NCBI RefSeq assembly: GCF_009687845.1
Contig: NZ_BLAD01000036.1
Coordinates: forward strand, 248,001-312,000
Source: Acrocarpospora corrugata
GTDB taxonomy: Bacteria > Actinomycetota > Actinomycetes > Streptosporangiales > Streptosporangiaceae
Direction: 5' to 3'
DNA length: 64,000 nucleotides
Of this stretch, positions 1 through 64,000 are shown in pieces; the first letter of the stretch is position 1, and each line of letters opens with the position of its first letter. Position numbers and translations under genes: made by a program. Under the pieces are notes generated by a model. It searched no databases and was not told the DNA's origin. It saw only the letters and a list, made by a program, of their open reading frames with translations.

Positions 1-473
1 TCTTCGGGGGCGTTGCCGGACAGCGGGCGCTGGACCCCCTTCGGGAACCCCGTCGTGCCCGATGTGTACCACATGACCACCCCGTTGGAGCGATCGTCCG
101 GATTTTTCGCGACCTGGGCGTCGGCTAGCGCGGACACCTCCCCGGGGCTGGAGGCGACGATCTTGGCGTCGCAGTCGGCCACGATGTAGTCGATCTCGGG
201 GACCGTGAGGTGCCAGTTGATCGGGACGTAGTACATCCCGATCTGGCCGGTCGCCAGCAGCATGGTCACCGCGTCGATCCCGTTCGGCAGCACTCCGGCG
301 ACCACGTCGCCGACCCCCAGGCCGCGGGCTCGCAGGCCGTGCGAGACCGCGTTCACCCGGGCCAGCAGGGCGCCGTACGAGGTCTCGGAGCCGTCCGCGT
401 CGACCACCGCCGGGCGTTCCGGGTGGGCCTGGGCGATGGCGTAGAAGCTGGGCGTCGCGTCGAAATCGAACAT
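1..473 (-). CDS. Acyl-CoA synthetase, AMP-forming (3' part outside the window)
   Basis: Activates a carboxylic acid to its acyl-CoA through an acyl-adenylate. About 157 N-terminal residues are visible, from MFDFDATPSF to the phosphate-binding loop YTSGTTGFPKG, the signature of the ANL adenylating superfamily. The C-terminal half, with the remaining adenylation and CoA motifs, lies beyond the window edge. Its ATG shares one base with the TGA of the preceding acyl-CoA dehydrogenase (TGATG), so the two are translationally coupled in one operon with two dehydrogenases. That company suggests a fatty-acid, branched-acid or sterol side-chain substrate; the exact acid cannot be read from this fragment. 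Confidence 0.88.
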   Translation of the reverse strand, partial: MFDFDATPSFYAIAQAHPERPAVVDADGSETSYGALLARVNAVSHGLRARGLGVGDVVAGVLPNGIDAVTMLLATGQIGMYYVPINWHLTVPEIDYIVADCDAKIVASSPGEVSALADAQVAKNPDDRSNGVVMWYTSGTTGFPKGVQRPLSGNAPE

Positions 474-1456
474 CACAACTCCAGGAGGTCGGCCAGCTTG
501 GCTCGGTGGATCCGGGACGGCCCGAGCAGCACTTCGTCGCTCTTGGCACGCTTGTAGTAGATGTGCGCGTCATGTTCCCAGGTGAAACCGATGCCGCCGT
601 GCAGCAGCAGGCTGTCCTTGGCGGCCTGGAAGCAGGCCCTGCCGAGGTACGCCTGAGAGAGCGCGGCGGCGGTGGGCAGCTCGTCCGGGGCTTCGTCGGC
701 GGTCCAGGCGGCGTACCTGACGATGGACTCGGCCTGTTCCAGGGCGCAGTGCAGGTCGGCCAGTTTGTGCTTGACGCCCTGGTAGGAGCCGATGGCCCGG
801 CCGAAGGCGACCCGCACCTTGCCGTACTCGACGATCGCGGCCAGCGCGGCCCGGATCACGCCGAGCTGCTCGGCGGCGAGCGCCACCGCGATGAGGTCCA
901 GCGCCCGCGCGGGCAGCGCGCCGAGCGCGACCGCGGGCTCGCCACCGAAACTGATCCGGGCCTGTGACCTGGTGATGTCCAGGGCGTCGACCGGGCTGAC
1001 CGTGCCCTGGGCGGTGAACACCCCCTCGGCGGTGATGACCAGGACGAGGTCGGCTTCCGCGCCGTTGAGGAAGAGCGCCTCGCCGGTGAGGGTACCGTCG
1101 GTTGCGGTGATCCCGCCGCCCCAGAGGGGACCGACCGTGGCGGGGACGCCGGAGGCGATGGCGGTCAGATGTTCCTTCTCGCCCAGTTCGCGGAGGACGA
1201 TCGCAGCGAACACGGTCGACAGGAAGGGTCCCGGCAGCAGGGCCGCGCCCGCTTCCTCCAGGACCACGGCCAGGTCCGCGTAGCCGGCCCCGGAGCCGCC
1301 GCAGTCCTCGGGGACGATCAGCCCGCCGAGGCCGAGTTCGCCGTTGAGCCGTTCGTAGACGGCCTGGACGTACCCGTCCCGAGGGCTCACCGTCGAGAGG
1401 AATGCCTTGGCCACGGAGCCGAGTTCGCGCTGTTCATCGGAGAGTAGGAGGTTCAC
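473..1456 (-). CDS. Acyl-CoA dehydrogenase family protein, short subunit
   Basis: FAD-dependent alpha,beta-desaturation of an acyl-CoA, probably as one half of a pair with the next dehydrogenase. The 327-residue chain is shorter than the usual 380-400. It keeps the N-terminal helical domain, the LIVPEDCGGSG segment and the C-terminal LLHGGIGFTWEHD helix, but lacks the classical EGTxxIxR-type end seen in homotetrameric enzymes. Actinobacterial FadE pairs such as the sterol enzymes form alpha2beta2 heterotetramers with one such reduced subunit; assigning this pair to that class is inference. It starts at GTG, overlapping the upstream TGA by four bases (GTGA). Confidence 0.88.
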   Translation of the reverse strand: MNLLLSDEQRELGSVAKAFLSTVSPRDGYVQAVYERLNGELGLGGLIVPEDCGGSGAGYADLAVVLEEAGAALLPGPFLSTVFAAIVLRELGEKEHLTAIASGVPATVGPLWGGGITATDGTLTGEALFLNGAEADLVLVITAEGVFTAQGTVSPVDALDITRSQARISFGGEPAVALGALPARALDLIAVALAAEQLGVIRAALAAIVEYGKVRVAFGRAIGSYQGVKHKLADLHCALEQAESIVRYAAWTADEAPDELPTAAALSQAYLGRACFQAAKDSLLLHGGIGFTWEHDAHIYYKRAKSDEVLLGPSRIHRAKLADLLEL

Positions 1457-2598
1457 GAGTTCACCTTCAGGTCCTTGAACGGCACGTTCTTGTCCACCCG
1501 GGGCTCCGGCGGCAGGTTGAGCACCCGGTCGCCGATGATGTTGCGCATGATCTCGTTGGTGCCGCCGCCCAGCGACATGGCCGGGGCCAGCGCGATCGCG
1601 TCCGCCAGCGGATGGCCGTCGGCCACCGCCTCCGGACCGATCAGCGAAACCGCCAAATCTGCGCTGAAGGTGGTGAGCTCGGCCAGCAGCAGCTTGGCCG
1701 CGCTGCCCCGCGCCCCCGGGAAGATCCCCGCCTTGGTCTCCTGGGACAGCCGCTGGTTGAACAGGGCGAGCGCGCGGGAGCGCAGGTAGAGCTCGACCAG
1801 CTGGTCACGGACGAGCGGGTCACCGGTGTCCACGGCCGAGCTGAGCGCCTCGAAGCTGGTCGGGTTGTCGCGCTGGCCGCTCATCCCCACGCCACTGGAG
1901 ATGGACAGGCGCTCGTGCAGCAGCGTGGTGACCGCCACGCTCCAGCCCTCGTCCACCGCGCCGACCCGGTTCTCGTCCGGGATGTGCACGTCGTCGAAGA
2001 AGATCTCGTTGAAGTGCGCCCGGCCGGTCATGTCCCGCAGCGGCCGTACGGTCACCCCCGGGCCGCGCATGTCGACCACGAACATGGTCAGCCCCTTGTG
2101 CTTGGGCGCGTCCGCGTTCGTACGGGTGAGCAGCAGCCCCCGGTCGGCGTGCTGGGCCACGCTCGTCCACACCTTCTGCCCGTTGACCAGCCAGCCGCCC
2201 TCGACCTGCTCGGCCCTGGTCTGCAACCCGGCCACGTCGGAACCCGCGCCCGGCTCGGAGAAGAGCTGGCACCAGATCTCCTCCCCCCGGAGCAGCTTCC
2301 GGAGGAACCGCCCTTTCTGCTCGGGGGTACCCCGATCCAGCAGGGTCGGCCCGCACATCCCGAGCCCGATCGAGAACACGTACGTGGGCAGGGAGAAGTC
2401 GCGGGCCGCCGCCGCGAACGCCCGCTCCTCGGCCTGGGTGAGGCCCTGCCCGCCCCACTCGGCCGGCCAGGTGATCCCCGAATACCCGGCGTCGTGCAGC
2501 CGGGCCATGAACGTCTTGGCGGCGTCGACGCCGTCGGCCGCGGGAGTGTTCCCCGCCAGCCAGGCCCGCGCCGCGGACCGGTATTCGGCAAGATCCAT
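1453..2598 (-). CDS. Acyl-CoA dehydrogenase
   Basis: FAD flavoenzyme that introduces a 2,3 double bond into an acyl-CoA. About 381 residues carry the FAD/substrate segment LFSEPGAGSDVAGL, the WTS motif of GQKVWTSVAQ and the C-terminal GGGTNEIMRNIIG helix. I chose the ATG at 2598 because GGAG lies five bases upstream; a GTG two codons earlier directly abuts that GGAG. First gene of the minus-strand operon dehydrogenase > dehydrogenase > acyl-CoA synthetase, which looks like a complete activation and first-oxidation module. A palindrome in its promoter region may be a regulator site. Confidence 0.9.
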   Translation of the reverse strand: MDLAEYRSAARAWLAGNTPAADGVDAAKTFMARLHDAGYSGITWPAEWGGQGLTQAEERAFAAAARDFSLPTYVFSIGLGMCGPTLLDRGTPEQKGRFLRKLLRGEEIWCQLFSEPGAGSDVAGLQTRAEQVEGGWLVNGQKVWTSVAQHADRGLLLTRTNADAPKHKGLTMFVVDMRGPGVTVRPLRDMTGRAHFNEIFFDDVHIPDENRVGAVDEGWSVAVTTLLHERLSISSGVGMSGQRDNPTSFEALSSAVDTGDPLVRDQLVELYLRSRALALFNQRLSQETKAGIFPGARGSAAKLLLAELTTFSADLAVSLIGPEAVADGHPLADAIALAPAMSLGGGTNEIMRNIIGDRVLNLPPEPRVDKNVPFKDLKVNS

Positions 2599-2637
2599 TT
2601 CCACTCCAATCAGTGCTTACTTACTCTAACCAGCGCC

Positions 2638-2650
2638 AGAGCATTGCTCT
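2638..2650. promoter_or_regulatory. Palindrome between divergent acyl-CoA dehydrogenase and histidine kinase genes
   Basis: AGAGCA-T-TGCTCT is a perfect 6-1-6 inverted repeat. Flanking GCGCC on the left and AGGCG on the right extend the symmetry imperfectly. It lies 40 bp upstream of the acyl-CoA dehydrogenase start. It could be the operator of a fatty-acid-type TetR or GntR regulator; the TetR gene at 4089 is a nearby candidate, but nothing in the sequence proves the link. Confidence 0.4.
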
Positions 2651-2684
2651 AGGCGGCACGTTTGCCCATTTTTGACTCTCGGGA

Positions 2685-4079
2685 GTGTCCATCCCGCCAC
2701 GACGTGTGATCACCTGGATGCTCGGGGGGAATCGGTTGAGCACATGGCACAGCTGGTCGGTAAGGACCCGGCTGACACTGATCGCCTGCGCCGTGATGGC
2801 GCTGATCTGCTGTGCCGTCAGCGTCAGCGCGCTCATCGGCGTGCGCGATCTCGCGTACAACTACAACACCAACCGGGTGGTCCGGGCCGTGCTGAAGACC
2901 GTGCACCTGGTCAAGCGGGATACGATTTACGGCGTCATCCCGGACCAGGACGTCACCGGCATCCAGGTCATCAGACCCGACGGATCGGTGGCCGCCTCCA
3001 CCGCCAACCTCTACGGCAAGCCGCCGATGGCGGTCTTCCTGCCCGACGAGTCCATCGTCCGGGCCGACCAGCTGGTCTGCGACAGCCCCGACTTCCCCGA
3101 CAGCTGCATGATCGTGGTCGCGTTCCGGGTCTACCAGCCCGACGGCGACTGGATCATCTACGCCGCCGACCCCACCGTGCCCTGGTATGTGGATCCGCAG
3201 TTACTGGCCGCCCTCATCGGCGGCACCCTGCTGGTGCTCACCATCACCGGCTACGGCGCGTCCTGGACGATCGGCCGCGCCCTCTCCTCCGTGGACGCGA
3301 TCAGCGCGGAACTCGCCAGCATCACCGCCTCCGACCTCGGCCACCGGGTGCCGGTCCCCAAGTTCCGGGACGAGGTACGGCGGATGGCCGAGACCGTCAA
3401 CGGGACACTCGACCGGCTGGAACAGGCCGTCGAGCAGCAGCGGCGGTTCGCCTCCGACGCCTCGCACGACCTGCGCAGCCCGCTCACCGCGATGCGCGCC
3501 GAGGTGGAGGGCGCGCTGCTGCACCCGGAGGACGCCGACTGGCCGTCCACCGGCGAGGCCCTGCTGGGCAGCCTGGACCGGCTCCAGGCGCTGGTCACCG
3601 ACCTGCTCCAGGTGGCCAGGCTGGACGCGCGGGCGCCGGGCCGCACCGACCCGATCGACCTGGGGCGGCTGGCCGACACCGAGGCGAACCGGCGCCGGCG
3701 CCGGGTGAACGTGCTCACCAGCCTGCAACCCCGCGTGATCGTCCGCGGCGACCGGCTCAGGCTGGCCCGCCTGATCACCAACCTGATCGACAACGCCGAG
3801 CGGCACGCCGCCTCCGAGATCTCGATCCGCGTGTCGGACTCCGACGACACCGCCGTGCTGGAGGTGGTCGACGACGGAGCCGGCATCGCGCCGGACAAAC
3901 GCGATCTGGTGTTCCAGCGGTTCACCCGGCTGGACGCCGCCCGCAGCCGCGACTCCGGCGGCACCGGCCTCGGCCTGGCCATCGCCCGGCAGATCGCCGA
4001 GACCCACCACGGCACCCTGACCATCGAGGACAGCAATCGCGGCGCTCGATTCGTGTTGCGAATCCCCATCGCACGCTAG
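2685..4079 (+). CDS. Membrane sensor histidine kinase, orphan
   Basis: Autophosphorylating sensor kinase of a two-component system. An N-terminal membrane helix (TRLTLIACAVMALICCAVS), an extracytoplasmic sensor of about 130 residues and a second helix (LLAALIGGTLLVLTITGYGA) lead into a HAMP linker. The phosphoacceptor box SDASHDLRSPLTAMRAE (His near residue 260), N-box NLIDNAERHA, G1 DDGAGIAP and G2 GGTGLGLAIA are all present. No response regulator gene adjoins; a TetR gene follows after nine bases. The start is uncertain: GTG 2685 is the longest, whereas TTG 2736 has a purine-rich GGGGGGA five bases upstream and would make a more typical N-terminus. Confidence 0.9.
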   Translation: MSIPPRRVITWMLGGNRLSTWHSWSVRTRLTLIACAVMALICCAVSVSALIGVRDLAYNYNTNRVVRAVLKTVHLVKRDTIYGVIPDQDVTGIQVIRPDGSVAASTANLYGKPPMAVFLPDESIVRADQLVCDSPDFPDSCMIVVAFRVYQPDGDWIIYAADPTVPWYVDPQLLAALIGGTLLVLTITGYGASWTIGRALSSVDAISAELASITASDLGHRVPVPKFRDEVRRMAETVNGTLDRLEQAVEQQRRFASDASHDLRSPLTAMRAEVEGALLHPEDADWPSTGEALLGSLDRLQALVTDLLQVARLDARAPGRTDPIDLGRLADTEANRRRRRVNVLTSLQPRVIVRGDRLRLARLITNLIDNAERHAASEISIRVSDSDDTAVLEVVDDGAGIAPDKRDLVFQRFTRLDAARSRDSGGTGLGLAIARQIAETHHGTLTIEDSNRGARFVLRIPIAR

Positions 4080-4088
4080 GGTTTTGAT

Positions 4089-4691
4089 GTGGGACGGGGA
4101 ATTAGCCGCATGCGCCGGGAGGACCTGCTCCGCGTGGCGTGCGAGGTGATCGCGGCACAGGGCTTCGGGCACACGCGCACGGTCGACATCGCGCAGGCGG
4201 CCGGCGTGAGCCAGGCGCTGCTCTTCTACCACTTCGAGACCAAGGACAAACTGTTCGCCCAGGCCTTCGGCTACGCCGCGGAACGCGACCTGGACAATCT
4301 GACCGCCCTGCTGGACTCGGCCGGCGGCCCGATGGACAAACTCCGGGCCATGCTCAAGCTCTACTCCCCCACCGGCAAGTCCAAATCCTGGGCGCTCTGG
4401 ATCGACGCCTGGTCGGAGTCGATGCGCAACCCGGCCCTGGAGGACGTGTCCCGGGCGCTGGACCTGCGCTGGAAGGACGCGCTGGCGTCGATCCTGCGGG
4501 CGGGGGCGGACGAGGGCGTCTTCAAGTGCCCCGACCCGGAGGGCGCGGCCTGGCGGCTGATGTCCCTGATCGACGGCCTGACCGTTCAGGTCACCGTGCA
4601 CCGCCGAATGATCACCCGTACCCGCCTCTTCGAACTGGTAAGAGCCGCCGCCGCCACCGAGCTGGGCCTGGAACCCGACCAATTGCTTTGA
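4089..4691 (+). CDS. TetR/AcrR family transcriptional regulator
   Basis: One-component DNA-binding regulator of 200 residues. The N-terminal helix-turn-helix is clear: TRTVDIAQAAGVSQALLFYH followed by FETKDKLFAQAF. The C-terminal ligand domain (WALWIDAWSESMRNPALED, WRLMSLIDGLTVQVTVH) is of the BetI-like class common in regulators of CoA-ester and choline metabolism. It starts at GTG nine bases after the histidine kinase stop, so the two are probably cotranscribed. Its target is unknown; the palindrome ahead of the acyl-CoA dehydrogenase operon is a reasonable candidate because that operon is divergent from this unit. Confidence 0.9.
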   Translation: MGRGISRMRREDLLRVACEVIAAQGFGHTRTVDIAQAAGVSQALLFYHFETKDKLFAQAFGYAAERDLDNLTALLDSAGGPMDKLRAMLKLYSPTGKSKSWALWIDAWSESMRNPALEDVSRALDLRWKDALASILRAGADEGVFKCPDPEGAAWRLMSLIDGLTVQVTVHRRMITRTRLFELVRAAAATELGLEPDQLL

Positions 4692-4799
4692 TTCGGCCCG
4701 CTCCTAATTACCGCGATTCTTCAAATCTTTCTGCGGAATTACGCCGTCTGCCACAATAGAAACAAATCGCATCAGTCACCTCCCCGGGCAGGCAGCGAA

Positions 4800-5636
4800 A
4801 TGTTTCAACGGTTGTGGCGGCCTATTACCCTGGCCGTCTTCAGCGCGATCGCCGGGGCCGTGCTGGGCGGGATGGCGGACGTCCTGCTCCAGACCGAGTC
4901 CCAGATTCTGGGTGCCATCGGCATCGTGGTCTCGCTCATGGCCGTCGGTCTCTTCGCCATGCTGCTCGCCCACGACAAGTCCGCGCACACGCTGGCCGGC
5001 CAGCTCACCGCCCTGAAGCAGGATCTGTCGCTGCAGATCGAGATGGTCTCCCAGCAGTACGGCCTGAGCGTGGACCGGGTGATGCTCGCCGAGATCGCCC
5101 AGCTGGGCCGGATGGAGGATGACAGGACCGCCCAGCGTTTCCTGTCCGCCCAGAAGGAACTGCTGGTGCTGGACGTGCTCTCCGAGGGCGGGCACTGGCC
5201 CACGTCCGCGCTTCCCGAAGAATATTCGCGTACGTTCTTCGATTCGCTGGTGGCGCACGTGGAGGAGGATTCATCGTCGCTGGTGTACAAGCGGATCATC
5301 CAGGTGGAGGACATGGCGGAGCCGTTCCGGCACGCGACCACCGAGTCCGTCAGGGAACACTGCCAGGAAATGGTGCGGTTACGCCGGGAGAAGGGGCCGC
5401 GAGTCGCGCTTTTCGTGGCGGCGAAGCGAATGCCGTTAAAGTTCATCATCATTGATGAGACCACGCTGATTCTGCAGCTGCTGGAGTACGACGACGAGAA
5501 GCGGAATCTGCGGATCTGGCAGGAGCTGGCGGTCTCCGATCCGCGCGGCGACCTGGTGTCGGCGTTCCGGCTGATCTGGACCGACATCGAGCAGCGGTCC
5601 CGGCTGGTGGAGCAGCCGCTGGACGCGCGGCTATGA
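4800..5636 (+). CDS. Two-helix membrane protein with cytosolic domain, function unknown
   Basis: I do not recognise a named family. Residues 9-29 and 36-56 form a transmembrane hairpin with a very short loop, followed by a helical linker and a cytosolic domain of about 200 residues. That domain has the alternation KRIIQVED ... LKFIIIDETTLIL ... VSAFRLIW, which resembles half of a phospholipase-D-like fold but lacks the catalytic HxK motif. The protein at 13148 has the same plan (two helices, coiled linker, RRIFYVD ... FIVFD), so the two may be distant relatives. It converges on the ThDP enzyme gene, sharing six bases (5631-5636). A sensor or effector-anchoring role is only a guess. Confidence 0.8.
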   Translation: MFQRLWRPITLAVFSAIAGAVLGGMADVLLQTESQILGAIGIVVSLMAVGLFAMLLAHDKSAHTLAGQLTALKQDLSLQIEMVSQQYGLSVDRVMLAEIAQLGRMEDDRTAQRFLSAQKELLVLDVLSEGGHWPTSALPEEYSRTFFDSLVAHVEEDSSSLVYKRIIQVEDMAEPFRHATTESVREHCQEMVRLRREKGPRVALFVAAKRMPLKFIIIDETTLILQLLEYDDEKRNLRIWQELAVSDPRGDLVSAFRLIWTDIEQRSRLVEQPLDARL

Positions 5637-7211
5637 CTCGCGGACGACGATCAGCGTGGGCAGTGGGTGCTCCAGGGCCTCCACCAGGGCCTTGAACAGT
5701 TCCTCCGGGGTGTCGGCGCGGCAGGCCGCGACGCCGTAGGCGGCGGCCAGCTGGAGCAGGTCGGGGCCCGGCAGGTCGACCGCGACGGGGGTCATGTCCT
5801 GCCGCAGCATCTCGTCGCGGATCTCGCCGTAGCCTCCGTTGTCGGAGACCACGATGGGCAGGCTGAGCTGCTCGGCCACGGCGGTGGCCAGCTCCTGGAG
5901 GCAGAACTGGAGGGCGCCGTCGCCGGTCAGCACGACGACCGGGCGGCCGGGGCAGGCCAGTTTGGCGCCGATCGCCGCGGGCAGCGCGTAGCCGAGCGTG
6001 CCGTAACCGGCGGGAAACAGGAAACGCGCCGGCGGGTCGAGCGCCAGGCTGAGCAGGGCGCCGTGGTAGACCATCATCGAGTTGTCGCCCACCACGATCG
6101 GGTCCGGCGGCATCGCCCGGCCGAGCGCGTCCAGGGTGCCCTCCCAGCGGCGGGACAGCTCGGCCAGCTCCCTGGCCAGGTCGGGGCCCGGCGCGCGGGC
6201 GGCGTCCGGCGGCCGGATCCGGTCGAGCAGGCCGGCCAGCGCGCGGCCGGCGTCGGCCACCACCGGGACGTCCGCGACGTGATCGCCGTGCATCTGCCCC
6301 GGATCGACGTCCACCCGGATCAGCCGCCCGCCCAGGGCGAAGTCCTCCACCCACAGATCGGCAGGGCCCAGCTCGGTGCCGACCGCCAGCACCACGTCAC
6401 AGCCGGCCAGCCAGCTCCGGGCGCCCGCCAGGTGCAGCACCGTGCCGAGCGCCAGCGGGTGGCTCTCCGGCACGACCCCCTTGCCGTTGACCGTGGTCAC
6501 GATCCGCGCCCCGACCCGCTCGGCCAGCCGCAGCGCCAGCGCCCCCGCCTCCTGTCCTGGCGGGCACTGCACGCCCCCGCCCAGCACGATCCCGGGCCGG
6601 GCCGCGCCGCGCAGCAGCAGCGCCGCCGCGTCCAGCGCGGCGGGATCGGGCTCCCGCGCCACGATCCGGTACGGCTCGGCGAACGTCACCGACCCCTCGG
6701 CGGCCAGCAGATCATGCGGGATCTCGATGTGCACCGGCCGCGGCCGGCCCTCGGCGAAGAACCCGAACGCCCTGGCCACCGCCGCCGGGATCTCCCGGAC
6801 CGAGCTCACCCGATGGCTCCACGCGCACAGCGCCCGCAGCGCGCCCGACTGGTCCTTGCTCTCGTGCAGGTAACCCCGCCCCAGCCGGGGATGGTCGGTG
6901 GGCACCCCCGGCGAGATCAGCAACATCGGAATCGAGTCCGAGTACGCCTGCGCCAGCGCCGTCGCCGCGTTGATCACGCCCGGCCCGGTCGTGGTCAGCA
7001 CCACGCCGGGGCGGCCGGTGGCGCGCGCGTATCCGTCGGCCGCGTACCCGGCGCCCTGCTCGTGCCGGGGGGTGACCAGCCGGACGCCGCGCGCGGCGAG
7101 TTCGGCGTAGATCGATACGTTGTGCGTGCCGGGAATGCCGAAGACGAGTTCCACCCCATGGAGAGACAGAGCCTCGACGAGTACACTCGCCCCCGTCGCC
7201 GTCACATCCAC
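5631..7211 (-). CDS. ThDP-dependent decarboxylase / acetolactate synthase-like enzyme (paralogue 1)
   Basis: Uses thiamine diphosphate to decarboxylate a 2-oxo acid. The three domains of the acetolactate synthase/pyruvate decarboxylase family are present in 526 residues: the PYR domain with catalytic Glu in RHEQGAGYAADGY, a central NAD-like domain, and the PP domain with the GDG metal motif (VLTGDGALQF) ending in VSDNGGYGEI. The FGIPGTHN motif and lack of a small subunit argue against biosynthetic acetolactate synthase. Such proteins are often labelled 5-guanidino-2-oxopentanoate decarboxylase-like; substrate not provable here. A strong paralogue lies at 18521. The gene has its own promoter overlapping a palindrome, 54-88 bp upstream. 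Confidence 0.88.
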   Translation of the reverse strand: MDVTATGASVLVEALSLHGVELVFGIPGTHNVSIYAELAARGVRLVTPRHEQGAGYAADGYARATGRPGVVLTTTGPGVINAATALAQAYSDSIPMLLISPGVPTDHPRLGRGYLHESKDQSGALRALCAWSHRVSSVREIPAAVARAFGFFAEGRPRPVHIEIPHDLLAAEGSVTFAEPYRIVAREPDPAALDAAALLLRGAARPGIVLGGGVQCPPGQEAGALALRLAERVGARIVTTVNGKGVVPESHPLALGTVLHLAGARSWLAGCDVVLAVGTELGPADLWVEDFALGGRLIRVDVDPGQMHGDHVADVPVVADAGRALAGLLDRIRPPDAARAPGPDLARELAELSRRWEGTLDALGRAMPPDPIVVGDNSMMVYHGALLSLALDPPARFLFPAGYGTLGYALPAAIGAKLACPGRPVVVLTGDGALQFCLQELATAVAEQLSLPIVVSDNGGYGEIRDEMLRQDMTPVAVDLPGPDLLQLAAAYGVAACRADTPEELFKALVEALEHPLPTLIVVRES

Positions 7212-7264
7212 CCCAATCCAGATACGCCCTGGGCTTCTCGGGAAAATGGCTGGTTCAGCTCTAT

Positions 7265-7293
7265 CGTATATTTATGCGACGGTGACCTGACAA
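7265..7293 (-). promoter_or_regulatory. Promoter of the ThDP enzyme gene
   Basis: On the minus strand TTGTCA (7293-7288), a 17-base spacer and TATACG (7270-7265) make a good sigma-70-type promoter. It sits in an unusually AT-rich patch 54 bp ahead of the 7211 start codon. The -35 box lies inside the palindrome described next. Confidence 0.55.
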
Positions 7294-7299
7294 GGTCAC
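7282..7299. promoter_or_regulatory. Palindromic operator GTGACCT-N4-AGGTCAC over the -35 box
   Basis: A perfect 7-4-7 inverted repeat covers the -35 hexamer of the ThDP gene promoter. A bound regulator would block RNA polymerase, so a repressor is implied. No adjacent gene encodes an obvious candidate. Confidence 0.5.
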
Positions 7300-7327
7300 A
7301 TTGTTTTTGGCAAACCGAAACGCACGC

Positions 7328-8293
7328 TTAGTGACCGACCGCCACGTTCTCGTCCGGCGCGTTGTCCAGTGCCTTGAGCACCGACTGCACCGCCTGTTCC
7401 ACCATTGCCGCCATTGACTGCCTGGTGTGCGCGGCGACGTGCGCGGTCCACAGCAGCCGGGGCCCGAACTCGGCCCTCAACGCGTCGTTCACCGATTCGT
7501 CACGATAATGCCCGTCAATCGCCGCGACCGCGATTGTGCCGTCCCGGAGCGCATTCGCCAGCGCCACCGGCTCGACCAGGACGGCCCTGGCGGTATTGAT
7601 AAGAATTGACCCTTTTCGCATCTGGGCGAATACCGACGCGTCAATGATATTCAGCGTGCTCTGGCTCTCCGGCAGCAGCACCACCAGAATGTCCGACCAG
7701 GCGGCCAGCTCGTGCAGGCCGAGGTAGGTCAGGCCCAGCCCGCCCTCGGCCAGCTTCCTGGTGCGGCTGTGATAGGCGACCCGGCAGCCGACCGCGGTCA
7801 GCAGCTCGGCCACCCGGGTGCCGATCGAGCCGAGCCCGACGATGCCGACGCGCTGGGCGGACAGCTCGCTGGGCATCGGCGTGGCGGCCGTCCACTGCGG
7901 CGGATGCCGTTCGTCCAGCCGGTCCCGGATCCCGAGGTTGGCGTAGATGATCTGACCCAGGGTGAAGACCGCGACCGCGTCGGGCCGCCGCGCCGGCGTC
8001 CAGGTGACCCGCAGGCCGTGCTCCTTGGCGGCGTCCACGTCGACGAAGCTCTCGTATCCGATGCCCATGAAGGCCACGATCTTCAGCAGCTCGGCCGTGC
8101 TGAGCGCCTCGCCGGAGGCATACTCCTCGCCGCCGTGCAGATAGGCGACCGCGTCCCGGAGCTCGGCCTTGAGCTCGGCGGGAGAAAGGAGTTTCGGCCG
8201 GGCGACAATATTGTTTCCGGCCTCTTCCAATGGGCCCAGCAACGTCAGGTCGATTCCCGAACCCGTGACAAGAATCTTCCCCGTATAGGCCAT
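7328..8293 (-). CDS. D-2-hydroxyacid dehydrogenase, NAD-dependent family
   Basis: Reversible oxidation of a 2-hydroxy acid to a 2-oxo acid, or a close variant, in the cytosol. 321 residues with the split catalytic domain and the dinucleotide fold GIVGLGSIGTRVAELL. The catalytic Arg is in NTARAVLVE and the His in LLWTAHVAAHT. The usual DVFxxEP stretch carrying the glutamate is altered to AIDGHYRDE, so the active site is slightly divergent. It lies 116 bp upstream of the ThDP enzyme on the same strand; a 2-oxo acid product would suit that neighbour, but the intervening promoter shows the two can be expressed separately. Confidence 0.88.
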   Translation of the reverse strand: MAYTGKILVTGSGIDLTLLGPLEEAGNNIVARPKLLSPAELKAELRDAVAYLHGGEEYASGEALSTAELLKIVAFMGIGYESFVDVDAAKEHGLRVTWTPARRPDAVAVFTLGQIIYANLGIRDRLDERHPPQWTAATPMPSELSAQRVGIVGLGSIGTRVAELLTAVGCRVAYHSRTRKLAEGGLGLTYLGLHELAAWSDILVVLLPESQSTLNIIDASVFAQMRKGSILINTARAVLVEPVALANALRDGTIAVAAIDGHYRDESVNDALRAEFGPRLLWTAHVAAHTRQSMAAMVEQAVQSVLKALDNAPDENVAVGH

Positions 8294-8322
8294 GATGTGT
8301 CTTTCGCGTACATTTGTCGGAT

Positions 8323-8351
8323 TTGACGAACGGGCTCCTCTGTTCTAAGGA
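8323..8351 (+). promoter_or_regulatory. Promoter ahead of the SCO2524-SCO2521 type operon
   Basis: TTGACG, a 17-base spacer and TAAGGA form a near-consensus promoter pointing into the plus-strand operon. Transcription should begin near 8358, just before a small ORF with its own ribosome binding site, and about 140 bases ahead of the first large gene. Confidence 0.55.
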
Positions 8352-8370
8352 TACGCCGGTCGGAGAGCCA

Positions 8371-8430
8371 GTGTACGACCTCGCCGAAGCCTTCGCCGCC
8401 GCCGAATTCCAGGTATTGTCCATGAGGTAG
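8371..8430 (+). CDS. Possible 19-residue peptide (MYDLAEAFAAAEFQVLSMR)
   Basis: A GTG-started ORF of 19 codons ends at TAG. It is preceded by GGAG five bases upstream and begins only about 13 bases after the predicted transcription start. It precedes the SCO2524-type operon by 70 bases, and a GC-rich hairpin (8459-8480) lies in between. It may be a genuine small protein, a leader peptide coupling translation to the operon, or chance. The alanine-rich amphipathic composition does not point to a family. Confidence 0.35.
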   Translation: MYDLAEAFAAAEFQVLSMR

Positions 8431-8500
8431 AAGCATTTTCACTGTGCACGAATGAAAAGCCGCCGCCCGGGGGCCGCGGCACGTCGTACAGGGGGACCGC

Positions 8501-10339
8501 GTGAAACTCCAACCCCGTCAGCAACTCCTCGAGATCTGGGAAGCCGCCGCCCGGGCCTCGTTCCAGGGCAAGGAGTGGCGCTGGGGCGGCCGGCAGGGCG
8601 CCAACTCCATTTCCGACGCCGAGCAGCTGCTCTGTTTCATGTATCCGGCCTCGGAGTTGCCCGAATTCCGGCTGGACACTCCGGACGCCACCTCCGACGA
8701 CGTGCTGGCCGCGCTGGCCGCGATCGGGGACAGCGTCGAGATCCCGAAACGGATGCTCGCGCTGCTTGAGGCGTACCTGACCGCCTACACCGATCCGGAC
8801 GGGCGGCCCCTCTTCGGCGGGGACACCTACTTCCTGCCGGCCGATTCGGGCGACGCGGTCACCGACGAGCAGCGCAAGCTCGACGTGGTCGACTCCTACT
8901 CCATGAGCGTCACGCTGATGCTCGGCACCCTGGGCTTCCTCAAGGTGTTCCGGCGGAGCGTCACCCGGCAGGACCTGCGGAGCAAGATCCGCGACCTGGA
9001 GAACCGGGCCAACACCCGGCTCTCCGCCGCGATGGTCGGCCTGCTGCGCAGCTTCACCGTCAACGTCTTCGAGCCGCACTCCTCCCAGGGCCAGGCGCTG
9101 CTGCGCACCGCCAACCAGTCCAAGGTGCACGAGCGGCGCGTCCAGGACGATCTGCAGAGCGCGCTGGAGGAGGTCAGGGCGGGGCTGCGCGACCTGACCA
9201 TCGGCTCCGGGTCGCAGGTCGACCTGGACAACCCCAACCTGCTCTTCGAGTGCGGCTGGGCGTGGGGGGTGGTGAAGGACGCCCCCGAGGTGGTCACCGA
9301 CCTGAAGGTGGGCGAGCAGGTCAAGGGTGTGGCGCCCGAGATCCCCTACCTCTACTTCACCGTGAACGCGCTGGTCGGCGTCGTGGACCTGTGGTCGGAG
9401 CGGACCCGCGTGCTCGGCCTGCTCGACGACGACCAGCAGCAGCTGGCCAACGCGCTGCAGCGCCGCTGGGACATCACCCAGAACTACTGGCGGACCGTGG
9501 CCACCTTCGGCAAGGGCCGCTGGCCGCTGGAGGACATCCCGTGGCGGACCACCGACGGCAAGGAGTCCGACTACTACAGCCTCGGCGTCACCGCCATGGT
9601 GGTGCAGTACCTGGTCCGCACCCGGGCCGGTGACGTCGACCTCGGCCGGGTGGCCGGCGTGCTGGAGGAGCTGGCCAGAAGCGCCCGGATCACCCGCCGC
9701 CCGGTGGAGACCGACGCGAGCGCGATCGCGCTGCACTCCCCCGGCGTCAAGGTCACCCTGCTCGGCACCGAGGAGCTGGGCCCGCAGCTGATCTGGCAGG
9801 TCTCCGACTTCGCCATCACGCTGCTCAAACGGACCATCTGGGTGGCGTCGATCACCCAGAGCAACCGGACCAGGGAACGCCTGCACAGCCTGGCCGACCA
9901 GATCTGGGCGCACATCCAGAGCCGCCGCTTCACCCAGCTGCCGCTCAAGGGCCTGTGGGACAACCCGGCGAACGCCTTCGACGACGTCATCGAGGAGGCC
10001 GACTCGGTCTCCTGGTACTTCACCGAGCGCATCGTCGAGTTCATGGTCACCCTGGCCCTCACCTCGCGCGAACCGCCGCTGCGCAGCCAGCAGCTGGTCG
10101 ACCTGGCCGGCGAACTGCTGGCCGAGGCCGAGCACCTGCTCAACCGGGAGCAGGTGATCCGGCCGGTCCGGACCCGGATGGGCGCGCCGTCCAACATCAC
10201 CACCATCGCCACCCGGCTGAACCGGGCCAGAGCGATCATGGGCGAGCGCCCGGCCAGCGCGGTCGCCCTGATCAGCAACGCCCTGCTCGAACTCGACCAG
10301 CTCGCCGCGGCCCGTGAGAACGCCTCGGAGGCGATGTAG
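8501..10339 (+). CDS. SCO2524 family protein, function unknown
   Basis: A 612-residue soluble, mostly helical protein with no motif I can link to catalysis. Its start (QQLLEIWEAAARASF ... WGGRQGANSISDAEQLL) and position at the head of a cassette matching the reverse order of Streptomyces coelicolor SCO2524-SCO2521 support the SCO2524 family name; I assign it from memory of those families. A helical segment around SKIRDLENRANTRLSAAM may be coiled. It starts at GTG with AGGGGG five bases upstream and is followed by the ATPase gene after two bases. The S. coelicolor cassette has no assigned role that I know of. Confidence 0.78.
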   Translation: MKLQPRQQLLEIWEAAARASFQGKEWRWGGRQGANSISDAEQLLCFMYPASELPEFRLDTPDATSDDVLAALAAIGDSVEIPKRMLALLEAYLTAYTDPDGRPLFGGDTYFLPADSGDAVTDEQRKLDVVDSYSMSVTLMLGTLGFLKVFRRSVTRQDLRSKIRDLENRANTRLSAAMVGLLRSFTVNVFEPHSSQGQALLRTANQSKVHERRVQDDLQSALEEVRAGLRDLTIGSGSQVDLDNPNLLFECGWAWGVVKDAPEVVTDLKVGEQVKGVAPEIPYLYFTVNALVGVVDLWSERTRVLGLLDDDQQQLANALQRRWDITQNYWRTVATFGKGRWPLEDIPWRTTDGKESDYYSLGVTAMVVQYLVRTRAGDVDLGRVAGVLEELARSARITRRPVETDASAIALHSPGVKVTLLGTEELGPQLIWQVSDFAITLLKRTIWVASITQSNRTRERLHSLADQIWAHIQSRRFTQLPLKGLWDNPANAFDDVIEEADSVSWYFTERIVEFMVTLALTSREPPLRSQQLVDLAGELLAEAEHLLNREQVIRPVRTRMGAPSNITTIATRLNRARAIMGERPASAVALISNALLELDQLAAARENASEAM

Positions 10340-10341
10340 CG

Positions 10342-11256
10342 ATGCTTGTGTTCGCCATCTCCGACAAGGGTGGCACCGGACGGTCGGTGACCAGCAGCAA
10401 CATCGTCTACCGGCGGGCGCTGCAGGGACAGGACGTCTGTTATCTCGACTTCGACTTCGGCTCCCCCACCGTCGGCGCGATCTTCCGGGTCAGCACCGCT
10501 TCGCGCGGCACCACCAGGGGCGGCATGCACCGCTACCTGCAGGGCGAGATCACCGAACCCAGCCGGATCGACGTGTGGACCGAGTCCGACCGGGACACCA
10601 TCCGCGCCAAGCCCGCCGGAGCCGGCCAGATGGTCCTGCTCCCCGGCGACCAGGGCGGCGGCGAGTTCGCCACCTTCGACGCCGAGATGCTCAAACGCTG
10701 CGTCCGCCTGTTCGCCAAGCTGCACGAGCAGTTCGACCTGATCATGGTGGATCTGAGCGCGGGCCGCTCCTTCGCCGCCCACCTGGCGCTGGCCGCCACC
10801 GCCCAGCTGCCCAAGATCCCGGCCCGCTGGCTGGTCTTCCACCGCTGGACCCGGCAGCACATCATCGCGGCCAACGGCCTGGTCAAGGGCGAGCACGGGC
10901 TGCTCGACGTGGGCCGGGAGTATGGCCACGACCCCGGCGCGCTGACCGACCGGATCAGGTTCGTCCGCACCGCGGTGCTGGAACTCGGCTCCGGCGACTT
11001 CGCCCACCTGCGCCCGGCCCAGCGCTCCTGGCTGAACGAGATCGACCGGGAGCTGCGCGAGCTGGCCACCAGGAACGGCGTCGGCCTCACCACCATGCTC
11101 GGCAAGGTGCCGCTCGACCCGGTCCTGCAGTGGCGGGAGCAGCTGATCTCCGACGAGGACGTGGCGGGCACCGAGATCGCCAACGCGGAGACCGTGTTCG
11201 CCTTCGACGACCTGGCCAAGAAGATCGTCGACGACACCGCGTGGGAGGGTCTGTGA
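10342..11256 (+). CDS. SCO2523 family ParA/MinD-like ATPase with variant P-loop
   Basis: Probable nucleotide-dependent switch of the deviant-Walker-A (SIMIBI) class. The N-terminus reads FAISDKGGTGRSVTS: the signature lysine of KGG is present (residue 9), but the canonical P-loop lysine of GK[ST] is arginine (residue 14). YLDFDFGSPTVGAIF matches the switch I region and LIMVDLSAGRSF the Walker B strand with its aspartate. The family is known as a variant P-loop family; whether it hydrolyses ATP is unclear. 304 residues, ATG two bases after the preceding stop, and its TGA overlaps the next GTG (GTGA). Such ATPases usually position or assemble partners, which here would be the four neighbouring proteins. 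Confidence 0.82.
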   Translation: MLVFAISDKGGTGRSVTSSNIVYRRALQGQDVCYLDFDFGSPTVGAIFRVSTASRGTTRGGMHRYLQGEITEPSRIDVWTESDRDTIRAKPAGAGQMVLLPGDQGGGEFATFDAEMLKRCVRLFAKLHEQFDLIMVDLSAGRSFAAHLALAATAQLPKIPARWLVFHRWTRQHIIAANGLVKGEHGLLDVGREYGHDPGALTDRIRFVRTAVLELGSGDFAHLRPAQRSWLNEIDRELRELATRNGVGLTTMLGKVPLDPVLQWREQLISDEDVAGTEIANAETVFAFDDLAKKIVDDTAWEGL

Positions 11257-12197
11257 CGTCCTTCAGCGAGGTGACGGCCGAACGCCAGATCAAGTCGGGG
11301 CCGCTGTCGCACGTCTCGGTGGAGCTGGGCCACCTCTACATGGAGGACTTCCAGGCCGGCCCCGACCGGCTCAGGCAGCAGTTCGCCATGGTCGCGCCCT
11401 GGCTGGAGACGGTCCGCCGCAGCTGGCAGAACCGCACCCCGGGCGGCCGGGCCCGGATCAGCACCTGCTTCCTGATCGACGACTACTTCAGCCGGTTCAG
11501 CACGCCCGACGAGCTGGTCCCGATGATCCTGGACGCCGCCGCCGAGAACGACCTGGTCATCGACTACCTGGCCAGGGAGTCTGCGTGCGCGGAGGCGGAC
11601 GGCGTGAAGCTGGCCAAGCTGGTGGAGGACCGGCTGGTGCCCGACCCGCCGCCCGGCACCCACAGCTGGCGCCCGCCGCCGCACGAGACCGGCTGGCTGG
11701 CCAACGGCACCCGGTCGCCGGTGGCCGGGGCCGGCCAGGCGATGAAACCGCAGATCCGGTGGGAGCCGCCCACCCAGAACGCCAAGCGCGGCCACTCCAT
11801 CTTCGTGGACGTCGAACTCTGGAACGACGACAACCGCGGGCGCACCTGGTCGTGCCCGTTCCTGGCCGCGGTGTGGCAGCTGCTCCGGCTCGGGCTGCTG
11901 CGCAACGAAGGGCGGCTGCCGGTGCAGCCGGTGCAGGTCGACGGGGGATTCCCCCGGGACTGGGACGAGCTGCCGCCGGTGGTGAAGTTGAACAAGTCGG
12001 CTACGCCGTTCAGCGCGTACACGACCATGTCCGTTCTGTCGACCCGGTTCCTGCAGGTGGAGCTGGCTGTGCGCACGATTCTCAGCCAGGTCTCGGTGGA
12101 CGAGGAAGTCCTCAAGCAGGTTCTCAGCCGGAGCACCGACGAGGATCTCCGGCTCGAAGAAGAGCTCGTCGACCGAATCTCCTACGTCTTTCTCTGA
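11253..12197 (+). CDS. SCO2522 family protein, function unknown
   Basis: 314 residues, soluble, no recognised catalytic motif. Segments that stand out are FLIDDYFSRF, a helical acidic stretch, a proline-rich linker (VPDPPPGTHSWRPPP) and a C-terminal helix LSTRFLQVELAVRTILSQV. Family name given by synteny with S. coelicolor and by memory of the family. It is translationally coupled to the variant P-loop ATPase through a 4-base GTGA overlap, which suggests stoichiometric production with it. A physical partner of the ATPase is a reasonable inference; nothing in the sequence states its biochemical role. Confidence 0.78.
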   Translation: MTSFSEVTAERQIKSGPLSHVSVELGHLYMEDFQAGPDRLRQQFAMVAPWLETVRRSWQNRTPGGRARISTCFLIDDYFSRFSTPDELVPMILDAAAENDLVIDYLARESACAEADGVKLAKLVEDRLVPDPPPGTHSWRPPPHETGWLANGTRSPVAGAGQAMKPQIRWEPPTQNAKRGHSIFVDVELWNDDNRGRTWSCPFLAAVWQLLRLGLLRNEGRLPVQPVQVDGGFPRDWDELPPVVKLNKSATPFSAYTTMSVLSTRFLQVELAVRTILSQVSVDEEVLKQVLSRSTDEDLRLEEELVDRISYVFL

Positions 12198-12226
12198 GCC
12201 GTCCTGGTCTCGGGGTCGGGGGCGAC

Positions 12227-13144
12227 ATGCTGATCATGGGGGAAGTCCGTACCGGGCTGCTGCAGAACTCGGCGGAGATCGAGGAACGGGATCACCAGAC
12301 GGTGCTCGGGCTGCTCGCCGGCGAGCGGGTCCGGATGTCCCGGCGGCCGATCGTGTACGCGGTCTCGCCCGACCTGCTCACCGGTGTGGACTGCCGGCTG
12401 CCGTCGGCGTCCAACGCCAGGATCCGCGGCGTCGGCACCCTGGTCTCCCGCGCCACGATCACCGGCGGCCGGATCCTGCAGGGTTCCTCGTACGTCCGGG
12501 TGGTGCGCGGCGAGGTCAATCACCGGCTGCCGTGGTCCCACTACCTGGCCAGGCCCGGCGTGGTCGAGGTGCTGGGCAAGGTGTCCGCGCCCGACCTGGC
12601 CGGCGGGTTCCTGGCCTTCGGGCCGCCCGGGGAGCAGCTGGATCTCGGCTCGGTCAGCGACCGGTTCATGGACGTGGTCCAGGAGTCCGCTCTGCTCGAC
12701 CTGCGCGCGCCCTTCCGCAGTGACCGCACCCGGCTCCGCTGGGTGGCCGAGACCGGTGAGCCGGGTGTGCACTTCATCCTCGGTGAGAGCACCGGGCGCA
12801 CGCTCCGCCTCACCCATCACGGCGAGTTCTCCCCGGCCGTGGTGGACCTGTGCGAGGACCTGGCGCTGCACGACTGGCTACTGACCGCCCTGCTGACGAT
12901 CGTCCAGCGGGCCCGCATCGGCGGCGCGTCCCGCCCCGAGGTCTCGGCCCGGCTCGCGCCGGCCGTCGACACGCTGCTGCACCTGTGGATGCCCGGCGCG
13001 AGGATCCACCCGTCGCTCGCCCCGCTGTGGGAGAACCTGGAGCGCACGCCCGGCTTCTCCCGGCAGTGGCAGTCCCTCGTCGAGCGGGTACGCGACCAGC
13101 TCGCGGTCAACACCCTGGCCCTCCTGCGCGAGACAAACGGATGA
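12227..13144 (+). CDS. SCO2521 family protein, function unknown
   Basis: About 305 residues, soluble. The N-terminal half is rich in beta-strand-like alternation (MSRRPIVYAVSPDLLTGVDC, ARIRGVGTLVSRATITGG), with a recurring GxGTxxSR-type turn; the C-terminal half is helical and ends in a tryptophan-containing helix bundle (LHLWMPGARIHPSLAPLWENL). Assigned to the SCO2521 family by gene order and resemblance. It starts at ATG 29 bases after the SCO2522-type stop, with a second in-frame ATG three codons later. The membrane protein gene follows after three bases, so all five genes should form one transcript. Confidence 0.76.
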   Translation: MLIMGEVRTGLLQNSAEIEERDHQTVLGLLAGERVRMSRRPIVYAVSPDLLTGVDCRLPSASNARIRGVGTLVSRATITGGRILQGSSYVRVVRGEVNHRLPWSHYLARPGVVEVLGKVSAPDLAGGFLAFGPPGEQLDLGSVSDRFMDVVQESALLDLRAPFRSDRTRLRWVAETGEPGVHFILGESTGRTLRLTHHGEFSPAVVDLCEDLALHDWLLTALLTIVQRARIGGASRPEVSARLAPAVDTLLHLWMPGARIHPSLAPLWENLERTPGFSRQWQSLVERVRDQLAVNTLALLRETNG

Positions 13145-13147
13145 TTC

Positions 13148-14101
13148 ATGGCCGATAAGAAGCCGAAGTTCGATGTCGAAACCCTCAATCCCTCGTTTGT
13201 GAAGATCCTCATCAGCTTCGTCTTCGGCGGCATCGTCTGGGGACTCTCCGAGCTGTTCCAGAACGGCGACATGAACACCGGCCAGATGTGGAGCATCCTC
13301 ATCTCGCTGTTCGCGGCCTCGGTGGCGTTCGTGGTGCAGCACCTGATCACCGTGGAGAAACAGAACGACGCGACCCGGCACGAGTTACGCGAAGGGCTGT
13401 CCAGGATCGACGAGGCCACCGAGCTGTTCGGCCTGGTCGAGCAGTCGGCCGTGCAGATCGACCTGGTCACCCAGCTGGTCCGCAACGCCACCGGCGTGGA
13501 CAAGGAGATGCCGACGCTGGTGCAGCGGTTCGCGCAGACCGAGATCGAGCGGATCTCCACTCTGCTGCGCGAGCTCGGCGAGGGCGACGTCACCTACGAG
13601 GGCGAGGACCGGGACTGGCTGCTCGGCCTGGCCCGCAACGTGGAGCGCAGCATCGACGCGCTCAGCCTGGCGGTGGTGGACCAGGGGCCCGGCGAGTTCG
13701 ACGGCGGATTCTGGATCACCGACGCCGGCCAGCGGTATCTGGAGATCCAGCGGGAGCGGGCCAAGGCGGGGGTGCGGATCCGCCGGATCTTCTACGTCGA
13801 CACCCAGGAGCGGCTCAAGTCCGAGACGTTCCAGCAGATCAGCAGGATGCACGTGACGGCCGGCGTGGACGTGCGGGTGCTCACGGCGGGCCAGCTCACC
13901 TCGGCGCTCGGCGTGGACGACTTCATCGTCTTCGACGGCGTGGTCAGCTACGAGATCATGGCGTCCAACACGCTGTCGGTGGGCGAGCTGGTCACCCACA
14001 CGTTCGTACGGACGCTGCTGATCCTGGAGCGGCCCCGGGTGCGGCAGCGGATCGAACGGTTCAGAGAGCTGTGGGAGCTGGCGACAGAGCTGCCGCCGTG
14101 A
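13148..14101 (+). CDS. Two-helix membrane protein ending the SCO252x-type operon
   Basis: Residues 17-36 and 47-67 form two transmembrane helices separated by a short loop. A charged helical or coiled linker (KQNDATRHELREGLSRIDE) and a cytosolic domain follow. The C-terminal part (GQRYLEIQRERAKAGVRIRR, VDDFIVFDGVV) resembles a catalytically dead phospholipase-D-like fold; no HxKxxxxD motif exists. It begins three bases after the SCO2521-type gene, so it could be the membrane anchor or output of the cassette. The same plan appears in the protein at 4800. Its last 41 bases overlap the 3' end of the convergent FAD oxidoreductase gene. Confidence 0.75.
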   Translation: MADKKPKFDVETLNPSFVKILISFVFGGIVWGLSELFQNGDMNTGQMWSILISLFAASVAFVVQHLITVEKQNDATRHELREGLSRIDEATELFGLVEQSAVQIDLVTQLVRNATGVDKEMPTLVQRFAQTEIERISTLLRELGEGDVTYEGEDRDWLLGLARNVERSIDALSLAVVDQGPGEFDGGFWITDAGQRYLEIQRERAKAGVRIRRIFYVDTQERLKSETFQQISRMHVTAGVDVRVLTAGQLTSALGVDDFIVFDGVVSYEIMASNTLSVGELVTHTFVRTLLILERPRVRQRIERFRELWELATELPP

Positions 14102-15266
14102 AGTCCCGCTCCGGGCTGCAGATCCGCAGCCGCTCCCGCACCTCCGGGTCGGCCGTACGGTCGTGGACCAGGTCGGCCACCAGTTCCGCCGTCACCGGGG
14201 CCAGGGTCACGCCGAGGCCGGAGTGGCCGGTCGCGGCGATCAGCCGCCGGTGCTCGTCCAGGTAGCCGATGATCGGGACGTGGTCCGGACTGGCCGGGCG
14301 CAGGCCGCCCCAGTGGCGTTCCAGCCGCCAGTCCGCGGTAGCCGGCATCAGCGTGCCGATCCAGGAACGGATCGACTGCAGGCCCTTGGCGGTGGGCGTG
14401 GCGTCGTAGACGTGCTCCTCGTAGGTGACGCCGACGGCCACCCGGCCGTCGTGGCGGGGCACCAGGTAGGGGTAGCCGCGTTCCTCGCCGTCCTGGATCT
14501 CGGCGAAGACGTGGTGGTTGAGCGGGTAGCCGGTGAAGCCGGGCGGGCGGAGGTCGAACGCCTCACCCTTGATCGGGAAGATCAGCTCGGCGAGTGCGGG
14601 GAGCAGCTTGCCGCTCTGGTAGCCGGCGGCGACCACGACGGTGCCGGCCTGGATCACCGTGCCGTCCTGGAGCTCGACCTCTGCGCAGGCGGGGCCGGAG
14701 TCGACGCGGACCACCCGGGTGCTGAGCTTGAGCGTGACCGGGGAGCGGGCCAGGGTGCGGCGCAGCGCGACCATCAGCTCGCGCGGGTCCAGGGCGAGCT
14801 CCTCGTGCAGCAGGAACGCGCCGACCACCCGGTCGCTGAGCAGCGGCTCCAGGTCGCGGGCTTCCGCGGCGGTCAGCTGGCGGACCTCGAAGGGGGCCTC
14901 CAGCCAGCGCGGCAGCACCTCGCTGAGCAGCCGGTCCAGCTCCTCGCGGTCCAGGGCCACCTGGATGTCGCCGCCGCCGAGCACGTGCACCTCGACGCCG
15001 GAGACCTTCCTGAGCCGGTCCAGCCACGGCTCGTACAGGTCGCGGCTGCGGCGGATGACGCTGCTCAGGGGGCCGAGGCAGGCGGTCTCGGTCTGGGTGA
15101 GGATGCCGCCCATGGCGGCGTCGGACGCGCCGAGACCCAGGTCTTCCGCGGCGTCCACCAGGATCACGCGCCGGCCCTGGGCACCGAGCTCATAGGCGAT
15201 CGCACTGCCGATCACTCCGCCACCGACGATGGCGACGTCGCAAATCTCAGGCACAAGCGTCTCCAT
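14061..15266 (-). CDS. FAD-dependent amino-acid oxidase/dehydrogenase (DAO family)
   Basis: Oxidises an amine, typically an amino acid, with FAD. 401 residues: the N-terminal dinucleotide fold CDVAIVGGGVIGSAIAYELG, then DAAMGGI, the central substrate domain and the C-terminal FAD-sealing GATGHSGLG-type motif (here IAATGHSGLGVTLAP) with the GGLRPASPDHVPIIG strand. It resembles glycine/sarcosine oxidases and the D-amino-acid dehydrogenase group; substrate unknown. Start ATG 15266. It lies 121 bases downstream of the ADP-forming synthetase gene on the same strand, so it may be a loosely attached last gene of the catabolic operon, supplying or consuming the same amino acid. Confidence 0.87.
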   Translation of the reverse strand: METLVPEICDVAIVGGGVIGSAIAYELGAQGRRVILVDAAEDLGLGASDAAMGGILTQTETACLGPLSSVIRRSRDLYEPWLDRLRKVSGVEVHVLGGGDIQVALDREELDRLLSEVLPRWLEAPFEVRQLTAAEARDLEPLLSDRVVGAFLLHEELALDPRELMVALRRTLARSPVTLKLSTRVVRVDSGPACAEVELQDGTVIQAGTVVVAAGYQSGKLLPALAELIFPIKGEAFDLRPPGFTGYPLNHHVFAEIQDGEERGYPYLVPRHDGRVAVGVTYEEHVYDATPTAKGLQSIRSWIGTLMPATADWRLERHWGGLRPASPDHVPIIGYLDEHRRLIAATGHSGLGVTLAPVTAELVADLVHDRTADPEVRERLRICSPERDFTAAALSPAPTAL

Positions 15267-15387
15267 GCGTTACCCGGTTGGTTTCAGATTAAGCGCAGCC
15301 CGGCCTCAGGTACACAGAGAGACGCAGAGACGCATGAACGCGCTGCCGCCCTGACAGTATCGCGAAACACCCTCCCCAGCCGACTCT

Positions 15388-17373
15388 TTACCGGCCGCCG
15401 AGTGTTGCAAGAAGATCAAGGGCGAGCGTTTCCCCGGGCCTGGCGAGCAGGGGGTTGACCTCCAGTTCGGTGAGGTCCGGACGGGCCGCGAGGACCCGCC
15501 CGACGGCCACCACCGCGCGGGCCACCGAGTCCAGGTCGCACGGCGGCGCGCCACGCCAGCCGTCCAGCAGCCTGGCCGCCTTCGTCCGGCCGAGCAGCCG
15601 CAGCGCGCCGGCGTGGTCGAGCGGGCCGAGCGCGGTCGCGGTGTCGGCGACCAGTTCGGCGAGCACGCCGCCGCTGCCCACGGTCACCAGCACCCCCAGG
15701 TGCCGATCCCGGCGGGCCCCGACGATCAGCTCAATCCCGCTCGCGGCCTGCCGCTCCACCCAGAACCCGTCCAGGTCCAGCCGCCCGGCCATCTCCGCCG
15801 CCCCGGCCTGTACGGCTTGCGCCGACGTGAGCCCGAGCACGACTCCCCCGACCTCGGTCTTGTGGGCGGGCCCGACCGCCTTGAGCACCACGGTCCCGCC
15901 GAGCCCTGCGGCCAGTGCCGCGGCCTCCTCGGGGGTGGCCGCGAAGCCGCCGTCGGGGAACACGACGCCTTCTGCGGCCAGGATCGACCGGAGGTCGGCG
16001 GGTTCGCCGCCGGGGGGCGAATGGATCTGTTCGGGGCGGATTCCGTCGTCGGCGCGGCAGTACGCGGCGAGTGCGCCGATCGGGTCGTCGACGCGGTCGA
16101 AGACGGGGACGCCGCCGTCGCGGAGCACGTCCGCCGCCGGGCCGTCGGTCCGCATCGCGTGCACCAGGCACGGCACGCCGAGCAGTTCGCGGGCGGCAGC
16201 CTCCTCGGCGTCACGCAACGCCGGACTATCCGCCGCGTATGCACCGAAATATCCCGTTAAAAGAACTACGTCCACCTCTGTGGCGACGACTTGTGCCACG
16301 CGCGGATAAATCCTTAGATCGGCTTCTCCGGCTCCGGCCAGATCGATCGGATTGGACAGGCCCGCGTCCTCGGGCAGCAGTCTCGCGAGCGTTTCGACGG
16401 TTCCCGGGGTAAGCGCGGGCACCTCGATTCCGGCGCGTTCCGCGAACTCGGCCGCGAGGGCCCCCTGCCCGCCGCTGTCGGCCACGACCGCGAGCCGGGG
16501 CCGCGCGGGCAGAGCGCCCGTCAGGCAGATCCGGGCGGCGTGCACGGCCTGCGCCGGGGTGTGCACCCTGATGACGCCGGCCGCGTCGCAGAGCGCGTCC
16601 ACGGCGGTGTCGGGGGTGGCCAGCGCGCCGGTGTGCGAGTCGACCGCGCGCCCGCCCGCCGCTGAGCCGCCCACGGCCAGCAGTATGATCCGCTTGCCGA
16701 GGGCCCTGGCCTGGTCGGCGAGGGTGATGAGGGACCGGCCGAGGGAGAGGTCCTCCAGGTAGACGATGACGACGCGGGTGTGCGGCGCGGTGATCACCGG
16801 GTCGAGCAGGTCGGCGGTGGTGAGGTCGGCCTGCGCGCCGACAGAGACGAACCGGGACAGTCCGAGCCCGGCGCGGGTGGCCAGGTAGCCGATTTCGAGG
16901 CCGACCGAACCGCTCTGGGACACCACGCCGATCGGGCCCGGGGTCAGGGATCCCCAGGTGAGGGCGAGTCCGGCCGCGCCGTCGTACACGCCCATACAGG
17001 TGGGGCCGAGCAGGCGGGCTCCGGCGGCGCGGACCCGCGCGGCCAGGACGGCGTGGCCGCCGGGATAGGCCCGGTCGACTCCGGCCGTGATGCCGACGAG
17101 GTAGCGCGCGTCCGCGGCGAGGGCGTCTTCGACGACAGCTGCGAAGGAGGCGGGCGGCGTGACGATCGCGACCAGTTCCGGAGATTCCGGGAGATCGGCC
17201 AGCCGCCGGTGGGAGCGGCGGCCCTGGACCCGGTCGGCGCGGCCGTTGACGAGATACACCTCCCGCCGGGCGGCTCCGCGCAGGGCGCCCTTGGCCAGCC
17301 AGTAGCCCCACTTCGCCGGGTCGTCAGAAGCGCCGACCACCGCCACGGACCGCGGGTCGAACAGGCCGTTCAC
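15388..17373 (-). CDS. Acyl-CoA synthetase, ADP-forming (fused alpha-beta)
   Basis: Interconverts an acid, CoA and ATP with acyl-CoA, ADP and phosphate through a phosphohistidine. About 661 residues, a little shorter than the usual 700. An N-terminal CoA-binding fold (SVAVVGASDDPAKWGYWLAK) and the succinyl-CoA-ligase-like domain VVSQSGSVGLEIGYLA come first. The phosphoaccepting-type histidine segment DSHTGALATPDTAVDALCDA and the C-terminal ATP-grasp domain (VVLKAVGPAHKTEVGG, FWVERQAASGIELIVGARRD) follow. Start is GTG 17373, overlapping the previous TGA (GTGA); upstream in-frame sequence only re-reads the neighbour. In the operon it would capture energy from the acid made after decarboxylation, or run in the activating direction. 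Confidence 0.88.
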   Translation of the reverse strand: MNGLFDPRSVAVVGASDDPAKWGYWLAKGALRGAARREVYLVNGRADRVQGRRSHRRLADLPESPELVAIVTPPASFAAVVEDALAADARYLVGITAGVDRAYPGGHAVLAARVRAAGARLLGPTCMGVYDGAAGLALTWGSLTPGPIGVVSQSGSVGLEIGYLATRAGLGLSRFVSVGAQADLTTADLLDPVITAPHTRVVIVYLEDLSLGRSLITLADQARALGKRIILLAVGGSAAGGRAVDSHTGALATPDTAVDALCDAAGVIRVHTPAQAVHAARICLTGALPARPRLAVVADSGGQGALAAEFAERAGIEVPALTPGTVETLARLLPEDAGLSNPIDLAGAGEADLRIYPRVAQVVATEVDVVLLTGYFGAYAADSPALRDAEEAAARELLGVPCLVHAMRTDGPAADVLRDGGVPVFDRVDDPIGALAAYCRADDGIRPEQIHSPPGGEPADLRSILAAEGVVFPDGGFAATPEEAAALAAGLGGTVVLKAVGPAHKTEVGGVVLGLTSAQAVQAGAAEMAGRLDLDGFWVERQAASGIELIVGARRDRHLGVLVTVGSGGVLAELVADTATALGPLDHAGALRLLGRTKAARLLDGWRGAPPCDLDSVARAVVAVGRVLAARPDLTELEVNPLLARPGETLALDLLATLGGR

Positions 17374-18524
17374 CGGGGTTCCATGTTGCGCTCGCTGAGG
17401 GCGTGGGCGATCTCGCGGGGCGGCCTGCCGGTACTTGCGGCCTCGGTGAGGACCTCGGTGACAACACGCCGCATCCAGGAGCGGATCTTGGCGAAGGCCG
17501 CGTCGGCGTCGGCGGGGATGTCGCCGAACAGCGTCCACCACCACCAGGAGTTGGTGGCGGAGTTGGCCACGACGTCCGGCACGACCAGCACGCCGTGGTC
17601 CCGCAGCAGCGCCTCGCCCTCCGGCGTCACCGGGGAGTTGGCCGCTTCCACGATCAGGCTCGCCGTCACCCGGGACGCCTCCGCGACGCCGATCGCGTAC
17701 GACACCGCCGCCGGGACGAGCACGTCGCAGTCCAGGTCGAGCCAGGCGTCTCTGGGCAGTTTCTCGTCGGTGGCGCGCAGCCGGGAACGGTCGATGCGGC
17801 CGTGTTCGTCGCGGGTGAGCAGCAGCGTCTCCACGTCCAGGCCGTCCGGGTTGGCGACCAGGCCCTCGGTGTCGGCGATGCCGACCACCTGGACGCCGGC
17901 GCGGGCCAGGAAGCGCGCGGTCGAGCCGCCCATGGATCCGAACCCCTGGATCACGGCCGTCGCGGGACGGTCGGGGAGCACCAGGTCGAGGGCGGTCAGC
18001 GCCGCCTCGGCCACCCCGCAGCCGCCGGCCAGGTCGCCCAGCCCGATCCCGTCCACGGTCACCGCGAAAGCCTGGTCGAGGCCGCGCAGCGCGGCGTCAG
18101 GATCGGCGAGCAGCGGCAGCACCGCGTCGATCGAGGTGCGCAGCCCCGCCTCGTGGCAGGCCGCCTCGATGGACTCCTGCCGCAACCCCAGATCCTCCCC
18201 GGTCGCCCAGTACGTCTGGAGCAGCGGCTTCATCGCGCCGATGTAGCGCCGCAGCATCCCGTCCGCGCCGGGGTCGAGCGGATCGCAGTCGATCCCGCCC
18301 TTCGCCCCGCCCAGCGGCTGGTAACGCAGGCCCGGCTCGTACGCCAGCGCCTCCTTGCGGCTCATCCCCAGCGCGAGATCGGCGACCTCGGCCAGCGTCA
18401 CCCCGGACCGCATCCGCAGCCCCCCGCTGCTCACCCCCCGGCCCAGCCGGTCGATCACCAGGTAGCCCGGCCGCCCGGTCACCTCGTCGGTCCAGGTCAC
18501 CTTCAGGTACGGCTCGCGCGTCAT
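17370..18524 (-). CDS. Glu/Leu/Phe/Val dehydrogenase family protein
   Basis: NAD(P)-dependent oxidative deamination of an L-amino acid to its 2-oxo acid and ammonia. 384 residues with the substrate lysine motif PLGGAKGGIDCDP, the nucleotide fold AVIQGFGSMGGSTARFLARAG and the conserved VEAANSPVTPEGEALL and VVPDVVANS strands. The family includes glutamate, leucine, phenylalanine and valine enzymes; the sequence alone does not settle the side chain. It is coupled by ATGA to the upstream ThDP decarboxylase-like gene and by GTGA to the downstream CoA ligase, so its 2-oxo acid product is the obvious feed for the decarboxylase. Confidence 0.88.
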   Translation of the reverse strand: MTREPYLKVTWTDEVTGRPGYLVIDRLGRGVSSGGLRMRSGVTLAEVADLALGMSRKEALAYEPGLRYQPLGGAKGGIDCDPLDPGADGMLRRYIGAMKPLLQTYWATGEDLGLRQESIEAACHEAGLRTSIDAVLPLLADPDAALRGLDQAFAVTVDGIGLGDLAGGCGVAEAALTALDLVLPDRPATAVIQGFGSMGGSTARFLARAGVQVVGIADTEGLVANPDGLDVETLLLTRDEHGRIDRSRLRATDEKLPRDAWLDLDCDVLVPAAVSYAIGVAEASRVTASLIVEAANSPVTPEGEALLRDHGVLVVPDVVANSATNSWWWWTLFGDIPADADAAFAKIRSWMRRVVTEVLTEAASTGRPPREIAHALSERNMEPR

Positions 18525-20083
18525 CGCGCCTCCCTCAAAACGATCACGGTGGGCCCGGACGCGCGCAGCGCCTTCCCGACCGCCTCACTCAGCTGTTCAG
18601 GCGTGTCCACGGCGACCCCGCAGGCTCCGTACGCGTCGGCGACGGCGGCGAAGTCGGGGGTGTGCAGGTCGACCGCGACGGGCGCCATGCCGCGGGCCAG
18701 CATCTCCGCCCTGATCTCGCCGTAGCCGCCGTTGACGGAGATCACGATGGGGATCGGGAGGCCGAGTTCGACCGCGGTGGCCAGTTCCTGGACGCTGAAC
18801 TGGAACGCGCCGTCCCCGGCGAGCACCGCGACCGGCGTGTCCGGGCGGGCGACCTTGGCGCCGATGGCGGCGGGGAGCGCGAAGCCGAGGGTGCCGAAGC
18901 CGGTCGGGTAGAGGAACCGGCCGGGCGGGTCGATGGGCAGCGCGCCGAGCGCGCCGTAGTAGCAGAACATCGAGTTGTCGGCGGCGACGATCGCGTCGGC
19001 GGGGAGCGCGTCCCTGATGGCTTTGAGTTCCGGCGCCCAGCGCGACGCGAGCCGGGCCAGGTCCGGCTCCAGGGGCGGGCGTTCCGGTGGGGTCGGGCGG
19101 GCGGTCACCTGGGCGAGCAGTGCGTCCAGGGCCGAAGTCGCGTCGGCGACGATCGGGATCGTGGCGGGGTGGTCGCCGTGCATCTGGGCCGGGTCGACGT
19201 CGATTCTGATCAGCCGGCCGGTCAGGCGGAAGTCGTCGGCCCACAGGTCAGAGGGGGCCAGTTCGGTGCCGACGGCGAGGACGACGTCGCGGCCGGCGAG
19301 CCAGGTCTGGACGGACGGCAGGTGCAGGGTCGCGCCGAGGGCGAGGGGGTGCGACTCGGGGACGGCGGCCTTGCCGTTGGCGGTGGTGACGATCGGCGCG
19401 CCGAGGCGTTCTGCCAGGGTCAGGGCGAGGGTTCCGGCGCGGGAGTGGTGCACGCCGCCGCCGAGGACGATCGCGGGGCGGCGGGCCGTACCGAGCAGGG
19501 TGGCGGCTGAGGTGACGGCGGCGGGGTCGGGGGCGCGGGGCGGAACCGTGAGCGGAGAGGCCGGGGGGACGTCGGTGGGGAGGTCGAGGAGGTCGACCGG
19601 GATTTCCAGGTGGATCGGGCGGGGGCGGCCCTCGGTGAAGGCGGTGAAGGCGCGGGCGAGGGCGGCGGGGAGCTCGCCGGGGGAGGTGACGCGGTGGCTC
19701 CAGGCGCAGAGGGAGTCCAGGGCGCGGGACTGATCCTTGGCCTCGTGCAGGTAGCCGCGGCCGAGGCGGGGGTGGGCGAGCGGGACTCCTGGCGAGATCA
19801 GCAGGATCGGCGAGGAGTCGGAGTAGGCCTGGGCGAGCGCGGTGGCGGCGTTGAGCACAGCGGGGCCGGTCGTGGTGAGGACGACGCCGGGGCGGCCGGT
19901 GGCGCGGGCGTAACCGTCGGCGGCGTAGCCCGCGCCCTGCTCGTGACGGGTGGTGACGCAGTGCACGCCGGCTTCGGTCAGGGCCTGGTAGATGGCGAGG
20001 TTGTGGGTGCCGGGGATGCCGAAGACGGTGTCGACGCCGTGGGCGGTGAGGGTGAGCGCCAGCGCCTGTGCGGCGGTGGTCAT
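18521..20083 (-). CDS. ThDP-dependent decarboxylase / acetolactate synthase-like enzyme (paralogue 2)
   Basis: Same architecture as the protein at 5631 and strikingly similar to it: FGIPGTHN, RHEQGAGYAADGYARATG, AQAYSDS, GRGYLHEAKDQS, the metal motif VLAGDGAFQF and GGYGEIRAEML all recur. 520 residues; catalytic Glu in the RHEQ motif. Being placed between an amino-acid dehydrogenase and an acyl-CoA dehydrogenase with 4-base overlaps on both sides, it most likely decarboxylates the 2-oxo acid formed by the dehydrogenase. Arginine-derived 5-guanidino-2-oxopentanoate is the best-known substrate in related enzymes; branched or aromatic oxo acids are equally possible here. Confidence 0.88.
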   Translation of the reverse strand: MTTAAQALALTLTAHGVDTVFGIPGTHNLAIYQALTEAGVHCVTTRHEQGAGYAADGYARATGRPGVVLTTTGPAVLNAATALAQAYSDSSPILLISPGVPLAHPRLGRGYLHEAKDQSRALDSLCAWSHRVTSPGELPAALARAFTAFTEGRPRPIHLEIPVDLLDLPTDVPPASPLTVPPRAPDPAAVTSAATLLGTARRPAIVLGGGVHHSRAGTLALTLAERLGAPIVTTANGKAAVPESHPLALGATLHLPSVQTWLAGRDVVLAVGTELAPSDLWADDFRLTGRLIRIDVDPAQMHGDHPATIPIVADATSALDALLAQVTARPTPPERPPLEPDLARLASRWAPELKAIRDALPADAIVAADNSMFCYYGALGALPIDPPGRFLYPTGFGTLGFALPAAIGAKVARPDTPVAVLAGDGAFQFSVQELATAVELGLPIPIVISVNGGYGEIRAEMLARGMAPVAVDLHTPDFAAVADAYGACGVAVDTPEQLSEAVGKALRASGPTVIVLREAR

Positions 20084-21246
20084 GCGCGGGCCAGGGCGCG
20101 GGAGATGATCAGTCGCTGGATGTCGGAGGTGCCTTCCTCAAGCTCCTCCAGCTTGGCGTCGCGCATCCACTTCTCGACCAGGAACTCACGCGAGTAGCCC
20201 CAGCCGCCGTGGGTCTGCACGGCCGCCCAGGTGCACCACATGGCGTTCTCCGACGCGGTCAGCTTCGCTATTGCCGCCTCCTCGGTGACGCTCACCCCGG
20301 TGTCGTACAGCTCCGCCGCCCGCATAGCCACGAGTCGCGAAATATCAGTCTTCGTGGCCATATCGGCGAGGCGGAACGCCACCGACTGATGCTCGATAAT
20401 CTTCACGCCGAACTGCTCGCGATCCTTCGCATACGCCATGGCGGCATCGAAAGCGGCCCGGGACAACCCGGTACAAGCCGAAGCGATCAGGATCCGGGAC
20501 GCGTCGAACGTCCGCATCAACCCGTAGAACCCCTGACCTTCCTCCCCCAGCCGGTTCTCCACCGGCACCCGGACACCGTCCAGGAACAGCTCCGCGCACG
20601 CGATCCCGCGCTGGCCCATCTTCGGCATCGGCTTGCCGATGGTCAGCCCCGGCGTCCCCCGCTCCACCACGAACGCCGTGACACCCTTCGACCGCGTCCC
20701 CGGGGCGACCGTCGCGAAGACCACGAAATAGTCCGCGAACGGCGCGTTGGAGATCCACGACTTCTGACCGGTCAGCAGGTAGTGGTCACCGTCCCTGACC
20801 GCCCTGGTGGTGATCGCGGCCGCGTCCGAGCCGACCCCCGGCTCGGTCGTCGCCAGCGCCGTGAGCGGCGGAGTCGCCGAACACAGCGGGGTCAGGAACC
20901 GTTTCCGCTGCTCCTCGTTGCCGAGTTCAAGCACCGGCGCCGCGAAGAACCCGTTGGAGGTGACCAGGTTCCCGATCGCGATGTCGCCGTGGCACAGCTC
21001 CTCCTGCACCAGGCACTGGGTGACCAGATCGGCCACCCCGCCGCCGCCGTACTCCTCGGGGATCATGAACGAGGTGAGCCCGATCTCGGCGGCCTTGGCC
21101 CAGATCTCCCGGGGCAGCTCGTGATCGGCCTCGTCCACCTGGCGGGCGCGCGGCCGGATCTCGGCGGCGGCGAAGTCGCGGGCCAGCCTGACGGCGTCGG
21201 CCTGCTCCTCGGTCAGAGGCAGGGCGGTACGGGGGACGCGGGGCAT
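20080..21246 (-). CDS. Acyl-CoA dehydrogenase
   Basis: Desaturates an acyl-CoA at C2-C3 with FAD, passing electrons to electron-transfer flavoprotein. 388 residues, full length. Typical motifs: YGGGGVADLV, ATTEPGVGSDAAAI, GQKSWISNAP, RDREQFG-like KDREQFGVKI, and the C-terminal GGWGYSREFLVEKWMRDAK followed by EEGTSDIQRLIISR, where the Glu of EGTS is the catalytic base of medium/short-chain enzymes. Overlaps the ThDP gene by ATGA and the EamA gene by 34 bases, so it belongs firmly to the catabolic operon and should act on the CoA ester made by the ADP-forming synthetase. Confidence 0.92.
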   Translation of the reverse strand: MPRVPRTALPLTEEQADAVRLARDFAAAEIRPRARQVDEADHELPREIWAKAAEIGLTSFMIPEEYGGGGVADLVTQCLVQEELCHGDIAIGNLVTSNGFFAAPVLELGNEEQRKRFLTPLCSATPPLTALATTEPGVGSDAAAITTRAVRDGDHYLLTGQKSWISNAPFADYFVVFATVAPGTRSKGVTAFVVERGTPGLTIGKPMPKMGQRGIACAELFLDGVRVPVENRLGEEGQGFYGLMRTFDASRILIASACTGLSRAAFDAAMAYAKDREQFGVKIIEHQSVAFRLADMATKTDISRLVAMRAAELYDTGVSVTEEAAIAKLTASENAMWCTWAAVQTHGGWGYSREFLVEKWMRDAKLEELEEGTSDIQRLIISRALARA

Positions 21247-22148
21247 GTCGCCTCCTCAGGAAGCCAATCGGGGACGGTCGCCTCGCGCCGGGGCCAGGCG
21301 ACCAGGATCATCGCGGCGATCACGCAACCGCCGCCGACGAGGACGGGCCAGGTGACCGTTTCGTCGTAGAGGGCGAACGCGAAGCCGGTGGCCCACAGCG
21401 GTTCCGCCGAGATGACGACGGCGGCCGCGGTGGGCGGGACGTGCGCCTGCGCCCAGGTCTGGGCCAGGAAGGTGAAGGCGCCGGCGATGGTGGCCAGGTA
21501 GAGCACGCCGAGCCAGTCGCCGGTGGTGGCGGGCAGGGCCACGCCGCCGGGCGCGGCGGCCACGCCCATGATCACGGTCAGGGTGAGGATCTGGATGATC
21601 GACAGCGGGTAGGCCTCGGCCGGGGTGGACCAGCGGCCGAGCGCGACGATGTGCACCGCGTACAGGACGGCGGAGAGCAGGGTGAGCGCGACCGGGCCCG
21701 CTTCGATGACGCCGCCGGTGCCGCCGCCGCTGAGCAGCGTGAACGCCGCCATTCCGGCGGTGGCCAGGACCACGGCCAGCCAGGTCCTGCGCTCCGGGAC
21801 CGCTCGGGTCCAGACCCAGGCCAGCAGCGGGGTCAGCACGAGGTAGGACCCGGTGACGAAGCCGGAGACCGAGGACGGCAGTTCGATCAGCGCGAACGTC
21901 TGCACCACGAGGGCGGCGCCGTACACCAGGCCGAGGGCGACGCCCGTCAGCCAGGTACGGCCGGCCAGCCCGACCAGCGCCTTCGGCCGGATCGCCACCA
22001 GCACGGCGGCCGCGATCGCGAAGCGCACCACGAACAGGTCGGCCACGGGCAGCCGCAGCAGCAGGTCCTTGGTCAGCGGGAAGGTGGAACCCCAGATAGC
22101 GGTGACGCTGACCAGTGCGGCGATGCCGGCCAGATACGAGCGGTTCAC
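21213..22148 (-). CDS. EamA/DMT family transporter
   Basis: Ten-helix metabolite exporter of the drug/metabolite transporter superfamily, about 311 residues. Two EamA repeats are visible; the first opens with VSVTAIWGSTFPLTKDLLL and the second with ALTLLSAVLYAVHIVALG. Start GTG 22148 overlaps the amidohydrolase TGA (GTGA). Family members export amino acids or drugs or import metabolites; within this operon, efflux of an excess amino acid or pathway intermediate, or uptake of the substrate, is plausible but undecided. Confidence 0.88.
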   Translation of the reverse strand: MNRSYLAGIAALVSVTAIWGSTFPLTKDLLLRLPVADLFVVRFAIAAAVLVAIRPKALVGLAGRTWLTGVALGLVYGAALVVQTFALIELPSSVSGFVTGSYLVLTPLLAWVWTRAVPERRTWLAVVLATAGMAAFTLLSGGGTGGVIEAGPVALTLLSAVLYAVHIVALGRWSTPAEAYPLSIIQILTLTVIMGVAAAPGGVALPATTGDWLGVLYLATIAGAFTFLAQTWAQAHVPPTAAAVVISAEPLWATGFAFALYDETVTWPVLVGGGCVIAAMILVAWPRREATVPDWLPEEATCPASPVPPCL

Positions 22149-23365
22149 CCGAGCTCGTTCTTGACGACCGTGCCGCCCTTCATCACGAAGGGCACGTCCT
22201 GAAATTTCGTGATGTCTAGGGCTCCGGGGATGGCGATCAGGTCGGCGTACCTGCCGGGGGCGAGGGAGCCCACCCGGTCCTCCCAGCCCATGCACTCGGC
22301 GCTGGTCAGGGTGGCGGCGCGGAGGGCGGCCACGGGGGTCATGCCGTACTCGACCATGGTGGCCAGCTGGCGGCCCTGGAGGCCGTGCGGGAAACCCCCC
22401 GCGTCGGTGCCGAACCCGATCTTGACCCCGGCTTTCACGGCCTTGGCGAAGGCGACCCGCTGGGCTTCGGCGGTCTCGTCGTTCTTGCGGAGCTGTTCGG
22501 CGTCGTAGCCCTGGGACGGGCCGGTCTCGCTGATCCAGTCGGCCCACCAGATGTCGGCGGACAGGTAGGTGCCGTGCGCGGCCATCAGCTCCACGCCCTC
22601 GTCGTCGAGGAAGCAGGCGTGCTCGATCGAGCGGACGCCGGCCCGGATCGCGCGTTTGATGCCTTCCGCGCCGTGGGCGTGGGCGGCGACGTGGCGGCCG
22701 TACCAGGCGGCCTCCTCGACGGCGGCGCGGATCTGGGGTTCGGTGAGCTCGGGGGCGCCGGGGACGGTGCCGTTGGCGAGCACCGCGCCGGTGGCGATCA
22801 GCTTGATCAGGTCGGCGCCGTTGTAGATGATCTCGCGGACGCGTTCCCTGATGTCGTCCACACCGGAGGTCTGGCCGAACCGGAACTCACGCGGCAGTTC
22901 GATGTCGGGCGCGAGGCCGGTGACCATGCCGCCGCCGCCCTTGACCGTGATGTACGCCCCGGCAACGGCCATCCGCGGCCCGGGGATGTGCCCGGCGTCG
23001 ATCGCGTCCCGGAGGGCGACGTCGAGGAAGGCCCGGAAGGTGCCGACGTCGCGGACGGTGGTGAAACCGGCCATCAGGGTGTCGCGGGCGTTCGGCACCC
23101 CGGCCAGGGTCTGCTGGGCGGCGCTGAACTTGAGCTCCTGCGCGTAGTCGCCGCAGGCCGCCACCCCGACCAGATGGGTGTGCAGGTCGATCAGGCCGGG
23201 CGCGACGGTGACGTCGCCCAGGTCGATCAGCTCGCCGTCGAAGGGCGCGCCCGCGGGCCGGACCTCGGCCACCCGCTCCCCGTCGATCACGATCAGCTGA
23301 TCGTCGAGCACCCGCCCCGCGGCCACGTCCACCAGCCGCGCACACCGCAGCGCCTTGTCCGTCAT
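22145..23365 (-). CDS. Metal-dependent amidohydrolase (Xaa-Pro dipeptidase / imidazolonepropionase-like)
   Basis: Hydrolyses an amide or cyclic amide bond with a binuclear metal site. About 406 residues: HTH metal ligands in PGLIDLHTHL (His62, His64), a probable carbamylated lysine in GADLIKLIATG, His ligands in HVAAHAHG and RSIEHACFLDDEG, and the catalytic Asp in FGTDAGG. I start it at ATG 23365, which has AGGAAAGGGG upstream; 20 more codons are open but have no ribosome site. First gene of the operon; relatives release amino acids from prolyl dipeptides or N-acyl amino acids, consistent with feeding an amino acid to the downstream dehydrogenase. Confidence 0.88.
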   Translation of the reverse strand: MTDKALRCARLVDVAAGRVLDDQLIVIDGERVAEVRPAGAPFDGELIDLGDVTVAPGLIDLHTHLVGVAACGDYAQELKFSAAQQTLAGVPNARDTLMAGFTTVRDVGTFRAFLDVALRDAIDAGHIPGPRMAVAGAYITVKGGGGMVTGLAPDIELPREFRFGQTSGVDDIRERVREIIYNGADLIKLIATGAVLANGTVPGAPELTEPQIRAAVEEAAWYGRHVAAHAHGAEGIKRAIRAGVRSIEHACFLDDEGVELMAAHGTYLSADIWWADWISETGPSQGYDAEQLRKNDETAEAQRVAFAKAVKAGVKIGFGTDAGGFPHGLQGRQLATMVEYGMTPVAALRAATLTSAECMGWEDRVGSLAPGRYADLIAIPGALDITKFQDVPFVMKGGTVVKNELG

Positions 23366-23455
23366 CGGAGCCCCTTTCCTGATTCGCCACTCAAACACAG
23401 CACTCTTTACCTTGGCAATAGTCATTCACTACGCTCCAACTCTGAGCGAAGGGGT

Positions 23456-25291
23456 ATGCGAATGCGCCCGCAGGATCTGGCGGCCGATCGGCTGCTGACA
23501 GAGTTGGACGTCGCACCGGACGGGTCGGCCGTGGCCGTCGTCGAACGGCGCGTGCTACGCGGCAAGGAACACCATCGGCTGCTGACCGTGCCGATTCCCG
23601 GGACCGGTTCGACCGTGATCGCGCCGGAGGCGTCGCTGCCGCGCTTCTCCCCGGACGGGCGCACGCTGGCCTACCTGTTCAAAGATCAGCTCCATACCCG
23701 CCCGTCGTCCGGCGGCCCGGCGACCAAGGTCACTTCGTTCCCGCGCGGTGTCACGGACTACGCCTGGCACGGCTCGTCCTTCATCGTGCTCGCCCCCGAT
23801 CCGGATTCCCCGATCATGAGCGGGAAGTCGACCGCCCGGGTGATCCGCCGCCTCGACTGGCGCGAGGACGGCCACGGCCTGCGCCTGCACCCCACCCACC
23901 TGCACCTGGTCGGGCCCGACGGGACCACGACCCGCCTGACCTCCGGCGAATGGTGGGCGTCCGCCCTCCGCGTCGCGCCCTGCGGGACGAAGGCGGGCTT
24001 CATCGCCGATCCCGGGCCGGACGCGGACATCGACCCGAATCCGCAGGTGTACGAGGTTCCGCTGGCCGGCGGCCCGATCACCCCGGCCGGCCGGGTCGCG
24101 GGCCCGGTCACCCGGTTCTCCTACGACCCGGACGGAAGCGTCGTCTGCGTCGCCGCGCCGTCGCGCCGCCCGACCGACTTCGAGAACGAACAGCTCTGGC
24201 ACACACACCCGGCTATTTCCCCCGTCTCGCTGACCGGCCACCTCGACCGTTTCTCCGGCCAGGCCCCGACCACGGACGAACGCCTCACGGTCACCTGCGA
24301 CAACGGCCGGGAACTCGCCCAGCGGGTGACCGGCGACGGGATCGTGGACCTGACGCCCGCCCGGCTCGACCCCGTCGTGCACGCGCTGGCCGAGGGCGGC
24401 GGCGTGGTGTGCGCGATCGCCACCCTCAGCGGCGCGGCCCGCCCCGACCTGTACCGGCTACGCCCGGACGCCGACCCGGAACTCCTGCTCCGCTCAGGCG
24501 CGGTCTTCCTGTCCGCCTTCGATCGCCCGGTTCAGCGGGAACTCGAAATCGAGGGAATCCAGGTCTTCCTCACCGGCCCGCCCGCCGACCGGCCGCTCCC
24601 GGTCGTCCTCATGATCCACGGCGGCCCCGCCTGGGCCTGGCCGGTCGAGCCCGACGCCGACGCCTTACTCCTGGCCGCCGCCGGCTTCCTGGTCGTCCGC
24701 CCCAATATTCGCGGCTCCTTCCACCGCGGGTACGCCTTCGGCGCCGCCCTCGGCGCGGACTGGGGCGAACCCGACGCGGAGGACTGCCACACCGTCCTGG
24801 ACGCCCTGGTCGCCCGCGGCCTCGCCGACCCCGCCAGGATCGGCTGCTACGGCAACTCCTACGGCGGCTTCCTGACCAACTGGCTGGTCGGCACCTCCGG
24901 CCGTTTCGCGGCGGCGGTCAGCCAGAACGGCGTCACCAACCAGGTCTCCGGCTTCGCCGCCTGCGATCTCGGCGCGATCTACGACGTGGACTCCGGGCTC
25001 GGCGAGGTGTGGACCCCCGAAGGCGTCGACCACCTCTGGAAGATCTCCCCCCTGCGCCACGTCGCGAACATCACCGCCCCCCTGCTGATCCTCCAGGGCG
25101 AGCAGGACTACCGCTGCCCGCCGTCCGACGCCGAGCAGCTGTTCGTCGCCCTGCGCCGCCTCGGCCGGACGGTCGAGTACGTGCTCTACCCCGACTCCGA
25201 CCACTCCCTGGCCCACACCGCCCGCCTGGACCGCCGGATCGACCGGAGCGAGCGAATGATCTCCTGGTTCCGGACACATCTATTGGATTGA
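23456..25291 (+). CDS. S9 family serine peptidase (acylaminoacyl-peptidase/prolyl oligopeptidase type)
   Basis: Cytosolic oligopeptidase, about 611 residues, without a signal peptide. The N-terminal two thirds is a beta-propeller with WD40-like PRFSPDGRTLAYLF and VTRFSYDPDGSVVCV blades. The C-terminal alpha/beta hydrolase has the nucleophile in YGNSYGGFLTNW (Ser near 468), the Asp in LQGEQDYRCPPSDAEQ (near 551) and the His in YPDSDHSLAHT (near 583). ATG 23456 or 23462 may be the start; AAGGGG suits the second better. Divergent from the amidohydrolase with 90 bp between, so the two probably share control and together take peptides to amino acids. Confidence 0.92.
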   Translation: MRMRPQDLAADRLLTELDVAPDGSAVAVVERRVLRGKEHHRLLTVPIPGTGSTVIAPEASLPRFSPDGRTLAYLFKDQLHTRPSSGGPATKVTSFPRGVTDYAWHGSSFIVLAPDPDSPIMSGKSTARVIRRLDWREDGHGLRLHPTHLHLVGPDGTTTRLTSGEWWASALRVAPCGTKAGFIADPGPDADIDPNPQVYEVPLAGGPITPAGRVAGPVTRFSYDPDGSVVCVAAPSRRPTDFENEQLWHTHPAISPVSLTGHLDRFSGQAPTTDERLTVTCDNGRELAQRVTGDGIVDLTPARLDPVVHALAEGGGVVCAIATLSGAARPDLYRLRPDADPELLLRSGAVFLSAFDRPVQRELEIEGIQVFLTGPPADRPLPVVLMIHGGPAWAWPVEPDADALLLAAAGFLVVRPNIRGSFHRGYAFGAALGADWGEPDAEDCHTVLDALVARGLADPARIGCYGNSYGGFLTNWLVGTSGRFAAAVSQNGVTNQVSGFAACDLGAIYDVDSGLGEVWTPEGVDHLWKISPLRHVANITAPLLILQGEQDYRCPPSDAEQLFVALRRLGRTVEYVLYPDSDHSLAHTARLDRRIDRSERMISWFRTHLLD

Positions 25292-25333
25292 CGTTACAAT
25301 TGGCTCTTCTCTGGGCTCTCCGGGAGGAGCACG

Positions 25334-26107
25334 ATGAAAACCGCAGTCGTCACCGGCGGCGCGTCGGGCATCGGCCGGGCCGTGGCGCGTGAACTCCTGG
25401 CCAGGGGCGTGCACGTGACCATCGCCGACATCGCCGATCCGGAGCCGGCGGCCAAGGAGCTCGGCTGCGCGCACGTCCAGGTGGACGTGACCGACGCGCG
25501 GGCGGTGCGGGACCTGATGACCGGGGTGAAGGCCGGGCACGGCCGCCTGGACTTCGTGTTCAACAACGCCGGGATCGCGGTCTGCGGCCGGGCCGACGAG
25601 ATGACCCTCGACCACTGGAACCGGGCCATCGACGTCAACCTGCGCGGCGTCGTCCACGGCGTGCACGCGGCCTACCCCATCATGATCGACCAGGGTTACG
25701 GCCACCTGGTCAACACCGCCTCCGTGGCCGGGCTGACCCCCGCCCCCCAGCTCCTCCCCTACACCGCCACCAAGCACGCCGTCGTCGGCCTCTCCCTGGC
25801 CCTGCGCGCCGAAGCCGCCCGCCACGGCGTCCGGGTCACCGCCGTCTGCCCCGGCTTCACCGACACGCCCCTGCTCGACAACGCCAACCCGGGCCTGCCC
25901 GCCACCTCCACCAGCAGCAACGCGCGCGCGGCCGCCGTCGGAGTGGTGGGCCGCCTCTACTCGGTAGACGCGCTGGCCCGGGACATCCTGCGCGGCGTGT
26001 CCCGCAACCAGGCCCTCGTCGTCACCCCGGCCACCGCCCGCGCGGCCTGGCGGTTCGCCCGCCTGTTCCCGGCCTGGGCCGTCCGGATCGCCGCCAGAGC
26101 GGTCTAG
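25334..26107 (+). CDS. Short-chain dehydrogenase/reductase
   Basis: NAD(P)(H)-dependent oxidoreductase of the classical SDR family, 257 residues. Cofactor loop TGGASGIGRAVAREL, NNAG motif in FVFNNAGIAV, catalytic Ser in NTASVAG and the YTATKHA triad Tyr/Lys are all intact. D36-like acidic residue in IADIADPE suggests NAD(H). It follows the peptidase by 42 bases with GGGAGGAG ahead of its ATG. Substrate unknown. Its TAG overlaps the TAG of the convergent GH43 gene in a shared CTAG. Confidence 0.9.
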   Translation: MKTAVVTGGASGIGRAVARELLARGVHVTIADIADPEPAAKELGCAHVQVDVTDARAVRDLMTGVKAGHGRLDFVFNNAGIAVCGRADEMTLDHWNRAIDVNLRGVVHGVHAAYPIMIDQGYGHLVNTASVAGLTPAPQLLPYTATKHAVVGLSLALRAEAARHGVRVTAVCPGFTDTPLLDNANPGLPATSTSSNARAAAVGVVGRLYSVDALARDILRGVSRNQALVVTPATARAAWRFARLFPAWAVRIAARAV

Positions 26108-27654
26108 CCGACCGAGCGGTACTCGAACCAGTCGAAGGTAGCCGTGCTGGTGCCGGGGGCGCCGTTGGAGGTGGCGTACAGGGCGAGCATCGCGCCGATG
26201 AAGCCGCCGGCGGTGGTGGAGCTGAGGATGCGGCCGTCCAGGACGGCCAGGTCCCGCCAGCGGCCCGGTTCGGTGGCGTAGCGGAAGGCGTAGTCCTGGC
26301 CGTGGGCTTCGACGCCGAGCCAGAGTTTTCCGGCGGGCAGGTCGGCGCTCGCCGCGAGGGTGTCCGTGCCCCCCTCCCTGCGGATCAGCTCCAGGCCGCG
26401 GGCCGAGCGCAGGAACCTGATCTGGAAGGCGTCGTTCTGGATCAGCGCCAGACCGGCCTCCTCGGCTCCGGACGGGGCGAAGTCCAGGACGGTGCGGGCC
26501 GCGAAGTCGATGTGCTGCTGCCTTCGGGCGATCAGGCTGGGATTGGCCTGTCCGGTCGGCGATTCCGGGCGCGCGCGGAGTCGCAGGCCCGCGCCGGGCA
26601 GTTCCCAGTACTGCTCGCGCGGGGTGCGGAGGTGGTTCCAGACCGGCGAGAGCCGTCCGCCGTCGAAATGGTCACAGGCGGGTTCGGCGGGCCAGCGGTG
26701 CGGGGGCAGGGCGGGGCCGGGCATCTCGGGCTGGACCAGGTCGTAGACCGGCCAGCCGTCCTCCCAGCGCACGCTGGTGAGGAAGGTCTCCCGGCCCAGG
26801 TTGTAACCACTCTCGGCGCGTACCGCCGCCATGGTGGCGGGGCCGTAGGGCGGGCCGCCGTACGGACGGGTGGCGAGCAGCACCGACCACCAGTCGCCGT
26901 CCTGGGTCTGGACCAGGTCGGGGTGGCCGGTGCTGGTGATCGGGTGGCGCAGGCCCAGGTGGCGGTGGGTGAGGACGGGGTTGCGGGAGTTGGGTGCGTA
27001 GGGCCCGGTGACCTGGTCGGCGCGGGCCACCATGACGGCGTGGTCCTCGGCGGTGCCGCCCTCGGAGGTGAGCAGGTAGTAGTGGCCGTCGATCAGGTAG
27101 ATGTGCGGGCCTTCGGCCCAGATGCCGCCGCGCTGGACCGGCTCCCAGATGACGGACTCCTCGCCGACAAGCTTCATCGAGGGCAGGTCGAGTTCGCGGA
27201 GCCAGATCTCGGTGTCGCCGTTGAACCGCGGAAAGACCTTCTCGCGGCTGCCGCACATCCACGCGCGGCCGTCGTCGTCGAAGAAGAGCGACGGGTCGAA
27301 GCCGCGGGCCTCGGGGAACCAGATCGGGTCGCTCCACGGGCCGGCCGGGTCGGTGGCGGTGACCAGGAAGTTGCCCGGCTCGTCCATCAGCGTGGTGATC
27401 ATGTAGAAGACGCCGTCGTGGTGGCGGATGGTGGGGGCGTAGATGCCGCCCGACGGGCGTACGCCGTCCAGGTCCAGCTGGGAGGGGCGGTCGAGCACGT
27501 GCCCGAGCTGCCGCCAGTGCACCAGGTCCCGGCTGTGGAAGATCGGTACGCCGGGAAACCACTCGAACGAGGACGTGACGAGGTAGTAGTCATCGCCCAC
27601 CCGGCACACCGACGGATCCGGGTGGAAGCCCGGAATGACTGGGTTCGAGAACAT
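26104..27654 (-). CDS. GH43 family glycoside hydrolase (beta-xylosidase / arabinofuranosidase type)
   Basis: Releases xylose or arabinose from xylo-oligosaccharides; no signal peptide, so intracellular. 516 residues: a five-bladed propeller beginning FSNPVIPGFHPDPSVCRVG (general base Asp in HPDPS), ARGFDPSLFFDDDG (pKa Asp region), and the acid Glu in GGIWAEGPHIYL. A C-terminal beta-sandwich of the GH43 C2 type (from about residue 320) includes ARRQQHIDFAARTVLDF and GLALIQND. Start ATG 27654 has AGGGAG five bases ahead; eleven upstream codons lack one. Downstream of the GH10 gene, with a hairpin between them. Confidence 0.92.
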   Translation of the reverse strand: MFSNPVIPGFHPDPSVCRVGDDYYLVTSSFEWFPGVPIFHSRDLVHWRQLGHVLDRPSQLDLDGVRPSGGIYAPTIRHHDGVFYMITTLMDEPGNFLVTATDPAGPWSDPIWFPEARGFDPSLFFDDDGRAWMCGSREKVFPRFNGDTEIWLRELDLPSMKLVGEESVIWEPVQRGGIWAEGPHIYLIDGHYYLLTSEGGTAEDHAVMVARADQVTGPYAPNSRNPVLTHRHLGLRHPITSTGHPDLVQTQDGDWWSVLLATRPYGGPPYGPATMAAVRAESGYNLGRETFLTSVRWEDGWPVYDLVQPEMPGPALPPHRWPAEPACDHFDGGRLSPVWNHLRTPREQYWELPGAGLRLRARPESPTGQANPSLIARRQQHIDFAARTVLDFAPSGAEEAGLALIQNDAFQIRFLRSARGLELIRREGGTDTLAASADLPAGKLWLGVEAHGQDYAFRYATEPGRWRDLAVLDGRILSSTTAGGFIGAMLALYATSNGAPGTSTATFDWFEYRSVG

Positions 27655-27672
27655 GGGTCTCCCTGGCATAGC

Positions 27673-27711
27673 TGCCGGGCCCCGCACGCTGCGGAAGGTT
27701 GGGGCCCGGCA
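27673..27711 (-). terminator. Strong hairpin between GH10 and GH43 genes
   Basis: Arms TGCCGGGCCCC (27673-27683) and GGGGCCCGGCA (27701-27711) pair perfectly over 11 bp around a 17-base loop. It lies 22 bases after the GH10 stop and 19 bases before the GH43 start. It probably reduces, rather than abolishes, read-through, or protects the upstream mRNA end; there is no U-tract on the GH43 side. Confidence 0.6.
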
Positions 27712-27732
27712 ACTGCTCTTATTTGAACATGT

Positions 27733-30675
27733 TTACTTGGCTAGTTGCAGAACACCCCAGCGAGAGGTGTTCAGATAGCTCTGACCGGTCGGGTCGTTCC
27801 AGGTCACAGCCGCCGTACGGGCGGGCCCGGTGGCGTCGTTGACCTGGACGTCGAAGCCGAGCAGTGCGTCCTTGGCCAGCGTGACCGTCGGCAGCTTGAT
27901 CGCCGCCTCCACCACGTAGCCGGTCGGCGTCAGCGTGACCGCGCTGGTCAGGTTGTCGCGGATGCCGAAGGCGTCGAAGGTGCCGCCGATGCTCTGGTGG
28001 TTGGTGAAGCTGATCCGGTACTGGCCGTCGTCATCGTCGTAACCCTTGGTCTTGTTGTTCTGCGGGTCCACGAAGATCTCGACCGAGTCCTCCTCGTACG
28101 CGTTGGGTGACTCCTCGCTCAGCACCGGGTCGGTGACCCGCGCCAGCACGTACAGGGTGCCGTTGTTCCAGAGCGCCTTCACCTTGGCGGTCGCCCCTGA
28201 GGTGCTCTGCACCCAGGTTCCGGTGGTGACGTCCTTGGCCTTGCTCCAGACCGAATCCACGGTCCCGTCGATCACCGGCGTGCCCTTCGGCGCGCAGGTC
28301 GTCTTGATCGCGGGCAGGAAAGTTATCGTGCCATTCCATGAAATTTCAGGACCGGCGGCGTCGTCGACGACCACCTTGACGCTCGTCGCCGTACCGGACG
28401 GGAGCTTGGCCTCCACCCGGTAGCCGGTGTCGGTCTTCTTGGTGTGCGCCTTGAATCCGTGCGCGTGCGTGCCGCCGCGCTGGATCGGGTAGGCCGTGCC
28501 GCCCACCGTGAAGGTCACCGTGTCGGTCTTGTTGTTGGTCGCGTCGACGACCTCGCCGAGCACGTACAGCCCGCCGGTGGTGCTGCGCACCTGGAATCCG
28601 GCCGACAGGTTGCCGGTCCTGGCGATCGGCGCGTCGGGCAGGTAGTCCCACTCGACGTCCCGCTTGCCGTCCACCTCAATACTCCCGGCCGGCGCGTTCA
28701 GCTGGCGGGTCAGCGGCGGCAGGTGCGAGGGGTCGGCGATCCCCCAGAAAGCGGGCTTGGCCTGGAGCTCGTCGTCGAACGGCAGCGGCGGGTTGAGCCG
28801 GGTGATCGGGAACGACGACAGCCAGGTCGCGTCGTCGGCGACCCCCCAGATCGTCACCGAGGACAGCTTCGCCGCCTGCCGGCGGAACACGTCGAAGATC
28901 TCCTTGTAGCGGTGCCCCTGCTCGGCCAGCACGGCCGCGGGAACGGTGGTGTAGCTGTTCACGAAGTCGGTGTAGACGCTCACGTCCAGCTCGGTGACCT
29001 GCTGCTCGACGCCCAGCTGGGCGAAGCGCAGAATGCTGTCCTCGATCCAGGAGGCGGGCGCCTGCTCGATGTTGACGTGCAGCTGGTGGCCGACCGCGTC
29101 GATCGGCACGCCCTCCTGGCGCAGCTGCTTGACCACCTTGAACATGGCCTCACGCTTGCGCGGGAACTCGGTGTTGTAGTCGTTGAAGACGAGCGTCGCG
29201 TCCGGATCCACCTCGCGGGCCACCCGGAAGGCGGTCCTGATGTAGTCCAGCCCGGCGATGTTGAACCACGGCGAGCGGCGCAGGCCGTCCGGCTGGTTCT
29301 CGTCGATGACCTCGTTGACCACGTCCCAGGTGCCGATCCGGCCCTTGTAGCGGCCCATCACGGCCCGGATGTGGTTCTCGATCCGCTGCAGCAGGATCGC
29401 CTTGGTGGCGCCCTCGAACACCCAGGCGGGCGTCTGGCTGTGCCACACCAGGGTGTGGCCGCGGAACTGCAGGTCGTTGTCGGTGGCGAAGTCGACCAGC
29501 GCGTCGCCTTCGGCGAAGGTGTAGACGCCCTCGGCCGGCTCGGTGGCGTCCCACTTGAGCGCGTTGCCCGGGGTGACGCTGTCGTAGTGCTTGTTGATCA
29601 ACTTGGCGTGCTCGCCCAGCGTGGCGCCCCGGTAGAAGGCCGCGCCGAGGGTGAACGGCACGGTGTCCTTCAGCGACGGGATGTCGGTCTGGATAGGCTT
29701 GGGCGCGACGTAGGTCATCACGAAATCGTCCAGGTCGAACGGCAGCGTGCCGGTGTCCGACTCGACGTAGACGCTGAGGAAGTCGATGTCATAGGCCAGC
29801 GTGTACGTCCCCGCCAGCTTCGTCCACGTCCCCGGGGTGACCGGGACCGGCGCGGCCACGCGCTCGTAGCTGGGCGTGCCGCTAAGCCGCCGTTCGACGG
29901 ACAGGCCCAGGTTCTGCGCGGTCGCGGAGCGCACCCAGACCTCCAGGGCGTACTTGGAGCCCTTGGCCATCTTGCCGAGGATGTTGCGGGCCGGGCCGTC
30001 CCAGGAGGCGGAGCGGTTGGTGACGGCCAGGCCGTAGGAGCCGGCGTGGGCGGCGCCGGCGGCGGCCGCCAGGGTGGCCGAGCCGCGGGCGGCCCAGCCC
30101 TGCGCCGTGCCGGTCTCGAAGTCGGTGGCCAGGCCCGACTGGGTCGGGTCTGCGTCGGAGGTGATGACCACGTCGTCCAGGTAGAACGCGCCGGTCGCCT
30201 CCGAGCTCTCGAAGTACATGTTCAGCGTCGAGTCCACCGAGAACGTGTACGCCCCGGAGATCTCGACCCAGGCCGCGTCGGTGACCGTGGCCGCGCCGAT
30301 CCGCTCGTAGGTGGTGGAGCCCCCCGAGGGCGTCCGCTCCATGGTGAGCGCGATCGTCGAGGACGGCTGGCCCGGCAGGGCCCGCGCCCACGCGGTCACG
30401 TTGTAGGTGACGCCCTTGTCGAACGGCGGCGTGATGGAGGCGCCGTTCCAGGTCGCGGTCCTGCCGGTGACCGACAGGGAACGCGATCCCGCGTGCGCGG
30501 CGTCCGCCGTGGTGGCGACCACGACGCCCGCACCGCGGGGCGCCCACCCCCCGGCGCTGGTCTCGAAGTCGTAGCCGGCGATGGTGACGGGGGCGGCCGC
30601 CGCCGGGACTGCGGCGAGCAGCCCGGCTAACAGGCCTAAGCAGGCGGAGAAAACCCAGGTTCGGGCCGTGCGCAT
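27733..30675 (-). CDS. Secreted GH10 endo-beta-1,4-xylanase with four accessory carbohydrate-binding modules
   Basis: Cuts xylan outside the cell. 980 residues in order: signal peptide ending near AAVPAAAA (1-28), two homologous CBM22/CBM4_9-type modules (about 29-173 and 174-326, each with GWAPRG/GWAARG and FYLDD/FDLDD motifs), a GH10 barrel (about 335-665), and two C-terminal CBM9-type modules with IEVDGK and VIDGTVDSVW openings. The catalytic acid Glu is in TWDVVNEVIDE (about 455) and the nucleophile in QVTELDVSVY (about 562). Second gene after the GH5, 40 bp apart; probably cotranscribed under the LacI-type operators ahead of GH5. Confidence 0.95.
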   Translation of the reverse strand: MRTARTWVFSACLGLLAGLLAAVPAAAAPVTIAGYDFETSAGGWAPRGAGVVVATTADAAHAGSRSLSVTGRTATWNGASITPPFDKGVTYNVTAWARALPGQPSSTIALTMERTPSGGSTTYERIGAATVTDAAWVEISGAYTFSVDSTLNMYFESSEATGAFYLDDVVITSDADPTQSGLATDFETGTAQGWAARGSATLAAAAGAAHAGSYGLAVTNRSASWDGPARNILGKMAKGSKYALEVWVRSATAQNLGLSVERRLSGTPSYERVAAPVPVTPGTWTKLAGTYTLAYDIDFLSVYVESDTGTLPFDLDDFVMTYVAPKPIQTDIPSLKDTVPFTLGAAFYRGATLGEHAKLINKHYDSVTPGNALKWDATEPAEGVYTFAEGDALVDFATDNDLQFRGHTLVWHSQTPAWVFEGATKAILLQRIENHIRAVMGRYKGRIGTWDVVNEVIDENQPDGLRRSPWFNIAGLDYIRTAFRVAREVDPDATLVFNDYNTEFPRKREAMFKVVKQLRQEGVPIDAVGHQLHVNIEQAPASWIEDSILRFAQLGVEQQVTELDVSVYTDFVNSYTTVPAAVLAEQGHRYKEIFDVFRRQAAKLSSVTIWGVADDATWLSSFPITRLNPPLPFDDELQAKPAFWGIADPSHLPPLTRQLNAPAGSIEVDGKRDVEWDYLPDAPIARTGNLSAGFQVRSTTGGLYVLGEVVDATNNKTDTVTFTVGGTAYPIQRGGTHAHGFKAHTKKTDTGYRVEAKLPSGTATSVKVVVDDAAGPEISWNGTITFLPAIKTTCAPKGTPVIDGTVDSVWSKAKDVTTGTWVQSTSGATAKVKALWNNGTLYVLARVTDPVLSEESPNAYEEDSVEIFVDPQNNKTKGYDDDDGQYRISFTNHQSIGGTFDAFGIRDNLTSAVTLTPTGYVVEAAIKLPTVTLAKDALLGFDVQVNDATGPARTAAVTWNDPTGQSYLNTSRWGVLQLAK

Positions 30676-30715
30676 GGGGGGGCTCCTGGTCAGGGGGGTT
30701 GGGGTGAAACGAAAC

Positions 30716-32095
30716 TCAGGGGGTGCGCGCGATGCTCTCGGTGAGCAGGTCGATCAGCGGCTGGCGGCGGACGCAGTTGGCCAGCGCGAAGGAGTCGGCC
30801 AGCGCGATCAGCTCGGTGTCGGAGCAGCCGCGCAGCAGCTCGGCGTACTCGGGGACGAGCGCCTGCGCGATGAGGATGTGCCTGACCAGGTCGTCGATCT
30901 GGTAGCGGGCGCCCCACGGGTAGGGGTCCCAGGACGGGAACTCGGTGTCCATCAGCCGGTGCAGTGGCGCGAGCTCGCTGGCCGACTCCTCCATGGTCGA
31001 GCCCCACCGGTCGGCCCCGAGCCGGTGCTTCTTGGCGATGAAGTCCCCGAACCTGGCCATGTACGGCCCCGCCGCCCCGGCCAGCCCCTGCAGCCCGACG
31101 TCCTTGTAGGTCCAGATCGACCACCCGGCCGCGTGCGCGTCGAAGATCTCCAGCTGGTCCCGCAGGATCTGGTAGCGCTGCTCGTCGACCGCCGGGTCCC
31201 CGGTGTACACGGGCCCGAACTCGCCCACCCAGATCGGCGTCCCGGTCTCCCGCTGGAACGCGGTGCGCTTCTCGAAGCTCTGCTCCAGCTGGTCCCGGTC
31301 CACCCACTCGCCCCGGGTGTAGCCCGGGTAGGGCCCGCCGTGCGCGAACCCGGCCAGCGCGTAGTCGTGGCAGACGAAAACCGTGTTCTCGTACACCTCA
31401 CGGAAGATCGAGAAGTCGGTGGAGTAGGTGTTGCCGTCCAGGAACAGCACGTGCCCGGGGTCCACCGCGCGGATCGCCTTGACCAGCCGGTCGTAGAACG
31501 GGCCGATCGCCTGGCCGCGCACGTCGCCCGGCTCGTTGACCGGGTTGTAGCCGGCCACCCACGGGTTGTCCTTGTACCGGTCGGCCATGGCCTCCCACAG
31601 GTGCACGGCGCGGTCCTGGAAGCCCCGGTGCTGCCAGAAGGCGGCCACGTGCGTGGGGTTGTCGCTGTGCCAGTGCTGGTTCTGCGAGCCGGGCAGCGCG
31701 TGCAGGTCGATCACGCTGTAGATCTCACGCTCGGCCAGCAGCGCGACGACGCGGTCCAGGTGCCTGAAGCCGTTCTCGATCAGCTCGAACGGCTGGTCGT
31801 CGGACTCGAAGTGGTGGTAGTTCACCGGGATGCGCACGCAGTTGGCGCCCATGTCGCGGAGCAGGTCCGCGTCGGCCGCGTCGAAGAACGAGGTCAGCAG
31901 CCGGTCGAAGAATAATTCGTAGCGCTCGTCGCCCAGCACGTCCCGGACGGCGATCCGCATCGCCGACTCGTTGGCCGGGTAGCCGGTGATGAAGTTCTCC
32001 ATGTTCAGCCAACCGCCGAGGCCGACGCCGCGAAGTCGCACCGGCCGTCCGGATGAGTCGGTGAGGTGGGATCCGGTCACGCGCAAGTCGGGCAT
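30716..32095 (-). CDS. GH5 family glycoside hydrolase, intracellular
   Basis: Retaining beta-glycosidase of 459 residues without a signal peptide. The barrel opens with RGVGLGGWLNMENFITGYP; acid/base Glu188 is in YNPVNEPGD, nucleophile Glu292 in WVGEFGPVY, and RIPVNYHHFE and VIDLHALPGSQN match conserved strands. The cytosolic location implies action on imported oligosaccharides rather than polymer. A C-terminal helical region of about 90 residues (HRLMDTEFPSWDPYPWG onward) is unusual for plain GH5 cellulases. Specificity is uncertain. Heads the operon GH5 > GH10 (> GH43), with paired operators 18-46 bp upstream of its start. Confidence 0.9.
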   Translation of the reverse strand: MPDLRVTGSHLTDSSGRPVRLRGVGLGGWLNMENFITGYPANESAMRIAVRDVLGDERYELFFDRLLTSFFDAADADLLRDMGANCVRIPVNYHHFESDDQPFELIENGFRHLDRVVALLAEREIYSVIDLHALPGSQNQHWHSDNPTHVAAFWQHRGFQDRAVHLWEAMADRYKDNPWVAGYNPVNEPGDVRGQAIGPFYDRLVKAIRAVDPGHVLFLDGNTYSTDFSIFREVYENTVFVCHDYALAGFAHGGPYPGYTRGEWVDRDQLEQSFEKRTAFQRETGTPIWVGEFGPVYTGDPAVDEQRYQILRDQLEIFDAHAAGWSIWTYKDVGLQGLAGAAGPYMARFGDFIAKKHRLGADRWGSTMEESASELAPLHRLMDTEFPSWDPYPWGARYQIDDLVRHILIAQALVPEYAELLRGCSDTELIALADSFALANCVRRQPLIDLLTESIARTP

Positions 32096-32112
32096 CGATG
32101 CTCCTGGGCTCT

Positions 32113-32141
32113 GAAAGTTTCGGATATCAACCGAATATTTC
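32113..32141. promoter_or_regulatory. Paired GAAA-N-TTTC operators ahead of the GH5-GH10 operon
   Basis: GAAAGTTTC (32113-32121), with flanking TC/GA extending the symmetry, is followed 20 bp later by the weaker GAATATTTC (32133-32141). The pair lies just upstream of the GH5 start. The same pairing and spacing recur at the ABC transporter and GH30 promoters, which points to the LacI regulator encoded next door. Confidence 0.6.
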
Positions 32142-32228
32142 GCAAATCGCAGAATAGATAGCAGGCAGGTAACACGTCAACAGCTGGTGGAGCGCTTCCA
32201 TATGCCTATCCGACCTGGGGAAGCGGGA

Positions 32229-32242
32229 CCGAAAGTTTTCGG
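32229..32242. promoter_or_regulatory. Palindrome CCGAAA-GT-TTTCGG at the lacI-type gene start
   Basis: A perfect 6-2-6 inverted repeat ends two bases before the ATG of the LacI family gene. It is a longer-centred version of the GAAA-N-TTTC sites. Its position would let the regulator repress its own translation or transcription. Confidence 0.6.
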
Positions 32243-32244
32243 CT

Positions 32245-33291
32245 ATGATCCGTTCCATGCCATCGAAAAGGCGGGTGACGATCGCCGTTATCGCCGAGGA
32301 GGCCGGGGTTTCCGTCCCCACGGTTTCCAAGGTCATCAACGGCCGCCCCGAAGTCGCCCCGGAGACGCGCCAGCGGGTTGAGCGTCTCCTGCACAAACAC
32401 GGATATCAGCGCCGGGTCAGCCCCGGTGACGGCCCGGTCGGCCTGATCGACCTGGTGTTCGCCGAGATCGAGAGCCCATGGGCGATGGAGATCGTGCGCG
32501 GCGCCGAGACGGCCGCACGCGAAGCCGAGGCCAGCGTGGTCATCTCGGTCCTGCACACCCACGCCGGTCCCGGCCGGGACTGGCTGGAGCGCATCGCCGC
32601 GCGCAGGACCGACGGCGTCGTCATCGTCGCCTCGAAACTGTCGACCGGTCTGCAGGGCCAGCTGAGCGCCCGTTCCATGCCGTTCGTGGTGGTCGACCCC
32701 GAGGGTGAGCCCGCCAACGGCGTCGCCTCGGTGGGGGCCACCAACTGGCACGGCGGCCTGTCGGCCACCCGGCACCTGCTGGAGCTCGGCCACCGCCGGA
32801 TCGGGATGATCGGCGGGCCCGGCGACATGCTCTGCAGCCGGGCCAGGATAGACGGTTACCGGGCCGCCCTGGAGACCGCCGGAGTGCCGGTCCTGCCGGA
32901 GCTCATCCGGAACGGCGACTTCCTGGTGGACTCCGGCCACGACCAGGGTCACGCGCTGCTGTCCCTGCCCGATCCGCCCACCGCGATCTTCGCCGGCAGC
33001 GACATGCAGGCGTTCGGCGTGTTCGAGGCCGCCCGCCAGCGGGGCCTGCGGGTGCCGACGGACCTGAGCGTGGTGGGCTTCGACGACCTGCCGCTGGCCC
33101 GGTCGGCCTGGCCGCCGCTCACCACCGTCCGTCAGCCCCTGCAGGAGATGGCCGACCTGGCCACCCGGATGGTGCTGGCGATGGGCCGCGGTGATTCCGC
33201 CGAAGCCAGGCGGGTGGAGCTGGCGACCGACCTGGTGGTCCGCGAAAGCACCGCGCAGCCATCGACTATCCCTTCACCGAGCCCGTGGTGA
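32245..33291 (+). CDS. LacI family transcriptional regulator of the hemicellulose genes
   Basis: Sugar-responsive repressor of about 348 residues. The N-terminal helix-turn-helix is [20 protein letters not shown] with the hinge [18 protein letters not shown]. The periplasmic-binding-protein-like ligand domain has [48 protein letters not shown] and [15 protein letters not shown] 32245 or 32257 could start it. Divergent from GH5 and convergent with the ABC permease gene, whose last 26 bases it overlaps. The repeated GAAA-N-TTTC palindromes at three neighbouring promoters and its own start are the likely targets; the inducer is presumably a xylo-oligosaccharide. Confidence 0.93.
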
Positions 33292-34117
33292 GACCACCGA
33301 TGAGCTGGCGCTCGGCCACCGCGTAGAAGGCCAGCGCCGGCACCATGGCCAGGACCACGTAGGCCAGCACCTTGGCCGTGTCGGTGGAGTACTGCCCCTG
33401 GAACTGCTGGACGCCGACCGGCAGCGTCCACAGTCCCGGATCGTTGAAGACGACCAGGGGCAGGAAGAAGTTGTTCCAGCTCCCCACGATCGCCAGCACC
33501 GAGACGGTGGCCAGGGCCGGCTTGGCCATCGGCAACAGGATGCGCCAGAAGAACCCGAACGGGGTGCAGCCGTCCAGGATGGCCGCCTCCTCGATCTCCC
33601 CCGGGATGGACCGGAAGAACTGCCGCAGGATGATGATCGTCAGCGACAGGCCGAAGGCGGCCTGCGGCAGGATCACCCCGAGCGGGTTGTTCAGGATGCC
33701 GAAGAAGCGCAGCAGGATGAACAGCGGCAGGATCGCCACCGCGAACGGGAACATCAGCCCGGCCGCGAAGACGGTGAACAGGAACTCCCGGCCGCGGAAG
33801 GCGAACCTGGCGAACACGAACGCCGCCAGCGCGGACACCCCGACCGTGATGAACGCGGTGGCCAGCGCGATGAACGAGCTGTTCCACACCTGGAGCCAGA
33901 AATCGCCCGAGCCCAGCACGTCGGTGTAGTTGGAGGGCACCCATGGGGAGGGCAGGCCGATCGGGTTCGTGGACAGCTGCTGGTTGTTCTTGAAGCCGCC
34001 GAGCACGCCGTACAGGATCGGCAGCAGGATGAAGATGCCGATCACGATTACCACGGTGTGCAGGGCGATCGGCCTGATGACCTGGATCGCGGGTTTGTCC
34101 CGCGCGTGCAGGCTCAT
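33266..34117 (-). CDS. ABC sugar importer permease (MalG/type CUT1)
   Basis: Inner-membrane channel half of a carbohydrate importer, 283 residues with six transmembrane helices (first VVIVIGIFILLPILYGVLGG). The cytoplasmic EAA loop reads EEAAILDGCTPFGFFWRILLPM in two overlapping parts (EEAAILDGCTPFGF, FWRILLPM) and would contact the shared ATPase. Coupled to the upstream permease by ATGA. The operon encodes no ATP-binding subunit; actinomycete CUT1 importers commonly use the multitask ATPase MsiK encoded elsewhere. Confidence 0.93.
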   Translation of the reverse strand: MSLHARDKPAIQVIRPIALHTVVIVIGIFILLPILYGVLGGFKNNQQLSTNPIGLPSPWVPSNYTDVLGSGDFWLQVWNSSFIALATAFITVGVSALAAFVFARFAFRGREFLFTVFAAGLMFPFAVAILPLFILLRFFGILNNPLGVILPQAAFGLSLTIIILRQFFRSIPGEIEEAAILDGCTPFGFFWRILLPMAKPALATVSVLAIVGSWNNFFLPLVVFNDPGLWTLPVGVQQFQGQYSTDTAKVLAYVVLAMVPALAFYAVAERQLIGGLTTGSVKG

Positions 34118-35145
34118 CGTTTGCCTCGCATGTTAGTGATCGCTCCTTCAGTGTCGCGGCGCATGACGAATCGCTGGTACCCGATCGCGAACACGAGGCT
34201 GAGCAGGAACATCACGACGCTGATGGCACTGGCGTAGCCGACCTGGAACCGCTTGAAGCCGAACTCGTACATGGTCACGCCCATCGTCTCGGAGGCGTGC
34301 ACGGGGCCGCCGCCGGTGAGCACGTAGACCATGTCGAAGAGCTGGATGGTGCCGATCACCGACAGGAAGATGGTGATCCGGATGGTGGGGCCCATGAGCG
34401 GCAGCGTGACGTGCCGGAACACCTTCCACGTGGTGGCGCCGTCGATCTGGGCCGCCTCGAGCAGCTCATTGGGGATGGACTGCCGGCCGGCCAAGTAAAG
34501 GATCATGTGGAACCCGAAGTACTTCCAGGTCATCACGATGAACAGCGAGTACATGACGGTGGACGGCTCGGACAGGAAGGTGGACTCCAGCTCCTCCAGC
34601 CCGATCAGGCCCAGCAGTTCGTTGGCCAGGCCGCGCTCGGGCGAGAGGATCATGGTGAACAGCACGGCCGTGATGACCTCGGACAGCACGTACGGCATGA
34701 AGAAGATCAGCCGGTAGACCGCGCGCCCGCGCATCCGCTGGTTCAGCAGCAGCGCGATGGCCAGGGCCAGCGGCAACTGGATGAGCACCGAGAAAACGAT
34801 CAGGACCAGGCCCCGGGAGAGGTCGCCCAGGAAGATCTCGTCGCCCAGCAGCCGGGTGAAGTTGTCCAGCCCGATGAAATTCGTCGGGAACAGCCCGAAG
34901 CCGTTCCACTTGAAGACACTGGAGTAGGTGGCCAGCGCGATCGGTGCCAGCACCAGCAGCGCGAACAGCACGATGGCCGGGAGTAGGAACAGGACAATCG
35001 TCACCCACGCCTGACGCCGACGAGCGGCGGGCGAACCGCCCGCCGCCGGCCGGGTGGGGGGTGACGAGGCGGCCGCACGACGCGACCGCGCTGGGGGAGG
35101 GGCCGGAGGCGACTTCACGCCCTCCGGCCCTTTCGTCGTAGCCAC
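34114..35145 (-). CDS. ABC sugar importer permease (MalF/type CUT1)
   Basis: Partner permease of 343 residues. A long proline/alanine/arginine-rich cytosolic N-terminus (about 45 residues) precedes six helices, the first WVTIVLFLLPAIVLFALLVL. The EAA loop is ELLEAAQIDGATTWKVFRHV, continuing TLPLMGPT. Lies eight bases downstream of the solute-binding protein gene and overlaps the second permease by ATGA, so the three form one operon controlled from the palindrome pair at 36524. Confidence 0.93.
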   Translation of the reverse strand: MATTKGPEGVKSPPAPPPARSRRAAASSPPTRPAAGGSPAARRRQAWVTIVLFLLPAIVLFALLVLAPIALATYSSVFKWNGFGLFPTNFIGLDNFTRLLGDEIFLGDLSRGLVLIVFSVLIQLPLALAIALLLNQRMRGRAVYRLIFFMPYVLSEVITAVLFTMILSPERGLANELLGLIGLEELESTFLSEPSTVMYSLFIVMTWKYFGFHMILYLAGRQSIPNELLEAAQIDGATTWKVFRHVTLPLMGPTIRITIFLSVIGTIQLFDMVYVLTGGGPVHASETMGVTMYEFGFKRFQVGYASAISVVMFLLSLVFAIGYQRFVMRRDTEGAITNMRGKR

Positions 35146-35152
35146 TACGCCA

Positions 35153-36448
35153 TTACTCCGACTGAGCAGTCTCGGTAATGGCCTTCACGATCTCCTCGGG
35201 GCTCTTGGTGCCCGCGATCAGCTCCGCCACGCTGTCGTTGACCTGCTGGCCGACGGCCGGCGGGTAAGCCTGGTCGAGGTAGAGCTGGAAGTCGGTCGCC
35301 TGAGCCAGCGTCTCGGCCACCATCTTGCCGGTCCGGCTGCTCACCGCGTCCTCGGTGCCCTTGATGACCGGCAGGATCGCGCCGGTGCCGATCTCCTTGC
35401 GGTGGTTCTCCGGGGACAGGATGAACTTGAGGAAGTCCACCGCCGCCGGCGGCGCGTCCGCGCCGACCGCGAACCCGCCGCCGCCGCCGAACGCGTCGGT
35501 GGCCGACCCCTTACCGCCCTCGACCATCGGGAACGGGAAGAAGCCGAGGTCCTCGCCCAGGTCCTTGGAGGTGTCCTTCTGGACGGTGGGCGCCCACTGG
35601 CCCATCAGCTCCATGGCGGCCTTGCTGTTGCCCATGGTCGCGGCCTGGCCGTCGGGGGTGTCGTAGTTGGCGCCGAGGAACCCGTTCTGGAACGGCTTGA
35701 GGTCGGAGAGCTCCTTGAGCTTCTGACCGGCCGTGATGAAGTCGGGGTTCTCGAACGACTTGCTGGCCGCCGCCTGCTTGAGCGCGTCCAGGCCGGCGAC
35801 GCGCATCGCCAGGTAGGCCCAGTAGTAGTGGCCCGGCCACTTGGCCTTGCCGGCCAGCGACAGCGGCGTGATGCCGGCCGCCTTCAGCTTCTTGACGTCC
35901 TCGATGAACTCGGTCCAGGTCGCCGGCGGCGCGGTGATCCCGGCCTTCGTGAACAGCGCCTTGTTGTACCAGAAGCCGACCATGCCGATGTCGTACGGGA
36001 CACCATAGGTCTTGCCGTCCAGCTTGTACGCCGCCGCCGCGGCCGGGGTGATGGTGTCGGCCCAGGGGGCGATGTCCGCGGTGATGTCCTTGGCGATGCC
36101 CGCGTCGGCCTGCTGCTGGAGCACCCCGCCGCCCCAGGTCTGATAGATGTCAGGGGATTCGCCGGACTGGGCGACGGTCGTCATCTTGGCCTTGAACGCC
36201 TCATTCTCCAGCGGCGTGACCTTGATGGTGACGTTCGGGTGCGCGGCCATGTACTCCTTGGCCATGGCGTCCCACACCGGAGCCATCGGCTCGATGTTCT
36301 GGATGTGCCACCACTCAACGGTGACCTTCTCTTCCGCCGCCGCCGCGCTGCCACTGGCAGCGGGTGCCTCACTCTCACCAGAGCCGCAGCCCGCTAAGAG
36401 CAACGCGCTCGCTGCCAGCGTGACCACTCCGCGTCGAGTAAACGACAT
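35153..36448 (-). CDS. Solute-binding lipoprotein of the ABC sugar importer
   Basis: Extracellular sugar-capturing lipoprotein of 431 residues. The signal peptide carries the lipobox LLLAGC, giving a diacylated Cys near residue 21, followed by a Ser/Ala linker. Family 1 extracellular solute-binding features include WWHIQNIEPMAPVWDAMAKE, YGVPYDIGMVGFWYNKALF and GGGGGFAVGADAPPAAVDFL. Start ATG 36448 with GGAAGGGA ahead; a longer open frame to 36511 lacks a signal peptide start. Ligand probably xylo-oligosaccharide, inferred from the neighbouring xylanases. Confidence 0.93.
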   Translation of the reverse strand: MSFTRRGVVTLAASALLLAGCGSGESEAPAASGSAAAAEEKVTVEWWHIQNIEPMAPVWDAMAKEYMAAHPNVTIKVTPLENEAFKAKMTTVAQSGESPDIYQTWGGGVLQQQADAGIAKDITADIAPWADTITPAAAAAYKLDGKTYGVPYDIGMVGFWYNKALFTKAGITAPPATWTEFIEDVKKLKAAGITPLSLAGKAKWPGHYYWAYLAMRVAGLDALKQAAASKSFENPDFITAGQKLKELSDLKPFQNGFLGANYDTPDGQAATMGNSKAAMELMGQWAPTVQKDTSKDLGEDLGFFPFPMVEGGKGSATDAFGGGGGFAVGADAPPAAVDFLKFILSPENHRKEIGTGAILPVIKGTEDAVSSRTGKMVAETLAQATDFQLYLDQAYPPAVGQQVNDSVAELIAGTKSPEEIVKAITETAQSE

Positions 36449-36523
36449 ATTGGTGGTTCCCTTCCGTCTAATTCGCGGTGAGCGAGGGGGTCGGGGGCCG
36501 CACGCCACCACGGATCGTGTCTT

Positions 36524-36552
36524 GAAACTTTCGATATTTAGCCGATAGTTTC
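36524..36552. promoter_or_regulatory. Paired GAAA-N-TTTC operators ahead of the ABC importer operon
   Basis: GAAACTTTC (36524-36532) and GATAGTTTC (36544-36552) are separated by exactly 20 bp, as at the GH5 and GH30 promoters. They lie 76-104 bp upstream of the solute-binding protein start. Confidence 0.6.
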
Positions 36553-36715
36553 CATCGATGGCGCTGAGGTTACATCGGCTTTACCACCGGATCAACGGTC
36601 GTTGTGGAGCTGTTACTCGGCCAGGAACGCTAGGGTTCTGCCGTGATCGCCGGAAATCTCGTACGTCGACACGAGATCTCCGATCAGTACGGATTTGGGC
36701 AGTGAGGCGAAACCG

Positions 36716-38446
36716 GTGCGCCAGTGGATGACGCTCTTGACCGTGGCCCTCGCGGTCGTCGGTTCCGTTGGGCTGCCCGGCCCGGCCCACGCCGCCGGCA
36801 CGATCGAGGAACGCCCCTGCCCGGTCCCCGTGCCGGCCGACACGACCTGCGGGTTCCTGCTCGTCCCCGAACGCAGGGACGTCCTGGGCACCAGCACCAT
36901 CAAGGTGGGCTTCGCCGTCCGCCGGGGCCTCTCTGACAAGAACGATCCGGTGGTCTTCGCCGGGGGCGGTCCCGGCGTCGCCGCCACCCCAATGATCGGA
37001 GCACTGGCCGAGCTCGCTCCCGGGCGGGAGATCGTGGTGATCGAACAGCGCGGCGGGCGTCTCTCCGAGCCCCGGCTGCCCTGCCCCGAGATCGCCACCG
37101 GAATCGTGGCCGGTCTGAAAGCTTCGCGCGCGGACGAGGTCTCGGTGGCCGCCGCGACCTGCCGGGCCCGGCTCAGCGCCGACCTGAAGGGCTACCGGAC
37201 CCAGGAGATCGCCGCCGACATCGTGGAGTTGCGGCGCGCGCTCGGCTACCCGGCCTGGAACCTGTTCGGGGTCAGCTACTCGACCCGCCCGATGCTGCTG
37301 GCCGCCGCGATGGACCCGGCGGGCGTCCGCAGCGTGATCCTGGACTCCTATCTGCCCGAGTCCACCGCCTGGTACGACCAGGCGGTCCCGTCGCTGCGCG
37401 CCTCGATCGCCAAACTCGGCGTCACCGCCCGGTTCGACGCCATGATCGCCCAGCTGAACCGGCGCCCCGCCACCATGCGGCTGCGCGATCCGGTCACCCA
37501 GGAGCGGGTCGAGGTCCGGCTGGCCGGCAACGACGTGGCCACCCTGATCGGCGAGGCGCTCCGCGACACCGACGTGGTGCCGATCGTGCCCGCGCTGGTG
37601 GACGGCATCGCGCGCGGCGACTACACGCTGATCCAGCCGATGGTGGATCAGGCGGGCAACGCGCTCAACAGCTACGAGTGGGGCCAGTACTACGCGGTGC
37701 AGTGCCAGGACGAGGCGCCGAGCAACACCTTCGCGGACCGGAGCCTGATCACGGTGGCGGCCGACGCCACGGTGTGCGGGCAGTGGCGGCTGCCCGGCAC
37801 CCGGCCGGACGAGGCGACCACCCCCGCGCCGGTGCTGGTGCTCGGCGGCGAGTACGACCCCACGACGCCCCCGGAGGCGGCCAGGGCCGCCGTGCAGGCG
37901 ATGCCGAACGCGCGGTTCGCGGAGTTCGCCGGGATCGGCCACGGCGTGTTCCTGTCCAGTCAGTGCGGCCGGGAGACCGTGGCGGCCTTCCTGGACGACC
38001 CCGAGGCAAAAGCGCCCTGTGACTCAGGACAGCGCCCCTACCGCAATCTGAAGCCGGGCGAGCTGCATCTGACCACGACCGGGTACACCGTGCAGGGCGC
38101 GCCCTGGCTGCTCGCGCCGCTGGGCCTGTTCCTGCTGACCGCGGCCGTGCAGCTGCTGGGCGGCGTGCTGACCGTGCGCCGCGGCGGCGGCTACACCGCG
38201 CTGGCCGGGCTGGCCGGCCTGGCCTTCGGCGGCCTGGCCGCCGTCAGCCTGAGCGCGATGGCGGGCGGCCCGGCCGCGCTCGGCATCGGGGTGCCGCCGG
38301 CGATCGTCTGGTACGGCCTGCTCGCCGTCGCCTCGGCCGCGCTGTCGGTGGTGGCCGCCTTCCGGCTCCGCGCGCCCGCGATCAGCATCCTGCCGGCGGC
38401 GGTCGGGCTGATCTTCATCGCCTGGCTCTACGGCTGGGCGCTCTGA
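36716..38446 (+). CDS. Secreted alpha/beta hydrolase with C-terminal membrane domain
   Basis: Probable exported peptidase or esterase of the tripeptidyl-aminopeptidase-like group. Signal sequence (MTLLTVALAVVGSVGLPGPAHA), catalytic domain with the nucleophile elbow GVSYS (family consensus GxSYG, so the last Gly is Ser), Asp in LVLGGEYDPTTPPEAARA and His in AGIGHGVFLSSQC. From about residue 460 four transmembrane helices follow, starting PWLLAPLGLFLLTAAVQLLG, so the protein stays anchored. Start uncertain: GTG 36716 has GAGG eight bases ahead; TTG 36695 and ATG 36728 are alternatives. Unrelated in theme to the flanking xylan genes, and not preceded by the shared operator on its own strand. Confidence 0.82.
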   Translation: MRQWMTLLTVALAVVGSVGLPGPAHAAGTIEERPCPVPVPADTTCGFLLVPERRDVLGTSTIKVGFAVRRGLSDKNDPVVFAGGGPGVAATPMIGALAELAPGREIVVIEQRGGRLSEPRLPCPEIATGIVAGLKASRADEVSVAAATCRARLSADLKGYRTQEIAADIVELRRALGYPAWNLFGVSYSTRPMLLAAAMDPAGVRSVILDSYLPESTAWYDQAVPSLRASIAKLGVTARFDAMIAQLNRRPATMRLRDPVTQERVEVRLAGNDVATLIGEALRDTDVVPIVPALVDGIARGDYTLIQPMVDQAGNALNSYEWGQYYAVQCQDEAPSNTFADRSLITVAADATVCGQWRLPGTRPDEATTPAPVLVLGGEYDPTTPPEAARAAVQAMPNARFAEFAGIGHGVFLSSQCGRETVAAFLDDPEAKAPCDSGQRPYRNLKPGELHLTTTGYTVQGAPWLLAPLGLFLLTAAVQLLGGVLTVRRGGGYTALAGLAGLAFGGLAAVSLSAMAGGPAALGIGVPPAIVWYGLLAVASAALSVVAAFRLRAPAISILPAAVGLIFIAWLYGWAL

Positions 38447-38510
38447 GCCGACCGTCCAGCGCGGCACGGGTTGACGCGCTTGACCGGCAACATCTACGTT
38501 ACGTGACACG

Positions 38511-38539
38511 AAAAGTCTCGGTAATCTTGTGAAACTTTC
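38511..38539. promoter_or_regulatory. Paired GAAA-N-TTTC operators ahead of the GH30 gene
   Basis: GAAACTTTC (38531-38539) lies 18 bp before the GH30 start, and a degenerate AAAAGTCTC sits exactly 20 bp upstream. The same 20-bp pairing occurs at two other promoters of this locus, placing GH30 in the LacI regulon. Confidence 0.55.
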
Positions 38540-38556
38540 GGAAAGCGGGTCTCCGC

Positions 38557-39960
38557 ATGTCGCGACGGCACAAGGCACTACTCGCTCCTGTCCTGGCCTT
38601 ACCCCTGGCGGGCCTGACCCCCGCCATTGCGGAAAGCGCTTCCCATGGGACCAGGATCGATGTGGACCACCGAACGGTTCATCAGAAGATCGACGGCTTC
38701 GGCATCTCGCAGGCGTTCCGCCGGATGGAGCTGATCGAGCAGCTTCCGGCCAACCAGCAGCGCGAGATCCTCGATCTGTGGCTCAGCAAGGAGAAGGGCG
38801 CGGGCGCCAGCATCCTGCGGCTGGGCATCGGCTCCTCGGCGACCGGCAGCCCGTACGACCTGATGGAATCGATCCAGCCGGTGGATCCCGGCGGCCCCAA
38901 CGCCACACCGAACTATGTCTGGGATGGCAAGGACGGCGGCCAGGTCTGGCTCGCCAAGGAGGCCAAGCGGTACGGCGTGAAGCGTTTCTACGCCGACGCG
39001 TGGAGCGCGCCCGGCTACATGAAGGACAACGGGTCCGACAGCAACGGTGGCAGCCTGTGCGGCCTGGCCGGGGTGACCTGCGCCAGCGGCGACTGGCGGA
39101 CGGCCTACGCCAAGTACCTGGTGCAGTACGCGAAGTTCTACAAGCAGGAGGGCATCAAGATCACCGATATCGGGTTCACCAACGAGCCCGACTGGACGGC
39201 CGTCTACGCCTCGATGCGGTTCACCCCCGCGCAGGCCACCGAGATGGTCCGGGTGATGGGCCCGTACGCCCGCCAGGCCGGGCTCAACCTGGTCTGCTGT
39301 GACTCCTTCGGCTGGAACGAGTCCAAGGCGTACACGGCGGCGATCGAGGCCGACCCGGTGGCGCGGCGGTACGTGGACGTGCACGCGGGCCACACCTACG
39401 CCAGCCCGGTGGACGCGCCGCTGCCGACCAACCGGCCGGTGTGGATGTCGGAGTGGAACCCGAACGGCGACACCTGGAACGTGAACTGGGACGACGGGAG
39501 CGGCTGGGACGGCTTCACCATCGCCTCCGCCATCCACGACGCGATGACGCTGGGCAACGCCTCCGCGTACGTCTACTGGTTCGGCGCCTCGCGCGGCGCG
39601 ACCCGGGCGCTGCTCCAGGTGGACGTGCCCAACCAGACCTACTCGGTGTCCAAGCGGCTGTGGGCGCTGGCCGCGTACAGCAGGTTCATCCGGCCGGACG
39701 CGGTGCGGCTCGGGATCAGCGCCACCGATCCGGCGCTGCGGGTGTCCGCGTTCCGCAACAAGGACGGCTCCGAGGTGGTCGAGATCCTCAACACCGCGAC
39801 CACCGCGGTGAGCACCACGCTCAGCACGAAGTCCGGCAAGGCCACCCTCTACCTGACCGATGGTGGAAACTCGCTGGCTCCGACCGTCCTGCCCGGCCGG
39901 CACGGCCACCGCTCGGTGACCCTGCAGCCGCGTTCGCTCACGACCGTCGTCGTGAGATAA
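38557..39960 (+). CDS. Secreted GH30 family glycoside hydrolase
   Basis: Extracellular retaining endo- or exo-enzyme, 467 residues. Signal peptide MSRRHKALLAPVLALPLAGL to about AESA. The barrel has IDGFGISQAFRRME at its start, the acid/base Glu210 in GFTNEPDW and nucleophile Glu299 in VWMSEWNPNG; the C-terminal beta-domain (residues about 390-467, ending LQPRSLTTVVVR) is the side domain fused to GH30 barrels. GH30 subfamilies include glucuronoxylanase and beta-1,6-glucanase; the xylan context favours the first. Its own promoter carries the LacI-type sites, and a strong hairpin follows the stop. Confidence 0.92.
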   Translation: MSRRHKALLAPVLALPLAGLTPAIAESASHGTRIDVDHRTVHQKIDGFGISQAFRRMELIEQLPANQQREILDLWLSKEKGAGASILRLGIGSSATGSPYDLMESIQPVDPGGPNATPNYVWDGKDGGQVWLAKEAKRYGVKRFYADAWSAPGYMKDNGSDSNGGSLCGLAGVTCASGDWRTAYAKYLVQYAKFYKQEGIKITDIGFTNEPDWTAVYASMRFTPAQATEMVRVMGPYARQAGLNLVCCDSFGWNESKAYTAAIEADPVARRYVDVHAGHTYASPVDAPLPTNRPVWMSEWNPNGDTWNVNWDDGSGWDGFTIASAIHDAMTLGNASAYVYWFGASRGATRALLQVDVPNQTYSVSKRLWALAAYSRFIRPDAVRLGISATDPALRVSAFRNKDGSEVVEILNTATTAVSTTLSTKSGKATLYLTDGGNSLAPTVLPGRHGHRSVTLQPRSLTTVVVR

Positions 39961-39970
39961 CCAAAGACCC

Positions 39971-40006
39971 CGGGAGGGTGCCCCTGGGAGCGTGGGCGCC
40001 CTTCCG
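39971..40006 (+). terminator. Hairpin terminator after GH30
   Basis: Arms at 39971-39983 (CGGGAGGGTGCCC) and 39994-40006 (GGGCGCCCTTCCG) pair over 13 bp with two G-U wobbles and a 10-base loop, beginning 10 bases after the stop. No clear U-tract follows. It would separate GH30 from the sugar-oxidoreductase genes downstream. Confidence 0.55.
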
Positions 40007-40048
40007 GTTCCAATTTGCCGACGAGTCCGGCTGCTCGGGGAGATCAGG

Positions 40049-41080
40049 ATGATTCGGGTAGCGATCGTGGGCACGGGAGGCATCGCCGCCGCGTGCCACC
40101 TGCCCGCGCTGCGCACGCAGGCGCATCGGGCTGAGATCGTGGCGGCGGTGGACGTGGACGCCGGGCGGGTGAAGGCGTTCTGCGCCGAGCACGGCATCGC
40201 CGGCGCGTACACCTCGGTGGAGGTGATGCTGGCCGAGGAGCGGCCCAACCTGGTGCACATCTGCACTCCCCCGCATCTGCACGCCGAGCAGGCGGTGGAG
40301 TGCCTGCGCGCGGGGGCCTGGGTGTGGATCGAGAAGCCGGTGTGCCGCTCGCTGGCCGAGTACGACCTGATCGCGGCGGCGGAACTGGACGCGTTCGCGT
40401 CGGTCGTGTCGCAGCACCGGTTCGGTTCCGGGGCGCGGCATCTGCGGGAGATCGCGCCGGAGCTCGGGCGGGCGCTGGTGGCGCTGTGCGTGACCGCCTG
40501 GTATCGGGATGACGCCTATTTCGAGGTGCCGTGGCGCGGGAGGTTCGAGACCGAGGGCGGCGGGCCCACGATGGGCCACGGCATCCACCAGATGGATCTG
40601 CTCCTCTCGGTGCTCGGCGACTGGACTGAAGTCCGGGCGATGGCAGGGACCCTGGACCGGCGGATCGAGACCGAGGACGTGTCGATGGCGGTCGTGCGGT
40701 TCGCCTCGGGGGCGATGGCGTCGGTGGTCAACAGCGTGCTCTCGCCCCGGGAGGAGAGCTACCTGCGGTTCGACTTCAGCTCGGCGACGGTCGAGCTCCG
40801 GCATCTGTACGGCTACCGCAACGCCGACTGGACCTCGGGGTCGCCGTTGTGGAATCCGCCGGAGGATGTGCCCAGTTCGCATGAGGCGCAGCTGGCGCAG
40901 TTGCTGGACGCTTTCGAGCGGGGAGACGCGCCGCCGATGAGCGGGCCCGAGGGGCGGCAGTCGCTGGAGTTGATCTCCGGTCTGTACGCGTCGGCGTTCA
41001 CCGGGAAACCGGTGCTTCGTTCGGAGCTCACCGTGGACCATCCCTTTTATCACCGGTTGGACGGAGGCAAGTGGAGCTGA
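40049..41080 (+). CDS. Gfo/Idh/MocA family oxidoreductase
   Basis: NAD(P)-dependent dehydrogenase acting on a sugar, sugar acid or inositol. 343 residues with the dinucleotide fold IRVAIVGTGGIAAACHLPAL, the lysine of the EKP motif (WVWIEKPVCRSL) and a C-terminal substrate domain with TMGHGIHQMDLLLSVLGDW. Start ATG 40049 has GGGGAG six bases ahead; upstream codons are the GH30 terminator. First of three tightly packed genes with the PmoA-like protein and the cupin, probably handling a derivative of the imported sugar. Confidence 0.9.
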   Translation: MIRVAIVGTGGIAAACHLPALRTQAHRAEIVAAVDVDAGRVKAFCAEHGIAGAYTSVEVMLAEERPNLVHICTPPHLHAEQAVECLRAGAWVWIEKPVCRSLAEYDLIAAAELDAFASVVSQHRFGSGARHLREIAPELGRALVALCVTAWYRDDAYFEVPWRGRFETEGGGPTMGHGIHQMDLLLSVLGDWTEVRAMAGTLDRRIETEDVSMAVVRFASGAMASVVNSVLSPREESYLRFDFSSATVELRHLYGYRNADWTSGSPLWNPPEDVPSSHEAQLAQLLDAFERGDAPPMSGPEGRQSLELISGLYASAFTGKPVLRSELTVDHPFYHRLDGGKWS

Positions 41081-41904
41081 CCTTCTCCGAGCGGGGGGTT
41101 GAGGTCCTTCGCTACACCTATAAACCAGACATGCCGGTTTTCGAGTCGCCGAAGCCATTTTTTCATCCGATAAGGACGTTGGCCGGGGATGTCGTGAGTG
41201 CGTACCGGCCGCATGATCATCGTTGGCATAAGGGATTGCAGCTGACGGTGTCGGATTTATCCGGCGAGAACTTCTGGGGGGGCGGGAGCTATGTGCGTTC
41301 CGCGGGCGGATACGTGGACCTGCCCAACAACGGGACCATGCGGCATGAGGAGTTCCTTGCGCCGGGCGTCGAGCGGCTGACCTGGCATACCCAGGCGGGT
41401 GAGCACTGGGCGGATGAGGAGCGCCGGTTCGCCGTGCGGGACGTGCGGGAGGATTCCTGGGCGCTGGAGTTCGGCACCGCGATCACCAATGTGCGCGGCG
41501 AGGCCCTCGTTTTCGGGAGCCCGACGACGAATGGGCGGCCTATGGCCGGATATTGCGGATTATTTTGGCGTGGGCCGCGTTCCTTCGAGCACGGCGAGGT
41601 GATCGCCTCCCATGGCGAAGGCCCGGAGATGATGGGACGGCCGTCCGATTGGCTGGCTTATGTCGGGCGGCATGACGAGGTGGATCGGAGTTCGACCCTG
41701 CTGTTCATGAGCGCCCAGCCCACCGACTGGTTCGTGCGGACGACGCCGTTCGCGGCGGTCAATCCGTCGATCGCGTTCGACCGGGAACGCGAACTGCCGC
41801 CGGGTGAGACGCTTTCCCTGCGCTATCGCGTGGTCGTCGCCACCGGCGCGTGGGATCGGGCCCGGCTGAAGGCGTATGTGGGGGAACATCCGTGTTCGGA
41901 GTAG
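41071..41904 (+). CDS. PmoA / DUF6807 family protein
   Basis: Family of unproven function often encoded beside Gfo/Idh/MocA dehydrogenases in carbohydrate loci; the PmoA label is historical and does not imply methane oxidation. 277 residues, all-beta in character, with the hallmark FESPKPFFHPIRTLAGD, YRPHDHRWHKGLQL and GYCGLFWRGPRSF segments; the several histidines could bind a metal or substrate. It starts at GTG with GGAGG three bases before and overlaps the dehydrogenase by ten bases, so production is coupled. The base composition is slightly less GC-biased than neighbours in parts. Confidence 0.85.
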   Translation: MELTFSERGVEVLRYTYKPDMPVFESPKPFFHPIRTLAGDVVSAYRPHDHRWHKGLQLTVSDLSGENFWGGGSYVRSAGGYVDLPNNGTMRHEEFLAPGVERLTWHTQAGEHWADEERRFAVRDVREDSWALEFGTAITNVRGEALVFGSPTTNGRPMAGYCGLFWRGPRSFEHGEVIASHGEGPEMMGRPSDWLAYVGRHDEVDRSSTLLFMSAQPTDWFVRTTPFAAVNPSIAFDRERELPPGETLSLRYRVVVATGAWDRARLKAYVGEHPCSE

Positions 41905-42533
41905 GCGTCTCGGATCTGACCGTCTATGACTGGCCGACCGCGGATGGGCTCTGCGGGGGTTCGCCGCATCTGCATACCTTGTGCGCGGAGGCGTACGTCG
42001 TGGTGGGGGGCTCCGGGGCCGTACAGACCCTGACCTGGAGCGGTTTCCAGGAGACGCCGCTGGAACCGGGCGCGGTCGTCTGGTTCACGCCCGGCACGGT
42101 GCACCGCCTGATCAACGGCGGCGACCTGCGGATCATCGTCCTGATGCAGAACAGCGGCCTCCCCGAAGCCGGCGACGCCGTCTTCACCTTCCCGCCGCAC
42201 ATCCTCGCCGATCCCTCTCTGTACGGCCAGGCCGCCGCGGGCGACGTCCGCACCCGTCGTGACCTGGCCGTCGAAGGCTTCCTCGCGCTGCGTGACCACG
42301 GGTCCTTCGACGAGTTCGCCGAGCACGCCGCCCGGATCGTCGGCTCCCGGCTGGACGCCTTCGAGCAGCGCTGGCGGGAAGGGCCGCTGCGGGCCGCCCT
42401 GACCACCGGCGCCCAGCTGACCCAGCTGCGGGACGGCGATCTCAGCCACCTGCGGGACGGCGCGGTCACCCGCCTGACCCCCATCGCCAAACCCGGCATG
42501 TGCGGACATCTCCAGGCCTATCCGCCGGGCTAG
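41892..42533 (+). CDS. Cupin domain protein
   Basis: Small beta-barrel protein of about 213 residues. Cupin motif 1 is PHLHTLCAEAYVVVGGSGAV and motif 2 is VVWFTPGTVHRLIN, giving a three-His/one-Glu-like metal site. A helical tail (FDEFAEHAARIVGSRLDAFE) and a C-terminal strand follow. The GTG at 41892 overlaps the PmoA-like gene by 13 bases, with GGGG just upstream. Likely a sugar isomerase-type or sensor cupin acting with the two preceding proteins; substrate not determinable. Confidence 0.85.
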   Translation: MFGVGVSDLTVYDWPTADGLCGGSPHLHTLCAEAYVVVGGSGAVQTLTWSGFQETPLEPGAVVWFTPGTVHRLINGGDLRIIVLMQNSGLPEAGDAVFTFPPHILADPSLYGQAAAGDVRTRRDLAVEGFLALRDHGSFDEFAEHAARIVGSRLDAFEQRWREGPLRAALTTGAQLTQLRDGDLSHLRDGAVTRLTPIAKPGMCGHLQAYPPG

Positions 42534-42549
42534 CGGGTAGCGAGAGGGT

Positions 42550-42640
42550 ATGACCAGAGCTTCAGTGACGTTGTGGGCGGTGACCGTACTGACCGCTCTG
42601 GCCGGGGCCGCGTGCGACCAGACCGCCCCGCCGACGCGGG
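42550..42640 (+). pseudogene. Possible lipoprotein signal-peptide remnant
   Basis: An ATG with GAGAGGGT directly upstream opens a frame coding for a hydrophobic segment (SVTLWAVTVLTALAGAAC) that looks like a bacterial lipoprotein signal with a weak lipobox, followed by DQTAPPTRGHG. Past about 42640 the frame only re-reads the antisense of the decayed transporter. It may be the surviving 5' end of a gene lost in the rearrangement that damaged the transporter, or a coincidence. Confidence 0.35.
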
Positions 42641-42641
42641 G

Positions 42642-43591
42642 TCACGGCACGGACTTGATCTTCCAGACCAGCGCCGGCCCCCAGCAGCACCAGCGCGGCC
42701 GAGGTGAGATAGAGCACCGGATACCCGCCCAGGCCCGCCACGATGGGACCGGCCACGACCGGCCCGAGCACCTGCGGGCCCGAGTTCGCGATGTTGATCA
42801 TCGCTGGCCTGCTGGCCGGGGAAGAGCCGCTCGTAGCCGACCGCGTCGGTCAGGAAGTACAGCAGGTAGAGGGTGGCCATCGCGTTGCCGAGCTGCATCA
42901 GGAAGCGGGTGATCCAGGCCCAGGCGAAGTCGGGGTGGCGGCGCGGGTTGATCCAGAACGGGCTTCTGGCCGGTTTGGCGGTGAGTACGGGATCAGGGGT
43001 GCCGAGGACGAAGGGCAGCGCGCAGAGCGGGATCAGCAGGCCGATCAGGACATGGCCGGAACTCACCGTGGTGGCGACCATCGTCACCAGGACCACCGCG
43101 AGCACGATGCCGAGGGACTGCGGGATGCCCACCCAGCCGGAGACCTCGCCGCGCTGGTGGACCGGGACGCGGTCGGGGACGCCCGCGGTGAGGGCGGCCT
43201 GCATGGCGTTGAGGGCGAGCTGGGCCAGGCACCAGCCGAGGGCGATGCCGGCCACGGTGTGCTGGGTGGCCAGGAAGAGGAAGGCCGCGCCCGCGGTGAT
43301 CGCGCCGAGGAGGGTCCACGGGTGGCGTCTGCCGTACCGGCTGGTGGTGCGGTCGGAGAGGGCGCCCGCGATCGGGTTGGAGATCATCGTGACGGCGGCG
43401 CCGAGCCCGGTCACCCAGGCCGGCGCGGCCTCCTTGCCGCCGGGGGCGACCTGCGCCACCTGTTCCGGCAGCAGCACCTGAAGCGGGCCGAAATACCCCA
43501 TCCAGAGAGCCAGGTTGGCGAGGGAGATGGTCGCGATCCAGCGCGGTCCCACCCGCTGGACCGGTTCGCCGAGGGCGGCGACCACGGGCAC
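42642..43591 (-). pseudogene. MFS transporter, disrupted by internal deletion and frameshifts
   Basis: The N-terminal half is intact: LSDRTTSRYGRRHPW is the loop 2-3 motif of the major facilitator family, and helices 1-7 follow to YERLFPGQQA. There the frame breaks near 42805 and continues in another frame as INIANSGPQVLGPVVAGPIV. A further shift near 42675 gives LVWKIKSVP and a TGA at 42642. The region expected for helices 7-10 is missing, so roughly 80-90 residues are deleted. It begins with GTG 43591 or 43585, the latter spaced five bases from GGAG. Once a sugar or metabolite permease of the neighbouring regulon, perhaps. Confidence 0.8.
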
Positions 43592-43614
43592 TCCAAGAGA
43601 TGAGTCGTGCTCGG

Positions 43615-43643
43615 ATGGTAGTGCCGCCTGATCAAATGCTCAA
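43615..43643 (-). promoter_or_regulatory. Promoter of the decayed MFS gene
   Basis: On the minus strand TTGAGC (43643-43638), 17 bases and TACCAT (43620-43615) make a plausible promoter 24 bp ahead of the transporter start. It indicates that the damaged gene may still be transcribed. Confidence 0.4.
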
Positions 43644-43680
43644 CAGTCACTTAAATCGGACTTAAGAGGCTAACTATCAG

Positions 43681-43689
43681 GAAACTTTC
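43681..43689. promoter_or_regulatory. Isolated GAAACTTTC site
   Basis: An exact copy of the LacI-type half-operator of the hemicellulose locus lies between the decayed transporter and the candidate small RNA promoter. No second copy occurs 20 bp away. It could tie either neighbour to the regulon. Confidence 0.4.
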
Positions 43690-43702
43690 TTAAAAGAAAC
43701 CA

Positions 43703-43731
43703 TTGACGGGCCTGATCAGACGACTTAGGTT
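43703..43731 (+). promoter_or_regulatory. Promoter of the candidate small RNA
   Basis: TTGACG, exactly 17 bases, then TAGGTT. It is among the best sigma-70-type promoters in the window and points away from any upstream gene toward a region without an ORF that ends in a terminator. Confidence 0.6.
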
Positions 43732-43737
43732 CGCGAT

Positions 43738-43903
43738 CAATCCCCTGGGGCGGGGTGGGACCAACAGTTCTGTCGCGAGTCGCCCGAATGTGCGATCTGC
43801 GACTGTCGCCCTTCGGCGGTGGCACATGCGCCGCCGCCGGAGGCTGCCCCCGGACCCCCGGGCCGCGTGAGAAAGGTGACGCTCACGCGGCCCGGGCTTT
43901 TCC
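43738..43903 (+). ncRNA. Candidate small non-coding RNA (about 165 nt)
   Basis: The 400-base gap between the transporter and CopC holds no convincing gene, yet has a good promoter and a classical terminator about 165 bases apart. Internal inverted repeats support a folded RNA: AGTCGC/GCGACT around a 15-base loop and GGCGG/CCGCC before the terminator stem. I do not recognise a family; it lacks the conserved SRP, tmRNA and RNase P motifs. A 6S/Ms1-like regulator or an untranslated leader attenuating copC are alternatives. Confidence 0.45.
43857..43902 (+). terminator. Strong intrinsic terminator
   Basis: CCCGGGCCGCGTGAG (43857-43871) and CTCACGCGGCCCGGG (43882-43896) pair perfectly over 15 bp with a 10-base loop, followed by CTTTTCC. 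No protein gene on the plus strand ends nearby, which is why a small RNA is proposed. Confidence 0.8.
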
Positions 43904-43991
43904 ATTCCGGAACCGGACAGATCGCCCAGCTGACTCGCCAGATGGCACGATGGCTTCCGTACCACCAACGCCAAGGGAAGGTCATCCAAAG

Positions 43992-44540
43992 GTGAGGCGT
44001 CTAATCACGGTCCTGCTGCTAACCGGCGTCGCCGTAATCACGGCCCCGCCGGCCGCCCAGGCCCACAACGTCCTCCTGGGCAGCGACCCCGGCAAGGGCG
44101 CCACGCTCACCGCGCCCCCCACGGAGATCCGCCTCACCTTCGACCAGCCCGTGCGCGCCGAGTTCGCGAAGATCGCCCTCACCGACGCCGCCGGCGCGCA
44201 CTACGAATCCGGCACGCTGACCGTCGAGAAGAACGACGTGATCGCCCCGGTGAGCGCCCTCACCACCGCGGGCACCTACACGATCGGCTACCAGATCCTC
44301 TCCAACGACGGCCACCCGGTAACCGGCAACATCACCTTCACCTTCACCTACGCCACCGGCGCCCAACCGGCCGCCGCCGCGACGGCCCCCACCATCGCGC
44401 CCGCCGCCCCCGCCGGAGCCATCCTCCCCGCCGGCGGCGGCAGCTGGGTCTGGGGCCTCCTCGCCGCCACAGCCGCCCTCCTCGCCCTCACCGTCCGCGT
44501 CCTGGCCCGCCACGACCGCAACCTGCGCGGCACCGCATGA
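43992..44540 (+). CDS. CopC-domain copper-binding protein, membrane-anchored
   Basis: Periplasm-side copper carrier of the CopC/YcnJ type. The signal peptide ends AAQA and the mature chain begins with His25 (HNVLLGSDP), the typical N-terminal copper ligand; a second ligand is in ILSNDGHPVTGN. The beta-sandwich (RLTFDQPVRAEFAKIALTD) is followed by an Ala/Pro linker and a C-terminal helix (WVWGLLAATAALLALTVRVL). 182 residues from GTG 43992, chosen because GGGAAGG precedes it and the signal peptide starts there; in-frame codons further upstream belong to the small-RNA region. Overlaps copD-type gene by ATGA. Confidence 0.88.
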   Translation: MRRLITVLLLTGVAVITAPPAAQAHNVLLGSDPGKGATLTAPPTEIRLTFDQPVRAEFAKIALTDAAGAHYESGTLTVEKNDVIAPVSALTTAGTYTIGYQILSNDGHPVTGNITFTFTYATGAQPAAAATAPTIAPAAPAGAILPAGGGSWVWGLLAATAALLALTVRVLARHDRNLRGTA

Positions 44541-45724
44541 CCACCACCCCCGACCACACTTTGCGCAGCGCGTCCCCCGAGACCGACGTCCCGCAAGCCG
44601 GAGCCGACCTCCCATCGCTTGACGAGTCCAGAAGCGACCTCCCATCGCCCGATAAGTCCACAGATGACCTGCCGTCGCTCGACGCATCAGCGCGAACCGG
44701 GGACGCAGGCTCGGACCGGCGCGTGGCCGACACCGAATCCCGTCGGCCGATCCCCTTGGCGGCGGTCGCCGTCGCGGGTGTTTTCGCCGTCGTCATCGCC
44801 ACCTGGCTGACCGCCCCCGACGAGGCTCCCGGCATCGCCGTCCCCGGCGTCGTCGTCGACTACGGCCTGCCCATCGTCCGCCTGCTCCTGGACGTGGCCG
44901 CGCTGTCCACCGTCGGCCTGAGCCTGCTCCCCAAACTGCTGGGCTTCGACGATCCGGACCGCACCGAGCCGATCGCCGCGCGAGCCCGCCACTGGGCCGT
45001 CGTCTCCGCCCTCACCTGGTGCGCCGCCGCCCTGCTGGCCACCCTGCTGAGCGCCGCCGAGGTCATGCCCGGCCAGATCCCCGACGTGGCCTACTACGTG
45101 GAGACGATCGGCTCCGGCCAGGGCCTGGTCGTCAGCGCCTCCGCCGCCCTGGTCAGCGCCGCCATCGGAACCCTGGCCATCCGCTTCGGCGAGAAGGTCC
45201 CCGCCGAACTCCGCATCCTCCTGGCCATGTTCGGCCTGCTCCCCCTCCCCGTCACCGGCCACGCCTCCAACTGGTACTGGCACGACCTCAGCATGGTCTC
45301 CATGGAGCTCCACGTCATCGGCGCCTCAGCCTGGACCGGCGGCCTCCTCGCCATCACCCTCTTCCTGGCCCGCAACCGCGACCTCCTCGCCACCACCCTC
45401 CCCCGCTTCTCCCGCCTGGCCACCATCAGCCTGCTCCTGGTCGGCCTCTCCGGCCTCTTCAACGGCATCGTCGAACTCCTCCTCACCCCCACCACCCCCT
45501 TCCCCGACTCCCTCTTCACCACCGGCTACGGCCAACTCCTCCTCGCCAAAACCGCCTTCGCCGCCACCATCGCCCTCCTCGCCGCCAACATCCGCTGGCG
45601 CCTCCTCCCCGCCATCACCCGCGCCCACCCCACCGCCTTCGCCACCTGGGCCACCGTCGAACTCACCATCATGGGCCTGGCCTACGGCGTCGCCGTGGCC
45701 CTGACCCGCGCCCCCGTCGCCTGA
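44537..45724 (+). CDS. CopD family copper membrane protein with repetitive N-terminus
   Basis: Polytopic membrane protein thought to take up or handle copper with CopC. 395 residues; about eight helices follow an unusual 70-residue cytosolic head with three copies of DLPS[LP]D-x-S (DLPSLDES, DLPSPDKS, DLPSLDAS). Candidate metal residues are the histidines in VTGHASNWYWHDLS and MELHVIGASAWTGG. Coupled to the CopC gene by ATGA. The last codons (GVAVALTRAPVA) lie in a DNA segment that is repeated imperfectly three more times beyond the stop. Confidence 0.87.
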   Translation: MTTTPDHTLRSASPETDVPQAGADLPSLDESRSDLPSPDKSTDDLPSLDASARTGDAGSDRRVADTESRRPIPLAAVAVAGVFAVVIATWLTAPDEAPGIAVPGVVVDYGLPIVRLLLDVAALSTVGLSLLPKLLGFDDPDRTEPIAARARHWAVVSALTWCAAALLATLLSAAEVMPGQIPDVAYYVETIGSGQGLVVSASAALVSAAIGTLAIRFGEKVPAELRILLAMFGLLPLPVTGHASNWYWHDLSMVSMELHVIGASAWTGGLLAITLFLARNRDLLATTLPRFSRLATISLLLVGLSGLFNGIVELLLTPTTPFPDSLFTTGYGQLLLAKTAFAATIALLAANIRWRLLPAITRAHPTAFATWATVELTIMGLAYGVAVALTRAPVA

Positions 45725-45893
45725 CGGGCGGGCCAGGCACGCGGTATCGCCGTAGCTCAGACCCGCGCCCCCACTGCCTGACACCCGAGCCAGGCATGCG
45801 GAGTCACCGTGGCCAGACCCGTGCCCCGCCGTCCGACGGGCGGGCCGGGCACGCATGCATGCGGCGTCGCCGTCGCCCCGACCCGCGCCCCTG
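45672..45893 (+). repeat. Imperfect tandem repeats of the copD 3' end
   Basis: The segment spanning the end of copD is repeated: a partial copy inside the gene (45672-45721), then 45722-45778 (57 bp), 45779-45833 (55 bp) and 45834-45893 (60 bp). Each copy has GACGGGCGGGCCAGGCACGC-like, CGCCGTGGC-like and GACCCGCGCCCC parts. The copies have diverged and now fill most of the gap to the next gene. Confidence 0.7.
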
Positions 45894-45941
45894 CGGGGTG
45901 CCAGGCGTGGCACGCTTGGGGGAACTGACGGGGGGTTTTCG

Positions 45942-46604
45942 GTGGGCGACGGCTTGGTGCGGGAGCTGCTGCGTGGTTTGCCGGTGTTTGCGGTGGAGCT
46001 GCCGGAGTTTGAGGTGGATGCCGCGCCGGAGGATCCCGTGCGGCTGTTCGGGCAGTGGCTCATGTCGGCGATCGAGGTCGGGCAGCCTGAGCCGCACGCG
46101 ATGGCGCTCGGCACCGCCGATGAGCGGGGGCGGCCGTCGTCACGGGTTCTGATCTGCAAGGACGTCGATTCTGATGGTCGCTGGTACTTCGCGTCCGACC
46201 GGAACAGCCGCAAGGGCCGCGAGCTGGCCGCCAATCCGTTTGCGGCGATGGCGTTCTACTGGCCGAGGCAGGGGCGGCAGATTCGTATCCGCGGGTCGGT
46301 GCACGCCCTTGACGCCGAGGCCAGTGCGGCCGACTTTCGGGCCCGCTCGGAGGGGTCGCGGGCCGAGGCGCTCACCGGGCGACAGTCACAGATTCTGAAC
46401 GACCCGGCGGAGTTGGAAGCCGCCCTCAGAGCCGCTCGGGAACGGCTTGCCGCGGACCCGGAGTTGGTCGCTCCCGGGTGGACCTTGTATGCGGTGACCG
46501 CTGACGAGGTGGAGTTCTGGCAAGGTGACCGCGACCGCCGTCATATCCGCCTGCGATACGTGCGTGACGGCCGCTCCTGGGCTCGTCAACGACTCTGGCC
46601 CTGA
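45942..46604 (+). CDS. PNPOx-family flavoprotein (PdxH-like)
   Basis: FMN-binding split-barrel enzyme, 220 residues, resembling pyridoxamine 5'-phosphate oxidase and phenazine PhzG. Core motifs: MALGTADERGRPSSRVLICKD in two parts (MALGTADERG, RPSSRVLICKD), FASDRNSRKGRELAANPFAA, FYWPRQGRQIRIRG and the C-terminal WQGDRDRRHIRLRY with the conserved RxHxR. The segment between these, normally carrying SQxGAWAS, is altered (SRAEALTGRQSQILND), so true vitamin B6 oxidase activity is uncertain. Start GTG 45942 has GGGGGG six bases ahead. Overlaps the convergent gene by 19 bases. Confidence 0.83.
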   Translation: MGDGLVRELLRGLPVFAVELPEFEVDAAPEDPVRLFGQWLMSAIEVGQPEPHAMALGTADERGRPSSRVLICKDVDSDGRWYFASDRNSRKGRELAANPFAAMAFYWPRQGRQIRIRGSVHALDAEASAADFRARSEGSRAEALTGRQSQILNDPAELEAALRAARERLAADPELVAPGWTLYAVTADEVEFWQGDRDRRHIRLRYVRDGRSWARQRLWP

Positions 46605-47071
46605 CCTCCGATGCTGGCGAGGGCTGCTGCGACGGTGTCCGGCAGCGTTTGCCGTACGGGCACGGAGTAGTGGTTGGCCAGGTGGATCAGGTAGCGGTTA
46701 CGTTCTGGGTTGGGGCAGTCCGGGGGGCAGCCGAGGACGGCCTTGCCGGTGGTGACGTCGTGGCCGAATTCGACGTTGGTGGTGAAGCCGGGGAGGGTGG
46801 CGAGGTCACGGGGGATCCAGAAGAGGATCGCGGTGGCGGACTCGCGGGCCCTGGTCTCCCAGCTGAACTGGTCGTCGTAGTCGGCGGCGCGGATGGCGTC
46901 GCGGGACTCGGGGATGAGGATGGCGAGGTCGCCAGGCCAGGAGCGTTGAATGAGCGTGATCGCCGCCGGGCGCCAGGAGCGGACGGCGGGGCTGCGCGGG
47001 GTCGGGCCGGCCAGGAAGATCGATGGGCCGGTGGGGAGGGGTTCGCGGGCCCAGATCTCGGTGATCGTCAT
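46586..47071 (-). CDS. Nucleoside 2-deoxyribosyltransferase-like protein
   Basis: 161 residues with the Rossmann-like signature of the family: IFLAGPTPRS at the start (nucleotide/substrate loop), AILIPESRDA, an ARESATAILFWIPRDL strand and TTNVEFGHDV, where the Glu of NVEFG is the usual nucleophile position. Members transfer or hydrolyse deoxyribosyl groups, or act as nucleotide-sanitising hydrolases. Overlaps the HIT protein gene upstream by ATGA, so both nucleotide-type enzymes are made together. Confidence 0.82.
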   Translation of the reverse strand: MTITEIWAREPLPTGPSIFLAGPTPRSPAVRSWRPAAITLIQRSWPGDLAILIPESRDAIRAADYDDQFSWETRARESATAILFWIPRDLATLPGFTTNVEFGHDVTTGKAVLGCPPDCPNPERNRYLIHLANHYSVPVRQTLPDTVAAALASIGGQGQSR

Positions 47072-47403
47072 GGTTGAGGGTTCCACGGAAGCGGGAGGCG
47101 GTCGCCTTCGGTGCGTGGGACGACGTGCAGGTGCAGGTGGAAGACCGACTGCGTGGCGGCGGTGCCGCGGGAGGTGATGATGTTGGCCGCCGGGTGGTCG
47201 GCGGCCAGTTCGGCGGCGCGGAGCATCGTCCTGGCGGAGACTTCGGGGTCCTCGGCGACGTCGGCGACGTGCGCGTGCGGGATGAGCAGGACGTGGCCCG
47301 GCGTGACCGGGCCGATCGGGGTGATGGCGATCGTCTCCGGCCAGGCGCGGACGATGGTGGCGGGGGCGCGCCTGGCGATGATGTCGCAGAACACGCAGGT
47401 CAT
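47068..47403 (-). CDS. HIT family nucleotide hydrolase/transferase
   Basis: Histidine-triad protein of 111 residues. Zinc-type opening TCVFCDIIARRAPA, conserved HVLLIPHAHVADVAE and the catalytic triad HLHLHVVP. HIT proteins cleave AMP from phosphoramidates or diadenosine polyphosphates. Paired with the deoxyribosyltransferase-like gene through a 4-base ATGA overlap, which suggests a joint role in nucleotide salvage or sanitation. Confidence 0.9.
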   Translation of the reverse strand: MTCVFCDIIARRAPATIVRAWPETIAITPIGPVTPGHVLLIPHAHVADVAEDPEVSARTMLRAAELAADHPAANIITSRGTAATQSVFHLHLHVVPRTEGDRLPLPWNPQP

Positions 47404-47460
47404 CAGCCATCCATGGGGATCGCCTCAACTCCAGGGCGGCCTGGAGCCGAGGCGGGAGCG

Positions 47461-48594
47461 TCAGTGGACTTCGGCCGGGGCGGCGTCGGGGGCACGCAGC
47501 TGGAATCGGCTGGACAGGAGTTCGACCACGAGCCAGCTGGCGAACAGGAGCCCGGCGGCCAGCGGCCAGGAGCCGGGGCCGTACGGAGGGGCCTCCAGCA
47601 GGAGGTCCTGGAGGTAGAGGCCGCCGTACACGCCCGCGGTGATCAGGGCGGTGCCGAGCAGGGGACGGATGTAGGTGGGCAGCGGGATGAGGAAGGCCAG
47701 GTCGACGGCGACGGCCGCGACCAGCAGGAAGTACGGGATGGCGGAGCCGGGGAAGCCGCCGACGACCAGCAGCGGCCAGATCAGCGTGCGGTAGGCGAGG
47801 TAGCCGACCGCGATCGCGGTGGCGGTGCCGGCGCGGCCGACCATGATGCGCGCCATGATGAGGATGATCATGCCGACGACGCCCGCGTACACCGAGTAGA
47901 CGGAGTCGGGGACGGGCAGCGAGAAGTTCTGGATGGCGACCAGGTCGATCGGGCGGCCCAGCGACTCGGCGGCGAACTTGAGCAGCTCCGGCTCGGCTTC
48001 CGGCTGGCCGCGGACCCAGGCGGCCAGGCCGAGCACGCCGTACTCCTGGTGCTGGCTGGGGAAGATCGCGTTTTCCAGGAAGAAGCCGAACAGGGCGGTG
48101 AGCACCACCGTGCGGGTACGGCCGGCGGGCGCGCCCACGAACCAGCCGCGGATCACTCCGGCGATCATGAAGGCCGTGCCGATGAACAGCAGCGCGTGGG
48201 AAGGGCTCCAGGCGGTGATGTCCAGGCCGTTCACACGGTGGTTGATCAAGTCGAGGGGCACGGCGATGAGGAAGAGGCCGGTCCCCCACTGGATCAGCCG
48301 GGAGGCGGTGCGGTCCACGCCGTAGCCGGTGTACCAGTGCACGATCGTCAGGGCGACGGCGAGCGCGGTGCCGATCGTGTTGAGCATGTGCGGCGGAGCG
48401 AGGTCGTCCCGGATCCACCGGAAGTGCCACGACACATCCCAGGATGCGCCGAGCACCTTGAAAACGAACGCCACCAGCCAGCCGAGGTAGAGGACACGGA
48501 ACAACTCCGCAGGAGTTTCCCGCCCCGCCGTCCCTCTTGTCCAGTATGGGAGAGCCCACCCAATGATCCGGGAGGGGGCCTGCTTGAGCGACAT
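47461..48594 (-). CDS. Polytopic membrane protein, function unknown
   Basis: About 377 residues with eight or nine transmembrane helices. Recognisable motifs within the family are SWDVSWHFRWIRDDLAPPHM, WSPSHALLFIGTAFMIAGV, NAIFPSQHQEYGV and GGFPGSAIPYFLL; the recurring His, Trp and Asp near membrane boundaries hint at ligand or cofactor binding, but I cannot name a family. ATG 48594 is taken as the start; GTG four codons earlier is also possible. It stands 57 bases upstream of the HIT gene on the same strand. Confidence 0.78.
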   Translation of the reverse strand: MSLKQAPSRIIGWALPYWTRGTAGRETPAELFRVLYLGWLVAFVFKVLGASWDVSWHFRWIRDDLAPPHMLNTIGTALAVALTIVHWYTGYGVDRTASRLIQWGTGLFLIAVPLDLINHRVNGLDITAWSPSHALLFIGTAFMIAGVIRGWFVGAPAGRTRTVVLTALFGFFLENAIFPSQHQEYGVLGLAAWVRGQPEAEPELLKFAAESLGRPIDLVAIQNFSLPVPDSVYSVYAGVVGMIILIMARIMVGRAGTATAIAVGYLAYRTLIWPLLVVGGFPGSAIPYFLLVAAVAVDLAFLIPLPTYIRPLLGTALITAGVYGGLYLQDLLLEAPPYGPGSWPLAAGLLFASWLVVELLSSRFQLRAPDAAPAEVH

Positions 48595-48714
48595 TCCAGA
48601 GTTCACGCGCGAAATGATGCCGTTGTCTTTACCTGTGGCGCAATCATGCCTGCGGATTCGTGGCCCGATCGGATGCTAAGCGGTCCCTCGCGGAGGCCGG
48701 TGGGGGGTGAGAGG

Positions 48715-51700
48715 TCACAGCGTCGTATGCCGCAGCTCCTGCGCCACAGTCGTGAAATATCGTTGCTTGGCCCATTCATCGCGGTTGCCGATCAGGTAGA
48801 GGCGGCGTTTGGCCCGGCTCACGGCGACGTTGAGCAGGTTGGGGTTCCGGGCCGCCCACTGTTTCGCGCCGGGGCTGCGCGGATCGCCGCCGAGCACGAG
48901 AATGACCACGTCAGCCTCTTTGCCCTGAGCCGTGTGCACAGTTCCGGCTTCGATTCCCCGGTAAGCCCGCGTCACCTTGCTGAGTGATCGCACCACCGTC
49001 CGGAATGGGCTGATCACGAAGATGTCCGCCGGAGCGACGCCCTCCCGCGTGAGCCGGGTCAGGATCCGTTCGAGCACGACCCCCTCCGCCGGAATCCAGT
49101 GGCCCTCCGATTCGGTGGCGACCACGTCCAGCCACATGCTCTCCGGGAGGGCGAGCGGCGCGCCGGCGGACTTTCCGTACACCATGAGGCCGTCGTAGGC
49201 GATGGCGTTGGAGATCGTGAACATCGGCTGGTCGCAGCGGCGGTGCACCCGCAACGGCGCGCCCACCCAGATCGGGCCGCTCTCCCCGGGAAGGTAGGTG
49301 CCGTAGCCGGTGACGGCGTCGGCCAGCTGCTGAACCGAAGTCCGCGCCGGAAGCCACTTCTCCCCGGCGACGCCGAAGGTCCCGCGAAGAGCCTGCTGCG
49401 CGGTGAACGGGAGGGTCACGATCGGTTCCAGCTGAAGAGGGTCGCCGACGGCCACGACGCGGCGGGAACGCCAGATCGCGCCCGCCGCGAGCTGCGGCGC
49501 GGCCTGCCCTGCCTCGTCGATGAGCAGCCAGCCCAGGGACTCCCGTCCGAGATGGGAGAACATGCGATCGAACGAGGCGAATGTGGTGGAGACCACGGGG
49601 ACGAGGAAGAACAGGCTCTGCCAGGCCGCCAGGACCGCCTCCGGTGGAGCGTCCCTGGGTGCCTCTCCTGTCAGGACGTCCATGGCCGCCTGGAGGTTGT
49701 TGCGCATCACGGTCGGGTGGGCGCGGAGGAACGCCTGGTGGAGCCGGAGCGCGTGCAGGAACAGGTCGCTCCGCGCCGCGTTCCATTGGGGGTCGGTCCA
49801 GAGCGTGCGCAGCTCCCGCCGCTCCTCCCCCGCCCACCATGCCTCGGTGGGTAGAAATTCACCCAAGTTCGCCCGATGCGGCTCAACCTTCGCACGAAGT
49901 TCGGCGATGCGCTCCCGCGCCGAGGCGAGCGACCCCCGCCGGGTGACCAGCTCATCGGTCACCCGGGCCACGCCCGACCGTAGCTCGTCCTCCCGCGCCC
50001 GCGCGGCCCCGAGCCGCCCTTGCGCGTCCTGGAGGGCCGCGACCAGAACCTGGTCCTCCGCCAGCCACTGCCGCGACGCCTTCCCCAGTGTGAAAATCGC
50101 GGTGACCAGCGTCGGCTGGAGTTCGCGGTGCGCGAGCCTGGCCCGCTCCCGGGCCTGGACCTCCCGGCGCACGCTCTCGGCGTGCCCCTCCCGTTCGGCG
50201 AGTTCCGCCCGCAGCTTCGTGAACCGGGTCTCACCGGCGGCGATCTCAGCGGCGAGCTGATCGACCCGGGCCGGGAGATCGTCCAGTTCCCCGAGCATGG
50301 CGCAGACGTCCTGCCGGCTCCGCCGCAGCGCGCGGACCCGCTCGTGCGCCGCCTGGAACGCCTTGACAGCCGGACGCCACGCTCCCGCCTGGTCGTGATT
50401 CCACTCTTTGAGCGTCTCCCGCAGGCCGGGCTTCTCCTTCGTGCCCCACCACATCCTGGACACGAACTCGGTCCTGAAGGACTTCCTCCCCAGCCGCGCC
50501 GCGACCAGCCCCCAGGCGGGCGCGTCGAGCACCCTGGTCGCGAGCTCGGCGAAATAGTCCGCGCCGTCCCGCCAGGGCGGGTCAAGCGCGTGCCGCCCCG
50601 GGATCTCGGTCGTGACGTTGGCGACCGCGCCGTTGTTGGCGGAGGCGACGACCATCTCGAATCCGGTCAGGTCGGCACGCCAGGTGTGGATCACCCGGAC
50701 GTACTCGCCGGTCGCCCAGGTGTGCTTGCCGGTGAAGGCCGCGGCGGGGGACGGCAGCGCGGCCAGCCGGATGGCGCGCTCGACGACGTTCGCGGCGACG
50801 AGGTCGCGCAGCATGGTGGTCTTGCCGGTGCCGGGCGGGCCGTTGACCGCGAACAGCCCGGCCGAGGAAGCGAGCCTGCTCATGATCGTGTTGACGGCGA
50901 ACTGCTGGCTCAGCGCCAGCGGCCGATCGGCCGCGGCGGGCCAGCGGCCGAGTGGCACCAGGTCGGGGATGACCTGGCGGTAGATCGCCTGATTGTCGGC
51001 GCGGAGGTCGACGCGGGCGGGCTCGCGGGTGGAGAGGTACTCGGCCAGGGCCGGGCCGTACCCGCCGGAGCGCACCGCCGCCGCGACCCGGGTGAGGTCG
51101 GGGACGATGAAGCTGTTGAGGAACTCGGAGCCTTCCTCCGTGTTGTACGCCCGGGTCCTGCCGACCTGCACACTCTTGACCAGCAGCCCCGCCGGAGCGA
51201 GGATCCGGGTCACGCCCAGCCGCTCGGCGGCGATTTGCACCAGGCCGGCGAGCTCGTCCTGGCCCAGCGGACGCCCGACGTGGATTCCCTTCCTGGCCAG
51301 TTCCGCCGCCACCCCGTCGCCCTGGTGCGCGGCGGTCACACGCTGGAACGCCGCCGCCAGGCCAACGGATGCCTCCTCGAACCCGGTCAGCCACTTCGGG
51401 GACTTCGGCCCGGGGTCCGCGGTACGGCCCGCCGCCCAGGCGCCGCTGGAGAACTCGGCCGAGCCGAACAGCGGGCGGCCGTCGTCGGTGACGACGAGGG
51501 CGAACAGCGCGCTGGTTCCCGGCGGCCTGCTGTCGTGACTTTCCGGGTCCGCCCCGAAAACCTGTTCCAGCAGGGTACGCACCCGAGTCAGCTCGAACAC
51601 TCCGCCGAATAGGAGATGCCGCCACGTTCTGTCCGGATTCAGCCGCCGCCTCTTCAGGGGATGCCCTTCCTCCCAGGGCAGCGGTTCGCCGGGAGTGACC

Positions 51701-51819
51701 GAAAAGACGGGCGCGACGGCGTCCCGGGGATCGACCTTGGGAATCGTCTGCGGGCTGAACAGCTCGCAGGCACGCCAGAACTCGATGATTTGCGAACGGC
51801 CGGCGTTTGAGGGGGTCAC
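48715..51819 (-). CDS. Large SF1 DNA/RNA helicase (AAA_11/AAA_12 type) with internal coiled coil
   Basis: ATP-driven nucleic-acid translocase of the Upf1/Dna2-like group, 1034 residues. Walker A NGPPGTGKTTML lies near residue 325 and motif II LIDEAGQAAPQL near 763. Motif III VAVGDPLQLEPIV, motif V TVHTAQGKEADVVILVLGG and motif VI NVAVSRAKRRLYLIGN follow. Between Walker A and motif II are about 400 residues containing a long charged coiled coil (VDQLAAEIAAGETRFTKLRA and following), and the first 300 residues are a separate unassigned domain. GTG start with GGGAG four bases ahead. Relatives occur in defence and repair loci, but no partner gene here supports either role. Confidence 0.87.
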   Translation of the reverse strand: MTPSNAGRSQIIEFWRACELFSPQTIPKVDPRDAVAPVFSVTPGEPLPWEEGHPLKRRRLNPDRTWRHLLFGGVFELTRVRTLLEQVFGADPESHDSRPPGTSALFALVVTDDGRPLFGSAEFSSGAWAAGRTADPGPKSPKWLTGFEEASVGLAAAFQRVTAAHQGDGVAAELARKGIHVGRPLGQDELAGLVQIAAERLGVTRILAPAGLLVKSVQVGRTRAYNTEEGSEFLNSFIVPDLTRVAAAVRSGGYGPALAEYLSTREPARVDLRADNQAIYRQVIPDLVPLGRWPAAADRPLALSQQFAVNTIMSRLASSAGLFAVNGPPGTGKTTMLRDLVAANVVERAIRLAALPSPAAAFTGKHTWATGEYVRVIHTWRADLTGFEMVVASANNGAVANVTTEIPGRHALDPPWRDGADYFAELATRVLDAPAWGLVAARLGRKSFRTEFVSRMWWGTKEKPGLRETLKEWNHDQAGAWRPAVKAFQAAHERVRALRRSRQDVCAMLGELDDLPARVDQLAAEIAAGETRFTKLRAELAEREGHAESVRREVQARERARLAHRELQPTLVTAIFTLGKASRQWLAEDQVLVAALQDAQGRLGAARAREDELRSGVARVTDELVTRRGSLASARERIAELRAKVEPHRANLGEFLPTEAWWAGEERRELRTLWTDPQWNAARSDLFLHALRLHQAFLRAHPTVMRNNLQAAMDVLTGEAPRDAPPEAVLAAWQSLFFLVPVVSTTFASFDRMFSHLGRESLGWLLIDEAGQAAPQLAAGAIWRSRRVVAVGDPLQLEPIVTLPFTAQQALRGTFGVAGEKWLPARTSVQQLADAVTGYGTYLPGESGPIWVGAPLRVHRRCDQPMFTISNAIAYDGLMVYGKSAGAPLALPESMWLDVVATESEGHWIPAEGVVLERILTRLTREGVAPADIFVISPFRTVVRSLSKVTRAYRGIEAGTVHTAQGKEADVVILVLGGDPRSPGAKQWAARNPNLLNVAVSRAKRRLYLIGNRDEWAKQRYFTTVAQELRHTTL

Positions 51820-52016
51820 AGAACTCCCGAGCAGCTGATTGACAGGAACTCACGGGCCCGACCGGGCCCGGCACTGCGAACGCGATCACACCTTAGCCGC
51901 GGCCAGCGATCATGTCGCTACGTCACGCGATATTTCACTCACTAAACGCTTTGCCCGAAAAATCCAGTTCTCGTGGGACTTGGTGTTGTATTTGATTCGT
52001 GACGGAAGGAGTGGCG

Positions 52017-54398
52017 ATGGACGAAGTGACTCAGGCGCTCGGGAAGCTCGATCTCGACACGAAGGCGGGGCTGCTCGCGGGAGCCGACATGTGGACGCTG
52101 CCCGCCATTCCGGAGATCGGGCTGGACGCGCTGGTGATGTCCGACGGGCCGATCGGCGTCCGCGGGATGGAGTGGACGGCCACCGATCCGTCCATCGCGT
52201 TGCCGAGTCCGACCGCGCTGGCCGCGACCTGGGATGTGGCGCTGGCCCGGCGGGTGGGCGGGCTGCTGGCGCAGGAGGCGCGGCGCAAGGGCGTGCACGT
52301 GCTGCTCGCGCCGACGGTGAACCTGCACAGGTCGCCGCTCGGCGGGCGGCATTTCGAGTGTTACTCGGAGGATCCGCTGCTGAGCGGGGAGATCGCGGCC
52401 GGCTACGTGATCGGGGTTCAGGAGCGGGGAGTCGCGGTCACGGTCAAGCATTTCGTCGCCAACGACTCCGAGACCGAGCGGTTGACGGTGAACGTCCTGG
52501 TCGGAGAGCGCGCGCTGCGTGAGCTGTATCTGGCGCCGTTCGAGATCGTGAACCTCAAAGCCGGTCCGTACGGCGTGATGGCCGCCTACAACCGGGTCAA
52601 CGGCCCGACCATGACCGAACACGACGAACTGCAGAACCGGGTGCTGCGGGACGAATGGGGTTTCGACGGCTTCATCGTCTCGGACTGGACCGCGGCCCAC
52701 GACACCGTACGGGCGGCCAACGGCGGCCTCGACGTGGCCATGCCCGGCCCCAAGACCGTGTACGGCCCAGCACTCGCCGACGCCGTACGAGCGGGAGAGG
52801 TCACCGAGGAGGTCCTGGACGAGCACGTCCTGCGGGTCCTCACGGTGGCCGCCAGGACGGGCGCGCTGCGGACCGGCGCAACGCGCCCCGAATTCGAGGA
52901 CGTGGACGGGGAAGCGCTGGCCCGCGAAGTGGCCGCGCGGTCGTTCACACTCCTCAGGAACGAGGGCGTTCTCCCGCTCCCGGCAGGAACCTCGATCGCG
53001 CTGATCGGCGGCCTCGCCAAGGACGCCCGGGTGATGGGCGGCGGCAGCGCGCAGGTCTACTCCGACCATGTGGTGTCACCCCTGGACGGCCTCAAAGCCG
53101 CCGGTCTGGACGTGACGTTCGCCCGGGGCGCCGACCCCAGCCCCAACCTCAACCCGGCCCGCGACGGCTTCGCCATCACCTCCACCGCCAGGGCCGCGGA
53201 CGGCCACGTGCTCGGCACGTTCCCGCAGGTCGACGGCATGCTGACGTGGATCGGCAAGACCCCCGTCCCGTACGACGAGCTGCACACGGTCGAGATCGGC
53301 GGCACCTTCACCCCGGACGTGGACGGCGCGCACGAGTTCGCGATCGACGGCCTCGGCGCCTTCCGCCTGGAGATCGACGGCGAACTCCTGCACGAGGGCG
53401 TGATCAAGCCCCCGCCCGACCGAGCCCCCGACGCGATCTTCATCCCCACCCAGAAGATCTTCACGGTGGAGCTCACCGCCGGGCGGCCCGTGGACGTGCT
53501 CCTCCTGCACACCGTCTACAAGGGCCTGTTCGGCGGGATGCCGCTGGCCTACGTCGGCTTCGGTCTCGCGCACCGGGAGCCGAGGCCGGACGCCGACGAA
53601 CTGCTCGCCCGGGCGGAGGCCGCCGCCCGCGCGGCCGACGTCGCCGTGGTCGTGGTCGGCACGTCGAAGGAGGTCGAGAGCGAGGGCTTCGACCGGCACT
53701 CCCTGCGCCTCCCGGAACGCCAGGACGAACTCGTCGCCCGGGTCGTCGCCGCCAACCCGAAGACGATCGTGGTGGTGAACGCCGGCGCCCCCGTCGAGAT
53801 GCCCTGGCGGAACGACGTCGCCGCGACGCTGCTCACCTGGTTCCCCGGCCAGGAGGGCGGCCACGCCCTGGCCGACGTCCTGACCGGCGCGGCCGAACCC
53901 GGCGGCCGGCTGCCGACGACGTGGCCGGTGGCGATGGCCGACTGCCCGGTCATCGACGTGACCCCGCGCGACGGCGAGATCGGCTACGACGAGGGCGTCT
54001 TCATCGGCTATCGGGCCTGGGACCGCACCGGCGCAGAACCCGCCTACGCCTTCGGCCACGGCCTCGGCTACACGACCTGGATCTACGAGTCGATCAGCTA
54101 CACGGACGGCACCCTGACCGTCGGCCTCCGCAACACCGGCACCCGCTCCGGCCGGGAGGTCGTCCAGGCGTACCTCGCACCCGTAGCCGCCGACGAATCC
54201 CGCCCGGCACGCTGGCTGGCCGGATTCGCCGTGGCCGAGGCCGGCCCCGGAACGACCGTCGAAGTGACCATCGAGATCCCCCGCAGAGCCGCCGAAATCT
54301 GGACCGACTCCGGCTGGCAGCTGGTCGGCGGCGACTACCTCCTCACCGCCGCCCACTCCCTGACCGACCCTCGCCTCATCCTTCCCATCACTTTCTGA
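52017..54398 (+). CDS. GH3 family beta-glycosidase with PA14-type insert
   Basis: Intracellular exo-beta-glucosidase or xylosidase, 793 residues, no signal peptide. The barrel starts LDLDTKAGLLAGADMW; the nucleophile Asp223 is in FIVSDWTAAHD, and KHFVANDSETER is the substrate loop. A PA14-like beta-sandwich (TFTPDVDGAHEFAIDGLGAF) is inserted around residue 430, then the second sandwich domain and a fibronectin-like tail (VGLRNTGTRSGREVVQAYL). ATG 52017 is chosen because GGAAGGAG precedes it; GTG six codons upstream lacks such a site. Isolated from the main hemicellulose locus. Confidence 0.93.
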   Translation: MDEVTQALGKLDLDTKAGLLAGADMWTLPAIPEIGLDALVMSDGPIGVRGMEWTATDPSIALPSPTALAATWDVALARRVGGLLAQEARRKGVHVLLAPTVNLHRSPLGGRHFECYSEDPLLSGEIAAGYVIGVQERGVAVTVKHFVANDSETERLTVNVLVGERALRELYLAPFEIVNLKAGPYGVMAAYNRVNGPTMTEHDELQNRVLRDEWGFDGFIVSDWTAAHDTVRAANGGLDVAMPGPKTVYGPALADAVRAGEVTEEVLDEHVLRVLTVAARTGALRTGATRPEFEDVDGEALAREVAARSFTLLRNEGVLPLPAGTSIALIGGLAKDARVMGGGSAQVYSDHVVSPLDGLKAAGLDVTFARGADPSPNLNPARDGFAITSTARAADGHVLGTFPQVDGMLTWIGKTPVPYDELHTVEIGGTFTPDVDGAHEFAIDGLGAFRLEIDGELLHEGVIKPPPDRAPDAIFIPTQKIFTVELTAGRPVDVLLLHTVYKGLFGGMPLAYVGFGLAHREPRPDADELLARAEAAARAADVAVVVVGTSKEVESEGFDRHSLRLPERQDELVARVVAANPKTIVVVNAGAPVEMPWRNDVAATLLTWFPGQEGGHALADVLTGAAEPGGRLPTTWPVAMADCPVIDVTPRDGEIGYDEGVFIGYRAWDRTGAEPAYAFGHGLGYTTWIYESISYTDGTLTVGLRNTGTRSGREVVQAYLAPVAADESRPARWLAGFAVAEAGPGTTVEVTIEIPRRAAEIWTDSGWQLVGGDYLLTAAHSLTDPRLILPITF

Positions 54399-54466
54399 TC
54401 CGTTCCCCAACCCCAGCCGCCGGGCGGTCTCAGCCGGCTCTCAGCGGTTCTCAGTAAGCTCACGGC

Positions 54467-57103
54467 ATGACGTTCCCTGGTGGGCGGCGGGCCATGACCG
54501 CCGTGATCGCTGTTGTGATCCTCGCGGTGGCGGCGATCACCTGGGCGGTCTGGCCCGCCGACCCGCCCCCGCGCGGCCAGGACCTGACGATCGACGTGCT
54601 CGACGGCCCCGCCGGCGACCAGCGCGTCAAGCTGGACGCGACCTTCTTCACGCCCGCCTCCGGCGGCAAGGCCCCCGCGGTCCTGCTCGGCCACGGCTTC
54701 GGCGGCAGCAAGACCAGCGTCCGCGACCAGGCCCAGCGCCTCGCCCAGCACGGGTACGCGGTCCTGACCTGGTCGGCCCGCGGCTTCGGCCGCTCGACCG
54801 GCGAGATCGCCCTCAACTCCCCCGACTACGAGGTCAAGGACGTCAAACAGCTGGTCGACTGGCTGGCCACCCGCCCCGAGGTACGGCTGGACGCCGCCGG
54901 CGACCCCCGCGTCGGCATGGCCGGCGGCTCGTACGGCGGCGCGATCGCCCTGATGACTGCCGCCTACGACACCAGAATCGACGCCATCGCCCCCCAGATC
55001 ACCTGGTACGACCTGGCCGACGCCCTGTTCCCCAACGCCACAGGACAGGGCCCGGCGACCGGCGTCTTCAAGAAGATGTGGGCCGGCATCTTCTTCAGCG
55101 CGGGCGGCACCCGCCTCTCGGGCCTGAGCGGCGGCGGAGGCGCCGGCGGCGCCGCAGCCGCCCTGACCGGCCTCACCGGAGGAACGGGCGGCACCCCCTC
55201 GGGAACGGCCGGGCCGGGCGCGACACCTCTGACGCCGCAGCAGATCCAGTGCGGCCGCTTTCTCCCCCAGATCTGCGACATCTACCAGGAGATCGCCGAG
55301 AAGGGCCGCGCCACGCCGCAGGCGATCGAGCTGCTGCGCCGCTCCAGCCCCGTCTCCGTGCCCGGAAAAATCCGGATCCCCACCCTGATCATCCAGGGCC
55401 AGCGCGATTCCCTCTTCCCGCTCTCCCACGCCGACGCCAACGCCCGCGCGATCGCCGCCGCCGGCGCCCCCGTCGAGGTCTCCTGGATCAACGGCGGCCA
55501 CGACGGCGGCGACAGCGAGGCCGACTGGGTCTTCGACCGCACCTCCGCCTGGTTCGACAAGTGGCTCAGGGACGCGACGACCCCCGGCCACCCACAGGTC
55601 GCGCAGGCAGCCTCGGTCGCCACCGGCGAGGCCTTCACCGTCTCCCGGGACGGCGGACGCGACCCCGGCACCCGCCGCAACACGATCGTGCACGCCGGCG
55701 GCGACCGTTACCCCGGCCTCACCGGCACCGCCACCACGAAGATCGCCCTCACCGGCCCGGACCAGGAGGTGGCCAACCCGCCGGGCGGCTCCCCCGCGTC
55801 GATCTCGTCGATCCCCGGTTTCGGCAGCCTCCTCGGCAACTCCTCCGGCCTCGGCGCGGCCCTCGACCTCCCTGGCCAGGCCGCCACCTTCGAGTCGGCC
55901 CCGCTCACCGCCCCCCTCCACCTCACCGGCTCCCCCACCGCCCAGATCCGGGTGTACGGCCAGGGCGAGGTCACCCTCTTCGCCAAGCTCTACGACGCCT
56001 CGACCGGCCAGCTCGCCGTACTGCCCGGGAACCTGACCGCGCCGGTGCGGGTGAACGCCACCCCGGCCGGAACCAGCGCCACCATCGCGCTCCCGGCCGT
56101 GGACCGGCAGTTCGACACCGGCCGCACGCTGCGCCTGGTGCTGACCACCACCGACATGGCCTACGCGACCCCGGCCGCCCCGGCCGTCTACCGCGTCGGG
56201 CTGGCCTCCCCCGAACTGGTGGTGCCCACCGACGGCGGGCTGTCGGCGCCGGCGACGGGCCCGGCCTGGTGGACCTGGGCGATGCCGCTGGCGGCGATCC
56301 TGGTCGCCGCGATCCTGGTGTTCATCGGCCGGGTGCGCCGCGCGGACACCGCCCAGGACCCGGCCCTCGCCGAGGTCCCCCTCCAGATCACCGGCCTCAC
56401 CAAGCGTTACCGCAACGGCGAGAAGGCCGTGAACGAGCTGTCGTTCACGGTGGAGAAGGGCCAGGTGCTCGGCCTGCTCGGCCCGAACGGCGCGGGCAAG
56501 ACGACCACCATGCGGATGCTGATGGGCCTCATCCACCCGGACGCCGGCGAGATCAAGATCTTCGGCAGCCGGGTCGTGCCCGGCGCTCCGGTCCTGTCCA
56601 GGCTGGGTTCTTTCGTCGAGGGGCCCGGGTTCCTGCCGCACCTGTCCGGCCTTGACAACCTGGAGCTCTACTGGCGGGCCACCGGCCGCCCGGCCGCCGA
56701 CGCACACATGGCCGAGGCGCTGGAGATCGCCGGGCTCGGCAACGCCGTCGAGCGCGCGGTCCGCACCTACTCCCAGGGCATGCGGCAGCGGCTGGCCATC
56801 GCGCAGGCCATGCTCGGCCTCCCGGACCTGCTGGTCCTGGACGAGCCGACGAACGGCCTGGACCCGCCCCAGATCGCCGAGATGCGCAAGGTCCTGCGCG
56901 CGTACGCCGCCGGGGACCGGACCGTGATCGTCTCCAGCCACCTGCTGGGCGAGGTCGAGCAGACCTGCAGCCACGTCGTCGTCATGCACCGCGGCCGGCT
57001 GATCTCCAACGGCCCGGTCGCCGAGCTGCTCAGCCGGGGCGATCTCAACGGCAGCACCCGCCTGGAGGACGTGTTCCTCGACCTGATCGGAGAGAACGCG
57101 TGA
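54467..57103 (+). CDS. Fusion: alpha/beta hydrolase, membrane helix and ABC transporter ATPase
   Basis: 878 residues. An N-terminal helix (AVIAVVILAVAAITWAVW) leads to a CocE/X-Pro-dipeptidase-type hydrolase with LLGHGFGGS and nucleophile Ser155 in MAGGSYGGA, Asp in IIQGQRDSLFP and His in INGGHDGGD. A glycine-rich loop (about 215-245) and a beta domain follow. A second helix (about 600-620) leads to a full ABC ATPase: Walker A GPNGAGKTT (about 671), Q-loop region, signature YSQGMRQRL and Walker B LLVLDEPTNG. The hydrolase should be outside and the ATPase inside. Coupled to its permease gene by GTGA; a hydrolase-linked exporter is implied. Confidence 0.9.
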   Translation: MTFPGGRRAMTAVIAVVILAVAAITWAVWPADPPPRGQDLTIDVLDGPAGDQRVKLDATFFTPASGGKAPAVLLGHGFGGSKTSVRDQAQRLAQHGYAVLTWSARGFGRSTGEIALNSPDYEVKDVKQLVDWLATRPEVRLDAAGDPRVGMAGGSYGGAIALMTAAYDTRIDAIAPQITWYDLADALFPNATGQGPATGVFKKMWAGIFFSAGGTRLSGLSGGGGAGGAAAALTGLTGGTGGTPSGTAGPGATPLTPQQIQCGRFLPQICDIYQEIAEKGRATPQAIELLRRSSPVSVPGKIRIPTLIIQGQRDSLFPLSHADANARAIAAAGAPVEVSWINGGHDGGDSEADWVFDRTSAWFDKWLRDATTPGHPQVAQAASVATGEAFTVSRDGGRDPGTRRNTIVHAGGDRYPGLTGTATTKIALTGPDQEVANPPGGSPASISSIPGFGSLLGNSSGLGAALDLPGQAATFESAPLTAPLHLTGSPTAQIRVYGQGEVTLFAKLYDASTGQLAVLPGNLTAPVRVNATPAGTSATIALPAVDRQFDTGRTLRLVLTTTDMAYATPAAPAVYRVGLASPELVVPTDGGLSAPATGPAWWTWAMPLAAILVAAILVFIGRVRRADTAQDPALAEVPLQITGLTKRYRNGEKAVNELSFTVEKGQVLGLLGPNGAGKTTTMRMLMGLIHPDAGEIKIFGSRVVPGAPVLSRLGSFVEGPGFLPHLSGLDNLELYWRATGRPAADAHMAEALEIAGLGNAVERAVRTYSQGMRQRLAIAQAMLGLPDLLVLDEPTNGLDPPQIAEMRKVLRAYAAGDRTVIVSSHLLGEVEQTCSHVVVMHRGRLISNGPVAELLSRGDLNGSTRLEDVFLDLIGENA

Positions 57104-57948
57104 GCACCGGAGCGACCGGCTACGCCCCGCGGCACACACTGCCGCTCCGGGTGGAGATCATCAGGCAGTTCAAGCGGCGGCGCACGCTGGCCATGTTCGG
57201 CATCCTGCTGGCGCTGCCGTGGATCCTGGTGATCGCCTTCCAGTTCGGGCCGGGCAACAACAACGGCCAGAACAGCCTGCGGCTGTCGGATCTGGCGACG
57301 GCGGGCGGGCTGAACTTCGCCGCGTTCGCGCTGTCGGTGTCGGCCAGCTTCCTGCTGGTGGTCGCGGTCGCGCTGTTCTGCGGCGACACGGTGGCCAGCG
57401 AGGCCAACTGGTCGTCGCTGCGGTATCTGCTGGCCGCGCCGATCCCGCGGGACCGGCTGCTGCGGCAGAAGCTGATCGTCGCGCTCGGCTACTCGGCGGC
57501 GGCGGTGACCGTGGTCCCGGTGATGGCGCTGCTGGCCGGGACGATCGTGTTCGGCTGGAACGACATCACCGTGCCCGGCACCGGGGAGATCATCCCGGCC
57601 GGCGACGTGCTGCCCAAGTTCGCCATCGTGATCGGATACGCGATGGTCAGCAACCTGGTCGTCGCCGCGGTGGCGTTCCTGCTGTCGGTGAGCACCGACT
57701 CGCCGCTGGGCGCGGTCGGCGGCGCGGTCGGCCTGGTGATCGTGAGCACCATCCTGCAGGCGGTGGAGGCGCTGGGCGGCCTGCGCGAGTTCCTGCCGAC
57801 GTTCTGGAACACCGCCTGGCTGGACGCGCTCGCCCCCGTCCCCGACTACAGCGGCATGATCAAGGGCGTCGCGGTGGCGGTCACGTACGCGGCCGTGCTG
57901 ATCGCCTTCGCGTTTCGGCGATTCCGCCATAAGGACGTCGTTTCATAA
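57100..57948 (+). CDS. ABC transporter permease (ABC-2 type)
   Basis: 282 residues with about six helices, first LAMFGILLALPWILVIAFQF. Partner of the ATPase domain encoded just upstream; features such as FCGDTVASEANWSSLRYLLA and PIPRDRLLRQKLIVA are typical of ABC-2 exporters near the coupling region. GTG start overlaps the fusion gene's TGA by four bases. The ATPase half resembles bacitracin/lantibiotic-type exporters (EGPGFLPHLSG), so export of a peptide or lipid is possible. Confidence 0.88.
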   Translation: MSTGATGYAPRHTLPLRVEIIRQFKRRRTLAMFGILLALPWILVIAFQFGPGNNNGQNSLRLSDLATAGGLNFAAFALSVSASFLLVVAVALFCGDTVASEANWSSLRYLLAAPIPRDRLLRQKLIVALGYSAAAVTVVPVMALLAGTIVFGWNDITVPGTGEIIPAGDVLPKFAIVIGYAMVSNLVVAAVAFLLSVSTDSPLGAVGGAVGLVIVSTILQAVEALGGLREFLPTFWNTAWLDALAPVPDYSGMIKGVAVAVTYAAVLIAFAFRRFRHKDVVS

Positions 57949-57971
57949 TATTTCCGGACGTACTAAATTAC

Positions 57972-58001
57972 TTCACGACAAAAAATCATTCGGCCTAGCA
58001 A
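57972..58001 (+). promoter_or_regulatory. Weak promoter ahead of the 23-codon ORF
   Basis: TTCACG, an 18-base spacer and TAGCAA lie in an AT-rich stretch after the ABC permease. The fit to consensus is modest, but the position suits the small ORF starting at 58042. Confidence 0.3.
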
Positions 58002-58041
58002 TGTAGCTTGTCAGTGATGAAACGCTGACAGGAGCGACTGT

Positions 58042-58113
58042 ATGGGCACGGTAACTCCCATGTGTTTTCAGATGCGTCGGATCTGGCCTACTCCGGACTC
58101 CTGCCCGCATTGA
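58042..58113 (+). CDS. Possible 23-residue peptide upstream of the P450 gene
   Basis: ATG-started ORF of 23 codons with AGGAG exactly seven bases upstream, an ideal ribosome binding site. The peptide begins MGTVTPMCFQM and ends RRIWPTPDSCPH. Cys, Trp and His near the C-terminus would suit a P450-modified ribosomal peptide, since the next gene is a P450; the adjoining terpene cyclase argues instead for a terpenoid locus and a simple leader peptide. No homologue is known to me. Confidence 0.4.
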   Translation: MGTVTPMCFQMRRIWPTPDSCPH

Positions 58114-58228
58114 CAGAGCAAACATTTCATGTCGGAATGAATGGGACTTATTTCGTGAAGAGGAACCAGCGGGCATGCCGATCGCATGCGCTCGCTATCG
58201 GGGGCGCCACCTTTGGGCATGGCCATTG

Positions 58229-58286
58229 GTCGAACGACAGTTGAACCACCCGGTTCCACCGTCGAACCACTACGTCCGGTCGAACC
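58229..58286 (+). repeat. Direct repeats GTYGAAC(C) ahead of the P450 gene
   Basis: GTCGAAC (58229), GTTGAAC (58240), GTCGAACC (58261) and GTCGAACC (58279) occur with spacings of 11, 21 and 18 bp, and GAACC-N4-GGTTC forms an inverted pair at 58243-58256. Heptamer direct repeats at about 11-bp steps resemble SARP-type activator sites of antibiotic clusters. The rest of the 389-base gap holds the small ORF and its weak promoter. Confidence 0.5.
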
Positions 58287-58337
58287 CCAGATCCGCAGAC
58301 GTACGACCCTGCCGAGCCGAGACAAGGGAACGTGCCA

Positions 58338-59666
58338 ATGCCTCAGCTAACGCCCGCCGCGCCCGGCGGCCTCCCCCTGCTCGGGCACATTCCCGCACTG
58401 GTGGGACGCCGTCTCGCCTTCCTTGAGGAGATGCGCCACCACGGCAAGGTGGTTCGCATCCGGCTGGGCCGTACGCCGGCGTTCGTGATCACCGACGCCC
58501 GGATCGCCCGCGAGGTGGTCAGCGACGGCGGGACCACGTTCGCCAGGGGCCGGTTCTTCCGCAAGCTGCGCCCGCTGCTCGGCGACGGGCTCGGCACCTC
58601 CGACGGCCCGTTCCACATGCGGCAGCGGCGCATGGTCCAGCCCGCCTTCCACCACACCCGCCCGGGGTACGACGTCGACACCCTGCGCGGGGTGATCGAG
58701 GCGTGGACCGGCTCGTGGCGGGCCGGGATGACGCTGGACATCGCCAGGGAGATGGACCGGCTCGGGGTGGCGCTGATCACCAAAAGCCTGTTCTCGTCCG
58801 ACACGGCGGCGGGCGAGGTCGAGGACGTGCAGGAGTCGATCGCCGACTTCATGGTGGGCGTCGGCATGCGCGCGGTGGTCCCCAGCGACCTGCTGGAGCG
58901 GCTGCCGATCCGGGCCAACCGGCGCTTCAACGCGGCCAGGGACCGGCTGGAGCGCGCGATCACCAAGGTGATCGCCGACTACCACGCCGACGAGCGCGAC
59001 CACCACGACATCCTGTCCATGCTGATCGCGGCCCGGGACACCGAGGGCCTGCCGATGTCGGACCAGGAGCTGCGCGACGAGGTGCTCTCGCTGGTGGTGG
59101 CCGGCGGCGACACCACCGGGCACGTGCTGGGCTGGGTCTTCCACGAGCTCGGGCAGCATCCGGAGGTCGAGCGGCGGCTCCTGGAGGAGCTGGACCAGGT
59201 CCTGGCCGGCCGCACGGTCACCGCCGACGACCTGCCCAAGCTCGGGTACGCCGAGCAGGTGGTCAACGAGACGCTGCGGCTGCGCAGCCCCGGCTGGCTG
59301 GTGATGCGCCGCACCACCAGGGCCCTGGAGCTCGGCGGCGTGCCCATCCCCGCGGGCGCCGAGCTGCTGGTCAGCCTGTCCGCGCTGCTCCGGGACCCGG
59401 CCGTGTACGCGGATCCGATGCGCTTCGACCCCGGCCGCTGGGCGCCCGACCGCGCCAAGGAGCTGCCCAGGGACCTGTTCCTGCCGTTCGGCGCGGGCAC
59501 CAGGAAGTGCGCGGGCGAGCCGCTGGCCCGGATCTCGATGGCGCTGGTGCTGGCCACGCTGCCGGCCCGGTTCCGGCTGCGGCCGGTGCCCGGCCACCGG
59601 GTCAGGGAGATGGCGTTGGGGACGATGTCCGCCGACAAGATTCCCATGACGCTGGAGTCCCGATAA
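58338..59666 (+). CDS. Cytochrome P450
   Basis: Heme monooxygenase of about 442 residues. I-helix oxygen motif VVAGGDTTGHVLGW, K-helix NETLRLRSPGW (ExxR), meander RFDPGRWAPD and heme loop FGAGTRKCAGEP with the ligand Cys near residue 391. ATG 58338 lies eight bases after AAGGGA; GTG 58332 is also possible. It precedes the terpene cyclase by about 120 bp, and such pairs typically oxidise the cyclised terpene; the ferredoxin partner is not encoded nearby. Probable regulation through the direct repeats upstream. Confidence 0.93.
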   Translation: MPQLTPAAPGGLPLLGHIPALVGRRLAFLEEMRHHGKVVRIRLGRTPAFVITDARIAREVVSDGGTTFARGRFFRKLRPLLGDGLGTSDGPFHMRQRRMVQPAFHHTRPGYDVDTLRGVIEAWTGSWRAGMTLDIAREMDRLGVALITKSLFSSDTAAGEVEDVQESIADFMVGVGMRAVVPSDLLERLPIRANRRFNAARDRLERAITKVIADYHADERDHHDILSMLIAARDTEGLPMSDQELRDEVLSLVVAGGDTTGHVLGWVFHELGQHPEVERRLLEELDQVLAGRTVTADDLPKLGYAEQVVNETLRLRSPGWLVMRRTTRALELGGVPIPAGAELLVSLSALLRDPAVYADPMRFDPGRWAPDRAKELPRDLFLPFGAGTRKCAGEPLARISMALVLATLPARFRLRPVPGHRVREMALGTMSADKIPMTLESR

Positions 59667-59785
59667 TCGGCCCTGACATAAGCCGATAAATCCGGATAAC
59701 TCCCTTACAACATATTCCGCGTGGTGTGCGCGTTTCGTGTTTCCTCGCGGCGTTTCATCTCCCCCTCACCGCAAAGGATGCTGCC

Positions 59786-60907
59786 GTGGACTCCACGCCC
59801 CTTTCCCAGATGGATGTGCCCTCGTTCTACTGCCCGTTCCCGTACGCGATCTCGCCCGAGGCCGCCGAGATCGACCGGCGGACCGTCCAGTGGATGGACG
59901 ACTTCGGGCTGCACCGCAGCCGTACCCAGCGCGACTACCTGGCCACCCAGAAGGTCGGCTACTTCGCCTCGCTGACCATGCCGCACGGCTCGGGCGAGGG
60001 CCTCCAGGTCGCCAGCGACCAGCTGTTCTGGCTGTTCACCTTCGACGATATGTACTGCGACGAACGCGAGGACGAGTCCTCCCTGGACGAGCTGGTCCAG
60101 TTACTCGGCAAGCTCGCCCGCATCCTGGAGGCCCCCACCGCCCGGATGCTCCCCGGCAACCCGTGGGCGGAGGGCCTGCGCGACATCCGCCGCCGCCTGG
60201 ACCTCTACGCCACCCCCGTGCAGACCGCCCGCTGGGTGGAGGAACTGCGGAAATACCTGTTCGGCCTGATCTGGGAGGCCGTCAACCGCTCGGCCAACCG
60301 CATCCCCCGGGTCAACGACTACGTCGCGATGTGGCTGAACGTCACCGCCACCGCCCCCAGCCTGATGTTCATCGACATCAGCGCCGGCTACGAGGTCTCG
60401 GCGGCCGAGATGTCCACGGCCCGGGTGCGCGCCCTCACCGAGATGGCCAACGCCCTGGTCGGCTGGGACAACGACATCATCTCCTTCAACAAGGAGGCCT
60501 TCCGCAAGGAACGGTACGGCTACGCCGAACTCCAGAACCTGGTCAGCGTGCTGGCCCACCAGAACGACTGCTCGATCGACGACGCCCTGACCACCGCCGT
60601 GGCCATGCGCGACCGGGTGATGTCCCTGTTCCTGCGCCTCAGCGACGAAGTCAAGACCGACGCCGGCTCAGAACTCACCCGCTACGTCCACGGCCTGGGC
60701 GAATGGGTCCGCGGCTACCTGGAATGGAGCATGATCACCGACCGGTACGGCGACCCGCGCAACCCGGACGACGAAGCGTCGGGCGAGCGCATCGCGATGC
60801 CCCGCACCTGGAAGGAGGAGCCGATGGACGACAGCCTCGACCCGCTCCCGGTGACCGCCATCAACTGGTGGTGGGACCAGCTCGACCAGCCGCACCAACA
60901 GATCTAG
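59786..60907 (+). CDS. Class I terpene cyclase
   Basis: Ionises and cyclises an isoprenyl diphosphate with a trinuclear Mg cluster. 373 residues, all helical. The aspartate-rich motif FDDMYCDE begins at Asp87, the NSE motif NDIISFNKE at Asn229 and the RY pair in ITDRYGD at Arg320; all are intact. GTG 59786 is chosen for its AAGGA seven bases upstream; earlier codons lack one. Length and motifs suit a sesqui- or diterpene cyclase; product not predictable. Its TAG shares CTAG with the convergent small gene. Confidence 0.92.
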   Translation: MDSTPLSQMDVPSFYCPFPYAISPEAAEIDRRTVQWMDDFGLHRSRTQRDYLATQKVGYFASLTMPHGSGEGLQVASDQLFWLFTFDDMYCDEREDESSLDELVQLLGKLARILEAPTARMLPGNPWAEGLRDIRRRLDLYATPVQTARWVEELRKYLFGLIWEAVNRSANRIPRVNDYVAMWLNVTATAPSLMFIDISAGYEVSAAEMSTARVRALTEMANALVGWDNDIISFNKEAFRKERYGYAELQNLVSVLAHQNDCSIDDALTTAVAMRDRVMSLFLRLSDEVKTDAGSELTRYVHGLGEWVRGYLEWSMITDRYGDPRNPDDEASGERIAMPRTWKEEPMDDSLDPLPVTAINWWWDQLDQPHQQI

Positions 60908-61074
60908 CCCCAGTGCGGCGGGCGATCCTCGATCAAACGGGCGTCGTCATCATCGCCGCCCCGCCACTCGCCCCACCCGTGATCGGTGTCGTCCGAAGTC
61001 TGGTCGGGCAGCACCGGCAGGCCGTCGTCGAAGAGGTCCACCGGACGCATGTCATCCGGCTGCTGCTCTGTCAT
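60904..61074 (-). CDS. Small acidic protein, function unknown
   Basis: 56 residues, strongly acidic, with FDDGLPVLPDQTSDDTDHGW and the end LIEDRPPHWG. I recall similar small acidic actinobacterial proteins ending in RPPHW, without assigned function. No ribosome site precedes the ATG; instead TATTAT lies seven bases upstream, the spacing of a leaderless transcript. Convergent with and overlapping the terpene cyclase by CTAG. Confidence 0.7.
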   Translation of the reverse strand: MTEQQPDDMRPVDLFDDGLPVLPDQTSDDTDHGWGEWRGGDDDDARLIEDRPPHWG

Positions 61075-61093
61075 GACGCCAATAATATCGACT

Positions 61094-61122
61094 CTCCCCC
61101 GGGCGGAATTCCCCCGGGGGAG
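61094..61122. other. GC-rich hairpin in the divergent gap
   Basis: CTCCCCCGGG and CCCGGGGGAG pair perfectly around a 9-base loop that itself contains GGAATTCC. It lies 20 bp upstream of the small acidic gene and 135 bp ahead of the NB-ARC gene. It could be an operator or an RNA hairpin in the long leader of the latter. Confidence 0.4.
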
Positions 61123-61256
61123 AAACGTCGGGACCACTCAACCAAACATCTATCGTCGCGCAAGGGTACGATGCGGGAACAGGAAAGAGCCCGAGACGGG
61201 CGTGTAATTGCATAGGTTCAGGTGCAGGCCGGACGCAACAACCCCCGTGAGGCGGC

Positions 61257-63383
61257 ATGGCAACGCCAGCAGGATGGCGGCGAGAGGGCAATCTTCCCGC
61301 GGAACTCACCAGTTTCGTGGGCCGGAATCGACTCCTCACCACCATCAGACAACGTTTGCAGACTTCCCGCCTGGTCACGGTGACCGGAATCGGCGGTGTC
61401 GGCAAATCACGCACCGCGTTGCGGATCGCGCATCTGGTCCGCCAGCAGTTCAAGGACGGGATCTGGTATGTCGATCTCGCCCGGCTGCAGGACCCGGGCA
61501 TGGTGCACCACACCATCAGCACCGCCTTCGGCATCGCCGACACCTCCGACCGGGTCGGCTCGGACGCGCTCGGCGACTGGCTGTCGGAACGTGAGCTGCT
61601 GCTGGTCCTGGACACCTGCGAGCACCTGATCGAAGCCTGCGCCCAGCTGGTCCAGGATCTGCTGGCGCGGGCGCCGAAGCTGCGGATCATCGCGACCAGC
61701 CGGCGCTCGCTCAACACCCAGGGCGAGTCCACGGTGGCCATCCCGCCGCTGATCGTGCCCGGCGACGACCCGGCGGAGAGTCCGTACCACAACGAGTCGG
61801 TGGAGCTGTTCCGGCAGCGGGCCTCGGCGGTGGTGCCGGACTTCGTGGTGGACGAGCACAACGTGAACAGCGTGGCGCAGCTGTGCGTGCGGCTGGACGG
61901 CATCCCGCTGGCGATCGAGCTGGCCGCGGTCCGGCTCAGGGCGCTCTCGGTGGACCAGATCCTCGGCCTGCTCACCGACCGGTTCAGCCTGCTGGCGGGC
62001 GCCAGCAGGACCGCGCTGCCCCGGCACCAGACGCTCCGGGCCGCGATCGGCTGGAGCCACGAGCTGTGCGAGCCGGCGGAGCGGCTGCTGTGGGCCAGGC
62101 TCGCCGTGTTCGCGGGCGACTTCGAACTGGACGCGGCCCGCTACGTCTGCGCGGGCGACAGCCTGGCCGCCGACCGGATCCTGGAAGTGATCACCGGCCT
62201 GGTCGACAAGTCGGTGCTGCTCAGCTACGGCACGGTCTCCGGCCAGCGCTACCGGCTGATCGACACGCTCCGCCAGTACGGCGAGGACTGGCTGGACAAA
62301 CTCGGCGAGACCGACGCGCTCAAGCAGCGGCACCGGGACTACTACCTGCAGCTGGCAGAACGCGGCGAGCACGCCTGGTCGGGCCCCAGGCAGGTGCACT
62401 GGTTCGTCCGGATGCGCCAGGAGCACGACAACATCCGGGTCGCGGTCGACTACTGCCTGAAGACCCCCGGTCAGGTCAGGATCGGCCTGGAGCTGCTGTC
62501 CTCGCTCTGGTTCATGTGGGTGGCCTGCGGCTTCGTCCGGGAGGGCCGCCACTACCTGGAGCGCGCGATCAAGGAGTCCACCCAGCCGAGCAAGGAACGG
62601 TGCAAGGCGCTCTGGGTGCTCTCCTACATCCGCAGCGCGCAGGGCGACATCAGCGGCGCGGTGGAGGCGGCCGACCAGTGCAGCACCGAGGCCGTCCAGG
62701 TGGGCGACTCCACCTCGGTGATCCTGGCCACCAAGATGCAGGGCACGGCCGCGTTCCTGCAGGGCGACCTGAAGAAGGCGACCGCGCTGCTCGGGGTGGC
62801 CATCGAGTTCCACCGCGGCGGCCGGGAGCTCAACCCTGGCCTGCTGCCCGCGATCGGCGAGCTGGCCCTGGTGCTGACCGCGCAGAACGACCTGTTCGAG
62901 GCGGAGACGCTGCTGCAGGACTGCCTGAAGGTCTGCAAGGAGCGCGGCGAGCTGTGGCTGCGCTCGTACGCGACCTGGATCCTGTCGATCGTCCAGCTGA
63001 ACACCGACCGGCTGGCCGAGGCGGTGGTGAGCGCCAAGGACGCGCTGCGCATCAAGCGGCACTTCCACGACGTGCCGGGCGTGCTGCTGGTGCTGGAGAC
63101 GGTGGCGCGGTTAGCCGTGGCGCAGGAGCGGTTCGCGCACGCGACCTACCTGCTGGGCGCGTCCGAGACGAACTGGAACACCTTCGGCCTGGCCCAGATG
63201 GGTTCGCCGTTCCTGTCCCAGGAATACGAGAAGTGCCGCAAGGAGTGCCTGGAGAACCTCGGGAGCACCCGGTTCAACGAGTTGTTCGCCGAAGGCGCAC
63301 GGCTGAGCCTGGAGGACACCATCGCCACCGCGCTCGGCGAGATGGAACTCCCGGAAGACGTCCAGCAGGACCCGCCGCGTTAA
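61257..63383 (+). CDS. NB-ARC/TPR signalling ATPase (STAND class) without DNA-binding domain
   Basis: 708 residues resembling actinomycete LuxR- or AfsR-type STAND regulators. The N-terminal LPAELTSFVGRNRLL motif and P-loop TGIGGVGKSRTALR (residues 44-51) open the NB-ARC, with Walker B LLLVLDTCEHLIEAC, sensor IIATSRRSLN and GIPLAIELAAVRL. A winged-helix-like part and about 350 residues of TPR-like helices follow. The usual C-terminal LuxR helix-turn-helix is missing: the chain ends soon after LSLEDTIATAL. It therefore probably acts through protein contacts, or represents a truncated regulator. ATG 61257. Confidence 0.87.
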   Translation: MATPAGWRREGNLPAELTSFVGRNRLLTTIRQRLQTSRLVTVTGIGGVGKSRTALRIAHLVRQQFKDGIWYVDLARLQDPGMVHHTISTAFGIADTSDRVGSDALGDWLSERELLLVLDTCEHLIEACAQLVQDLLARAPKLRIIATSRRSLNTQGESTVAIPPLIVPGDDPAESPYHNESVELFRQRASAVVPDFVVDEHNVNSVAQLCVRLDGIPLAIELAAVRLRALSVDQILGLLTDRFSLLAGASRTALPRHQTLRAAIGWSHELCEPAERLLWARLAVFAGDFELDAARYVCAGDSLAADRILEVITGLVDKSVLLSYGTVSGQRYRLIDTLRQYGEDWLDKLGETDALKQRHRDYYLQLAERGEHAWSGPRQVHWFVRMRQEHDNIRVAVDYCLKTPGQVRIGLELLSSLWFMWVACGFVREGRHYLERAIKESTQPSKERCKALWVLSYIRSAQGDISGAVEAADQCSTEAVQVGDSTSVILATKMQGTAAFLQGDLKKATALLGVAIEFHRGGRELNPGLLPAIGELALVLTAQNDLFEAETLLQDCLKVCKERGELWLRSYATWILSIVQLNTDRLAEAVVSAKDALRIKRHFHDVPGVLLVLETVARLAVAQERFAHATYLLGASETNWNTFGLAQMGSPFLSQEYEKCRKECLENLGSTRFNELFAEGARLSLEDTIATALGEMELPEDVQQDPPR

Positions 63384-63769
63384 CCGAACAGTTCGAGCAG
63401 GTCGTCGTGGCCGAACAGGCGGGCGGTGTCCACCGCCGAGGGCGTGCCCGCCCGCGGGTCGGCCCCGGCGGCCAGCAGCGCCCGCACCACGGCGGGCTCC
63501 TTCTTGAAGACCGCGCCCGCCAGCGGCGTCTGCCCGCGGTCGTTGGCCCGATCGGGATCGGCGCCGCGCTCGGTCAAAGCCTGGACCGTTACAGCGTGAC
63601 CGTGGTAGGACGCCAGCATGAGCAACGTGTCGCCCTTGTCGTTGGTCAGATCGACCGGCACTCCGGCGTCCACATATGCCGCCAGCGCGGCGGTCTCGCC
63701 CGCCCGGGCGAGATCGAACAGCTTGGTGGCGAACGCTTCCAGTTCCGGATCCGGCTGCATGCGCCTCAT
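63380..63769 (-). CDS. Ankyrin repeat protein
   Basis: Small cytosolic protein-binding scaffold of about 129 residues. Three ankyrin repeats are visible: VPVDLTNDKGDTLLMLASYH, ADPDRANDRGQTPLAGAVFK and ADPRAGTPSAVDTARLFGH, preceded by a capping helix FATKLFDLARAGETAALAAY. ATG 63769 is taken as start; ATG 63760 is possible. Divergent from the PAC2 gene by 88 bases and convergent with the NB-ARC gene, sharing TTAA at the stops. Confidence 0.87.
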   Translation of the reverse strand: MRRMQPDPELEAFATKLFDLARAGETAALAAYVDAGVPVDLTNDKGDTLLMLASYHGHAVTVQALTERGADPDRANDRGQTPLAGAVFKKEPAVVRALLAAGADPRAGTPSAVDTARLFGHDDLLELFG

Positions 63770-63857
63770 TGTCCACCGATAGGGTCCCCGAAAACGCCCG
63801 GAATCGTTTGGGCGGGTCGTAGGTTCTTCTGGTAGGACCTGAAGAAAGGCTGACACC

Positions 63858-64000
63858 GTGTTCGACCCGACGGATCTCTACCGGCTCGACGGCGACGTCC
63901 CCGAGCTGACCGATCCGGTGCTGCTCTACCATTTCGAGGGCTTTGTAGACGCCGGGGCGGCGGGACGACTCGCCCTGGGGCATCTGCTCGCCGAACTGGA
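63858..64000 (+). CDS. PAC2 family protein (5' part only)
   Basis: N-terminal 47 residues of a proteasome assembly chaperone 2-like protein, a family common in actinobacteria with unclear role. The sequence MFDPTDLYRLDGDVPEL then VLLYHFEGFVDAGAAGRLAL matches the typical family opening. GTG start with AAAGG eight bases upstream; the gene runs off the window. Confidence 0.8.
   Translation, partial: MFDPTDLYRLDGDVPELTDPVLLYHFEGFVDAGAAGRLALGHLLAEL

Follow-up and report, generated by a model that had tools for sequence, protein, structure and literature searches.

The window, a 64,000-nucleotide stretch of the Acrocarpospora corrugata genome, contains a conserved five-gene operon that combines a P-loop protein with an invariant arginine in place of the P-loop lysine (SCO2523), three further protein families (SCO2524, SCO2522 and SCO2521) and a membrane partner (M5) that is exchanged for a different protein in some lineages. 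Our preferred reading, held with somewhat less than even confidence, is a membrane-coupled nucleotide switch: in mycelial actinobacteria the five products would assemble into a complex that acts on growth or development.

Organization of the operon

The four soluble proteins match their NCBIfam families over the full length and far above the curated NCBI cut-offs: 931.7 bits for SCO2524 (cut-off 300), 496.7 for SCO2523 (200), 448.9 for SCO2522 (200) and 432.9 for SCO2521 (150), which confirms the assignments made in the preliminary description. The coupled starts proposed there stand at three junctions, with 2 nt between SCO2524 and SCO2523, a GTGA overlap of the SCO2523 stop with the SCO2522 start, and 3 nt between SCO2521 and M5; they do not extend to SCO2521, which starts 29 nt past the SCO2522 stop. 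Nor does the operon begin at 8323, as had been suggested, the first codon being the GTG at 8501. The operon promoter should lie within 8294-8500, the gap to a divergent gene (Table 1); a scan of 8250-14250 found neither a sigma-70-type consensus nor a terminator-like site.

Table 1. Features of the five-gene operon, in window positions
Feature	Position	Strand	Model or basis
Intergenic gap between SCO2524 and divergent 2-hydroxyacid dehydrogenase gene	8294..8500	.	
SCO2524 family protein, 612 aa, start GTG	8501..10339	+	NF040567
SCO2523 family variant P-loop protein, 304 aa, MinD/ParA-like	10342..11256	+	NF040564
P-loop KGGTGRS, SCO2523 residues 9-15; signature Lys kept, P-loop Lys replaced by Arg	10366..10386	+	
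SCO2522 family protein, 314 aa, start GTG	11253..12197	+	NF040566
SCO2521 family protein, 305 aa	12227..13144	+	NF040565
M5, membrane partner, 317 aa: two TM-like segments, linker, C-terminal DUF6879-like domain	13148..14101	+	hydropathy, Pfam

Conservation and distribution

We surveyed the best 80 of 245 relatives and counted gene order over 86 related loci. SCO2524, SCO2523 and SCO2522 follow one another in the same direction in all 86. SCO2521 was seen in 85 of them, co-directional in 80 and as an inverted pair with M5 in five, and would fall beyond the contig end in the last; M5 is present in 76. In searches of many genomes, which scored the first 3-6 candidates per genome, SCO2522 occurred in exactly those seven of 396 genomes of the phylum that bear SCO2524. 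Since order and co-occurrence both hold across genomes, the association of these genes, for which the preliminary description had proposed a synteny check, is not due to chance.

The five genes are under purifying selection (dN/dS 0.175-0.402 in three close pairs) and their trees, built from the window and 71 loci that have the complete set, are largely congruent. Among 43 strong splits of the SCO2524 tree, 35-37 recur in the SCO2523, SCO2522 and SCO2521 trees, while label shuffles of the SCO2524/SCO2523 pair gave a mean of 0.11 shared splits and at most 2. The M5 tree agrees less well with the core: it recovers 29 of the 43, and 19 of its own 30 strong splits are present in the SCO2524 tree. 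No SCO2522 relative was found on 72,556 plasmid or 50,697 phage records, which, together with flanking genes that recur among Streptosporangiaceae loci, points to core-genome behaviour. The operon is nevertheless patchy, being found in 31 of 150 Streptosporangiaceae genomes and missing from some that share a genus with positive ones.

SCO2523 and its arginine P-loop

The replacement of the P-loop lysine by arginine, with the signature lysine kept, was noticed at the outset and is real: all 86 loci have the arginine, 84 of them have DKGGTGRS as a whole, and SCO2523 itself is under purifying selection (dN/dS 0.198-0.389, three close pairs). Its presentation as something singular was overstated. 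NCBIfam already names the family a variant P-loop protein and holds a wider KGGVGR-motif model, and ParA/MinD-type proteins with altered lysines have been published, some of them shown to be active (PMC9178275, PMC10482377).

Over about 40-60 residues from its start, SCO2523 is related in sequence to the SIMIBI ATPases of MinD/ParA type, as matches to Pfam ParA, to the NCBIfam models MinD and Mrp and to MinD/Mrp chains of the PDB show. It shares with them the signature lysine and the switch and Walker B aspartates, which all 33 aligned members keep, and probably also a membrane protein that works alongside. It differs in having KGGTGRS where their deviant Walker A motif, KGGxxGK[ST], carries both lysines, and it stays below their cut-offs, the best scores being 22.9 bits for MinD (cut-off 212.9) and 22.8 for Pfam ParA (27.1). 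The MinE and ParB models of Pfam gave no match to any of the four partners at E<=1.

The loop lies closest to a broader KGGxGR group, to which an FxsT-like protein of the A. corrugata genome also belongs. After its own family, the best NCBIfam model for SCO2523 is NF047398, the KGGVGR-motif variant AAA ATPase domain, matched over residues 6-151 at 41.1 bits, under the 90-bit cut-off; all 33 aligned members match it at E<=0.001 (best 3.8e-11). The FxsT-like protein scores 142.9 bits against this model. Such proteins of FxSxx-COOH peptide systems carry arginine at the equivalent P-loop position, whereas SCO2523 stands alone in another operon and has no FxsT-like large C-terminal part.

Could SCO2523 instead be an inactive remnant, in an operon that is decaying or ordinary? 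Besides the replaced lysine itself, there is a broken second SCO2524 copy in the A. corrugata genome, SCO2524 is split over two frames in one further genome (G423) and reduced to a fragment in another (G476), and the SCO2523 relative of one locus outside the 86-locus set (L124) has a degraded, lost P-loop. Against this speak the near-universal motif, the invariant arginine and aspartates and the low dN/dS, and we regard an inactive remnant in a decaying or ordinary operon as very improbable.

Two kinds of membrane partner

The protein encoded three bases after SCO2521 does have two TM-like segments by hydropathy (residues 12-31 and 44-70), as the preliminary description held, but it is more than a two-helix protein, since it ends in a DUF6879-like domain. 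The window's M5 matches Pfam DUF6879 (PF21806) weakly, at 20.2 bits (gathering 23.9), and 33 of 35 aligned M5 members do so at E<=0.01 (best 4.9e-11). We found no literature on DUF6879. A PLD-like fold is conceivable for M5; the phospholipase D HKD motif HxKx4D occurs in 0 of 35 members. Against sequences of solved structures, M5 and SCO2521 gave rows only at E 0.11 or worse. An apparent SCO2521-M5 fusion (L057) was rejected, the translation having a stop codon between the two.

The membrane partner comes as two kinds, an observation new in this analysis: M5 is found in 76 loci, an alternative 2-TM protein in five, and both together in none. They were considered as relatives and rejected as such (hhalign probability 0.57 percent). 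The partner is specific to the system: searches that again scored the first 3-6 candidates per genome placed M5 in six of 396 phylum genomes, all of them operon-bearing; the seventh operon genome (G050) lacks M5 and has the alternative protein at nearly full length (E 9.4e-128), whose profile matches 11 other genomes over only 64-95 positions. Two of the five alternative proteins match Ion_trans_2 at 14.7 bits (gathering 22.5) and three do not match it. A TVGYGD-type filter is absent; four carry LNPLG[FY][GQ]D, which is gapped in the fifth (L019). No sequence of a solved structure matched the alternative protein at E<=1.

This exchange of partners, one kind of which is weakly ion-channel-like, bears on the main competing explanation, an immune-like or conflict module in which the KGGxGR switch would sense a threat and trigger the exchangeable 2-TM effector, disabling a compartment to protect the mycelium. 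The match of all aligned SCO2523 members to NF047398 and the FxsT-like protein of the same genome fit such a module. Kaur et al. 2020 (PMC7159879) report that conflict systems of multicellular bacteria contain MinD/ParA-like domains predicted to be inactive. Two loci add links to NACHT-type proteins. In L124, where SCO2522, SCO2521 and M5 were not found within 20 kb, an NTPase gene that matches AAA and NNH7 (NACHT N-terminal helical domain 7) overlaps SCO2524 by ATGA; this combination of degraded P-loop, missing partners and NNH7 coupling is a single case. In L040, a NACHT/FGE-sulfatase gene occupies M5's expected place on the opposite strand. However, relatives of these two proteins were found in no other of 90 loci, and the L124 protein does not match PF05729 (NACHT). 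For the five proteins PADLOC gave a single weak match, to PDC-M28B, which covers 42 residues of SCO2523 at 18.1 bits (E 2.8e-4). The negative search for SCO2522 relatives on phage and plasmid records, the recurrent flanks, the congruent trees and an M5 dN/dS that in close pairs falls inside the core-gene range or at its upper end likewise argue against a conflict module, which we consider rather unlikely.

SCO2524, SCO2522 and a possible enzymatic pathway

SCO2524 models as a six-hairpin toroid. The AF2 model (pLDDT 89.6, pTM 0.86) is nearly all-helical; its DSSP string, read by eye, shows six successive helical hairpins, and its best Foldseek hit is 3wkg (probability 0.99, E 0.017). The hairpins and this probability liken the model to (alpha/alpha)6-toroid enzymes such as cellobiose 2-epimerase (3wkg) and GH76 (4bok), whereas E values of 0.017-0.04 and target TM scores of 0.48-0.49 set the model apart from them. 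Among the 50 PDB rows listed by Foldseek, 28 are what we take to be toroid-type glycan enzymes. By sequence nothing significant was found in PDB (best E 0.11), and the viral fold library gave no row at E<=0.001. Given its likeness to glycan-active toroids, SCO2524 could be an enzyme.

The SCO2522 alignment has many invariant polar residues, including H, D, E, R and C. Its model has no significant Foldseek match (best E 0.38), and no relative was found among sequences of solved structures; a HUP/HIGH-type nucleotidyltransferase or a glycosyltransferase appeared in weak Foldseek rows and is not claimed.

The genomic neighbourhood adds further candidate enzymes. The operon shares the four families with the S. 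coelicolor cluster sco2521-sco2526, and in Streptomyces loci an SCO2525 relative and a GNAT adjoin them; the membrane gene is not in the published cluster and, by numbering, is probably SCO2520. Gehring et al. 2004 is reportedly the source on SCO2525. Of 80 loci, 51 have an SCO2525 relative next to the operon, two homologs that were scanned match NNMT_PNMT_TEMT, and the stretches retrieved for 86 loci include a GNAT relative in 52, a raw count uncorrected for chance. No SCO2525 stands beside the window's operon, and a search of the A. corrugata genome, which gave no positive-control signal, did not detect one.

These features would suit a cytoplasmic small-molecule or modification pathway, with SCO2524, SCO2522, SCO2525 (NNMT/PNMT/TEMT-type) and the GNAT as its enzymes and SCO2523 as an NTPase that is chaperone-like or regulatory. 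Yet the Foldseek E values never fall below 0.017 for SCO2524 or 0.38 for SCO2522, the methyltransferase adjoins the operon in 0 of 23 loci grouped with the window's family (two further genomes of the family do have it), and a dedicated, exchangeable membrane partner and an invariant P-loop are left unexplained. Such a pathway seems to us unlikely.

A putative nucleotide switch at the membrane

In the switch complex that we favour, SCO2523 would bind ATP through its KGGTGRS loop and may act as a dimeric switch with slow or no hydrolysis, with the large helical toroid predicted for SCO2524 as its closest partner. SCO2522 and SCO2521 would read or set the nucleotide state and relay it to the 2-TM membrane protein, whose cytoplasmic domain (DUF6879-like here, part of a different 2-TM protein in other lineages) might serve as the input or output module. 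We infer both the physical complex and the direction of signalling; a positioning or secretion-like role, as suggested in the preliminary description, would be conjecture. The constant gene order, the joint occurrence, trees that mostly agree, purifying selection, the invariant arginine and the exchangeable membrane partner speak for this switch, as does the one locus (L124) where the P-loop is degraded and SCO2522, SCO2521 and M5 were not found.

Work on S. coelicolor suggests a role in growth or development: SCO2525 is a methyltransferase with a reported developmental role, and the HupS regulon includes sco2521-sco2526 (PMC11472566, PMC6344877). This evidence bears on SCO2525 and on co-regulation, not on SCO2524-2521. 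Also weighing against the switch are the patchy presence, the toroid likeness, which may mean an enzyme, the KGGxGR and NACHT-type links, which point to conflict systems, and the less concordant M5 tree. A more speculative idea, to which we give little credence, sees the operon as an NLR-like device for cell-fate decisions in multicellular actinobacteria. A nucleotide switch would control a replaceable membrane effector (a channel-like pore in some lineages), and the KGGxGR protein with its toroid partner could be wired to a NACHT-type ATPase or else to SCO2522, SCO2521 and a membrane protein.

The preliminary description had the system without an assigned function. This stands for the machine itself, as NCBIfam gives none and we found no paper on it and none that mentions SCO2523, a variant P-loop by that name or the family names; it needs qualifying for the neighbour SCO2525, whose developmental role is in print. 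The families were already catalogued by NCBI, named without function, and are present in the genetically tractable S. coelicolor. What is new here are the two kinds of membrane partner, the nearest KGGxGR group, the SCO2524 toroid model and the degraded P-loop relative in L124. Direct testable predictions follow from the exchange of membrane partners and from the variant coupled to NNH7. If the switch reading is true, the operon would encode an unstudied signalling machine bearing on the growth decisions of mycelial bacteria, and would show that an arginine P-loop can stay invariant across wide divergence.

Gene content of the operon

The four families named in the preliminary description were all recovered in the window as full-length NCBIfam equivalogs, followed by a fifth gene for a membrane partner, M5. 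The operon start formerly placed at 8323 falls inside the gap preceding the first codon, and the coupled starts hold except at SCO2521, which follows a 29-nt gap and is not tightly coupled. Window M5 had no match in an NCBIfam search at E≤1 and scored 20.2 bits against Pfam DUF6879, a family matched at E≤0.01 by 33 of 35 aligned M5 homologues; hydropathy gave two TM-like segments in 26 of these 35, one in 8 and three in 1. Besides the DUF6879 gene next to a regulator (L107), four further DUF6879 matches lie elsewhere in the genome. The clusters of flanking genes recur in Streptosporangiaceae: of the 23 loci so grouped, 22 have the hydroxyacid dehydrogenase and 20 the DAO-type oxidase.

Features of the window and of the other loci discussed
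Feature	Coordinates	Orientation	Remark
2-hydroxyacid dehydrogenase	window 7328-8293	-	flanks operon
SCO2524 family	window 8501-10339	co-directional with other four	NF040567, full-length
SCO2523 family	window 10342-11256	co-directional with other four	NCBIfam equivalog, full-length
SCO2522 family	window 11253-12197	co-directional with other four	NF040566, full-length
SCO2521 family	window 12227-13144	co-directional with other four	NF040565, full-length
M5	window 13148-14101	co-directional with other four	Pfam DUF6879, below cut-off
DAO-type FAD oxidase	window 14061-15266	-	opposite-strand overlap with 3' end of M5
DUF6879 gene, window's genome	L107:289-1983		directly 3' of HTH/DUF5753 regulator
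Second SCO2524, window's genome	G000:C47:30695-32473 (L020)		broken, pieces across several frames
NACHT + FGE-sulfatase-domain protein, 916 aa	L040:14627-17377	-	convergent with SCO2521, at M5's expected place
NNH7/AAA gene	L124:7995-13845	-	ATGA overlap with SCO2524 start, SCO2523 relative next

Distribution, gene order and co-inheritance

SCO2524 (NF040567) was found in 7 of 396 genomes sampled across the phylum, the window's genome included, and in 31 of 150 genomes of its own family (30 above the cut-off); SCO2522 (NF040566) occurred in the identical 7. Absence in these many-genome searches is not proof, since scoring was limited to the first few candidates from each genome. One genome per species from 84,980 species yielded 245 SCO2524 relatives, and the best 80 were taken further. 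Their hosts include Streptosporangiales genera, Frankia, Catellatospora, Phytohabitans, Nocardia, Solihabitans, Actinomadura, Kitasatospora and Streptomyces; we take the genera named here to be mycelial. SCO2524 is present in all 80 loci by construction, being the selection criterion.

With 6 further genomes the set comprised 86 loci, whose strand patterns, in the order 2524-2523-2522-2521-M5, were +++++ (70), ++++. (9), +++-- (5), +++.. (1) and ++++- (1). The first three genes are co-directional in every pattern, bearing out the conserved order proposed earlier. In L048, L051, L056, L060 and L068 (four Catellatospora hosts and one Phytohabitans) the SCO2521-M5 pair is inverted together, convergent to the other three. 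M5 is present in 71 of the 80 loci and in 5 of the 6 further genomes. Of the 80, 51 have a relative of the SCO2525 methyltransferase next to the operon, and 52 of the 86 have a GNAT relative within the stretch that was fetched.

Gene trees covered the window and 71 loci. The SCO2524 tree has 43 strong splits, of which 35 were shared by SCO2523, 35 by SCO2522, 37 by SCO2521 and 29 by M5, and 19 of 30 strong M5 splits recurred in the SCO2524 tree; 200 label shuffles of SCO2524 against SCO2523 shared 0.11 splits on average and at most 2. No SCO2522 relatives were found in plasmid or phage collections.

An invariant arginine in the P-loop

The SCO2523 P-loop reads DKGGTGRS in 84 of the 86 loci, GKGGTGRS in L040 and DKGGAGRT in L082, so that the Arg variant first noticed in the window is kept in all 86. 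Three Asp residues are invariant in 33 aligned members, D36 and D38 in what is presumably the switch stretch and D137 in the presumed Walker B stretch, judged by the usual motifs. Outside its own family, SCO2523 matched NF047398 best, the model for a 'KGGVGR-motif variant AAA ATPase', with 41.1 bits against a cut-off of 90; all 33 members matched it at E≤0.001. An FxsT-like protein with the motif KGGTGRT, encoded on the minus strand of L002 (G000:C51) in the window's genome, scored 142.9 bits against NF047398 and 117.8 bits against the FxSxx-COOH TPR family (cut-off 300; the stretch is clipped by the locus end); the gene upstream resembles, we assume, FxsC. Changed lysines alone do not imply inactivity, given the altered lysines of McdA (SGGQGKT) and BcsQ (RGGVGTT) in a passage of PMC9178275 and the ATPase activity persisting after Lys-to-Ala changes, with TadZ cited, in a passage of PMC10482377. 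A section of Kaur et al. (PMC7159879) predicts conflict-system MinD/ParA-like domains to be inactive.

A dedicated yet exchangeable membrane partner

M5 is lacking from 10 of the 86 loci. In three (L041, L078, L083) the sequence ends too early for the membrane slot to be judged, and five (L055, L058, L065, L089, L019) carry, on the opposite strand after SCO2521 (about 1 kb past it in L058), a different two-TM protein of about 273-283 aa, with 44-78% identity to the L065 copy. This alternative protein, present in these 5 of the 86 loci and never found with M5, has an N-terminal cytoplasmic part; its C-terminal hairpin bears the sequence LNPLG[FY][GQ]D, which in L019 is gapped. Its profile has no similarity to that of M5 (hhalign probability 0.57 percent), and two of the five matched Ion_trans_2 at 14.7 bits, below the cut-off of 22.5. 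Among the 396 phylum genomes M5 occurs in 6, all carrying the operon, and the alternative protein comes close to full length in just one genome, G050, which is the sole operon-bearing one without M5; 11 others matched over just 64-95 of 280 positions. L037 and L040 have neither protein.

In most groups M5 is conserved less well than any other member, at 42% versus 66-72% for the core in Microbispora, 57% versus 66-72% in Planotetraspora and 31% versus 46-56% in Streptomyces and allies; in Acrocarpospora, by contrast, it is at 86% versus 86-89%, and in one Sphaerimonospora locus at 67%. In three close pairs its dN/dS (0.195-0.402) falls inside the range of the core or at its upper end.

Exceptional and broken copies

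In 24 genomes hand-picked partly for odd appearance, SCO2521 (NF040565) was present in 10; among the 12 with SCO2524 in some form it was absent from G446 and G476. SCO2524 is reduced to about its first 111 residues in G476 and split in two pieces in G423, where the other operon genes and the methyltransferase were matched; G411 also has the methyltransferase, and its M5 lies upstream in the opposite orientation. For the broken second SCO2524 of the window's genome, no partner genes were found in the 20 kb read.

Within 20 kb, G446 (L124) has SCO2524 and a SCO2523 relative; SCO2522, SCO2521 and M5 were not found there. In this relative the P-loop is replaced by AGDGAGCT and the Walker B stretch is also gone, which fits, in a single case, a nucleotide state that would matter only together with SCO2522, SCO2521 and the membrane protein. 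The adjoining NNH7/AAA gene presumably encodes a NACHT-type NTPase, to judge from its domain matches, and its product had no match to PF05729. An immune-like use of the operon is unlikely in our estimation: the KGGxGR link of SCO2523, the swapping of the membrane protein between loci and the NACHT-type genes noticed at 2 of 90 loci (the 86 plus L124-L127) point towards it, and a search for relatives of these two NACHT-type proteins found none in the rest of the 90.

Predicted structures and published context

The SCO2524 model (pLDDT 89.6, pTM 0.86) has six successive long hairpins at residues 130-611, as counted from the DSSP string. Foldseek returned nothing at E≤0.001 from the PDB; cellobiose 2-epimerase ranked first, at E 0.017 with probability 0.99, and the next toroid was GH76 (E 0.04, probability 0.99). 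Among the 50 matches listed, 28 are glycan enzymes that we take to be (alpha/alpha)6 toroids; the remainder are unrelated helical proteins, with a designed protein at rank 2. For SCO2522 (pLDDT 72.3, pTM 0.76, low confidence at residues 130-194) Foldseek likewise gave nothing at E≤0.001 (best 0.38). A metabolic role, to which the SCO2524 toroid model, the invariant residues of SCO2522 and the enzymes encoded nearby would point, seems to us more doubtful still than an immune-like one.

Across 5.39 million open papers searched in full text, SCO2521-SCO2524 appeared by name only in PMC11472566, a passage of which assigns the operon sco2521-sco2526 to the HupS regulon and, citing Gehring et al. 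(2004), describes the SCO2525 methyltransferase as required for normal growth; the family names and 'variant P-loop' were not found. One passage elsewhere, dealing with HrdB targets, ascribes a morphogenetic role to SCO2525 (PMC6344877), and another mentions its mutagenesis when discussing SAM and development (PMC3017869). SCO2525 was not detected in the window's genome, in searches run without a positive control.

Altogether, the operon is a unit that is conserved, co-inherited and under selection; the Arg of its P-loop is invariant, and its membrane partner is dedicated yet exchangeable. Its products may, as our tentative reading, form a complex with a switch that would serve growth or development.
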